Shown: positions 1 through 39,379 of the stretch, piece by piece | Position numbering within the stretch: position 1 is the first letter of the stretch | How the letters are laid out: every line of letters starts with the position of its first letter | Origin: a virus | IMG/VR virus record: IMGVR_UViG_3300017989_000215 | Coordinates: 1 to 39,379 of that record | Direction: 5' to 3' (one strand) | DNA: 39,379 nt | Notes under the pieces: model-generated | Seen by the model: only the letters and a program-made list of their open reading frames with translations | The model's database searches: none | Told to the model about the DNA's origin: nothing | Program-made: the position numbers and the translations under genes

Positions 1-2
1 AC

Positions 3-416
3 GATAAACAAGAAGAGCCATCAGAGCCATACCGCTCAGATGAAATAGATAAGCTTGCAGAGGCCTTAGCTGCGGCACAGGCCACCATGTCTGTAGCCAG
101 AAAAGACTCAAGAGCTCATAACTCAGTTTATGCTACATTTGCAGACCTTAAAAAAGCAGCTGACCCTTCTTTAAACAAAAACGGACTATCCGTTATTCAG
201 ACATATACTAACGGAAACCTTAAAACCTTACTTTTACATTCATCAGGACAATGGATAAGCTCAAAAGTAAGCATCTTGGATTACATAAACCCCAACACAC
301 GACTATCTAAACAACAAGAGTTTGGGTCAACAAGATCATACCTAAAAAGATACTCCTACCAAGATATAACCGGAGTTGTAGATGCAAAAGAAGACGATAA
401 TAATGGATATAAATAA
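3..416 (+). CDS. ERF-family single-strand annealing protein, 5' end cut by window
   Basis: The frame is open to the left edge, so the gene starts outside the window; an ATG at 87 lies inside the conserved domain and is not the start. The visible 137 residues carry an ERF-type pattern: LAEALAAAQATM, then KDSRAHNSVYATFADL, a proline/KNGLSVIQ block and HSSGQWI. ERF proteins (known from P22 Erf) bind ssDNA and anneal homologous strands during phage recombination and genome circularisation. The C-terminus is short and acidic (DAKEDDNN). It is followed after a 43-base gap by a small membrane-protein gene and then by a second ERF-like gene at 755, with which it shares the HSSGQWI block. Family assignment is by motif memory; function is inferred from the family. 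Confidence 0.8.
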   Translation, partial: DKQEEPSEPYRSDEIDKLAEALAAAQATMSVARKDSRAHNSVYATFADLKKAADPSLNKNGLSVIQTYTNGNLKTLLLHSSGQWISSKVSILDYINPNTRLSKQQEFGSTRSYLKRYSYQDITGVVDAKEDDNNGYK

Positions 417-459
417 GAGTAATAAAGGCGATAAACCATAAAAACGAGAAAGGGAGATA

Positions 460-738
460 ATGATAGATTTTTACTTAGTAGTATTATGTGGAGCAATGCT
501 AATAACATCATCCATAGTTTACCGTAAATCATGTAATGCGCTGCAAGATGCATACGATCTTACGAACAAAACCCTTGAAATTTTAATGTCTACAAGGAAA
601 TCGGTAGGCCATATAATCTCTAGCCAAGAATCAATAATCAAGGCAACAGACGGCATCAGAAAAGAACTAGATAAACTACACAACAAGAAAAAACCAGGAA
701 GAAAGCCTAAAAATAAGTTAGTTAACAACGAGTCTTAA
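460..738 (+). CDS. Small membrane-anchored coiled-coil protein with basic AT-hook-like tail
   Basis: No family recognised. The 92 residues start with a hydrophobic segment (about residues 3-20, YLVVLCGAMLITSSIVY) that should act as a membrane anchor, continue with a polar helical region (25-75) rich in Leu/Ile heptad-like spacing, and end in a strongly basic stretch, KKKPGRKPKNK, similar to an AT-hook. The ATG at 460 is preceded by AGGGAG at good spacing. It lies between the two ERF genes in the same direction. A membrane-tethered DNA-binding accessory of the recombination module is possible, but this is a guess from composition. Confidence 0.6.
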   Translation: MIDFYLVVLCGAMLITSSIVYRKSCNALQDAYDLTNKTLEILMSTRKSVGHIISSQESIIKATDGIRKELDKLHNKKKPGRKPKNKLVNNES

Positions 739-754
739 TACCTAAGGAGAGTTG

Positions 755-1498
755 ATGGAAAGTAATATAAGTAACGAAACACTGCTTAAATCTATCGAAG
801 AGCTAACTAAAAAAATAGATAAAATAAATAAAGAAAAACCATACAGCAAATCTTACCAGTCACAACAAACTAACGAGCTCAACGCATCACTTGCAAAAAC
901 CTTTAGCGAATACCCTCAAATAAAATATAACCGAAAAGACAGCTACTTCGGAAACGACTACGCAGACCTAGACCTAATCCTAACTAACATGAGACCACTA
1001 CTCTCTAAGAACGATCTTTCTATCACTACTAGGACAATCATACTAGACAGCGGAGAAACTATCTTAGAAACCAGATTATGGCACTCCTCAGGTCAATGGA
1101 TAGAATCCCGAGCTAGACTACTCCCATCCAAGAACGACACCCAAACATATTCATCAGCGCTTATGCACCTAACACGAACTCAGATCATGGCCATTTTAAG
1201 TATCACTGTAATTAATAACCCTGACGATGACAACGCAGTAAGACAAATGGCTTCCGCAAGAGAGATAATAGCAAGAGCAGCATCAGGCGCTAACGTCTAC
1301 GACTCCAAAAAAGAAAGCTTCGAGCCAATATCTAAAGACCAAGTCGCCGAAATAGAAAACGAAATGGTAAACCTCGATGACTTCCGATCTGAAATACTTG
1401 ACGCATACAGAATACAAAGCATAACCGACCTACCTAAATCTAAATACAGAACCGCACTCAACAGAATACGAGAAATAAAAAATAAACTCGGACGATAA
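755..1498 (+). CDS. ERF-family single-strand annealing protein (second copy)
   Basis: The 247-residue product shows the ERF pattern: LNASLAKTFSEYPQIKYN, then YFGNDYADLDLILTNMRPLL, KNDLSI and LWHSSGQWIESR (about residues 40-125), followed by a predicted flexible, charged C-terminal region. The family anneals ssDNA in RecA-independent phage recombination. ATG 755 is chosen over the upstream TTG at 752 because AAGGAG (744-749) is then about 5 bases away. The stop overlaps the next start (TAATG), so translation is coupled. Two related annealing proteins in one operon is unusual; the two differ greatly in sequence outside the shared blocks. The C-terminal half (from about residue 170, KKESFEPISKDQVAEIENEM) may bind a partner protein. 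Confidence 0.75.
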   Translation: MESNISNETLLKSIEELTKKIDKINKEKPYSKSYQSQQTNELNASLAKTFSEYPQIKYNRKDSYFGNDYADLDLILTNMRPLLSKNDLSITTRTIILDSGETILETRLWHSSGQWIESRARLLPSKNDTQTYSSALMHLTRTQIMAILSITVINNPDDDNAVRQMASAREIIARAASGANVYDSKKESFEPISKDQVAEIENEMVNLDDFRSEILDAYRIQSITDLPKSKYRTALNRIREIKNKLGR

Positions 1499-1764
1499 TG
1501 ATAGAACGATATACTCCACCCAATAAACTTACACACGAACCTTATGGAACAATAATAAAAGTAATTTCAGGAGAGCGAGATGTTTACTACGTACAAACAT
1601 CAACAAGCTTAAAACATCCGCAATGGAAACCTATAGAAATGATACTTAGCATGACTTTTAGTAACCTTCTTTCTAATGAAGAGTTTATCGATGTATGCTT
1701 AAAGCTAATAAACAACAAAGACCAAATAAACACAGAAAGACTTATTCAAATATTAAGGAGATAA
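1498..1764 (+). CDS. Small conserved phage-type protein of unknown function
   Basis: The 88-residue protein begins PPNKLTHEPYGTIIKV and continues with a DVYYVQTS strand and a KPIEMILSMTF motif. From memory this resembles short phage proteins found next to recombination genes, but no biochemical role is known to me. The start overlaps the ERF stop codon by one base (TAATG), which argues for coupled expression with the annealing protein. No signal peptide or membrane segment is seen. The C-terminal third is helical and basic (NNKDQINTERLIQILRR). Confidence 0.65.
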   Translation: MIERYTPPNKLTHEPYGTIIKVISGERDVYYVQTSTSLKHPQWKPIEMILSMTFSNLLSNEEFIDVCLKLINNKDQINTERLIQILRR

Positions 1765-1767
1765 AGA

Positions 1768-2034
1768 ATGAGCTACTCAAAAATGGTATCCGCTATAATA
1801 CTCTCAATCATTTCCGGCATCATGTCGTATCTAATAATTAACCACTACACAAGCCATCAACCAGAACCAGAAACCCAAGAAGTAAACGTATACTTCATTC
1901 TAGACCCAGAAAACACATCCAAAATAATACAAGACAAAATAACAAAAGAAGCCATAATAAAAAAAGATACATTAGACCTTACTAACCTCGACCTCACTAA
2001 AACAAAAAAACAACCCATGAAGCAGTTGTGCTAA
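1768..2034 (+). CDS. Small single-pass membrane protein, periplasmic tail
   Basis: No family recognised. Residues 5-25 (KMVSAIILSIISGIMSYLII) form a signal anchor, followed by a Pro/Glu linker (QPEPETQE), a short strand VNVYFILDPE and a Lys/Asp/Thr-rich tail, 88 residues in all. The start is well supported by AAGGAG eight bases upstream. It is the last gene before the strong terminator at 2041-2062. The VNVYFILD block faintly recalls periplasmic coupling proteins, but I cannot assign it; an accessory lysis (spanin-like) role cannot be excluded. Confidence 0.6.
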   Translation: MSYSKMVSAIILSIISGIMSYLIINHYTSHQPEPETQEVNVYFILDPENTSKIIQDKITKEAIIKKDTLDLTNLDLTKTKKQPMKQLC

Positions 2035-2040
2035 AACATT

Positions 2041-2068
2041 AAGGGGCCTTCGAAGGCCCCTTTTATAA
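2041..2068. terminator. Strong bidirectional rho-independent terminator
   Basis: Near-perfect palindrome with arms AAGGGGCC (2041-2048) and GGCCCCTT (2055-2062) around TTCGAA, followed on the + strand by TTTATAA. It lies exactly between the convergent genes ending at 2034 and 2069 and should stop transcripts from both sides. Confidence 0.92.
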
Positions 2069-2401
2069 TTATCTACCCGGAGGAAGATCACTTATACTTT
2101 TTATCTTATCCGGAAATTTCTTATCCCGCTTAGATCTATTCTTATAACTCTTATGCTTAAATATAACCCTAGCAAAACCCTCATCACTAGTAGGTATAGA
2201 ATCAATACCCATCTCACCCAATAAAGGCATCCATTTTTCCCTTAAAGATCTAGTTATATTACTCAAATTATGCTCCAAGACCCACTTAACAAGCCTCTCA
2301 ATCTCAGACTCAAAATCTTCCTCAAAAATAATATCCTTAAAAATGGCTTTCTTTATATCATCTAACTCAAATATAACTCTGTCATCTATCTTTATTTTCA
2401 T
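2069..2401 (-). CDS. Small conserved phage protein, end of fibre operon
   Basis: A 110-residue, charged, cytosolic-looking protein: N-terminal MKIKIDDRVIFELDDIKKAI, a central helical WVLEHNLSNITRSLREKWMPLL segment, then SDEGFARVIF and a basic RSKRDKKFPDK end. From memory similar short proteins occur near tail or lysis genes in marine podoviruses, with no known function. It is the last gene of the leftward unit, 17 bases after the fibre gene stop at 2419, with an AAGGAG ribosome site. No enzyme motif is visible. Confidence 0.6.
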   Translation of the reverse strand: MKIKIDDRVIFELDDIKKAIFKDIIFEEDFESEIERLVKWVLEHNLSNITRSLREKWMPLLGEMGIDSIPTSDEGFARVIFKHKSYKNRSKRDKKFPDKIKSISDLPPGR

Positions 2402-2418
2402 AATTAAAACTCCTTATA

Positions 2419-5400
2419 TTAAGTAGCTATTAAAAATCCACCAATCCAAGTATGGGTAGCTCCAACACCTACTGTTTTGGTTCCCTGCTCAACTATGATA
2501 GCACAGTTAAACTGGGCAGTATCACCAGCAGACATCCTCGCAAATACCGTATAAAACAACGTTTGCTCATCATTATAAACTAAGGCAGGGTTAATCAATT
2601 GATAAGTTTTAGATGTTGTCACTATATTTAATGGATCAGTATATACATAAATATAAACAGGCGGATCTGGAGGCGGCTCTTGAAGGTTAGTAAGCAAAAT
2701 ACTTAACGTAAAATTATATAATCCAGTTATAGGTGCTGTAAATACTGCATTAGATCCAGCTCCGTTTCCAGGATAAAAATCACCACCAGAATCATACTCT
2801 TCTACCATTGAGATATTAGCACCAAGCCAATACGTACTACCATCTCCAGTGACATTAGCTCTATTACTTGCCTGATACGCCCTAAACGCAGATCTTGGAA
2901 GAGCATCTGATGTAACTGTTCCAAGCTGCCCATCTGAATTAACGTAAACTAGCGAACCTGTTCCTATATTTGTTCCATAAGTAGCTGCAACAAAAAGCTT
3001 ATTTTGTTCAAAATTACCAGTTCCGGTTGTACCTATCCTTATCGTATTATTGTCACCAACAACTCCATCATTAGATATTAAAACATTATTAGATTCCGAC
3101 GAAGCGAGATCGAAACCACCATTAATAAGAGTATTGTAACTTCCTGTTGTTGGACCTCCATAGTTATCGATGCCTATACCTACATTTCTAGTACCAGATG
3201 TAAGTCTGCCTCTATACCCTACAAGTGTATTACTTCCTCCTGTTGTTATTGAGGCCCCAGAGTTATGTCCAACTAAAGCATTAAGATCTCCAGATGTTAT
3301 TAAAGATCCAGTTCCGTATCCAACAGCTGTATTATAACCTCCAGTACTTAATTGCAATGATCCTGCTCCAACAGAAACACTAAAATCAGCAGCGCCAGAT
3401 CCAGCACCCAATGCAACACTACGACCATTTAAAGGACCACTTAAAAAGTTACCTCCCTGCATTGTTATTTGACCAGCATAATTCCATGCAATTGGATTGG
3501 CTAAGCTAACCGTAGTAGTCGGTCCAGTTGGACTACTGACTACGATATTATCTCCACCGCTTATAGTGGTTATTCCTCCTCCTCCACCACCAGTATTAGT
3601 GATAGTTATACTGTTAGCACCAGGCGTAATAGAAATGCCAGATCCGGCAGTCAAAGAAGCCCACGCAGGCGCTCCAGTACTAGATCCAATTAATACTTGA
3701 CCATCAGTGCCTTCACTAGAACTAAACAGTCCAGCCGCAGAGCTCTGTACAACGCCGCGACCTAAACCAGAAACAGTCAACGCTGTTCCTACTGTCGTAG
3801 CCCCTGTAGACGCCAATGTACTACCAGCTGTAATAGACGTTCCTGAACTTATAGATGTACCAGCTGTTACAGTTGTTCCAGCAGAAACAGACCCTGCCGT
3901 TGATGACACATTTCCAGAAATAGACGTGATATTACCTGTAGACGATATCGTAGTACCTGCTGTAACCGAAGTTCCCGCCGCTAGAGTTGTACCAGCTGTA
4001 ACCGAACCAGTTAAAATTATACTTGGGTCTAAGTTTATACTAACCTCACTAGCTCCACTTGCTACAGTTCCTATGTTAGTGCCACCATGCAATGTTATTG
4101 CATTAGCTCCAGAAATAGTCGCTGTTCCACTATCAGTAGGGTTAGTTAATAAACCACCTCCACCACCACCGGATACCTTAAATGATGGCAAAACACCAGG
4201 ACCGTTAGACGTTAATACATAGCCCGATGTCCCTGTACTTACTGAACCAAGCTGACCATTACTATCAACTATAGCAACTTCTATTCCACCAACAGGAGTT
4301 ACTCCATAGATACCAGCTATAAACGCGCGATTCTGCTGTTTATCTCCAGAGCCATCTATACCTATACGTATAGTATTAGACTCACTTGCACCGTCATTAC
4401 TAATTAAAATATTACTGCTACTTGTTGTTCCAAGTGATGCACCAGCACCATAACCAGTTCCGTCAGCGTTAGAGGCTGAGGAACATCCTATTGCCGTGTT
4501 ATAAGAGCCTGTTGTTACGAATACACCTGTTGTCTTACCAATAAAAGTGTTATAAACCGCTGAAGTTAACGAGCCCCCAGTAGAAACACCCCATAAATTG
4601 TTAGCACTTCCTGTTGTTAAGTTACCGCCAGCGTCACTTCCCATACAAACATTACGGGTTCCTGAAGTTAAAGCGTCTAGCGATGATTGACCTAGACCTA
4701 AGTTAAAATCTCCTGTTAATGTAAAATTACCCGAACCAGGTCCTAAAAATAAATTATCACTACCATAGCTATGTAATAAACGCGATGAATTTTGTATTAT
4801 CTGACCATCTGTAGCCGTTGTCGTCGGTAAGTTAAGACTACCTGAGCTTATGTCCACATCTCCAGTTGTTACAGTCACTCCTGTGCCAGCTGTTACTGTT
4901 GTAGCCGCGTTTAAAAAACCAGCTAAAGTAACATCATCATCCAAATTTACAGTTACAGTAGGACCAGTAGGGTCAACCGTTGTTATATTAGTTCCACCAT
5001 CTACCTGAGATACACCACTCGAACCACCACTTGCAGATATTGTAATCTGACCCGGAACACTGCTGTCATCTATCGCTATATTAGAACCAGCAGTTAAATT
5101 AGCCCAAGCAATAGTTCCAGCACCATCAGTTATCAATAACTGACCAACTGTTCCATCACTAGAACTAAACAATCCAGCCGCTGAACTCTGAACAACCCCA
5201 TTAGATAAACTAGAAACAGTCAGATCATTACCAACAGTAACGTCATTACCAACAGTAATATCACCTAACGTAACATTAATATCTCCTATATCTACCTCAA
5301 TGTTACCACCAGTTGTCGTAATATCCGCAGCCGCTGTAATCTCATTTCCTGCAGTTATAGATCCTAACGTAGCCGTTATGTCTCCAGTATCTACCTCGAG

Positions 5401-6129
5401 GTTGCCTCCAGTTGTCGTAATATCTCCAACTGACGTAATCGTTCCAGAAAGAGAAATACTGTTGTCTAGGCTAACGGTAACCTCATGAGCTGCTGAAGCC
5501 GCCGTGTTAATGTTTAAACCACCTAATACATCTATAGTTCCAGTAGCTGAAACAGTCGCTGTACCACTGTCAGTTGGCATAGAGGTCAATCCTCCACCGC
5601 CTCCTCCTCCAGTAGCCTGCAAATCAAGAGTTCCAGGACCTGGGTTAAACACCACAGAACCGTCAGCAGATGTAAGCGTATACCAGGCAGGCGCCCCAGA
5701 TGTATTGCCAACCAAAACCTGACCATCAGTGCCAGCGCTCGTAGAAACCAAACCCGAAACATTAGTCTGTAATACACCCTTACCTAAAGATGAAATAGTT
5801 AAACTACCAGCCAAAGTAACACTGTCATCCAAATTAACTGTTACCGTAGGACCAGTAGGGTTAACAGTAGTTATATTAGTTCCACCATTAACCTGAATTA
5901 TAGAACCAACTCCACCTCCAGTTATAAGAGTCCAAGTCGCAACGTGAGCCTCCTTATCTGTCAACATCCAAATATTTTCAGTGCCCGACTCTAACCACAA
6001 ATGACCTATATCAAACTCTCTATAATCAGTAGTCAAAGGAGCTCTTTCATACGACGATAAATCAGGGGGCGCCACCGCATTGACACCCCGATAGTTTAAA
6101 ACTCCTTGTCCCGTAAACTTCTTTGTCAT
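2419..6129 (-). CDS. Giant tail fibre with C-terminal C1q/TNF-like domain
   Basis: The 1236-residue product is a low-complexity Gly/Thr/Ser/Val beta-rich fibre. Residues about 20-75 (ERAPLTTDYREFDIGHLWL, ending in TWTLITGGG) resemble the N-terminus of the fibre encoded at 11163-13424 and probably attach it to the virion. The body has repeated VTAGTTISSTGNI-like and TTGSYNTAIG-like units, the latter like head repeats of trimeric autotransporters. The last about 156 residues (from AFRAYQASN) show a C1q/TNF-type pattern (YDSGGDFYP, FTAPITGLYNF, closing WIGGFLIAT), a trimeric receptor- or sugar-binding fold in that family. ATG 6129 overlaps the upstream stop (TGATG); an in-frame TTG one codon earlier is ignored. 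Inferred role: host recognition. Confidence 0.85.
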   Translation of the reverse strand: MTKKFTGQGVLNYRGVNAVAPPDLSSYERAPLTTDYREFDIGHLWLESGTENIWMLTDKEAHVATWTLITGGGVGSIIQVNGGTNITTVNPTGPTVTVNLDDSVTLAGSLTISSLGKGVLQTNVSGLVSTSAGTDGQVLVGNTSGAPAWYTLTSADGSVVFNPGPGTLDLQATGGGGGGGLTSMPTDSGTATVSATGTIDVLGGLNINTAASAAHEVTVSLDNSISLSGTITSVGDITTTGGNLEVDTGDITATLGSITAGNEITAAADITTTGGNIEVDIGDINVTLGDITVGNDVTVGNDLTVSSLSNGVVQSSAAGLFSSSDGTVGQLLITDGAGTIAWANLTAGSNIAIDDSSVPGQITISASGGSSGVSQVDGGTNITTVDPTGPTVTVNLDDDVTLAGFLNAATTVTAGTGVTVTTGDVDISSGSLNLPTTTATDGQIIQNSSRLLHSYGSDNLFLGPGSGNFTLTGDFNLGLGQSSLDALTSGTRNVCMGSDAGGNLTTGSANNLWGVSTGGSLTSAVYNTFIGKTTGVFVTTGSYNTAIGCSSASNADGTGYGAGASLGTTSSSNILISNDGASESNTIRIGIDGSGDKQQNRAFIAGIYGVTPVGGIEVAIVDSNGQLGSVSTGTSGYVLTSNGPGVLPSFKVSGGGGGGLLTNPTDSGTATISGANAITLHGGTNIGTVASGASEVSINLDPSIILTGSVTAGTTLAAGTSVTAGTTISSTGNITSISGNVSSTAGSVSAGTTVTAGTSISSGTSITAGSTLASTGATTVGTALTVSGLGRGVVQSSAAGLFSSSEGTDGQVLIGSSTGAPAWASLTAGSGISITPGANSITITNTGGGGGGITTISGGDNIVVSSPTGPTTTVSLANPIAWNYAGQITMQGGNFLSGPLNGRSVALGAGSGAADFSVSVGAGSLQLSTGGYNTAVGYGTGSLITSGDLNALVGHNSGASITTGGSNTLVGYRGRLTSGTRNVGIGIDNYGGPTTGSYNTLINGGFDLASSESNNVLISNDGVVGDNNTIRIGTTGTGNFEQNKLFVAATYGTNIGTGSLVYVNSDGQLGTVTSDALPRSAFRAYQASNRANVTGDGSTYWLGANISMVEEYDSGGDFYPGNGAGSNAVFTAPITGLYNFTLSILLTNLQEPPPDPPVYIYVYTDPLNIVTTSKTYQLINPALVYNDEQTLFYTVFARMSAGDTAQFNCAIIVEQGTKTVGVGATHTWIGGFLIAT

Positions 6130-9100
6130 CAAAAACCCTTTCCTTTTAAGATAGCTTCTAAGCTTTCAAGGCGATCTTCAAGACTGGATATTTTTTTTGA
6201 CTGCTTAATAAGCTCATTTAATAATAACTGAGGAAGATCATGATATTTAACGTTATAAGGCAACCCTTCATCATCCAAATTAACCAACAAAGGCATGTGC
6301 TCCATAACCTCTTCAGCTATCAAACCATACTGCCTACGCTTAGAAAGATCGTTCTTATAGTTAAATACAACAGGTCTTAAATCCAAAATAGAAGAACTAT
6401 ACGAATCCATATCGTAAATATTCTCTTTAAACCTTTTAGATGATGTAGTTGTTCCAAATAGTCCAGTATTATCAACTAATACAGCCGCATTAGTACCACC
6501 TATTGATTTACCATAAACAGGTAAAGATTGAATCGTTCCTGTACCTTTAGGTGTAATAACTATATCAATATTAGCATCTGTACCATCAGCAGCTAAAGTA
6601 GTACCAGTAAGCGTTAACCCAGCTGCTGCAACATTAGTATCAAACGTTGTTGCATTCATAGTTGTTACTGTAGGTGTTGAACTCCAAGAAGCGTCAGCTC
6701 CAGTGGTTCCTATTAGAACTTCCCCTGTAGATCCAACTGCAGTAGCTGTTATAGCTCCAGTTCCAGAACCTAAAAGAACTCCATGGTCAGTTAATGTAGC
6801 AGCCCCAGTACCACCGTTAGCAACCCCTAGTGAAGCCACTGAACCAAGTTGACCATTAGAATCAACATAGGCTACATTTAATGTGCCACCTGGTGTTACT
6901 CCATAAATACCAGCAATATAGCAAGCATTATGATTAGTAGAATTACCAATTCTTATTTTTCCAGATTCTGCAGCTACACCTTCATGGCAAAGACATATAT
7001 TATAACTCTCAGAATCAGTATAAAGATATCCAGCTGCATATGTATTAGCTCGTCCCAAGGCTAAATTATGAGACCCATGCAATAATTGACCTAAAGTATT
7101 ATTTCCTAGGGCAGCGTTGTGATCAGAATCAATTAATTCAAATAGCGCAGACTGGCCAATCGCGGTATTGTACGACCCAGACGTCAAATCCGGCAATGTT
7201 TGCGATCCTTGCCCATTGTTGGCCTGACCAGATGTTACAGATTTTAAGCATTGATATCCGAGCCCCAAATTATTATTTCCAGTTAATGTAAAATTACCCG
7301 CTTCTTTGCCTAAAAAAACACTGTTAGTTCCATATGCATGAAGATACCTGCTAGCATTTATGGTTATCTGACCATCAGTAGCCGTTGTAGTAGGTAAATT
7401 AATACTTCCAGAACTTACATCTACATCTCCTGTGGTGACTGTTACTCCAGTGCCAGCTGTTACAGAACCAGTTGTAGTCAAAGATGTCACTGTAGGTGTC
7501 AATGTTGAACCAAGCTGACCATTACTATCTGTAACAACAAGTCCATCATTGCCTCCTGTAGGTGTTACTCCATAAATACCAGCGATATAGGTAGTGTCTT
7601 GTTGTCCATTACCAGTTCCCTGTGTTCCAATATGTATAGTGTTTGACTCTGAAACCGTACCAGTATTAGCGATACATACGTTAGAAGACTCTGATGACGT
7701 ATAACTATATCCTGAAGCTTGGCCAATACACGTATTATAAGATCCAGTACTAACGCCATTAGAAAAAGTTGCATTTCCGATAGTCGTATTATACTCACCA
7801 GTCGATATATTCGCTCCAGAACTAGTTCCGATACAAACATTTCTAGATCCTGATGTTAAACCATTTAATGTATTATAACCAAATCCAAAATTATATTTCG
7901 CTGTTCCAGGTGTTAGCGTGAAGTTACCCGAAGAATTTCCTATAAAAACATTATAGTCAGCTGCTAATCCATAAGAATGAATAAGTCTAGTTCCATTTTG
8001 AATTATCTGACCATCAGCTGATGTAGTAGTCGGTAACTTTAAACTTCCAGAACTTACATCTACATCTCCGGTAGTTACGGTCACTCCTGTGCCAGATGTT
8101 ACAGAACCAGAAAATGAAGGACTTCCTGTCCATGTTGGGTCAGCTCCCGTTGAGCCCATTAAAGTCTCACCTGTCGCGCCAACCGCTAATGATCCTATAG
8201 CAACACCTGTTCCATTGCCTAAAAGCAAAGCATGATCTGTTGTCGTCTTACCCCATTCATCAATAGTTTCTAGCGCAGCCTGAACAGTAGTATCAGCAGA
8301 ATCCAGAATACCATCAAAATTAGTTACATTTGTTACCACTAACGAAGCTTGATTTGTTCCACCTAACGACGAGCCAGTTGTTAAAGTTTCCTTAGAGATA
8401 ACTACATCTATTATAGAATCAGTACTCTTTTGGTAAATTATATATCCAAGCCTTGAATTCTCTAGCTTTGCAACCTCATTTGTCGCTACAGCAGTAGTCC
8501 CATTAGATATGGCAGCATCTGCAGCAGCTAAATTACTATACTGTGATGTGTCTAAAACAGCTCCATAAACAGGAATAGATGAATTAAGATTATCCTTAGA
8601 AACATAAAGAGTATAAACACCATATTTATTGGCATCTAATACAGTAGCCGTACCAGCATTATTATAATAACCAGTAAATGTATCATTATAATTTTGCCTT
8701 ACCCATTTACCCGATGCGTCTGTATGCATCTTAACAAAATCAACTGCCACGCCCGCACTATCAGGAATAGTTGTATACAACCCATGATCACTTAACTCAT
8801 CAGTACCAACTATTTCTATTTTTTGAGTACCATTAAGAGTTATATTAGCTCCACCAGAGTGATTTTCTATTATACAGCCTATAGTATTATGAGCATATAT
8901 AGATACAGCAACAGGAAAATCATAAGGATGGTTCTCTTTAACTGTAACCTGATTATTAGTAGGTAAAGTGCTATCACGCATACACTGAAATAACGGAATA
9001 TAATCCTGGAATGTAGCTAGATCAAAAGAAGTTGTCTTACCTATAGTTCCAGTATCGTCGATATAAATTAAATACGTATTACCAGCTGTTAACCCACTTA

Positions 9101-10103
9101 CTGTTTGACCTCCAGCCCATGTTACAGGTACACCTTTTATGTAACCAGTCCCACCAACTAGAAGCTCAAAATCACCTAAAACAGTATCATCAAAATATGG
9201 ACCCGCAGCAGACCAAGACTCAAACCCTGTATCACTTTGCAACACAGCATAAGTATCTACAGTTACTGCTCCTGCAACATCAGTTACATCAAGATAAGTA
9301 GACGATACACTCAGAACTCCACTAGGAGCCGGTGCCTGAAACGTAGGCGCTGTTCCCGCTCCATTTGCTGTTAATAAATACCCAGATATAGCCGCTCCTG
9401 TTACAACTCCTATCGTATCTGCCGCTGATGCTACAAGTACATCACCTATAGCAACAGAATCTGGATACGTAGAAGCAGTCCATGTTGGATAATTAGCACT
9501 AACACCCATCAACAATTTTCCGCTATCTCCAACAGCAATAGGAGAAAGAGAAGCTGCTCCTGCACCAGAAAGCAAAGCAAAAGGTGTGTGCATAGCTGCA
9601 CCTGTTCCACCATTAGGAACATCTAAGGCAGCTCCAAGGCTTAAGTCGTTTATAACAACCTTCCCTGTACCTTTGGCGGTTATGTTTATGTCTATGTCGG
9701 CATCGGTTCCATTCGCTACAATACTATTTCCAGACATTGCAAGACCAGTAGCAGCTACCCTAGTCTGAAAAATATTAGCGTTAATCGTCCCCAAAGTAAT
9801 AACATCGTCTAAATTTATTGTTACAGTACTACCTGCACTCGTTGTACCTATATTGGTACCACCAGCAACAGTTAAAACATTTAAAGCTGGAATAGCAGAG
9901 TTAGCATCGTCCGTTAAGTATGAAGTTGCTAACGCTCCACCTAAGTTTATAGTTAACGTATTACCCGCTCCAGATGTAGTTATAGTTCCATCACCTATTA
10001 TATTTATATTACCAGCACCATCAGGACTTAACGCCCCACCAGCATCTCCAGTAATAGTAGTGAGTAAGCTATTAGAAAAAAAAACCCTAGAAAGTTGTGA
10101 CAT
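6129..10103 (-). CDS. Giant tail fibre with S74 intramolecular chaperone domain
   Basis: The 1324 residues comprise a beta-rich repetitive stalk and, from about residue 1219, a peptidase S74 chaperone: TSSKRFKENIYDM, LDLRPVVFNYK, YGLIAEEV and a terminal coiled coil (QSKKISSLEDRLESLEAIL). In endosialidase-type fibres this domain trimerises the fibre and then cleaves itself off at the serine of the S-x-R/K-F-K motif; here the serine pair just before KRFKEN is present. A non-repetitive region around residues 255-560 (FDLATFQDYIPLFQ, YNDTFTGYYNN) may hold an enzymatic or binding head. GGAGG lies seven bases before the ATG. Modules with VTTGDVDVSSGS and NGQLGS are shared with the neighbouring fibre. 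Confidence 0.88.
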   Translation of the reverse strand: MSQLSRVFFSNSLLTTITGDAGGALSPDGAGNINIIGDGTITTSGAGNTLTINLGGALATSYLTDDANSAIPALNVLTVAGGTNIGTTSAGSTVTINLDDVITLGTINANIFQTRVAATGLAMSGNSIVANGTDADIDINITAKGTGKVVINDLSLGAALDVPNGGTGAAMHTPFALLSGAGAASLSPIAVGDSGKLLMGVSANYPTWTASTYPDSVAIGDVLVASAADTIGVVTGAAISGYLLTANGAGTAPTFQAPAPSGVLSVSSTYLDVTDVAGAVTVDTYAVLQSDTGFESWSAAGPYFDDTVLGDFELLVGGTGYIKGVPVTWAGGQTVSGLTAGNTYLIYIDDTGTIGKTTSFDLATFQDYIPLFQCMRDSTLPTNNQVTVKENHPYDFPVAVSIYAHNTIGCIIENHSGGANITLNGTQKIEIVGTDELSDHGLYTTIPDSAGVAVDFVKMHTDASGKWVRQNYNDTFTGYYNNAGTATVLDANKYGVYTLYVSKDNLNSSIPVYGAVLDTSQYSNLAAADAAISNGTTAVATNEVAKLENSRLGYIIYQKSTDSIIDVVISKETLTTGSSLGGTNQASLVVTNVTNFDGILDSADTTVQAALETIDEWGKTTTDHALLLGNGTGVAIGSLAVGATGETLMGSTGADPTWTGSPSFSGSVTSGTGVTVTTGDVDVSSGSLKLPTTTSADGQIIQNGTRLIHSYGLAADYNVFIGNSSGNFTLTPGTAKYNFGFGYNTLNGLTSGSRNVCIGTSSGANISTGEYNTTIGNATFSNGVSTGSYNTCIGQASGYSYTSSESSNVCIANTGTVSESNTIHIGTQGTGNGQQDTTYIAGIYGVTPTGGNDGLVVTDSNGQLGSTLTPTVTSLTTTGSVTAGTGVTVTTGDVDVSSGSINLPTTTATDGQITINASRYLHAYGTNSVFLGKEAGNFTLTGNNNLGLGYQCLKSVTSGQANNGQGSQTLPDLTSGSYNTAIGQSALFELIDSDHNAALGNNTLGQLLHGSHNLALGRANTYAAGYLYTDSESYNICLCHEGVAAESGKIRIGNSTNHNACYIAGIYGVTPGGTLNVAYVDSNGQLGSVASLGVANGGTGAATLTDHGVLLGSGTGAITATAVGSTGEVLIGTTGADASWSSTPTVTTMNATTFDTNVAAAGLTLTGTTLAADGTDANIDIVITPKGTGTIQSLPVYGKSIGGTNAAVLVDNTGLFGTTTSSKRFKENIYDMDSYSSSILDLRPVVFNYKNDLSKRRQYGLIAEEVMEHMPLLVNLDDEGLPYNVKYHDLPQLLLNELIKQSKKISSLEDRLESLEAILKGKGF

Positions 10104-10105
10104 TA

Positions 10106-10447
10106 TTAATCCTCCGAACCATAAAGAACCGAGAAGTAAACTTTACCAACTAATGGTATATCTTCCTGTTGAACATAGAGCTTAGAACCCGCAGATAAAT
10201 ATAAGCCAGAATCATCCGTCTTGTTTGTAGCTATATCTAAAATCAGTTGACTATAAGCACCTAAAACAAAATTATCTGTCGAACCATCAGTAGAAAACAT
10301 CAACAAAGCATCAGTATAATTCTGAATCATTACCATTCTTGCCGGATAACTTAACGCCGAACCAACAGCTGTATACGTACCACCTAAAATAGACCCAAAA
10401 GCAAGGCTTCTTATTTCATCAAACTCTATTCTTACACTATTTTTCAT
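10106..10447 (-). CDS. Small virion (tail-tip) protein, beta-rich
   Basis: 113 residues, no transmembrane segment, predominantly beta-strand composition (YPARMVMIQNYTDALLMFS, DNFVLGAYSQLILDI, SAGSKLYVQQED). It starts directly after the stop of the next upstream gene (10448) and has AGGAGG before its ATG, then runs straight into the fibre gene at 10103. Paired small proteins directly in front of fibre genes are common in podoviruses and are usually decoration or fibre-adaptor proteins; that role is inferred from position only. Confidence 0.6.
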   Translation of the reverse strand: MKNSVRIEFDEIRSLAFGSILGGTYTAVGSALSYPARMVMIQNYTDALLMFSTDGSTDNFVLGAYSQLILDIATNKTDDSGLYLSAGSKLYVQQEDIPLVGKVYFSVLYGSED

Positions 10448-10780
10448 TTAAACCTCCTGAGAATAAGCAGTAACGTATATAAACCCTGTTCCAGCTCCAC
10501 CCGCCAAATAGACTATAGTTCCAGCAGGAAAAACACACTTATTATTGCCAGGCTGGTTGTTATTCTGAAAATCTAACGTTAAATCAGTACCCTCTAAAAC
10601 AAAATCATTAGCATCTATCCCATTAAAACTAACCGAAACCGGAACGTCACTATCATTTATTATGCGAATCTTGAAAGCCGCACCAGAAAAACCATTTACA
10701 TTAACAGCCTGAAAATTACCCGTTAAACCAGCACTGTTAAACGACTGCACCACCTCAGGTTTTACTAAATCTTTCGACAT
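10448..10780 (-). CDS. Small virion protein, beta-sandwich-like
   Basis: 110 residues with alternating strands (FQAVNVNGFSGAAFKIRI, VPVSVSFNGI, CVFPAGTIVYLAGG, FIYVTAYS). ATG 10780 is preferred to the in-frame GTG just before it because GGAGAG is then better spaced. It precedes a gene of almost equal size (10106-10447) with no gap, and the two share architecture (FVLEGTDLTLDF versus FVLGAYSQLILDI), so they may be distant duplicates forming one subassembly. Function unknown; fibre-adaptor or decoration is a positional guess. Confidence 0.6.
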   Translation of the reverse strand: MSKDLVKPEVVQSFNSAGLTGNFQAVNVNGFSGAAFKIRIINDSDVPVSVSFNGIDANDFVLEGTDLTLDFQNNNQPGNNKCVFPAGTIVYLAGGAGTGFIYVTAYSQEV

Positions 10781-10798
10781 CACTCTCTCCTATTTAAT

Positions 10799-10829
10799 AA
10801 GGGCCACTTCCTCTACAGAAGCAGCCCTT
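10799..10829 (-). terminator. Hairpin between small genes, weak terminator candidate
   Basis: Arms AAGGGC (10799-10804) and GCCCTT (10824-10829) with an extra inner CTTC/GAAG pairing form a good stem downstream of the gene ending at 10861. On the - strand it is followed by ATTAAATA, not a real T-run, so it may only attenuate or stabilise a 3' end. Confidence 0.45.
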
Positions 10830-10860
10830 GAATTATATCGTGTCTTAATAATCGTGTTAT

Positions 10861-11106
10861 TTATTTCTGTTCAGTAGGTTGCGAATCAGATCCCTCTTTA
10901 GCTTCTTGAGCTTTTTTTGCCTCGGTGATTTCAACCCTTAATAGGTCTAACTTAGCCTGAAAACCTTTTACGGCCTCTTCTAACTCTTCAACCGATGAAC
11001 CATGAGGAAATAAAAAACTATACTGCTTATCCTTAATAATTAAATTAAGTAACGGAATATAGTTTACTATTGGATCACGCTGTTTTTTGCTGTTTTCTTC
11101 AGACAT
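10861..11106 (-). CDS. Small charged protein with central hydrophobic stretch
   Basis: Unrecognised 81-residue protein. N-terminus is polar, then DPIVNYIPLLNLIIKDKQYSFLFP, a helical SVEELEEAVKGFQAKLDLLRVEITEA region likely to form a coiled coil, and an acidic, disordered tail (EGSDSQPTEQK). It lies between the fibre at 11163 and the small tail proteins. A chaperone or adaptor for fibre assembly would suit the short coiled-coil design but is not shown. Confidence 0.55.
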   Translation of the reverse strand: MSEENSKKQRDPIVNYIPLLNLIIKDKQYSFLFPHGSSVEELEEAVKGFQAKLDLLRVEITEAKKAQEAKEGSDSQPTEQK

Positions 11107-11162
11107 ACTTTTCCCTTTATTTATATAATTATGTAATTATTAACACACAATAATATTAACAA

Positions 11163-13424
11163 TTAATTCAATACTATAAAGGAAAGAATTATATTACCAT
11201 TCAATGAAGCTGCGCCATCATTTCGAACCGTTACTACTACCGAACCAGCAGCCGTTAGCGTTCTTGTCGCAATCATCTGAGCATCATTTGCTCCCAAATT
11301 AGAAACAGTCACAATAACCCCAGAACCTTCAGAAATCTCACTGTTTGTAATAGTTAAATCTTGTGTTCCAGCAGCAGCTGTTGTAAGACCAGTAAATGTA
11401 GCAACACCAACCTTGGCATTTATTGTAACTGCAGCAGCAGCTTGTGTATCCGTAGCAGGTGTAAGCTTAATATTACCAGAACTTGCAAACACAATACCGT
11501 TTGTTGATCCAGCAGTTAATGTAACAGCAGTAGCACCTGTTGCATTACCAATTCCAATAGCTCTTTCACCAGCTGTACCAATATTTATAGCTTGATCAAT
11601 ATCGTCTACACCAACACCTATTGTTCCACCAGAAGAATCAACTGTTATAGCACCGGATGTAGATAAATCAAATATTCCTGCAGATACATCAAGCGTTACA
11701 TCGCCTGTTGCATTAATATCAAATACGCCACCAGCTGTTACAGTGGTTGCTCCAGTGCCAGCCTGTAAGGTAAGTGCAGAAACACCGGTTGTAGATCCAA
11801 GTGTTGTTGTGTGGTCTGTTGCTGAAGTTGCTAAGAGACAGTCTCCAGTTCCTACATTTAGTGTAAATGATGTTGCACCTGTAATATTGCCAATTACAAC
11901 ATCACGTGCTGCAGCCCCAGTTGCTATATTTACGCCAAAAGCGTCAGCATCGTTACCTATACCTATAGCAGCAGCTGTTGAGTTAAGCTCTACTACTCCA
12001 GCTGTATCTATTGTTACATCACCCACAGCATTAACATCAAATATACCGCCAGCTGTTATAGTTGTTGCACCTGTTCCTGCCTGTAAAGTAAGCGCAGAAA
12101 CGCCGGTTGTTCCACCAATAGTGGTAGAGTGATCGGTTGCTGATTCACCAATAGACACACCGCCAGTTCCACAATCTACAATAAAACTAGATGCACCAGA
12201 TGTATTGCCAAAAGTCAAAACTCTAGCTGCAGCCCCTGTGCCAAAATTCATATTCTGAGCTACGGCATCATTTCCAAATGACATTACTCCGCCAGAAGAG
12301 TTAAACTCTAATAAACTAGTAGCGTCTACTAAAACATCACCTGTTGAAGTAATAAGAGTATCACCGGTACCAGACTGAATTACGGTGCTTGCAGCGCCTG
12401 TTGTCGAGCCAACGGTGACGGTATGCGCTACCGCGTCAGTACCAATATTTACAGCAGCTGTTCCTGATTCAACTGTGAATGCTCCATTTGCACCAACAAA
12501 TGAGGCTCCATTTGTTCCGTAATCAAAATCCATTCCACCTGCAGCGTCAGAAGCACTAAAGTTTAATGCATCTGCACTTGCAAGACCAGAAGCAAAGGTT
12601 AAACCACCAACATCAGAGTGAACATATATAGATGCAGCGTCAGTTCCCTGATCAGCATGAATATCTATTGTCTCTAATGTACCTGCGTCAGTGTGTAAAT
12701 AAATAGCCTGAGCAGCATTATCATCAGAGGTAACTGTACATGTACCAGCAAGCATAAATAAGTCATTTGTGGCTGTTAATGAAGCAGCAGCTATAATATC
12801 ATCTGTAAGCTCAAGGGTTATTGTATTAGCAACTGTTCCATCTGTAGAAATATTAGTACCACCAGTTATCGTTGTCGCTCCAGCTAACGGAGAAACAGGA
12901 CCAGCAACATCAGTTACAAAAGTACTTGCTGTTGCACCTGTTGCCCTAAAAATAAGCGAGTTCGAACCAGGAACAATAGTTATAGAACCATCATCACATG
13001 TAGGTAGCGCCGCCGCAGGAGCAACACCTGTACCCATTATTAATATTTGTCCATTAGTTCCAGTAGTAGAAGAAATAACACCAGAAGCATCAGACTGTAA
13101 AATGCCATGACCAAAAGCACCCAAAGTTACAGAGCCAGCAGAAACCTCAAAATTACCCGCAGTAACAGTTAAATTACCAGGATTTACTGTAATAGCAGAA
13201 AATGAACCACTTCCACCCCCAGCATTAATCCATGTAGCATCTCCTCCCAAAACAACACTAGTCAAGAAGTATGCATCATTATTAGTCTTGTCTATCCATA
13301 CAGTACCAAGCTCTATATTCCTACTATCAGCAGTTGTAGGCGCTCTTTCTGCAACTATAGGCACAGGACCAACATACAAATCCTGCGTAACATCAAACGG
13401 ATTAAACCTATTATCAAAAGCCAT
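11163..13424 (-). CDS. Tail fibre with tandem beta-repeats
   Basis: 753 residues. The first about 75 (VPIVAERAPTTADSRNIEL, GTVWIDKTNNDAYFL, TWINAGGGSG) match in pattern the N-terminus of the 1236-residue fibre, suggesting a shared attachment domain. The body is built of near-identical repeats around TTLGSTTGVSALTLQAGTGA and DVTIDTAGVVELNST, occurring several times between about residues 330 and 640, probably a trimeric beta-stalk. The end (TLTAAGSVVVTVRNDGAA, GNIILSFIVLN) resembles an exposed beta-sandwich cap. It is the first gene of the leftward fibre unit and is divergent from the + strand island, so its promoter should lie in 13425-13510. No chaperone domain is present. Confidence 0.8.
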   Translation of the reverse strand: MAFDNRFNPFDVTQDLYVGPVPIVAERAPTTADSRNIELGTVWIDKTNNDAYFLTSVVLGGDATWINAGGGSGSFSAITVNPGNLTVTAGNFEVSAGSVTLGAFGHGILQSDASGVISSTTGTNGQILIMGTGVAPAAALPTCDDGSITIVPGSNSLIFRATGATASTFVTDVAGPVSPLAGATTITGGTNISTDGTVANTITLELTDDIIAAASLTATNDLFMLAGTCTVTSDDNAAQAIYLHTDAGTLETIDIHADQGTDAASIYVHSDVGGLTFASGLASADALNFSASDAAGGMDFDYGTNGASFVGANGAFTVESGTAAVNIGTDAVAHTVTVGSTTGAASTVIQSGTGDTLITSTGDVLVDATSLLEFNSSGGVMSFGNDAVAQNMNFGTGAAARVLTFGNTSGASSFIVDCGTGGVSIGESATDHSTTIGGTTGVSALTLQAGTGATTITAGGIFDVNAVGDVTIDTAGVVELNSTAAAIGIGNDADAFGVNIATGAAARDVVIGNITGATSFTLNVGTGDCLLATSATDHTTTLGSTTGVSALTLQAGTGATTVTAGGVFDINATGDVTLDVSAGIFDLSTSGAITVDSSGGTIGVGVDDIDQAINIGTAGERAIGIGNATGATAVTLTAGSTNGIVFASSGNIKLTPATDTQAAAAVTINAKVGVATFTGLTTAAAGTQDLTITNSEISEGSGVIVTVSNLGANDAQMIATRTLTAAGSVVVTVRNDGAASLNGNIILSFIVLN

Positions 13425-13516
13425 TACTCTCTCCTAAAAAATCTTAATACCTTCACACTTACCAATACAACCCTAAACCCTTAACACACCTCTTTTGAAG
13501 TCTTTTATAAAAATAG

Positions 13517-13545
13517 TTGCATTAATACAGTTTTACAGCTATACT
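13517..13545 (+). promoter_or_regulatory. Sigma70-type promoter of the + strand island
   Basis: TTGCAT (13517-13522), 17 bases, then TATACT (13540-13545). A dyad ACAGT (13527-13531)/ACTGT (13543-13547) overlaps the -10, suggesting operator control. It should drive the genes at 13595-14243, opposite to all neighbours. The same about 170-base gap must hold the leftward fibre promoter, for which no clear boxes are seen. Confidence 0.7.
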
Positions 13546-13594
13546 GTTAATAGATTAGGGATCTAAATAATAATTTTTATGGACGGGGCAAAAT

Positions 13595-13927
13595 ATGAAT
13601 ATTAGTTTATTCGAGATACGTGATAAACAATGGGAAAAAGTCGCACAAGAACTTCACAAAATAAAAGAACAAAGAAGATACCTTCAAGGTATAGAATTAA
13701 AACTAACATCTAAACTAAAAGCATTCTCTGAGTATAAAAGCTGTAGAAGCAGTAACTTTGTATTCTACTCCATTGAACAAAAAGGAAGCATAGATTATAA
13801 ATTAATTCCTGAACTTAAGAATCTAAACCTCGAACAATACAGAAAAAAAGTAAAATACGGATGGCATATAAAAAAAATCACCCCAAAACTTAAAGGCGAA
13901 CTAGATGGAGAATTGTTCAACCAGTAA
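13595..13927 (+). CDS. Small basic protein, possible nuclease/recombination accessory
   Basis: 110 residues. N-terminal half is a basic coiled coil (WEKVAQELHKIKEQRRYLQGIELKLTSKL); the C-terminal half contains KGSIDYKLIPELKNLNLEQY and GWHIKKI. That second block resembles, from memory, the C-terminal segment found after YqaJ/lambda-exonuclease-type nuclease domains in phages; the catalytic nuclease part itself is absent here. It is the first gene behind the promoter at 13517. A role with the ERF annealing proteins is conceivable. The 3' end overlaps the next gene by 23 bases. Confidence 0.6.
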   Translation: MNISLFEIRDKQWEKVAQELHKIKEQRRYLQGIELKLTSKLKAFSEYKSCRSSNFVFYSIEQKGSIDYKLIPELKNLNLEQYRKKVKYGWHIKKITPKLKGELDGELFNQ

Positions 13928-14063
13928 ACAAAAAAAAATGACCATAGAAATAGACGCAGAACTACATACAAGATTTAAAACATACGCAGCAAAACATAAT
14001 ATACCAATGTCTACTCTAATAAAACGACTAATGGCTGCACTACTAAAAAAAGATAACCAATAA
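13905..14063 (+). CDS. Ribbon-helix-helix (Arc/CopG-like) DNA-binding protein
   Basis: 52 residues. After a short polar lead the core reads MTIEIDAELHTRFKTYAAKH and NIPMSTLIKRLMAALLKK: a beta-strand with alternating residues, helix A, turn and helix B, as in Arc/MetJ/CopG repressors, which bind operators as dimers of dimers through the strand. It overlaps the end of the upstream gene by 23 bases in another frame, so it should be co-translated; an internal ATG at 13938 would still give the full fold but has no ribosome site. Likely regulator of the promoter dyad at 13527-13547 or of the opposing late genes (inferred). Confidence 0.75.
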   Translation: MENCSTSKQKKMTIEIDAELHTRFKTYAAKHNIPMSTLIKRLMAALLKKDNQ

Positions 14064-14084
14064 AACAGTTCGGTGGGACTAAAA

Positions 14085-14243
14085 ATGGAAAAACTAAACC
14101 AAAACCTGTTTAAAGGAGCAAGCGCTACCATAAAAACACTTGCCCTAATAATCATAAAAGTAATAGAGATAGGATTATTTATTTATTTCCTACCATTTAT
14201 AGCTATTTATTACATACTAAAATCTATATTTGGATCTAATTAA
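14085..14243 (+). CDS. Small hydrophobic membrane protein
   Basis: 52 residues: a short amphipathic start (MEKLNQNLFKGASATIKT) then a long hydrophobic run from about residue 19 (LALIIIKVIEIGLFIYFLPF and further) to 46, enough for one long or two short membrane passes, and a short polar end. GGTGGGA precedes the ATG. The last four bases overlap the 3' end of the oppositely oriented gene at 14240. No family recognised; size and shape would suit a holin-like or antiholin protein, but no lysin is nearby, so this is only a possibility. Confidence 0.6.
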   Translation: MEKLNQNLFKGASATIKTLALIIIKVIEIGLFIYFLPFIAIYYILKSIFGSN

Positions 14244-15520
14244 GCTTTTCCAAATAATGCATTTCTAACATCTTTGATAGATCCAACTCCACCAACAGCT
14301 TTAGGATTAAACACTCCATAGTCTTTTTTAGGCTTTTTAGCTGGTCCAGACCTAAACTCTTCAGCTAAACGGTCTAATTCAGGCTTAATTCTTCTTTCAA
14401 CTATGGATTTCATATTTGCTGGAGCATAACCTTTATTTTCAGCCATTATATCGTCCATTGCTTTTTGTCTGGCATAAACACCTTTATTGAATATTTCAAT
14501 ATTTCTTATAACAGCGTTTTTTCCATCTCTAGTTAGACTTAAAGTCGGAACCATATCCATAAAAATACCTATATCGGCATCAGTAAGCCTGGATCCAAAT
14601 ATATTCTTAGCACCTTTAAGCATATCTTTACTTAATTTATCAAACTCTTGAGAATCTTTTGACAACATATACTTAAAATCTGCTCCAAATCCAAATATAC
14701 CCTTTTTCAGAGTATTCAATAAATTAACAAATGCAGGTCTATTTAAATCTTTGTTACTAATAAGCTCTTTCATTCTAGATAATCTATAATCATTCTCTAT
14801 AGCGTCTTTATTTAAGTCTGACTGCTTATCCATAAATTTTTGATTACTAGGACTATTATTAGCCGCAACAAGCTCCTTACGATTCTCACGCTCTTCTTTT
14901 TTAAGCTCTTTTTGCCTATTGTCATAAGCAATACGCTGAGAACGAGTCATACCCCTCATTGGATCTTCTTGCGATAAAATTGGTTGCCTATCAACCTTCA
15001 CATCGTCACGATCCATTTGCTGCTGGCCATTAGACAAAGAACCCATTAAATTCATTATGCCTTCTAAACCTTGATCCGGCTGAGCTTCACTAGAAGGTGA
15101 CTGGCTTCCCATTAAAGCTCTTACGCCTTGATCTGCTGGATTGTAATTAAACATACCTAAAGCTCGCATACTTTTAGAAAGCTCATCTTCCTGTGGAGCT
15201 TGTGCCTGTTGCTGTTTATATGCTTGAAATTCTTGAAGCAGCTGAGCTGGATCACCCATACCTTGCTGCATATTATCCGCAAATTTTGGCATCATCTCAT
15301 TTAAAAAAATCTGCTGAACCTTAGGATCTAAACTTCCTAAATTTTCTGCCAATTCTGGAGGAATACCCATAGACCTAAAAGCTTGAGACTTATCAAACTT
15401 TTGTCTTCTTTGTTGTAAATCCTGCATCTTCATATTCATTAACTGCTGCAAACCGGTAGACAACCCTGTATTAAAAGCTTGAGCCCCTATATCTGGATCT
15501 TTTTTTAGTATTTGTGCCAT
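14240..15520 (-). CDS. Gln/Met-rich internal virion (ejection) protein candidate
   Basis: 426 residues, very rich in Gln, Met and charged residues, no signal or membrane segment. The start, MAQILKKDPDIGAQAFNTGL, is followed by helical QQLMNMKMQDLQQRRQKF, a disordered QQQ/SSEAQPD segment (about 110-190) and a helical C-terminal half (about 220-400). Composition and position (after a short Gly/Met/Gln protein, within tail genes) match internal ejection proteins of podoviruses that form a DNA channel. The start overlaps the stop of the upstream gene (TAATG), and the two share QNTGLDQLMNMGLQNM-like / STGLQQLMNMKMQDL wording, so they are possibly related. Confidence 0.6.
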   Translation of the reverse strand: MAQILKKDPDIGAQAFNTGLSTGLQQLMNMKMQDLQQRRQKFDKSQAFRSMGIPPELAENLGSLDPKVQQIFLNEMMPKFADNMQQGMGDPAQLLQEFQAYKQQQAQAPQEDELSKSMRALGMFNYNPADQGVRALMGSQSPSSEAQPDQGLEGIMNLMGSLSNGQQQMDRDDVKVDRQPILSQEDPMRGMTRSQRIAYDNRQKELKKEERENRKELVAANNSPSNQKFMDKQSDLNKDAIENDYRLSRMKELISNKDLNRPAFVNLLNTLKKGIFGFGADFKYMLSKDSQEFDKLSKDMLKGAKNIFGSRLTDADIGIFMDMVPTLSLTRDGKNAVIRNIEIFNKGVYARQKAMDDIMAENKGYAPANMKSIVERRIKPELDRLAEEFRSGPAKKPKKDYGVFNPKAVGGVGSIKDVRNALFGKA

Positions 15521-16104
15521 TACATTCCTCTACTTTTTAGAAATGCCTGAAAATCTGGATCTTGCATCATCTGAGAAATTTTGTTCTGTGAATTAAACTG
15601 TTTTTGCTGTTGCCCCATCTGCATAGCAGGCATAAAACCACCAATTCCAGCTTGCATCAAACCTGCTCCCATCTGCTGCATTTTACCCGGTGATTTAGGC
15701 TCAAAAATACTCTCAAACCTTGGCTGCATACCCATCTGTAACTGCTGCATACCTACCTGTGGTCTCATTGCTGCTAACTGACCCATAAGATCTGCACCAG
15801 CTCCACCAAGTTGTGCACCAAAAGCACTTGAACCTTGAGCTCCTCCTGAACCCATACCCGAAAACCTCTCAGCAAGGGACGGAACTACCTCAGAACGAAA
15901 CTTATTCATGGCATAGTCTTCTACGCCCTTCATATCCATGTTCTGAAGCCCCATATTCATCAACTGATCTAAACCAGTATTTTGTCCCTCAGTGTATCTG
16001 TCCGTCCTTATTTGGCGTTCAGGATTAGACTTACCAAATAAATTCATACCAGCACCTGTAGCACCAAGTGCACCCATAATTACCGGTAATAATGGAAATG
16101 CCAT
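15520..16104 (-). CDS. Gly/Met/Gln-rich virion protein, possible ejection protein
   Basis: 194 residues beginning with a hydrophobic Gly-rich segment (LLPVIMGALGATGAGMNLFG), then NTGLDQLMNMGLQNM, an AMNKFRSEVVPSLAERFSGMG helix, long GGAQGSSAFGAQLGG and MQQMG repeats and a KISQMMQDPDFQAFLKSRGM end. The N-terminal Gly-zipper-like helix could insert in a membrane, as in phage DNA-ejection proteins. Translationally coupled to the following gene at 15520. Family not recognised; the role is inferred from composition and context. Confidence 0.6.
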   Translation of the reverse strand: MAFPLLPVIMGALGATGAGMNLFGKSNPERQIRTDRYTEGQNTGLDQLMNMGLQNMDMKGVEDYAMNKFRSEVVPSLAERFSGMGSGGAQGSSAFGAQLGGAGADLMGQLAAMRPQVGMQQLQMGMQPRFESIFEPKSPGKMQQMGAGLMQAGIGGFMPAMQMGQQQKQFNSQNKISQMMQDPDFQAFLKSRGM

Positions 16105-16114
16105 ATCTACTCTC

Positions 16115-16651
16115 CTAATTTATAATCCACTCTAAAACTATAAACGCTTTATAAGCACTCATGTCCTTACCAACCGTTATATTAACATTTGTAGCGTCCA
16201 CATTCATAGTAACAATGTCCGCAGCTACCGCGCTATAACTTGGGATAGTTAATCCAATAAAACCCGTTGAATCAGTAGCTGTTCCATAAATACGAGTCCA
16301 TGTAAGTTTAGAATCAAATGTTATGCCATGAGCGTAAGTAGTAGCTCCAGCAGAAGATCTCATAGCCGGAATATTAATAACCTTACGATAGACTTGTCTT
16401 CTTATTGCAGTCGTACTACCAGAAGAACTTAAAGAGGTATTAGGAAAGAACGTAGAGCCTGTTACAAACTCTTCTGTATCAAAGATACCAGTCTCTTTAT
16501 TGTTCAAGCCAATGGCTATCTGGTTAATATTCTGATAAAGCCTAACTAAAAGCTCTTTAAACTCAGGGCTAGTTACATTTACTTCTTTTAGCCTAGAAGC
16601 CTCCCATAACTGAGTAGTGGGAACAAATGAACCAGCATCTTTATAACTCAT
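16115..16651 (-). CDS. Podovirus-type structural protein, tail
   Basis: 178 residues: a helical N-terminus (LWEASRLKEVNVTSPEFKEL, LVRLYQNINQIAIGLNNKETG) followed by a beta-rich domain ending KDMSAYKAFIVLEWIIN. From memory the N-terminal pattern occurs in small proteins next to the tail-needle/stabilisation gene in environmental podoviruses. Its ATG overlaps the stop of the 759-residue tail protein by one base, so the two should be made together. No enzymatic motif. Likely a minor tail component. Confidence 0.6.
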   Translation of the reverse strand: MSYKDAGSFVPTTQLWEASRLKEVNVTSPEFKELLVRLYQNINQIAIGLNNKETGIFDTEEFVTGSTFFPNTSLSSSGSTTAIRRQVYRKVINIPAMRSSAGATTYAHGITFDSKLTWTRIYGTATDSTGFIGLTIPSYSAVAADIVTMNVDATNVNITVGKDMSAYKAFIVLEWIIN

Positions 16652-18930
16652 TATCTAACCCTCTCACTTGTAGGCAATGTATAAAGTATCATACCATGCA
16701 ACGTAAACCCTGAAAGAGATATAGCTGGATCTTTCATCTGAGACTCTGAATGATGTATCCTTATTTGGACATTCTCACCCTCTGCCTCAAAAGATAAGCT
16801 ATGCCAGTAACGTTGTTGAGTGTATTCCAGAGGCTCCAAAAAATATGGCGATAAATCCAACACATTAGGAGAATCTCCAAATAATACACCACTAGCATTC
16901 CCTTCATTTATTAATGGCAAACCTGATGAAGATACATAATAATCAACAGTAACCTCTCCAGCCGTACTACTAGATACATAAAAAGATATTTTAGATAAAT
17001 GAACATCCCTACCTTGCTTAATATAGGGATTAAACTCTTTAGACTTTATATCAACCTCAGATACCCTTGAAACAGTTCCACCACCAGTATAAGTCCCCGA
17101 GCTATCTATATCTATATCAACAGTATCCTCGTCAGTCACATTTATGACCTTATAAATACCATCAGCTAAAACAGCCCCATTAATATTCGTAATATAAACA
17201 TAATCATCAACCTTTAAAGTGTGATTTATTATCACTAATCGTGTATAAACAGAACCAGCAGTCAAGTTGGTTATTTGCATGCTTTGAGCATTGCTATTTA
17301 AAGTAGGCTCAACTACAAAACAAAATCCCTGCTGATTTCCAGCAACAATCTTTTTAGCACCTACCTGATTAACTCCTTCATCCCAAGCAAAATCAGCTTC
17401 TTCCCATGTCATATCACCCATATCAGCCCAAGTCTTCTCTGGCTGAGTATCAAAATACCCAAAAGCAGTGAATGTATCGTCGTTATATGCCCATGAATGC
17501 TCTTTATAGTTATAAACAAGCACCTTATTAGGAAAAGTTTCAGAATAGCGACCAGCGTTCGTATCTGGAAAAGCCCAGTACACTAACTCAGTATTAAAAT
17601 CCCTTATTCCAGATACCCTAAATCTTCCATTATTTGAGTATCTTAACTTAAATATATCATCCGGTATCTTCTCATCTATACGGTCAACATTTACCCCATT
17701 ACAAGAGTGAATACCTGTTGTTCCGACAGTTAATATATGCTTATCAAAACCCACAGAGGAAAATGTAGACTCACTTCCTATTTCAGTATTTAGTTGCTGC
17801 CACACAAAAGGTAAAATATGGTTACCATTATAAGCTAACTCCCAGACACTATCTTCAAAGTGAACAATAAGCCTATCCCTTATAAACTCAGCCGAAACTA
17901 TCGCTTCTTTTGTTGGCGCATCTATATAACCACCACCAGAAGCTTTATATGTTGCTGCACCACTAATATAAGTCTGATTAGGTTCCAGCCAAGGATGATT
18001 AAACGTTCCAGCCGCAACCGGAGGAACTATAGGGCTACCGTTATGAGAAAACCTACATCTATTCTGATACTGAGTATTTGTAGTACCAGCGGCATCTTGC
18101 TCTATAGTATTGAAAAGAAGTAAACGATTCCTAAAAGGAACAACTATTTTTGCGGTAAAAACCTTGTTTGTTGCCACATTGGCTGCTGCTGTTATCTCAG
18201 GACTAAACGCTGTCCATGTAGAAGCACCGTTAAAATAATAAATAGGATCATCTGTGGCACCTACAGCCGCACCAGTCTTATTAGTTACATGAAAGTTAGA
18301 AACAAATGTATAAGTCTCACTTACCGTAGAGCCTGTCCAATTAGTACTCCAAAAGAAATCACTATCACTTCCATGCCAGACAGTTGTTCCGTTTCTTAAC
18401 CAAGAATTACTAGAAAATGAATACACAAAATTAGTATCAAAAGCATAAAGCGGGGTATTAGAAATATCTTTAGTTTCGTAATTAAAATATGCCATTATAG
18501 GAGTAGATGGATACCAGTAAATCGCAGCGGCAGCGCTTGCTCCAGTAAATGTATAAGCCCCAGTTGTAGTATCAAATGTCCCTGTACCAGAACCAGTAGA
18601 ATAAACAGCACCAGTAGCCTGATAAACGGTAAAAATATCAGAACCAATAGAAAAAGCCTGCCCTATATTGCCCGTAGACAAAGGTATATTACCAGCAGCT
18701 GCTCCGGCACCATCAGTATCAGTAAGATAAACCCTAACTCTAGAGTTTAGCTGTGCAGTTTCTCCAGTACCGTTGCCCATCAACCGAGACCCAAACCGCT
18801 TATTAACTCCACCGTGCCTTACATAAGCATTCTTTAACTCAGCAAAGGCATTTTCGGGAAGCAACCATGGAGATAAGTCGTTTTGCAGACCAGCTTCAAA
18901 TGGTGCTATCAAAAAACGATCAAATCCCAT
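16651..18930 (-). CDS. Large tail (nozzle/stabilisation-type) protein with FCCH-like domain
   Basis: 759 residues beginning FLIAPFEAGLQNDLSPWLLP and NAYVRHGGVNKRFGSRLMG, a start I recall from podovirus tail proteins that line the portal-proximal tail. The body is beta-rich (WNHPW-type repeats, about 280-520). Around residues 550-620 there is a small beta domain (QITNLTAGSVYTRLVIIN, DYVYITNING, DGIYKVINVTDEDTVDIDI) of the type annotated in phages as the E1-type FCCH domain; similar copies lie in the genes at 20573 and 21427. The final 130 residues look like a beta-sandwich. Inferred role: tail tube/nozzle. Confidence 0.7.
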   Translation of the reverse strand: MGFDRFLIAPFEAGLQNDLSPWLLPENAFAELKNAYVRHGGVNKRFGSRLMGNGTGETAQLNSRVRVYLTDTDGAGAAAGNIPLSTGNIGQAFSIGSDIFTVYQATGAVYSTGSGTGTFDTTTGAYTFTGASAAAAIYWYPSTPIMAYFNYETKDISNTPLYAFDTNFVYSFSSNSWLRNGTTVWHGSDSDFFWSTNWTGSTVSETYTFVSNFHVTNKTGAAVGATDDPIYYFNGASTWTAFSPEITAAANVATNKVFTAKIVVPFRNRLLLFNTIEQDAAGTTNTQYQNRCRFSHNGSPIVPPVAAGTFNHPWLEPNQTYISGAATYKASGGGYIDAPTKEAIVSAEFIRDRLIVHFEDSVWELAYNGNHILPFVWQQLNTEIGSESTFSSVGFDKHILTVGTTGIHSCNGVNVDRIDEKIPDDIFKLRYSNNGRFRVSGIRDFNTELVYWAFPDTNAGRYSETFPNKVLVYNYKEHSWAYNDDTFTAFGYFDTQPEKTWADMGDMTWEEADFAWDEGVNQVGAKKIVAGNQQGFCFVVEPTLNSNAQSMQITNLTAGSVYTRLVIINHTLKVDDYVYITNINGAVLADGIYKVINVTDEDTVDIDIDSSGTYTGGGTVSRVSEVDIKSKEFNPYIKQGRDVHLSKISFYVSSSTAGEVTVDYYVSSSGLPLINEGNASGVLFGDSPNVLDLSPYFLEPLEYTQQRYWHSLSFEAEGENVQIRIHHSESQMKDPAISLSGFTLHGMILYTLPTSERVR

Positions 18931-18931
18931 A

Positions 18932-19498
18932 TTAATACCCCAAGGCTAAATAATTAAAATATCCAACTGTACCTACATAAGAATTATTCCGTTGGACATT
19001 AAGCGTTGTTTGATTAAACGTATTAATAAAAAAAACATAATCTTGGGCTGCACCAGTGTTACCTGCGTTAGCAGATATCTGACAAATAAAAACTCCATTA
19101 GGAAACGCTGTACCAAACGTTATAGCTCCAGATAAATAACTTCCAAGCGCAATACTTCCGGTACCCCATTTCATAATCAATCCGTTAGGAAGTGTTGTAG
19201 ATACCGTTGGTTGAGTAGTTAGATCAACTTCTGCTCCATCACTAGGCTTTCTTAAAAATAAAGCCGGATTAGTGCCGTTAGTTTTAGTATAAAGTGCAAA
19301 CTCTGTTGCTCCAGTGCTAGTAGCCGCAGCCTGTTGAGGCATCGTAAGCTGCTTATGTTTTCCTTGACCATTTACTGCATTAAAATCTTCATGATCAACA
19401 TTTAAATAAGTATCAAGTTCAGTAAAATTACCCTTTAAGTCGTCCTGAGACAGCCTAAGCTTATCTGTTGCTTCTGGCTTTCCTGATTGCCATGCCAT
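18932..19498 (-). CDS. Short tail fibre-like protein with gp53-like C-terminal domain
   Basis: 188 residues. The N-terminal third (DKLRLSQDDLKGNFTELDTY) is helical; the rest is beta with NGLIMKWGTGSI, ITFGTAFPNGVFICQI and a final GYFNYLALGY. That pattern (GLIMKWG, FP-AFPN, a closing aromatic-Leu-Ala-hydrophobic-Gly end) matches the C-terminal receptor-binding domain known as gp53-like in phage fibres. It could be a receptor-binding tip or tail spike separate from the three giant fibres. It precedes the 759-residue tail gene with one base between. Confidence 0.7.
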   Translation of the reverse strand: MAWQSGKPEATDKLRLSQDDLKGNFTELDTYLNVDHEDFNAVNGQGKHKQLTMPQQAAATSTGATEFALYTKTNGTNPALFLRKPSDGAEVDLTTQPTVSTTLPNGLIMKWGTGSIALGSYLSGAITFGTAFPNGVFICQISANAGNTGAAQDYVFFINTFNQTTLNVQRNNSYVGTVGYFNYLALGY

Positions 19499-19510
19499 TA
19501 CACTCTCCTT

Positions 19511-19579
19511 CTAGATAAACATTAAATATGCAAAAACTAAATATAAAATGGCAAATGATGCCAATAAAATTAATATCAT
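19511..19579 (-). CDS. Putative micro-ORF, single membrane helix (22 aa)
   Basis: The ATG at 19579 overlaps the TGA of the preceding gene (ATGA), and the 22-residue product (starting MILILLASFAILYLV) is almost wholly hydrophobic. A longer in-frame ATG at 19585 adds MD. The overlap with the upstream stop and the lack of polar residues suggest a coupled membrane peptide; with no homology and no clear Shine-Dalgarno site it could be chance. Confidence 0.35.
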   Translation of the reverse strand: MILILLASFAILYLVFAYLMFI

Positions 19580-20580
19580 ATCCATGGATTACCATCATTT
19601 TTATTACTGCTAAACGGACCCACCTCAGTCTGATTTGAATATATAGTCGCAGAGCGCTGATCAGATTGCTGAACAATACTTCTTCTTTGTACCAACTCTT
19701 CCTGCTTAGTATATTCAGGCATAATCAACGAAACACTCTCAAGATCCATACGATCTTCAAATACCTTTTTAGCTGCTCCATAAGCTATATACTGCCACCA
19801 CTGAGCAAGCTCTGGAGACTGAGCAGAACTTAAAAGCTCTGTAGGCCTTATATAGGCTTCCATCTCTATCTTATAAGGTCGGTCAGGAATAGGTCTTACA
19901 GTAAACTTGTTATCGTAATAAAGAATTAATGTTGGCTTAGATGGAGTAAATGGATAAGTCTGAGCATAAACAGAAGTCTGATCCTTAACAGCAGACAGAA
20001 AGGTAAAGGTATAAGCGCCTGTTTGGTAATTAATGTTACCCACATTAACTTGAGCTGCCGGAGTATTTTCGTACAAATTACCCAAGCCATCGTCATACAC
20101 AATAAGACCATCATTGGAAATATCTACAGAACTAAACTGCACACTATTAACCAAGATTGGAACATTGGATAAGGTACCCGAAAAACTAGTTGTGGCTCCA
20201 TCCCCTGTCCCTATATCAACCGAATACGAAGTCTTAGGAAAAGATGCATAAAAATCAGTAGCATTTAACGTTAATGAACTTATAAAACCGTTTACATAGA
20301 TAGGAGGGTGAAATGTCGTGTACTTATTTATAAAGTTATACAAAGGTGAATACAAATTAGTCGTATCATTCTCGTAAACATCTTTGTAAGGCTGCGTATA
20401 AAAAAAGAAATTTGTTCTTAATGCCGATATCCTTAAATGCTCAGGAAAATCGCAAAGAACAAAAGTATTTACATAATCGTCTATATTCTGGTCAGATAAC
20501 TGATTGGCAGACGGGCTTCTTGTAAGCCTTCTAACCTTTATCCTTATCTGCTCCAACGTAGAAAGTGTACTATCAGACAT
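19576..20580 (-). CDS. Head-tail connector / adaptor candidate
   Basis: 334 residues from ATG 20580, which has AGGAG six bases upstream; a longer reading from 20610 would add ten residues that overlap the previous gene without a ribosome site. The N-terminus is basic and helical (TLEQIRIKVRRLTRSPSANQ, LSDQNIDDYVNTFVLCDFPE), followed by an aromatic beta-rich middle (about 60-225) and a C-terminal helix containing a QEELVQRRSIVQQSDQRS stretch. Position after the capsid-proximal small proteins and before the tail genes, plus the helical ends, suit a neck or gatekeeper protein (tail tubular protein A analogue). The assignment is by context, not by a recognised family. Confidence 0.6.
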   Translation of the reverse strand: MSDSTLSTLEQIRIKVRRLTRSPSANQLSDQNIDDYVNTFVLCDFPEHLRISALRTNFFFYTQPYKDVYENDTTNLYSPLYNFINKYTTFHPPIYVNGFISSLTLNATDFYASFPKTSYSVDIGTGDGATTSFSGTLSNVPILVNSVQFSSVDISNDGLIVYDDGLGNLYENTPAAQVNVGNINYQTGAYTFTFLSAVKDQTSVYAQTYPFTPSKPTLILYYDNKFTVRPIPDRPYKIEMEAYIRPTELLSSAQSPELAQWWQYIAYGAAKKVFEDRMDLESVSLIMPEYTKQEELVQRRSIVQQSDQRSATIYSNQTEVGPFSSNKNDGNPWI

Positions 20581-20956
20581 TAGAACTCCTATTGTTATAT
20601 GTAGCCCCATCTAATTTAGTGGCTATTTCTCCAGCGGGAAAAACTTGAGCAAAATTTCTTCTTAAAGTTGTAGGAATAGAAAATGGATCAAAACCACTAG
20701 TATCTATATCTATCGTAAATGTATCATCACTAACTACCGTAATAGTCCCTATAAGCTTATCAGCTTGATACATACCAAAATCTCTTGGGATACGAAGCCT
20801 TACTTTCATACCAGTTGAATAATAATGATTAGGGTCAACAGAAGTAGGATAAGCATCGCTAGTCGTAACTAAAGCTGGATTATCCTGCGTAATCGCTATA
20901 ATAAGCTTTGTTGCCGGCACAATGTTAGGACTAGATGGAACTGAAAAAATAGCCAT
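20573..20956 (-). CDS. Small protein made of one FCCH-like beta domain
   Basis: 127 residues. Residues about 18-92 (IAITQDNPALVTTSD, GMKVRLRIPRDFGM, IGTITVVSDDTFTIDIDTSG) repeat closely the beta domain in the 317-residue protein (NIANITQANPGVVTTLVD, GQKVRMTIP, TVTVVDAATFSIGVDTSA). The tails also correspond (both contain DGATYNN or GDATYNN). Known in phages as an E1 FCCH-type fold of unknown role, it probably mediates protein-protein contacts at the neck. It overlaps the next gene by eight bases, so translation is coupled. Confidence 0.6.
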   Translation of the reverse strand: MAIFSVPSSPNIVPATKLIIAITQDNPALVTTSDAYPTSVDPNHYYSTGMKVRLRIPRDFGMYQADKLIGTITVVSDDTFTIDIDTSGFDPFSIPTTLRRNFAQVFPAGEIATKLDGATYNNRSSNV

Positions 20957-20964
20957 TAAACTTC

Positions 20965-21354
20965 CTATTTCATTTGAACAAGAGGCTCAGCCTCAACTAT
21001 CAAATTATTGTCGTCTCCAACATCTTCTATTGGATTAAAAGATAACGAATCAAACGAAACCCTTCTCTCTTTTTTCTTTATTCTAGATATAGGCTTTCCG
21101 TTAGCATCCTTAAAAGTATCAAAAATTAAATAAGAACAACTGTTTAAATGCTGTGCTACCTCTAAAGGCAAATACCTAACTTCATTGTCAGCTATAATAT
21201 AAGTTTCAATAGGAATACCTTTAAACTTACTGCCATACGAAAACTTAAACGTTGACCCTGGCGACTCATGATACCTAAACTGCCCTTTAACAGGCTCCCT
21301 TAGTTTTTCCCTCAAAGCTTTCAAATTAATATCACCCTTTTTAACTGCCTTCAT
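20965..21354 (-). CDS. Conserved phage-type protein of unknown function
   Basis: 129 residues, hydrophilic, no signal. Start MKAVKKGDINLKALREKL is basic and helical; the centre is beta (GSTFKFSYGSKFKGIPIETY, YLPLEVAQHLNS); then a basic RIKKKERRVSFDSLSF and an acidic tail (EDVGDDNNLIVEAE). From memory a protein of this shape follows the capsid genes in many environmental phages. Possibly a head-completion or decoration protein; not shown. Confidence 0.55.
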   Translation of the reverse strand: MKAVKKGDINLKALREKLREPVKGQFRYHESPGSTFKFSYGSKFKGIPIETYIIADNEVRYLPLEVAQHLNSCSYLIFDTFKDANGKPISRIKKKERRVSFDSLSFNPIEDVGDDNNLIVEAEPLVQMK

Positions 21355-21375
21355 TATTCTCCTCTATTTTATAGA

Positions 21376-21393
21376 GGGGACGACATCGTCCCC
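21376..21393 (-). terminator. Perfect hairpin after the capsid-proximal gene
   Basis: GGGGACGA (21376-21383), CA, TCGTCCCC (21386-21393): an uninterrupted eight-base stem in the gap after the gene ending at 21427. On the - strand it is followed by TCTATAAAATAG instead of a T-run, so it is more likely an attenuator or RNA 3'-end stabiliser that lowers expression of the following genes relative to capsid. Confidence 0.55.
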
Positions 21394-21426
21394 CATGCTT
21401 ATTTTTTGCCTAAACGCATCCTGAAA

Positions 21427-22380
21427 CTAGATGTTAAACGATTTACCAGCCATCCAGTAAATTGTATCACCATTATTTCCACCAGGACCTGTGGTTCCTC
21501 CAGCCAAAGTAACGCCAATCTCAGCATTATTATATGTAGCATCACCTAAAGTTCCTGCGTATGTACTTGTTGCTTCTAATCCAACAGGTGTAACCATAGA
21601 TGGAGTATAAGCTACCCCAGCTAATGGATAAGCAAATGCAGTGTACGCAGATGTATCAACACCGATACTAAATGTTGCAGCATCAACAACTGTAACTGTC
21701 ACCAATTGATCGTGAAGCTCTACCATTCCACCGCCAGAAGGGATAGTCATTCTAACTTTTTGACCTGTGGTAAAACCATGATCAACTAAAGTTGTAACTA
21801 CGCCAGGGTTAGCTTGTGTAATGTTAGCGATATTACGAGATCTTGGATAAAAGATAGGATCGTACTTAACTTTTCTCCAATAACCATTAGCACCGGCTAT
21901 TACACCAGGAGCTTGTTGCAACGTATTAGCTAATCTAAAAGATGTATTAGTAACAACAGTATCAATAGAAAAATCTAAACCGTTAATATCGGTATGAGCT
22001 GTACCAGTTACACGCACAATATCACCATCAGAAAGGCCTGATGTGCTTGCAGTGGAATAAACAGGTTGAGTTGCGTTAGTACCACCTGTAATAGCCACTA
22101 ATGCTGTTAATGGGTTTTCCGAGCTATCAAATGATGTAAATGCATTGGCTGAAGTATCAACAGCTACAGTATGGTCTCCTGCAGGATGATATTTCATAAC
22201 ACCTGTAGAACCCATTCCATATTGCCAAAAATACTCAAAACCATAGCCATTATTTGTAGCTGCAGCTTGTGTAATATTTACAACCTTGATCCAGTCAAAA
22301 CCAGATCTTAAAACTAAATTATATGAAAGAGCATCGGTCTTAGTAAAAGAGCCTTGCTGTATGGTTGTTCCAAATGACAT
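21427..22380 (-). CDS. Capsid-associated structural protein with two FCCH-like domains
   Basis: 317 residues directly after the major capsid gene (13-base gap). A strand-rich start (TTIQQGSFTKTDALSYNLVL) is followed by a first small beta domain (about 96-155, with DGDIVRVTGTAHTDINGLDF and TSFRLANTLQ) and a second, clearer one (about 183-249, NIANITQANPGVVTTLVDHG, GQKVRMTIPSGGGMV, FSIGVDTSAY), which is related to the 127-residue protein. Position suggests a head decoration or neck protein made in amounts near those of capsid. Function not known from the family. Confidence 0.65.
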   Translation of the reverse strand: MSFGTTIQQGSFTKTDALSYNLVLRSGFDWIKVVNITQAAATNNGYGFEYFWQYGMGSTGVMKYHPAGDHTVAVDTSANAFTSFDSSENPLTALVAITGGTNATQPVYSTASTSGLSDGDIVRVTGTAHTDINGLDFSIDTVVTNTSFRLANTLQQAPGVIAGANGYWRKVKYDPIFYPRSRNIANITQANPGVVTTLVDHGFTTGQKVRMTIPSGGGMVELHDQLVTVTVVDAATFSIGVDTSAYTAFAYPLAGVAYTPSMVTPVGLEATSTYAGTLGDATYNNAEIGVTLAGGTTGPGGNNGDTIYWMAGKSFNI

Positions 22381-22393
22381 AAGAATCTCCTTA

Positions 22394-23344
22394 TTAAGCT
22401 AAAGTACAAGCTAATCTTAAAATCCATAGATCATTTAAGATTCTTGAAGCGTGAGACATTTTCCAACCCAAAGTATAATTCTGAGCCAACGGATCATTAA
22501 GTTCTGGAGGCCTGTAAATAAACTTGGCCGTTGCACCGCTTTGTTGTATAGAAGTATAACTTTCCATACCGGTGACAAATACGTTGTAAACGTCAGTTCC
22601 AGTTAAAGCTCCAGCTCCAACTGATTTTGAACCACCAGATGAAGTTAAGAATCTTATACCACCAACAGCACCAATTTCAGAACTTAAAATTCCACCCTGA
22701 GATGGATAATTAGCAACATCGATATAACCTGATGTATTGCTAATTTCAGTTGATAAGTCGGTATCACACATTCCAAAGAATGCATTTCTTACCGGGCCTG
22801 TACCAAATTTATTAGCACCTTCAATAGAATCTGAAATGTAAACAGCATCATTACCCCTAAGAGTCTGAACTGCTTGATCTATATCATAACGTGTAATATT
22901 ACTTGGTATATTTCCGTTTGTTCCGGCTACACAGTTAACCAATGTTGCAGATGTTGCAAGCATATTTCTGATAAGCTGGTCTTCTGTCTTTCTAAGTGCT
23001 ACACCAAATCTTATTGATAGCTGATTCAATACAGGATCTTGTGAATTTAAGTCAACTTGTTCGTTAACCGACATCCATTGTCCATAATGTTGAATCTTAG
23101 CATCAATAAATAATGATTCTGGTTGCACAGGAGCTGGGGTCTCACCAGTATTACTTAGTGGTACCAATGCTGTAGGAAGTTCTTCATATCTTTTAAAACG
23201 ATAATACTCACCAGTTCTTTTAGCTTTAGTAGCCTTTAACGCAAAAAGACCGTGAATGTTCTTTTGTGTTGGTGTAGCTAAAATCTTATTATCAAAAGCT
23301 AATTGAATTGCTGGTGGCATTGTAGAAGTAGAAACTATTGCCAT
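22394..23344 (-). CDS. Major capsid protein, N4-gp56 family
   Basis: 316 residues with the features of N4 gp56-type capsid proteins: an N-terminal AIQLAFDNKILATPTQKNIH, GEYYRFKRYEELP, LSNTGETPAP and the conserved middle YGQWMSVNEQVDLNSQDPVL with LNQLSIRFGVALRKTEDQLI, then the C-terminal YTLGWKMSHASRILNDLWIL strand-helix. These form the HK97-like shell of podovirus-type heads. It follows a dedicated promoter (23509-23538) and a structured leader with three similar hairpins (23394-23503); AAGGA precedes the ATG. The 317-residue protein follows immediately. This is one of the firmest identifications in the window. Confidence 0.9.
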   Translation of the reverse strand: MAIVSTSTMPPAIQLAFDNKILATPTQKNIHGLFALKATKAKRTGEYYRFKRYEELPTALVPLSNTGETPAPVQPESLFIDAKIQHYGQWMSVNEQVDLNSQDPVLNQLSIRFGVALRKTEDQLIRNMLATSATLVNCVAGTNGNIPSNITRYDIDQAVQTLRGNDAVYISDSIEGANKFGTGPVRNAFFGMCDTDLSTEISNTSGYIDVANYPSQGGILSSEIGAVGGIRFLTSSGGSKSVGAGALTGTDVYNVFVTGMESYTSIQQSGATAKFIYRPPELNDPLAQNYTLGWKMSHASRILNDLWILRLACTLA

Positions 23345-23393
23345 TAGATTTCCTTATTAATTTGTTCTTAATTAAAACAACAACTTCATAAGG

Positions 23394-23503
23394 TGACGAG
23401 CCTGTTAGACTTAAAGCCTAATACGTCATGGCTTGCGAGGCCGGAGTGAAACACTCTACGCGGTTTGAACTGGCGAAGCTCGGGACTTTAACGTCCTACG
23501 CCA
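23394..23503 (-). ncRNA. Structured capsid-gene leader: three hairpins of one architecture
   Basis: Three consecutive stem-loops share one plan. Read on the + strand: outer stem, 5' internal loop AGCCTG / AGGCCG / AAGCTCG, inner stem and loop, 3' internal loop TA, outer stem. They are TGACG...CGTCA (23394-23428), GCG...CGC (23435-23461) and TGGCG...CGCCA (23471-23503), with inner stems TTAG/CTAA, GAGTG/CACTC and GGAC/GTCC. In the transcribed (-) sense each becomes 5' UA opposite a C-purine-purine loop ending CU. Inner stems differ while loop bases are kept, as expected for a conserved RNA structure. The -10 box ends at 23509, so transcription should begin almost exactly at the third hairpin. 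No family recognised; roles could be translational control, mRNA stability or protein binding. Confidence 0.6.
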
Positions 23504-23508
23504 AGATT

Positions 23509-23538
23509 ATTATAGAGTAATTATGAATGAATATTCAA
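23509..23538 (-). promoter_or_regulatory. Promoter of the major capsid gene
   Basis: On the - strand TTGAAT (23538-23533), 18 bases, then a perfect TATAAT (23514-23509). The start would fall at about 23503, the first base of the structured leader, giving a leader of roughly 160 bases before the capsid ATG. Confidence 0.7.
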
Positions 23539-23608
23539 GAGATATTAAAAGAGGCGCCGCAAGGAAACTTTAGAAACCCTACAACGCCTACAAGAAACGT
23601 TAGCAGTA

Positions 23609-23697
23609 TAGCATTGTGCCAACAAATAAAATAGACCGAAATCATTAAAATATATAAACACTTTGCTTTTAGTTAAAAAAACAACGGCACAATGCTA
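23609..23697. repeat. 12-bp perfect inverted repeat in the capsid upstream region
   Basis: TAGCATTGTGCC (23609-23620) and GGCACAATGCTA (23686-23697), separated by 65 AT-rich bases. It lies between the 187-residue exported protein gene (ends 23700) and the capsid promoter. It could be a binding site pair, a large RNA stem or a trace of an inserted segment. The rest of the gap 23521-23608 holds an additional AGGCG/CGCCT pairing but no gene. Confidence 0.6.
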
Positions 23698-23699
23698 GA

Positions 23700-24263
23700 T
23701 CATCTTACATTAAATAATTTATTAGCCAAAATCACCGAAAGAAACGGCAACCCACTGTTCCATATTTTATCAGAAGCCGATGATGCCATAAGAGAGATAG
23801 TAGCCAGAGGCTTTTCATAAAGCATATCCCACATTGCCTGAGTGTGACCCAACTCTTTACTAAGGTGATACTTACCCTCAAGCTCACCTATACTTGAAAC
23901 TAAAACAGAAAGATTATCACTATTACTAAATGTTTTAGATATGACCCTTGAACCAACATTAGCAACAGAATCAATCCCATAATTAAAGATCTTACCCAAA
24001 AGCTCACCAACAGGTTCTGGTGGGAAAAGGTAGCAGTAAAGCATAATTGTTGGTAAACCAACCAATGTAGCCCTAATAGCACCTTTGCGAGACAAAAAGC
24101 TATCAAAGCCATCAACGATAGCGTTAGCCGATTTCTCAACCTTGTTCATAAGAACATGCTTATCTATAGGCGACATCTTATCAACATCAGCCAAACTAAG
24201 CACGTTAAGGTTGGAAGCCCTAGCATTAAAACTTAAAAATAATAACAAAAGTATCTTTTTCAT
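23700..24263 (-). CDS. Exported membrane protein of unknown function
   Basis: 187 residues with a clear Sec signal (MKKILLLLFLSFNARAS, cleavage after about residue 17), a soluble segment with HVLMNKVEKSANAIVDGFDS, a hydrophobic stretch about 62-82 (AIRATLVGLPTIMLYCYLF) and a second near the C-terminus (AWNSGLPFLSVILANKLF region). GGGGGA precedes the ATG. No family recognised. It is the last of three exported cargo proteins placed between scaffold and capsid genes, which is not normal for a head operon. Envelope functions such as superinfection exclusion or host-surface modification would suit the topology but are inference. Confidence 0.65.
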   Translation of the reverse strand: MKKILLLLFLSFNARASNLNVLSLADVDKMSPIDKHVLMNKVEKSANAIVDGFDSFLSRKGAIRATLVGLPTIMLYCYLFPPEPVGELLGKIFNYGIDSVANVGSRVISKTFSNSDNLSVLVSSIGELEGKYHLSKELGHTQAMWDMLYEKPLATISLMASSASDKIWNSGLPFLSVILANKLFNVR

Positions 24264-24305
24264 GATTCCCCCGCAAGTTAAAAAAGCCTTTATTTCCCTA
24301 CTAAA

Positions 24306-24333
24306 AGTATGCCATATATAGAAAATAGAGCAA
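24306..24333 (-). promoter_or_regulatory. Possible promoter for the exported membrane protein
   Basis: On the - strand TTGCTC (24333-24328), 16 bases, CATACT (24311-24306) with TG one base ahead of the -10. It overlaps the terminator hairpin of the upstream gene, so the gene at 24263 could be transcribed on its own. Weak boxes, moderate support. Confidence 0.4.
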
Positions 24334-24346
24334 GCCGTCTTGCCCT
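24320..24346 (-). terminator. Terminator after the Hint-domain gene
   Basis: On the - strand AGGGCAAG, ACG, then GCTTGCTCT (stem 24346-24327 with G-U pairs) followed by ATTTTC. It follows the gene ending at 24370 and separates it from the next cargo gene. Confidence 0.6.
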
Positions 24347-24369
24347 ACAAAAAAAATAAAAAAGTAAAC

Positions 24370-26061
24370 TTACTTACCTAAATTTTGAGCCCTTTGAAGT
24401 AACTTAAAGAAAGCATCAATATTCTCTTCATTCTCGTCTAGCTTCTGCTTGGCTATCATCGCCGCTGTACCCAACGCAGAACCAACACCCAACGCAACAC
24501 CTCCAAGTCCTATTCCAGCCATCTTGGTCGCATCCCAAGCGTTTTCAAAAAAAGTAGGACCAGACGGAACATGTGACGCTTTTGGTGTTGGCCTAGGAGC
24601 AGGAGCAGGAGTAAATTCTGGAACATTAACATGAGGAGATGAAGCTGGAACGAATGTAGGCGTAACTCGTGGTACCATACGAGGTCTATCTTGGCTCTTA
24701 GGTATACTTGCGTTAGACACATCAACAGGAACTTCATTGGTCTGTGTATTATCAGGAATAGGCTCAGGACCCGTTGAAGTAGTATCTGTTTTTTCTTCAG
24801 TGACTATCGGCTCGACAACAATATCACCCAATGTCTCACAAGGCCCCTGATCAGTTACAGGTGTCGAGGACACAGGTGCCGCTGACTCTTGAGTCGCTGA
24901 CTCTTGAGCCGAAGACAAAACAGCTGCAGCAGTAACCGTTTCAGTTGCATCTAAATTCTTATTAACCTGCTTAATTGTTTCTTCTATAGATGTATTTGTT
25001 GCTATATGCTCAGCCTTCTTTTTAACTTTACTAACTAAATCGGCTTTGCGGTCAGCCTCAGCTTTGTCGGTCTGCTTTTTATCTTCTTCTGCTTTTCTTT
25101 TAGCTTCTCTGTCTGTTGTTTTATCTTTCCTAGAACGTTCTCTTACAGCAGGAGGAGCAAACTTACCAAGTTCACTTGCAATTTGATCAAGTGGATAACC
25201 ATTTGCCTGCATGACTTCGAACCTTTCACGCTTTTCAGGAGTATCTGCTAAATAAGACTTAATATTTTGCCTCTCTTCATAACTATGTGTATTTTCAAAG
25301 CTATCTGGAAACTGCCTTGCATAAATATTATCTAGCATTTTATCAAGCTTATTATCATGTAGCTCTTTTTCTAGTTTTGCACCTTTTTCAGCAACTTTCC
25401 TTCTAGCCTCTACCCGTCCTTTATGTGTAAGTAATTTAGTAGCGTCAGCTATACCTGTAGCCGCAGCTGCTGCCACAGTAGCCGTAGCTGCGGCTACTAC
25501 CGGAGCAGCTTTAACAATCTCAGGAATAACTTCTGGAGCCTCTAACACTAACTCAACTACAGCATCATAAACATTGTGCATTAAAAATGCAGTACCATTA
25601 CTATCAGCCTGAAAGTAATTATGAACCTTATTTAGAGACAAAATATAAAAACTTATAGGAGGACCTGTAGTCTGGAAGTCAGTTACCGCTTCAATATCAT
25701 AAGACTTTAACTCATGACTCAATATCTTATCCCCAACACTCAACTCTTTTACGCTTATAAAACTATTTTTATTAACACAGAATATTCTTGCCTCTCTAGA
25801 ACAACACAGAATCCCTGATGAGGTTTTTATAATGATTACGTTAATGGATTTAAATTTTAAAAGGCTACTTACCTGAATGTTTCTAAACTCACCATTTTTT
25901 AGGCAAGCTACATTATCAAAAATAGTAAATCTCTCTATAGGCTTAAAACCAGTACTCGAATTTCTGGTAGCTACTAAAGAACCCTTAGGAACACCTGGCT
26001 TAGTATAATTAAATAATACAAGTAGTAAGAATATACATACAGCAGATATCTTTTTCCACAT
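24370..26061 (-). CDS. Exported protein with degenerate Hint (intein/hedgehog-type) domain
   Basis: 563 residues. A signal peptide or anchor (MWKKISAVCIFLLLVLFNY) is followed at residues 22-163 by a Hint-like domain: VPKGSLVATRNSSTGFKPIE, VKELSVGDKILS, FYILSLNKVHNYF and a closing TAFLMHN. The expected catalytic Cys1 is replaced (Gly23) and the block-B histidine is missing (CCSREARIFCV), while the C-terminal His-Asn is kept, so normal self-splicing is unlikely. Then come an Ala/Val stretch, a Lys/Glu-rich coiled region (210-360), a Pro/Thr/Ser linker (370-500) and a Gly-rich hydrophobic segment near the end (MAGIGLGGVALGVGSALGT). Hint domains occur in secreted processing proteins and polymorphic toxins; no toxin domain is recognised here. 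AAAGGAG supports the ATG. Confidence 0.7.
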   Translation of the reverse strand: MWKKISAVCIFLLLVLFNYTKPGVPKGSLVATRNSSTGFKPIERFTIFDNVACLKNGEFRNIQVSSLLKFKSINVIIIKTSSGILCCSREARIFCVNKNSFISVKELSVGDKILSHELKSYDIEAVTDFQTTGPPISFYILSLNKVHNYFQADSNGTAFLMHNVYDAVVELVLEAPEVIPEIVKAAPVVAAATATVAAAAATGIADATKLLTHKGRVEARRKVAEKGAKLEKELHDNKLDKMLDNIYARQFPDSFENTHSYEERQNIKSYLADTPEKRERFEVMQANGYPLDQIASELGKFAPPAVRERSRKDKTTDREAKRKAEEDKKQTDKAEADRKADLVSKVKKKAEHIATNTSIEETIKQVNKNLDATETVTAAAVLSSAQESATQESAAPVSSTPVTDQGPCETLGDIVVEPIVTEEKTDTTSTGPEPIPDNTQTNEVPVDVSNASIPKSQDRPRMVPRVTPTFVPASSPHVNVPEFTPAPAPRPTPKASHVPSGPTFFENAWDATKMAGIGLGGVALGVGSALGTAAMIAKQKLDENEENIDAFFKLLQRAQNLGK

Positions 26062-26133
26062 AGTGAAAACTCCTTTAAGATAAACAGAAAAATAGAACTA
26101 AAACTTGTACGATATTAGCAAGCTGAATAATTT

Positions 26134-26955
26134 TTACAATGTAGAATTACAAAGCTGAATGTAATAATCTAAGTCAGCACACTCAAATTCTGGTTCGCCA
26201 AGCAATGCTATTATTATTTGTGGAGTCACTGATATTCCTGCACCTATAAGAATTAAAGCGGTCTTTTTCAGCAAAGAAAACATTGTCTGGGCCTTAGTCC
26301 TTGGAAGCTTAGAGCTGTCTATTATAGTAAGCGGAGGAAGCTTACTGTCGATCTCTATTATTTTCTTAAAAAAACATAATCTATTAGATCCTGTGTTTAG
26401 TCTATCTAACTCACTCTCAATCTCTGGAGTTATGCTTTTCCATACAGAAGACAGTAGATCAGCCATAAAAGAAAGACTTCTTGGGTTATGCTCTGGGTGA
26501 GTTAACTCAAGATCTTGCCTAAGCATAGAAGGATCGGAAAACTTTCTTATTCCGGTATATTTATGCAATTCAGGCAAAGTTAACCTAAATTCTTTCTCAC
26601 TAGGATCTGTTATAGAAATATTGAACCTATTATTCTTAAACGACATATATCTTACTTTAGGATTAAGTAGCGCAAAAGAAATAGCTCCATAAGGAATAGA
26701 GGTTAGATCCATATTCTCTAAGATCAAGTTACTAACTTCGTATTGCTGAATAAAATGTTTAATATGTTCAAATATCTGCGAAAAACCATCGTCTCCAACA
26801 GGCAGATTACTAAGATCCAAAGTTTTAGACTCGGGAGAATAATAATTCCTTAAAGAAAACGTATTTAGTGATACATTATGGAGTTCTATGACATGCGGTT
26901 GCTCCATAGAAAATAAGCAAGAGCTGAAAGACAATAGAAGAAGTATTTTTTTCAT
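26134..26955 (-). CDS. Exported LRR-like protein with C-terminal membrane helix
   Basis: 273 residues from ATG 26955 (AGGA upstream); a longer reading from 27003 starts inside the terminator and is rejected. A Sec signal (MKKILLLLSFSSCLFS, cut before MEQ) is followed by leucine-rich-repeat-like strands (SKTLDLSNLPVGDDGF, VSNLILENMDLTSIP, VRYMSFKNNRFNIS; about 43-112), a helical middle and a hydrophobic helix near 235-257 (TALILIGAGISVTPQIIIAL). Likely held in the inner membrane with an extracytoplasmic LRR face. Signal and start resemble, from memory, Dependentiae secreted proteins. Just after the scaffold terminator; probably a cargo gene. Confidence 0.65.
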   Translation of the reverse strand: MKKILLLLSFSSCLFSMEQPHVIELHNVSLNTFSLRNYYSPESKTLDLSNLPVGDDGFSQIFEHIKHFIQQYEVSNLILENMDLTSIPYGAISFALLNPKVRYMSFKNNRFNISITDPSEKEFRLTLPELHKYTGIRKFSDPSMLRQDLELTHPEHNPRSLSFMADLLSSVWKSITPEIESELDRLNTGSNRLCFFKKIIEIDSKLPPLTIIDSSKLPRTKAQTMFSLLKKTALILIGAGISVTPQIIIALLGEPEFECADLDYYIQLCNSTL

Positions 26956-26967
26956 ATTAATCCTAAT

Positions 26968-27000
26968 AAAAAAAAGGCAACCCGCGAGGAACAGGCTGCC
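26968..27000 (-). terminator. Strong rho-independent terminator after the scaffold gene
   Basis: On the - strand GGCAGCCTG, TTCCTCG, CGGGTTGCC (nine pairs including G-U) followed by eight Ts. It ends the scaffold transcript 13 bases before the next start, so the downstream exported genes rely on read-through or a promoter inside the scaffold gene. Confidence 0.88.
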
Positions 27001-27042
27001 CAAAGAGAATAGTAAAGGAGAATTTGTCGCAAGTCTTTTTTA

Positions 27043-27873
27043 CTACCCCTGTGATAATTCAAGCATTTCTTTGTAAATAGCAGCCCTCTGCTCCTCAGAA
27101 CTTACATCGCTAAAGCTTGAAGCATGAGTCAACGGCGAAGAACTGGCCTTTCCAGCAGACGCTCTAGGCTTTGCTGTATTCTTCGATATCTTAGCCTCTT
27201 CTGCCTCAAACTTGTTATCCATGTTTATGCCAAACTTTTTTATAAGAGTATAAGCAGCACATGCCTTGTTATACAAATCAGGACTCTGTGCTAACGAATT
27301 AGCTATCTCTGGATAAACGAGATTTAAAGCTTCAATATTTTTAGCTGACACAACGCTATCAAAATCTGGATACTTCGCCTTAATAGCCATCTCTGTTTGA
27401 TTCTGAGAGGCTCTATACTCTTGCTCTGCTAATTTTTGTTCTAATTTTTTTATCTTAGAAGTGACTTTAGAAATATGCTTACCCTCAACCAAGCTATCCG
27501 GATCCAGTTCCATGTCGACATCAGGGACGGATTCTTTAGTAGCAGGGCTTTTAGGTAGCTCACCAGTTTGCTGATTATACGCTTTTTCCATGAATTCATA
27601 CTTTTTACGATACTCATCTCTTTCCTTCTCAGCAGCCTCTCTAGCTTTCCTTAAAGCAACAAAATTAATATCCTCTTTAGGCCTATAAACCTTCTCTTTG
27701 ACCTCTTCCTGTTGAGCAACTACCTCATCACCCTCAGCCAAATCATTATCAGATACTTCTAACTCAGGCTCTGCTTGCGAGACAACCTCTTCCTCGGTTT
27801 TTTCTGGAACATCAATACCACTCATAGACAACGGCGCTAAATCTACTCCTTGACCCTTAAGATCTTCTGACAT
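27043..27873 (-). CDS. Capsid scaffolding protein candidate
   Basis: 276 residues, highly charged and helical, no signal: acidic N-terminus (EKTEEEVVSQAEPELEVSDN, EGDEVVAQQEEV), then basic helices (KAREAAEKERDEYRKKYEF), a coiled coil (SKVTSKIKKLEQKLAEQEYR), a compact AIKAKYPDFDSVV-NIEALNL domain and a Ser-rich C-terminus (SSEEQRAAIYKEMLELSQ). This layout and the place between portal-side genes and capsid match phage scaffolds that template head assembly and are removed before packaging. It starts inside the 3' end of the upstream gene (31-base overlap). Unusually, three cargo genes separate it from the capsid gene. Confidence 0.75.
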   Translation of the reverse strand: MSEDLKGQGVDLAPLSMSGIDVPEKTEEEVVSQAEPELEVSDNDLAEGDEVVAQQEEVKEKVYRPKEDINFVALRKAREAAEKERDEYRKKYEFMEKAYNQQTGELPKSPATKESVPDVDMELDPDSLVEGKHISKVTSKIKKLEQKLAEQEYRASQNQTEMAIKAKYPDFDSVVSAKNIEALNLVYPEIANSLAQSPDLYNKACAAYTLIKKFGINMDNKFEAEEAKISKNTAKPRASAGKASSSPLTHASSFSDVSSEEQRAAIYKEMLELSQG

Positions 27874-28349
27874 GCCTTCTCCCTCTTTTTACTAAACTCA
27901 TACATCTTCCTATCCAGCGCTCCACTATTAAAGTCTAAAACATAATCCAATAATGCTTTATCAGTCTTAGAATAACTTAAAGGATTAGAGATAAACAAAG
28001 CACAAGTTTCTATATCCGGAACAACCCACAACAGCTCTAACTCACACTTATGATGATCATAATAAAACAACTGCTGATCATAAAATGGTTCAGGACATGT
28101 TCTACGTGCTTGTGGAAGCTTTCTGATTATATCTGTGATAGGATCCTTTCGTATAGCTATTTCAATGAAAAAATCTTCATCTTTCCAATTCTTCTTAGTA
28201 GCCTCTACTTGATCCATAAGTAATTTAAATAATTCTTTAACATGAGAACTCGATACATCACCAACTAGAAGCCCAGAAACGTCCTTTTTAGCTAGCTCTG
28301 CCGCCATCTTACCTATAGGCGTATTTTTACCATTATCTTTTATTATCAT
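27843..28349 (-). CDS. Conserved phage head-region protein of unknown function
   Basis: 168 residues: helical KELFKLLMDQVEATKKNWKD, then DFFIEIAIRKDPITDIIRKL, PQARRTCPEPFYDQQLFYYD, CELELLWVVPDIETCALFI and a basic C-terminus (KKREKACQKILRVKE). From memory the CPEPFYDQ...LLWVVPD block recurs in small proteins next to scaffold genes of environmental podoviruses; no function is assigned. The overlap with the scaffold gene suggests translational coupling. Possible roles: scaffold or portal cofactor. Confidence 0.65.
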   Translation of the reverse strand: MIIKDNGKNTPIGKMAAELAKKDVSGLLVGDVSSSHVKELFKLLMDQVEATKKNWKDEDFFIEIAIRKDPITDIIRKLPQARRTCPEPFYDQQLFYYDHHKCELELLWVVPDIETCALFISNPLSYSKTDKALLDYVLDFNSGALDRKMYEFSKKREKACQKILRVKE

Positions 28350-28442
28350 TTATCTTCTCTACCTTCTTCCTTAACCTTCTTCTCCTAAAGTATCTCTTTA
28401 TATTAGACCATAAAAAACTAATAATAAATACTCCATATAAAT

Positions 28443-28478
28443 AAAAAAGCCGGGCTAGAAAGGAGTTAACAGCCCGGC
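28443..28478 (-). terminator. Strong rho-independent terminator
   Basis: On the - strand GCCGGGCT (28478-28471), a 14-base loop, AGCCCGGC (28456-28449), then TTTTTT. Perfect eight-base stem. It ends the portal-side transcript after the 52-residue gene at 28505. The following 28350-28442 must hold the promoter for the scaffold genes; no convincing boxes are seen. Confidence 0.92.
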
Positions 28479-28504
28479 ATAAAGAAAAGTAGTAGTAATG
28501 AATA

Positions 28505-28663
28505 TTATCTATAAGAGTAATATACGTTAGTACGCACTTGCTCTTTTTCAGAATCTTTAAATTCTTTTTTAACTTTAGGATTAGCTATATTAGCAGGCTT
28601 TCCTAAAATATTATAGGCAATCTTAGTAGCCTTAGATTTAGGCCTAATCATCATTACTGCCAT
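28505..28663 (-). CDS. Small basic protein (52 aa)
   Basis: Begins MAVMMIRPKSKATKIAYNIL and ends EKEQVRTNVYYSYR; Lys/Arg-rich, no membrane segment. AAGGATT is well placed before the ATG at 28663, it begins 8 bases after the gene ending at 28672, and a strong terminator follows, so it is probably real. It has a counterpart in position to small basic proteins near portal genes; function unknown. Confidence 0.55.
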   Translation of the reverse strand: MAVMMIRPKSKATKIAYNILGKPANIANPKVKKEFKDSEKEQVRTNVYYSYR

Positions 28664-28671
28664 AATAATCC

Positions 28672-28881
28672 TTATTTTTTAGGATGCTTCTTGCTATTAA
28701 GCTTAGAAAGATCTTCATTAAAAGCCATATCCATGCCCTGCATTGTATCAGGATAAGGAACACTCTCTAAATTGTTCATATTTCCAACCTTGACCATCTT
28801 TATTCCTTGAGGAAGGTTGCAATCTTGACTTTCATCACATGATACAGCCGCAGCCTTTGAATTATAATACTTTTTTGCCAT
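28672..28881 (-). CDS. Small conserved phage-type protein
   Basis: 69 residues: basic MAKKYYNSKAAAVSCDES, a beta PQGIKMVKVGNMNNLESVPY segment with PYPDTMQGMDMAF, and a Lys-rich end (SKLNSKKHPKK). From memory a short MAKKYY-type protein follows the portal gene in several environmental podoviruses. Role unknown, perhaps a head-assembly cofactor. Confidence 0.6.
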   Translation of the reverse strand: MAKKYYNSKAAAVSCDESQDCNLPQGIKMVKVGNMNNLESVPYPDTMQGMDMAFNEDLSKLNSKKHPKK

Positions 28882-28970
28882 AACTCTTTCCTAGTAGAAA
28901 CTGCTACCTAAATAGCAAGCGTTAAACTCTAACTACCAGCTATAAAAACTATTCTTATAACCAGACTCCA

Positions 28971-29015
28971 ATATAACTATGAACCAATAACATATCATTT
29001 GCAACATAGTTATAT
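28971..29015. repeat. 11-bp inverted repeat at the portal gene 3' end
   Basis: ATATAACTATG (28971-28981) and CATAGTTATAT (29005-29015), perfect, overlapping the portal stop codon. It may form a 3' stem in the mRNA; no T-run follows, so it is not a typical terminator. The remaining gap 28882-28970 shows nothing else. Confidence 0.5.
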
Positions 29016-31043
29016 TTTTGAAGCAACAGTGGCCTTTGCAACATCACTTGGACCATCTTCGTTAGCCTCAGACTGAGCCTGAAGCAACTTAGATAAAGCC
29101 ACAAGCTTTTGTAGCTGATCTATGTCTACATTATCTATTTCCTGCATACCCTTCAACAGATCAAGTAAACCAGCAGCCCTGTCTTTATAAGCCTCAGCCT
29201 TACGTTCTTCAGCTAACTCTTTATTCTCTTCTATTCGAGATACTCTTTCTAAGCCAAGACCCTTATCAGCTGTTGCTCTTGCGTGCGCCAAATCAGTACG
29301 AGCCTGTATTTCTGCCATCTGAACTTGAGCTTGTTGCTGTTGCATTTGCTGTTCTTGCTGCTGTTGTTGTTGAACGGTTTTAATAAGATCTGATTTATTT
29401 TGTAATGTTACTGCCTCAATTAAACTTTCATCAGGTATAGGAACACCAATCTCACGAAGCTTAATATACTGAGCAAACTGCATTTGTTTTTGAGTTGTAG
29501 TATTAAGTCCCTCTTCAACAGCACAGTCATACTTACCGAAAGCCTTATTATAAAACTGAGGCAACGGCTCTTCGTTTAATATGCGCTTAACTTTACCCGG
29601 CATAAAATTGTTTTGAATAACACCTAAAAGTTTAGAGCCTAAAAGTTTAAGTGCGTAATCAGCGTTACTAAAAATAGGTTGCAATGTTGTCAAACCAGCA
29701 GACTGTCTTAACATCGCAAGTACACCGGCTTTGTCATCTACTGCTGAGCCTAACAACTCTTCAGAAACACCTGAAATACTGTTAATCTCATCACCCATTG
29801 CCCTAGATACTTCCAAGGTTGATGGAGGTATACTTCCCGGCTGTATCTGCTGTAAGTCGGTCATTTGAGCACTAGACTTAACAACCAATGACTTACCTTG
29901 ACCGGTTTTAAATACATCCATCGGATTAACAAGAGCGCCCTCTTTATATATCCAGCCAGAAGTAACTTGAGATTCAAGCATGTCGAGCTCTATAGCCTTA
30001 CGCCTGTTATACAAGAACTGAGCATCTATTAACCCACGAACAACACCTTGTATCCTCCATGTGTAATCAGTAATTTGAGGATTAAAGTAACATAAAACAG
30101 GAACAAACGGATAAGAATCAATACCTAAAGGATTAGGTCCATCGTACATAATCTTACCCTGCAGAACTATGGTAAGTCTTACTGTTGGAATATCTTGCTC
30201 TACCACCGAAACCTGAGGATACATCTTTAAAAACTTCTCAAGACCTTCGGGGTCGTTCTTGTCCCATTCCATAGACTCACCTGTCTGCTTATCAACAAGT
30301 AATTTTTGAGACCTAAAAGAACGGTAATAATATTCGTCGTAAGACATAAGATTATTATTCGCGGCATCAAACGTCTCCGGAAGGTAATTAAATTTGCCAT
30401 CCTTAGAATTTGACGTAGAAAGAGACATGATAATATCTTTCTTGTCTGGCAAATAAGACAAAGCTTCGCTGCGAGTTATATAAGTCCTCTTCCATATAAA
30501 GTTACAGTCAGATAAATCTTTTTTCTTAAAGAAAGGGTCAATAATAAAGGTGTTATAAGGGCAATTTTCGACAACAACATCTCCAGAAACAGGATCTGCC
30601 CTATAATCCATTGTTACCTGAATTAGTGATATACCACCAACAACAGAATCATGAAAAGAATCAGAAAAAGTTTCGAGTATCCCAGAACCTCTATCAAGCC
30701 ACATCAAGATCTTACTAAACTGATCCGCTGTTTCCTGGTCAGCATTTTCTACAGGAATAGCAATTATAGACTTTCTATTTTTACATTGATGACCATGAAT
30801 CATGTTAACGGTAGTTCTAATATGGTTCAGACTTAATAGATTACGCCTTGAAGCAGGAACATTATTATAAAGCTCTGACCAAAGATTAGGATCTCCAGCT
30901 TCAGCCCTAGAATCTCTATCAGCCATCCCCCACATAGTCTCATTAATAGATATTACCCTAGTATAACTATCCTCCATAACCTCTAAACGAGCTCTATCTT
31001 CAGGATCTCTAACCTCATAAGGAACCTCTGGAAATATTGCCAT
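29010..31043 (-). CDS. Portal protein, P22-type
   Basis: 677 residues; 12 copies form the ring at the head vertex through which DNA is packaged and to which the tail attaches. Recognisable pieces: LLSLNHIRTTVNMIHGHQCK, VVGGISLIQVTMDYRADPV, CNFIWKRTYITRSEALSYLP, a DSYPFVPVLCYFNPQ strand, YNRRKAIELDMLESQVTSGW and ISGVSEELLGSAVDDKAGVL (stem/clip regions), ending in a Gln-rich coiled coil (QQQQQEQQMQQQQAQVQMAE) like the barrel of P22 portals. Length fits the P22-like family. It lies downstream of the terminase, separated by the terminator at 31141-31169. Confidence 0.88.
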   Translation of the reverse strand: MAIFPEVPYEVRDPEDRARLEVMEDSYTRVISINETMWGMADRDSRAEAGDPNLWSELYNNVPASRRNLLSLNHIRTTVNMIHGHQCKNRKSIIAIPVENADQETADQFSKILMWLDRGSGILETFSDSFHDSVVGGISLIQVTMDYRADPVSGDVVVENCPYNTFIIDPFFKKKDLSDCNFIWKRTYITRSEALSYLPDKKDIIMSLSTSNSKDGKFNYLPETFDAANNNLMSYDEYYYRSFRSQKLLVDKQTGESMEWDKNDPEGLEKFLKMYPQVSVVEQDIPTVRLTIVLQGKIMYDGPNPLGIDSYPFVPVLCYFNPQITDYTWRIQGVVRGLIDAQFLYNRRKAIELDMLESQVTSGWIYKEGALVNPMDVFKTGQGKSLVVKSSAQMTDLQQIQPGSIPPSTLEVSRAMGDEINSISGVSEELLGSAVDDKAGVLAMLRQSAGLTTLQPIFSNADYALKLLGSKLLGVIQNNFMPGKVKRILNEEPLPQFYNKAFGKYDCAVEEGLNTTTQKQMQFAQYIKLREIGVPIPDESLIEAVTLQNKSDLIKTVQQQQQQEQQMQQQQAQVQMAEIQARTDLAHARATADKGLGLERVSRIEENKELAEERKAEAYKDRAAGLLDLLKGMQEIDNVDIDQLQKLVALSKLLQAQSEANEDGPSDVAKATVASKI

Positions 31044-31094
31044 CTAACTCTCCTATCTCATTAACAACAACCAATACATTCACACATTTATATC

Positions 31095-31124
31095 ATTGTA
31101 GTTAATAGACGGACCTAAAGGCAA
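31095..31124 (-). promoter_or_regulatory. Possible promoter for the portal gene
   Basis: On the - strand TTGCCT (31124-31119), 18 bases, TACAAT (31100-31095), located after the terminase terminator and about 50 bases before the portal start. Boxes are fair and the position is the reason for listing it. Confidence 0.45.
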
Positions 31125-31140
31125 TAAATGTTATCTGCAT

Positions 31141-31169
31141 AAAAAAAGGGCCAGCCTTGCAGCCGACCC
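31141..31169 (-). terminator. Strong rho-independent terminator after terminase
   Basis: On the - strand GGGTCGGC (31169-31162), TGCAAG, GCTGGCCC (31155-31148; two G-U pairs) then seven Ts (31147-31141). It ends the terminase transcript and isolates the portal gene. Confidence 0.92.
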
Positions 31170-31198
31170 AGGAACGAAAGAATCCATGCAATTATTAA

Positions 31199-33757
31199 CT
31201 ATCTAAAAACGTCTGGCAACCCCGAGGACGATCCGTACATTGCCTGGTTGTATAACTCGTCAACATCTTCTTGTGTAGCCTCATCTCGCGACGAAGGAAC
31301 GCTAATTGCAAGCAAACGTGCACAATCTGAAAAATGAGAACTGCTATCATGAAAAGGCTTATCCGCATAAACTTTCCTCTCATTATCATACTCCCTCCTG
31401 TAAGACTCAAGAGCCTTAATTAACTTGTCACAGTTACGCTCATCGATCCAAACCCTAGGAAGCAAAGCACGAACGGCTTCTATGCCGTCTGATATAGGCA
31501 ACTTGGGCGCAACATGGAAATTAATTCCAAGCTGTCTGGCTCTGTCTATTCTCTTTACAGCTCCTCCAGCCCATTCTCTAACCTGTATGTCATGCGGCGC
31601 CCAGTGTTTACCGTATGCATAGTCCTTGCTGTGAATAATTTTAGCATAATGATCTAACCCGAGATCAATATTAGTATACGAATCTATAATCGATACCGAC
31701 TGTCCCTTAATCTGGAACCAGATTATACAAGTTGCATCAGATACCCCCAAATCCCAAGCTGTATGCACCTTAAAAGCAGGATCATAAGGAACGTTGGTTA
31801 TCTGACCTTTAAGCCTAAGATTATTCATTATCTTAGAGTAATATGACCCCTCCACACCCATATCAAAACTACAATAATACTCTTGTTGCACTAAGTCCTC
31901 AGACATCACACCTTCATCTATTTCTCGCTGAATAACTTCTTTTGATATGTGTTTAGTATCATCGCAGGTCAACCTATAAGCAAACCAATACTTAGGATTC
32001 TGTTTAGCTATTTTCCATAAATCATAAAAACTATTGTGCCCAAATGGCGTATTGTGGCTTATGAATCCATTACTAAAAAAAGAATGCGTTTCAGGAATAA
32101 CAAAATCAAAGACTTCTGACTCTGAATTAGTTATTGATACAATCCTTGAATAAAACAACTTCTCTTTAAGCAGTGATTTTAAATATTCATTACCTGGATG
32201 CTTTAAATAAATAGATTCTAAAGTACGCCTTCTAATTTTTGAAGGATTCGTAACGTTAAACTTAAATATATCTGCATTTACCGGGTATACATTGCCCGAC
32301 CCTGATCGTATCTTTTCTGAAATATACCTAGCAACCTTTTGCTTTCTTTTTAGCCTAAACCCTATTTCAGAAAAGAATTTGTAAGCAAAGTAACCCTCAA
32401 TTTCTAAAATAAATATAACGCTTGAAGCTTTTACCTTTTTAGTTGGCGGATTAGTTCTCTTGCTAACCAAAGAAACTATTCCAAAATTAAGAAGCACCAC
32501 CTGAAGATCAAGAACAAACCCCTCACAAGCTGAGGCGAACGTTATATGACCCCTCTTACGTTTTTTATGGTTGGTATTACTATTACCATCACCATCAAAT
32601 AATCCTTGTAGAAACGCAGCCAATTGCTCTTTCGTACATTCAAATAATTTTTCCGGAAAGGTTTTATTCTTAGCGCCGCGTTTAAAACCAAGGTATTCAA
32701 GAAAATTTACTAGGTTGGTAGCCGATAACACATGATGAATACCATCTTTTTGAGTCCTAAAACCAAACTTATTTATAAAACTTACAATCTCGTGGTCTTT
32801 CTTTTTTGTAATAGTTACCTTACTAGAGTCGAAACTTCCATCAGCATGAATTAAGCCTAAAAGATAAAAATAATCTTTATTAAGGTCTAAATCAGATACA
32901 TTAGTTCGTATTCTATAGTCATCATTATTAACGAAATCACTTATATCTAACCCAGATCCAAAAACGTTCTGACCGTACTGAATCGGTAACAAGTCGCCAA
33001 GCTTAAGGTCTCTTGACTTAATCCACTCTGACCCATTCCATAATGGATGGACCTTAGTACACTCAATCTCAAATCCAGAAGCTAACTTTATCTTTAAAGT
33101 CTCTTGCTTTCCTCCATAGTAAAAATCGGTAGCATTGTTAAATCCATTAAGACCAAAAATAGGTGAATTAAACTTGGTGTACTCTTTTCTTGAATCGGAT
33201 AACTTACTAATCCTTTTAAGACCTTTTTCTGAAATTACTAATGTATTTGGCGCAACACATGATATAAATAAACACCACCCTCCGTTTGCTGCCAAGATAG
33301 GTGATATAAACTTGTACGCATTTGGATCCGCCCTTGAGTATTCAGAAAATATAACTGCGTATGGATTAGTTCCAACAAGCCTGTTGTAAGAATCAGAACC
33401 AGCAAGCTGCAATATAGATCCATTAAAAAAAGTTATCTTCATCTCAGAAGAGTTAAGGCTAACTATAAGCTCTTCAGGTATAAAATCTAAAAGCCTCTTT
33501 CCATCTATGGTTATACAATCCCATATTACACGTCGAGCCTGAGAAAATGTGGGAAGAAGGTAGTAGATTATACAGCGCTTACGAAGAGCCTGACGAACAG
33601 CAATGTTAAAAGCAGCAATATCCTTCCCGGCGCGGCGCGGCATCACTGCAATAATCTTCTTCATCCCTTTATTCTCTATAGCATCTACAATGGGTAACTG
33701 ATAGGAACGCGGCTTAAACCTATCAAGCTTTACTATTTTCTTCTCTTTTTCTGCCAA
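31199..33757 (-). CDS. Terminase large subunit carrying an in-frame intein
   Basis: 852 residues. Extein ATPase: Walker A MPRRAGKD (39-46), Walker B-like AVIFSEY (134-140), coupling motif FIS/TPFG, interrupted by an intein at residue 167. C-terminal RNase H-like nuclease: HTAWDLGVSDATCIIWF and later SDCARLLAIS. Removing the intein leaves about 449 residues, a normal size for this family, which cuts concatemers and drives packaging. The start is TTG 33757: GAGGAG sits six bases ahead within the end of the previous gene, and no ATG occurs before residue 32 beyond the Walker A-proximal region. Confidence 0.88.
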   Translation of the reverse strand: MAEKEKKIVKLDRFKPRSYQLPIVDAIENKGMKKIIAVMPRRAGKDIAAFNIAVRQALRKRCIIYYLLPTFSQARRVIWDCITIDGKRLLDFIPEELIVSLNSSEMKITFFNGSILQLAGSDSYNRLVGTNPYAVIFSEYSRADPNAYKFISPILAANGGWCLFISCVAPNTLVISEKGLKRISKLSDSRKEYTKFNSPIFGLNGFNNATDFYYGGKQETLKIKLASGFEIECTKVHPLWNGSEWIKSRDLKLGDLLPIQYGQNVFGSGLDISDFVNNDDYRIRTNVSDLDLNKDYFYLLGLIHADGSFDSSKVTITKKKDHEIVSFINKFGFRTQKDGIHHVLSATNLVNFLEYLGFKRGAKNKTFPEKLFECTKEQLAAFLQGLFDGDGNSNTNHKKRKRGHITFASACEGFVLDLQVVLLNFGIVSLVSKRTNPPTKKVKASSVIFILEIEGYFAYKFFSEIGFRLKRKQKVARYISEKIRSGSGNVYPVNADIFKFNVTNPSKIRRRTLESIYLKHPGNEYLKSLLKEKLFYSRIVSITNSESEVFDFVIPETHSFFSNGFISHNTPFGHNSFYDLWKIAKQNPKYWFAYRLTCDDTKHISKEVIQREIDEGVMSEDLVQQEYYCSFDMGVEGSYYSKIMNNLRLKGQITNVPYDPAFKVHTAWDLGVSDATCIIWFQIKGQSVSIIDSYTNIDLGLDHYAKIIHSKDYAYGKHWAPHDIQVREWAGGAVKRIDRARQLGINFHVAPKLPISDGIEAVRALLPRVWIDERNCDKLIKALESYRREYDNERKVYADKPFHDSSSHFSDCARLLAISVPSSRDEATQEDVDELYNQAMYGSSSGLPDVFR
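32051..33259 (-). mobile_element. Intein with LAGLIDADG homing endonuclease in terminase
   Basis: Residues 167-569 of the terminase (403 aa). Block A CVAPNTLVISEKGLKRISKL begins with Cys167; block B IECTKVHPLW holds the T-x-x-H motif; two LAGLIDADG motifs, LLGLIHADGS (about 299-308) and FLQGLFDGDGN (about 382-392), keep the acidic catalytic residues; block F/G VFDFVIPETHSFF ... ISHN ends with His-Asn568-569 and the next residue is Thr570. All splicing and nuclease signatures look intact, so this is a complete, potentially mobile intein. It sits exactly in the ATPase coupling motif. Confidence 0.93.
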
Positions 33758-33759
33758 AG

Positions 33760-34338
33760 CTACTCCTCTTTATCCTTTTTTAGTCCAAAGTTATCCATAA
33801 CAACAGTAAGATCACCGCTAAATTTATTATCATTTTGTTTTTTAAGCTCTGCTTGCAACTTAAGAAGCTCTTTCCATTCAGGGTCATAAATGGGCATAGC
33901 TGACTTAATCATAGTGACTTCGTACTTTCTCTTTATGGCACCTATTTCTCTTCTTGTACCGATAGTATCGAGCGCATTACGATACGCTATCTTAAGCTTA
34001 TCGCTACGTTTAAGCCATCTATGAAAATCAGAAGCGTGAATACCCACAAGGTTGTAAAACTGGGTTATCTTTAAAGCTTCTTGCTCTTCGTCCTGTGACC
34101 AGTGAATTAGCTTGACGGCTAGACGTTCAATATCAAAAAGTGAGATTGGTTTTTGTCTGAGTGTTGAGGGCTCGAAGAAGTAGTCAAACTGCCCTTTAGT
34201 TGTTGTTTTTGTTGAGTCGTTTTTGGTAGGGTTTATTTTGGAAGGCTTTTTAGTCCTAGAAGTACGCTTTTTCGGCGAGGACTTTGTTACTTTTTTTACG
34301 TTCTTTGTATTCTTGGATTTCTTTATCTCTGTCAACAT
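33760..34338 (-). CDS. Terminase small subunit candidate
   Basis: 192 residues directly before the large subunit gene (two bases apart). The first 50 are Lys/Thr/Ser-rich and disordered (KSSPKKRTSRTKKPSK). The core holds a helix-turn-helix (ITQFYNLVGIHASDFHRWLK) and helical REIGAIKRKYEV, EWKELLKLQAELKKQND, typical for DNA-recognition and oligomerisation parts of small terminases, which pick the phage DNA. GAGAGG precedes the ATG. The first 83 bases overlap the end of the RusA gene. Assignment rests on position, HTH and length. Confidence 0.7.
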   Translation of the reverse strand: MLTEIKKSKNTKNVKKVTKSSPKKRTSRTKKPSKINPTKNDSTKTTTKGQFDYFFEPSTLRQKPISLFDIERLAVKLIHWSQDEEQEALKITQFYNLVGIHASDFHRWLKRSDKLKIAYRNALDTIGTRREIGAIKRKYEVTMIKSAMPIYDPEWKELLKLQAELKKQNDNKFSGDLTVVMDNFGLKKDKEE

Positions 34339-34723
34339 GATATACCTCTCTTTCTATGATTTTAACTTCAGTTCTGGAGTTTATACTATAGTATTTATCA
34401 GCAGATATTGAATAAATAATATTATCATTAAAATAGACTATGCCGGAAAGTATATCAGAAACATACCTCAAAAGAGCATGTATGTTGGGATTAGAAACAT
34501 TCTGTTTACCGATGAGCGGCTCCAGGGTAAGTTGTCTTTTTGGCCTAAAAAAAAAGGTTACATAAAGAGCAAGTGGGCTAGTTAGCTTATCGTGAGGAAA
34601 CTGCCGTTCTGTTTCTATTTTAGCGTTACATCTGCGTTGTTTACTTGACGACCAGAACCTATTTTCACCATCCATTATCAGAGATCCTGGCTCACCTGGT
34701 ATTATGATCTTATAACTACTCAC
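34256..34723 (-). CDS. RusA-like Holliday junction resolvase, catalytic site altered
   Basis: 155 residues from a GTG start with an excellent AAAGGAG site. The RusA fold is visible: an IIPGEPGSL strand, SPLALYVTFFFRPKR, then NPNIHALLRYVSDILSGIVY and FNDNIIYSISADKYYS, ending EVKIIEREV. Active RusA enzymes carry Asp at two positions in a P-D-x-D-N motif and one in a D-D motif; here the first motif reads PNIHAL, so both acids are replaced, while the third (FND) is kept. It may therefore bind junctions without cutting, or be a diverged relative. It heads the packaging operon; its C-terminus overlaps the small terminase gene by 83 bases. Confidence 0.65.
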   Translation of the reverse strand: MSSYKIIIPGEPGSLIMDGENRFWSSSKQRRCNAKIETERQFPHDKLTSPLALYVTFFFRPKRQLTLEPLIGKQNVSNPNIHALLRYVSDILSGIVYFNDNIIYSISADKYYSINSRTEVKIIEREVYHVDRDKEIQEYKERKKSNKVLAEKAYF

Positions 34724-34773
34724 GTTTCTCCTTTAAGAAAAAGATGTTATAAATATAATACTTATTACTGGCC

Positions 34774-34801
34774 GGCGTGGGATTGTGTTACAGCCCGCGC
34801 C
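34774..34801. repeat. Hairpin-forming inverted repeat after the DnaA-like gene
   Basis: GGCGTGGG (34774-34781) and CCCGCGCC (34794-34801), one G-U pair in the + sense and one A-C mismatch in the - sense. It follows the gene ending at 34810 but has no T-run, so it is not a clean terminator. Confidence 0.4.
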
Positions 34802-34809
34802 ACTACTAA

Positions 34810-36558
34810 TTAAAGCAGTTTGGAATTTAAAATCCTGAGCATGTATGAAACATCTTTGTAGTTGTTATTTAGGCTTGCAACGTCATGTATAATTTTTACT
34901 GAATTTTTAAGATCTATGCAATCACCATTAAAAGTAAATACATTACTTCTTACTTCATCAAAATCCATATACTCTGATAAACCTCCCACAGCAATGCCTT
35001 TAAATCTATTGGTTAGCTTCTGAAGTTTAGTTAAGTTTAAAGAGTCTTCTTGTCTTAATCTGGATGATCTTGCTTTACAGTAAGAGCTTACTCTGCCCAT
35101 ATGGTGAATAGCTTTATTTTTTTTATCTGTGTGAGACTCAATATTAAGAAAGTTGTATTTATCTAGCTTTGGGTAGCTAAGTGGATCGTTTTTAGAAATA
35201 CCCTCAAAGCTAATAATTTCGTTATATATTCTAAAGTCAGGACCTACGCCGCCATTATTATATAGGGCATTACAGGTAGTTAGAAACGCATAAATATTAA
35301 AGAATGAGTCATGCTTTTTTCTGAGGTCATTAAATATCAATTCTTTCATTTCATCAGCATAAGCCGCAAGTCTGGCTTCACCATGAGGAGTTAAGTTAAG
35401 TTCTTTAACGATTTTAGATACTATTTTTGTTCTATACCTTGAAAGACAGTAAAGTGGAAGTTCTGACTTCTCTATAACAGCTTGTTCCTTGTCTAGCATA
35501 GCCAAGGGTTTATATTCTAAATTATTATACCCGTCTACAGTATCTAACACTGACTGGATATCTTCACAAAACCAGTAAGAAAAACTACGGCTATCCCTTA
35601 CATCTTCTGCCGGGTATTCAAAGGTATCAGAAGATGGAACATCTATGCTTATATTCATTTTTTGACCGAAAACTGAATCAAGATATTCTCTTACGGCTGG
35701 AAGGTTGCGGGCAAAACCGTCCTTAGCGGACTGCTTAACCTTTGGATTCTCGTTTAGTTTTATATATACCGTATTACCGTGACATGCAACAAAATCAGCT
35801 TCAGTAAAGACTCTGTACTCTATAGGAGAAAGTGAGGCTGTAATATCATTTACAAAAGTACCCCAAAGGATAATATTTGAACTTGTATTATCTGAGCCAA
35901 CAATCTCCTTGCCGTTAAGCTTATCTACATAATCTTTTGATGTTAAAGAGTTTTTCTTTGTATATCTGTAACCTTCTGACACAAACATAAAGCGATTACA
36001 TCCATCAAACACCTCCTGCAGAAAGCTTGACCAAAAAAAACGGTAATGAAGAACAAAATGGTGGCCATAATACCCAGTATCTACTGGAGCAAGAGATATA
36101 TAAACAGTCTTTTCAGAAATATTACATGAAAGGTACGTAGCTCTTTTAATAATATCTATCGCCATCTGATCGTAGCCGTCTTCTATTTTTAGTAAAAAGA
36201 CATCCCATAAAGACTTTGCTCGTTGTTTAAAATTCATGGGCTTAGCGCTTCCAACGTAAAGCTTATATTCATCTTCTGAGATACTGTGTAAAGACCTGTT
36301 TTTATTGGTTACAAACAGAAACCCATCTATCCCTGGAAAGTTGCTTGATAGTTGCTCTTGCCATAAAGCATTAGAAAAAACAACAGAGTCCTGAAGACGC
36401 TCATGCTCTGGAGACAAGAAAAGCATTATCTTGCGTCTTTGTGCATGTGTGCCACCAAAAGTAGCCTTAAAAAAGATTTGGTAGATATCGTCTCTGGTTG
36501 TTTGTTTAGCGTCAGTTAAAAACTGCTCCCATCTTTTATTTTCAGTAATATTAGACAT
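34810..36558 (-). CDS. Replication-module protein with three DnaA-domain-I-like repeats
   Basis: 582 residues. Three segments about 110 residues apart follow the pattern of the DnaA N-terminal domain: (1) RWEQFLTDAKQTTRDDIYQI with KIMLFLSP, from residue 9; (2) LWDVFLLKIEDGYDQMAIDI with TVYISLAP, from 117; (3) LWGTFVNDITASLSPIEYRV, NTVYIKLN, AVREYLDSVFGQKMNISIDV, from 231. The third is the best match. In DnaA this domain loads helicase and self-associates. No AAA+ or DnaA box-binding domain follows; residues 320-582 are unknown. It lies directly after the Rep-like gene, separated by a terminator, and shares a 12-base element with the origin repeats, so a role in initiation is likely. Confidence 0.55.
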   Translation of the reverse strand: MSNITENKRWEQFLTDAKQTTRDDIYQIFFKATFGGTHAQRRKIMLFLSPEHERLQDSVVFSNALWQEQLSSNFPGIDGFLFVTNKNRSLHSISEDEYKLYVGSAKPMNFKQRAKSLWDVFLLKIEDGYDQMAIDIIKRATYLSCNISEKTVYISLAPVDTGYYGHHFVLHYRFFWSSFLQEVFDGCNRFMFVSEGYRYTKKNSLTSKDYVDKLNGKEIVGSDNTSSNIILWGTFVNDITASLSPIEYRVFTEADFVACHGNTVYIKLNENPKVKQSAKDGFARNLPAVREYLDSVFGQKMNISIDVPSSDTFEYPAEDVRDSRSFSYWFCEDIQSVLDTVDGYNNLEYKPLAMLDKEQAVIEKSELPLYCLSRYRTKIVSKIVKELNLTPHGEARLAAYADEMKELIFNDLRKKHDSFFNIYAFLTTCNALYNNGGVGPDFRIYNEIISFEGISKNDPLSYPKLDKYNFLNIESHTDKKNKAIHHMGRVSSYCKARSSRLRQEDSLNLTKLQKLTNRFKGIAVGGLSEYMDFDEVRSNVFTFNGDCIDLKNSVKIIHDVASLNNNYKDVSYMLRILNSKLL

Positions 36559-36596
36559 CGAATGTTCCTAGTGATATTTTCTAGAGGACCTTATTT

Positions 36597-36642
36597 AAAA
36601 AAGCGAAGCTAGTTTATTTTTTTTCCCTGCTTCGCTTTTTTT
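36597..36642. terminator. Bidirectional rho-independent terminator
   Basis: Arms AAAAAAGCGAAGC (36597-36609) and GCTTCGCTTTTTT (36629-36641): a GC core with A/T flanks usable on both strands. It overlaps the stop of the Rep-like gene at 36641 and separates it from the DnaA-like gene. Confidence 0.88.
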
Positions 36643-38053
36643 ATTTTAACAGCTTTTCGCAAATAGCCAAAATGTCTAGAGTAACAACATGAAGTCCTTC
36701 TGCGAATATAGTCCTGAGTGCAAGCACGGCCATAAGCTTTGCTCTATAAAAACTTGTTCTAGCATCTTCCCACGGATCATCTATACCCTTTGATATCATA
36801 TACCTTATCAATACAGTCCTAAGAGTCAGGTACATCGACGCATGACCAGCTATTAATGCAGTTCCAACTCGGTATATCTCACTTGCTACCTCATCTTTCA
36901 GGCGCGCCATCTTAAGCTGATGGGTCCAAAGATGAAGATGTGGCTTTGTCTTTTCAAGTACAATTCCAAATTCAGTTTGTAGCTCCCTATCTAAACGTTC
37001 AGTGTCAGCTTTTACATGTTCTAGTGTAACAGGACTGTAAGTAAGAATCTTAGCGCATACGTCATCCATAGACCTAATTTCATTTACTTGCTTATACCCT
37101 TTACGGGCTGGTCTATTGTTAAACTGCTTATTAACTTCCCTTTTGTGGTTTCTTGCGATCCCGTTAGCTTCCAAAAAAGAAGTAATTTTTGAATCGTGTT
37201 GGCTATTGCCTATAGTTAAACCAAAGTGGGTTATACCATACATACTCTTTAGACAGTTAACCAAAAAGTGATCAACCTTTAGGTTATTAATGTGCGATAT
37301 TCTGTCGCAGATTACAGTAAATTGCTCAAAGTAGTCATCAAATAAGCTCATGTCAGTTTCTTCGTAAACCTTTAGGGCCTCTAAGAGAACTTCGTTAGAG
37401 TAACCCATAAGTTTTATAATGCCATGTTGAGTTAGACAGAATACTCCTAGGCATTTTGTGAGGCCCCTGAAGTTAATTAGAGCCTTTATGTCCAATTTTG
37501 TCCCATTTTTTACCGAATCAATAAATTCATAGGAATTTTCTACTTTATTGTTCTCTTCTCCGAACATATTTAACCCTAATTGACTCAATATCTGTATAGA
37601 AAGTTTTTTCATATTTAAGTAATTTAAATATTTATAGTTAGGTGTGAAGTTAGTTGTTAATAACTTGTAGATCGATGGAAAGAGCCTTACAAGCCACTTG
37701 ATATTCTTAGCCGCAAATAGTTTTTCAGGGACCATGTAGATACAAGTCTTCCTGTGGCGATAAATTTTCTTAAGCAACCCTAAAGAGACAAGATCTTTTA
37801 TACACTTGTTAGTCCACTCTCTAGTTATGCCAACATTATCAGCTATGTGGGCCTGACTAGAGAATATTCCATTTTGACGTGGAAGCATGCAAAAAATGTA
37901 ATCTAATATGCCGCGCTTGGCATCTGAAAGACCAAAAAGAAGGTGCTTTAAATTTATAGCCGGTATAGAAAACCCAGGCTCACGAAGAAAGTTGTAGTTT
38001 ATCTTATTGTTTCTGTCTAAAACTCTTGATTTATCAATGCATTCTGCTAACAT
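36641..38053 (-). CDS. Replication initiator-like protein, winged helix
   Basis: 470 residues. The N-terminus has a winged-helix domain (about 44-110): DAKRGILDYIFCMLP, SSQAHIADNVGITREWTNKC, IKDLVSLGLLKKIYRHRKTC with a beta wing. The rest is mostly helical and basic (for example HKREVNKQFNNRPARKGYKQ about 300) and matches no family I can name. Directly upstream of its ATG lie tandem 61-bp repeats with iterons, so a plasmid-type Rep acting on them and repressing its own gene is the simplest view. GAGGAT precedes the ATG. Could instead be a transcription regulator. Confidence 0.6.
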   Translation of the reverse strand: MLAECIDKSRVLDRNNKINYNFLREPGFSIPAINLKHLLFGLSDAKRGILDYIFCMLPRQNGIFSSQAHIADNVGITREWTNKCIKDLVSLGLLKKIYRHRKTCIYMVPEKLFAAKNIKWLVRLFPSIYKLLTTNFTPNYKYLNYLNMKKLSIQILSQLGLNMFGEENNKVENSYEFIDSVKNGTKLDIKALINFRGLTKCLGVFCLTQHGIIKLMGYSNEVLLEALKVYEETDMSLFDDYFEQFTVICDRISHINNLKVDHFLVNCLKSMYGITHFGLTIGNSQHDSKITSFLEANGIARNHKREVNKQFNNRPARKGYKQVNEIRSMDDVCAKILTYSPVTLEHVKADTERLDRELQTEFGIVLEKTKPHLHLWTHQLKMARLKDEVASEIYRVGTALIAGHASMYLTLRTVLIRYMISKGIDDPWEDARTSFYRAKLMAVLALRTIFAEGLHVVTLDILAICEKLLK

Positions 38054-38081
38054 TAGATCCTCTTTATAACATAAAATCCTC

Positions 38082-38204
38082 TTTAAAGGGATTTTGAAAT
38101 TCTACTTCGGGGTTTTGAAATTCTCTTTATAAGGTCCTCTTTTTTAAAGGGATTTTGAAATTCTACTTCGGGGTTTTGAAATTCTCTTTATAAGGTCCTC
38201 TTTT
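38082..38204. repeat. 61-bp tandem repeat with iterons, candidate replication origin
   Basis: Two almost identical 61-bp units (starting at 38082 and 38143), each with two copies of TTTTGAAATTCT exactly 21 bp apart (38092, 38113, 38153, 38174), two helical turns, as for iterons bound by Rep dimers or monomers in line. Units also hold ATAAGGTCCTCT (38129, 38190), whose reverse complement recurs at 36583. An AT-rich stretch (38205-38280) follows, suited to strand opening. A weak leftward promoter (TTAAAT 38250-38245, 17 bases, TATAAA 38227-38222) lies beside it, so Rep binding could autoregulate. Confidence 0.7.
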
Positions 38205-38272
38205 ATTGATGGTTAAATTTTTTTATAACGGATTGAAAGATTTAATTTAAGTCAATATGCAAGAAATTGCAA

Positions 38273-38317
38273 AATAAAAATAGCTCGTAGCGCTAGGCCA
38301 TGCGAGCTATTTTTATT
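38273..38317. terminator. Bidirectional rho-independent terminator
   Basis: Arms AATAAAAATAGCTCG (38273-38287) and CGAGCTATTTTTATT (38303-38317), perfect over 15 bases with T-rich ends on both strands. Ends the small regulator operon before the origin region. Confidence 0.88.
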
Positions 38318-38677
38318 CTATTGACGTTACAAAAACTTCTGCAAACGTTTCTTCTGACTTCCTGTGTATTCTTTTAACAATAAATAATTTATCTCCAAAT
38401 CTATGCGGGAACAGATCTATTTTGTCGTATATTTTATCTATAAGTCCTGGGTAGACTATTTCAAGTTTATAAACCAACACATCTATACTAGATGCATTTA
38501 TTTTAATATTTTTACATAAACTAAAAGTATCTAGATTAAGATCTTTTAAAAATTCCTCACGAGCAAGACCATCATTTTTATAGGCATAAAATCAGAAGGG
38601 GTGACATCAGATTGCTTCCTAAACTCCCAAATATATTTTAACAACCGTTTGTTACGTTCTTTAGTCTTTTTGTCCAT
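38313..38677 (-). pseudogene. Small gene split by a -1 frameshift
   Basis: ATG 38677 opens MDKKTKERNKRLLKYIWEF and continues to MPIK, then a run of five As lies where the good reading moves to the -1 frame: NDGLAREEFLKDLNLDTF ... VTSIE, ending at 38313. The joined product is about 121 residues, helical and charged, with no family recognised. The zero frame stops after 44 residues, and the second frame has no start of its own. The start overlaps the upstream gene by 17 bases. It may be a broken gene, a sequencing indel, or programmed slippage on the A-run. Confidence 0.55.
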
Positions 38678-38867
38678 CGTAACTTTCCTTGTAAAACTTT
38701 ATATATTCATCCAGATCTTCTTTGAGAAAATAAATATACCTATCGCCGTGCCATCTGCTTCCTGAGTATTTAATTTTTGATTCACCCTCAATGCGCCTCA
38801 TAAAACTTGTTGACACACCTAAATATTTAGCAGCCTCTATTCTATTAAATCTTTCATATATAAACAT
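38661..38867 (-). CDS. Excisionase/MerR-like helix-turn-helix protein
   Basis: 68 residues: FNRIEAAKYLGVSTSFMRRI forms the HTH, followed by a wing (WHGDRYIYFLKEDLDEYIKF), the winged-helix type found in phage excisionases and small regulators that read one DNA site per subunit. It overlaps the next gene by 17 bases. Together with the 79-residue protein upstream, it forms a small regulator operon leading away from the divergent promoter region. Likely regulator or replication/excision cofactor. Confidence 0.7.
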   Translation of the reverse strand: MFIYERFNRIEAAKYLGVSTSFMRRIEGESKIKYSGSRWHGDRYIYFLKEDLDEYIKFYKESYDGQKD

Positions 38868-38949
38868 TTTCCTTCCTATTCTATTCTTGTAATTTATTAT
38901 TTTTAAACAGCTAACTTTATATGCTCTATGGCCTCTTTCTTGTTCATTT

Positions 38950-39189
38950 TTATTCTATACCCTTCTTAAACTTCTCTAGCGACCACTTAAAATAAAACCT
39001 ATATCCATTCTCAAATACAAGATCAGGCTTTAATTTCCCAATAGTATCCCAGCGAACAAGAGTCTGCTTACTTATCTCTAGATACCTGGCCGCACCTCCA
39101 GATGTAAGCGTATTATCCTGAATAAACTCCATCTTCTCATCGTCAGTCATCAATCTAAGCTTATCTAAAATATCTTCACTAAAATTCAT
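38950..39189 (-). CDS. Helix-turn-helix regulator (MerR/excisionase-like)
   Basis: 79 residues. After a helical lead (DILDKLRLMTDDEKMEFIQD), the HTH reads TLTSGGAARYLEISKQTLVR, followed by GYRFYFKWSLEKFKKGI as wing and helix. AAGGA precedes the ATG. It faces the + strand gene at 39288 across a region with a palindromic operator; control of that promoter, and possibly of its own, is likely. Function in lysogeny control or replication is inferred. The 82-base gap after it (38868-38949) holds no convincing gene. Confidence 0.7.
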   Translation of the reverse strand: MNFSEDILDKLRLMTDDEKMEFIQDNTLTSGGAARYLEISKQTLVRWDTIGKLKPDLVFENGYRFYFKWSLEKFKKGIE

Positions 39190-39212
39190 ATTAATTCCTT
39201 TATTTATAATTG

Positions 39213-39252
39213 TTGACTATAATATTAAGCGTGATATTATATATCATATCAC
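39213..39252 (+). promoter_or_regulatory. Promoter with palindromic operator in the divergent gap
   Basis: TTGACT (39213-39218), 16 bases, TATTAT (39235-39240). A dyad GTGATAT (39231-39237)/ATATCAC (39246-39252) covers the -10, a typical repressor site. It should drive the gene at 39288, and the HTH protein on the other side is the natural candidate to bind it. Confidence 0.65.
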
Positions 39253-39287
39253 ATAAACAAATTAAGATCTAGCCCTCAAGGATAAAA

Positions 39288-39379
39288 ATGGAAGACAAGC
39301 AAGTTACAAGAGACGACCTAAAAAAACTTCAAGAGTATTTTATGAAAAAAATAGAAATACTTAGCACTGCAGTAAAAGA
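39288..39379 (+). CDS. Start of an unidentified gene, cut by window end
   Basis: ATG 39288 with CAAGGA upstream opens MEDKQVTRDDLKKLQEYFMK and stays open to the edge (30 codons). The visible part is helical and charged, too short for a family. Its position, opposite the HTH operon and behind an operator-covered promoter, is that of a tightly controlled early or regulatory gene. Confidence 0.5.
   Translation, partial: MEDKQVTRDDLKKLQEYFMKKIEILSTAVK

Follow-up and report, generated by a model that had tools for sequence, protein, structure and literature searches.

A viral protein with three diverged DnaA-domain-I-like repeats and a C-terminal module common with the adjacent O-like initiator

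The DNA analysed here, referred to as the window, is a virus record of IMG/VR with a length of 39,379 bases, which may be a fragment or otherwise incomplete. The open reading frame that had been pointed out in a preliminary description was found again at the same place, on the minus strand, and encodes a protein of 582 residues, P582. This protein is made up of three repeats (M1, M2, and M3) followed by a further module (the C-module). Its gene is located between that of an O-like replication protein (P470) and that of a RusA-like resolvase, and an array of iteron-like repeats lies just upstream of P470. The features of the locus are collected in Table 1.

Table 1. Features of the P582 locus, with positions in the window and the evidence for each.
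Feature	Positions	Strand	Evidence
P582, 582 aa, three DnaA-domain-I-like repeats and C-module	34810..36558	-	ORF list, repeats, fold, C-module search
Repeat M1, residues 7-95 (W10, W66)	36274..36540	-	Similarity to M2 (z 5.4) and M3 (z 5.0)
Repeat M2, residues 115-208 (W118, W176)	35935..36216	-	Similarity to M1 (z 5.4) and M3 (z 3.9)
Repeat M3, residues 229-310 (W232, E247)	35629..35874	-	AlphaFold2 model, PDB match, hhalign
C-module of P582, residues 374-455	35194..35439	-	C-module HMM (20.7 bits), hhalign (Prob 91.9)
P470, O-like replication initiator, winged HTH and C-module	36641..38053	-	Weak PHROG O-like and replication-initiation matches, jackhmmer
C-module of P470, residues 194-275	37229..37474	-	23.1 bits, C-module HMM built without P470
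RusA-like resolvase, next gene downstream of P582, syntenic marker	34256..34723	-	Pfam RusA (6e-10), synteny in relatives
Four exact iteron-like 16-mers GGGRTTTTGAAATTCT, candidate origin or operator	38088..38185		Repeat search

P582 has tryptophans at positions 10, 66, 118, 176, 232, and 329. Those at 10, 118, and 232 lead the repeats and are spaced by 108 and 114 residues, in agreement with the Trp-led segments described earlier as starting near residues 9, 117, and 231. For Smith-Waterman comparisons with 500 shuffles, the protein was split into residues 1-114 (M1), 111-228 (M2), 225-325 (M3), and the rest. The M1-M2 and M1-M3 alignments score 51 (z 5.4) and 45 (z 5.0), respectively, with 0% of 500 shuffles as high in both cases, and the M2-M3 alignment scores 43 (z 3.9; 0.6% of 500 shuffles as high). 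The C-terminal rest of the protein shows no comparable similarity to any repeat by the same method. Because the pairwise scores of the repeats exceed those of the shuffles and the C-terminal part is unlike the repeats, the triplication inside P582 is, as judged from these alignments, genuine, its copies having diverged. The true internal duplication put forward in the preliminary description is thus borne out. A fourth repeat at W329 was considered and rejected, since its scores are no better than those of shuffles or decoys.

The other parts of a DnaA protein were looked for in P582. Neither the AAA+ domain III nor the DNA-binding domain IV of DnaA has a Pfam match in it, and a motif search found no Walker A motif, so that the earlier statement that P582 has no AAA+ domain holds. 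Pfam and PHROG searches revealed no winged HTH in P582, and PHROG and PDB sequence searches of the protein gave nothing useful.

The fold of the repeats was approached through M3. The full-length, single-sequence AlphaFold2 model of P582 is unusable (pLDDT 35.5). For a second model, the query was M3 itself, and the input alignment contained the three repeats only, with zero DnaA sequences. The resulting model (pLDDT 67, pTM 0.48) shows the order H-H-E-E-H-E, as in DnaA domain I. When it is compared with the PDB using Foldseek, the first two ranks are occupied by DnaA domain I of Bacillus subtilis (4tps; probability 1.00, TM 0.63-0.70), and the other matches include tau domain V, DciA, and the N-terminal domains of Escherichia coli and Helicobacter pylori DnaA. 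At E ≤ 0.001, Foldseek returned no match of M3 in either library (PDB or BFVD); the BFVD matches are weak, the best having an E-value of 8e-3. VIA-align 2 also places 4tps first (Z 9.5, rmsd 2.4, 76 residues), followed by RbfA and other KH-like chains (Z 7 to 8.3), and gives the DciA chains Z values of 6.4-7.0, under the 9.5 of DnaA domain I. From the rankings of these two programs, a KH-like fold of the modelled M3 is well supported and its nearest solved structure is DnaA domain I. The predicted fold of M3 is thus probably of the DnaA domain I type. The third copy had been said to match clearly, and it is the clearest of the three. As for M1 and M2, their putative fold is assigned solely via sequence similarity to M3; the fold check suggested earlier came out positive, at the level of the model, for M3.

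Sequence comparisons with DnaA itself are less direct. The DnaA_N profile (PF11638) has no match in P582 or in the whole record (Pfam, E ≤ 10), and our own DnaA domain I HMM (133 sequences/loci, filters off) gives no positive score in P582. The preliminary description had named a search of each third with PF11638 as a check on its reading, and no third gives a match in Pfam; judged by this check, that reading would fail. Profile-profile comparisons were carried out using hhalign with DnaA sequences that reach the last strand. On its own, M3 gives a 76-column alignment with DnaA domain I, full-length and in register, and few of 500 decoy segments outrank it (top 2.2%). For the profile built from all three repeats the score is 20.6, with an hhalign probability of only 16%, below the usual bar for homology. 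Column-shuffled versions of this profile have a mean score of 10.3 (sd 2.2, maximum 21.1), and about 1/500 of them reach 20.6. With the version of the DnaA alignment that stops before the last strand, the hhalign probability is 2%. These comparisons are suggestive of a likeness of the repeats to DnaA domain I that is beyond chance but, because the hhalign probability is just 16%, short of proof. As the profile test failed, P582 is kept out of the DnaA_N family. The earlier DnaA domain I reading therefore stands for the three modules, their duplication, the lack of an AAA+ domain and, at the level of a model, the fold of M3; it does not stand for a profile match.

The pLDDT of 67, the failed profile match, and the empty Foldseek lists at E ≤ 0.001 would all suit the idea that the repeats adopt a different alpha/beta fold and that their likeness to DnaA is an artefact of a model of moderate confidence. 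Against this, the order of secondary structures, the top structural match, and the profile-profile score relative to shuffles agree independently, and we consider an artefact quite improbable.

Residues that may contact partner proteins were then compared. In E. coli DnaA, Trp6 is critical for the dimerization of domain I, and Glu21 and Phe46 for the binding of DnaB (PMC5448010). A tryptophan at the position of Trp6, at the start of helix 1, is kept in M1, M2, and M3. In an ungapped alignment made by eye between M3 and residues Leu5 to Thr37 of E. coli DnaA, Glu247 falls at the position of Glu21. M1 and M2 have no glutamate at this position, and Phe46 is not clearly kept in any repeat. The KH fold is common to DnaA domain I, domain V of DnaX, and the N-terminal domain of DciA, all of which are reported to contact DnaB (PMC9912922).

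Another explanation is that the repeats form a DciA- or KH-like binder of single-stranded DNA that aids helicase loading or strand handling and does not descend from DnaA domain I. DciA and tau domain V do appear among the Foldseek matches of M3 as KH-like neighbours of the model, RbfA-type KH chains rank high in VIA-align 2, and DNA binding is reported in papers on DciA. However, DnaA domain I tops both structural lists, and both the Trp that opens helix 1 and the profile of the three repeats agree with it. Moreover, DUF721, the family of DciA, is not among the matches of P582 in a Pfam scan at E ≤ 10, Pfam gives no DnaX profile match either, and the domain context of P582 differs from those of DciA and DnaX. 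We regard such a binder as unlikely, and call P582 DnaA-domain-I-like with regard to its probable fold and, probably, to the way it acts.

The C-module half of P582 had been missed in the preliminary description and is new. Related phages were collected through alignments of TerL (up to ~58% identical) and of the portal protein (54-60%). In these relatives, the gene that precedes RusA or TerS codes for a replication protein that is O-like and contains a winged HTH. A jackhmmer search started from P470 assembled about 30 O-like proteins; within P582, the profile derived from them matches nothing but residues 376-455. A C-module HMM was also made from which both P582 and P470 were left out, its alignment holding one sequence twice; the two proteins score far above all of 5,320 decoy ORFs with it, the highest of these reaching 8.3 bits (Table 1). 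Residues 374-447 of P582 hold the C-module that also occurs in P470 and in about 20 related phages, and that has no Pfam or clear PHROG name. In two related phages, L293 and L149, it is encoded by a separate gene right after the winged HTH gene, in the slot held here by P582. Since the module is shared and the gene slot is the same, P582 looks, in terms of sequence, as if three DnaA-I-like repeats had been added to a C-module protein. C-modules in separate ORFs, or in ORFs devoid of a winged HTH, were observed in related phages at L293:1229-1831, L149:5600-6349, and L230:2193-3365. Among the O-like proteins of relatives that were examined, hhalign gave no usable match to a DnaA_N-like domain.

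Upstream of P470, the four copies of GGGRTTTTGAAATTCT start at 38088, 38109, 38149, and 38170, with spacings of 21, 40, and 21. They are contained in a 61-bp direct repeat (two copies, 97%). At 21 bp, the two copies of a pair are some two turns of the helix apart, a distance also seen in iterons. The 61-bp repeats together with an adjoining 19-bp repeat (38048-38204) overlap the start of the P470 gene. A simple k-mer search upstream of the O-like genes of relatives found no general pattern of iterons; a few loci have short repeats. DnaA boxes were also considered as a candidate feature and discarded, being not enriched (44 observed with ≤1 mismatch vs. 55 expected). Neither a DnaB_C helicase nor a DnaC/IstB-type AAA+ loader was found in the record, which is possibly incomplete. 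With no helicase or loader of its own found, the phage plausibly needs the helicase of its host.

We propose that P582 acts as an accessory protein in phage replication, recruiting the host helicase to the phage origin in a multivalent way through its DnaA-I-like domains, and give this reading about an even chance of being correct. P470 would bind the upstream iterons via its winged HTH, and P582 would join the P470 complex, possibly through the shared C-module. The three domains of P582 would then together bind the host DnaB hexamer. Such a three-point grip on the host helicase is proposed because of the literature on DnaA domain I and DnaB and because the Trp at the position of Trp6 is present in all the repeats. 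At oriC, several copies of domain I are proposed to engage a single DnaB hexamer, which would raise affinity (PMC6127211); at the phage origin, one P582 chain could take the place of several DnaA protomers as the source of such multivalency. A more specific version is advanced tentatively, as falling somewhat short of an even chance: three DnaA-I-like domains carried on the interaction module of an O-type initiator would make a single-chain trivalent helicase recruiter replacing the domain I cluster of the DnaA oligomer, and the tail module would be an undescribed phage-initiator domain. The recruiter reading is weakened by its dependence on a single M3 model of moderate confidence and by repeats without homologues, and the fact that related phages manage without P582 counts against it, as do the missing DnaA_N profile match, the lack of the Glu in M1 and M2 and of a clear Phe46 in any repeat, and the high Z values of RbfA and other KH-like chains.

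Domain I mimics could also serve to take over the host, by binding host DnaA, DiaA/HobA-like regulators or DnaB and thereby blocking host initiation. There is a precedent in the YfdR protein of an E. coli prophage, whose reported binding to domain I is made via Phe46, in competition with DiaA and DnaB (PMC5448010), and a trivalent mimic would make an effective decoy. A role in phage replication better fits the sharing of the C-module with an initiator and the position in the replication module, and we hold the chances of a decoy to be low. The sharing of the C-module with the adjacent O-like initiator, the locus, and the upstream iterons make recruitment of the helicase to the phage origin the preferred reading, ahead of a sequestering of host DnaA.

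Comparison with known systems shows what is particular to P582. The M3 model has the secondary structure order of DnaA domain I (PF11638; B. subtilis 4TPS, E. coli 2E0G) and superposes on it, and the Trp at the start of helix 1 is present in all three repeats. In contrast with DnaA, P582 carries three copies in one chain, has neither the AAA+ domain nor domain IV, and falls below every DnaA_N threshold. The closest phage parallel is SECTIM467_4 of Brevibacillus phage SecTim467, a phage initiator with a DnaA domain I (HTH_36 at 62-110 and DnaA_N at 273-330), whose BFVD model matches M3 with a TMq of 0.62. There, a single copy with a clear Pfam match is part of the initiator itself, whereas the copies in P582 are three and diverged, no winged HTH was detected in it, and its C-terminal module is a different one. 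Finally, P582 adjoins a Lambda O-type initiator of the P470 family and has the C-module in common with such initiators in this phage group, but unlike them it has no winged HTH match.

Phage initiators with a single DnaA domain I are thus already known. Within a partial coverage of the literature, no description of a three-copy DnaA-domain-I protein was found, in line with what had been stated previously. A profile of the repeats detects no second P582-type copy in 228 loci of related phages, and searches of IMG/VR, phages, plasmids, GTDB genomes, and PDB sequences gave no close relatives of the protein, making P582 a singleton on present sequence data. Among 150 sampled Pseudomonadota genomes, nearly all have one DnaA_N match per genome; in the genomes with two matches and both places listed, these are on different contigs. 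If the proposed role is correct, a natural three-domain chain would allow the idea of multiple domain I copies at oriC to be tested in cis, through changes in copy number and mutation of single copies, and phages would have a further route to the host helicase, besides lambda P and DnaC-like loaders. The recurrence of the C-module in about 20 related phages offers a handle on their replication.

Other features of the record were observed. The large terminase gene (31199-33757, minus strand) contains an intein at about 32051-33259 that matches Pfam Intein_splicing and, for its LAGLIDADG domain, LAGLIDADG_3; it is flanked by ...GGWCLFIS before and TPFGH... after; the TerL ORFs of relatives L167 and L170 have an intein-like insertion at a different site. 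A 563-aa protein (24370-26061, minus strand) is weakly similar to Hint domains in its N-terminal part (PT-HINT, E 0.01). Two separate ORFs on the plus strand (87-416 and 752-1498) both match the ERF single-strand annealing family and are a possible paralogous pair. Two tail-type proteins, both very long and repetitive, are encoded at 2419-10103 (minus strand); a Peptidase_S74 intramolecular chaperone forms the C-terminus of the second.
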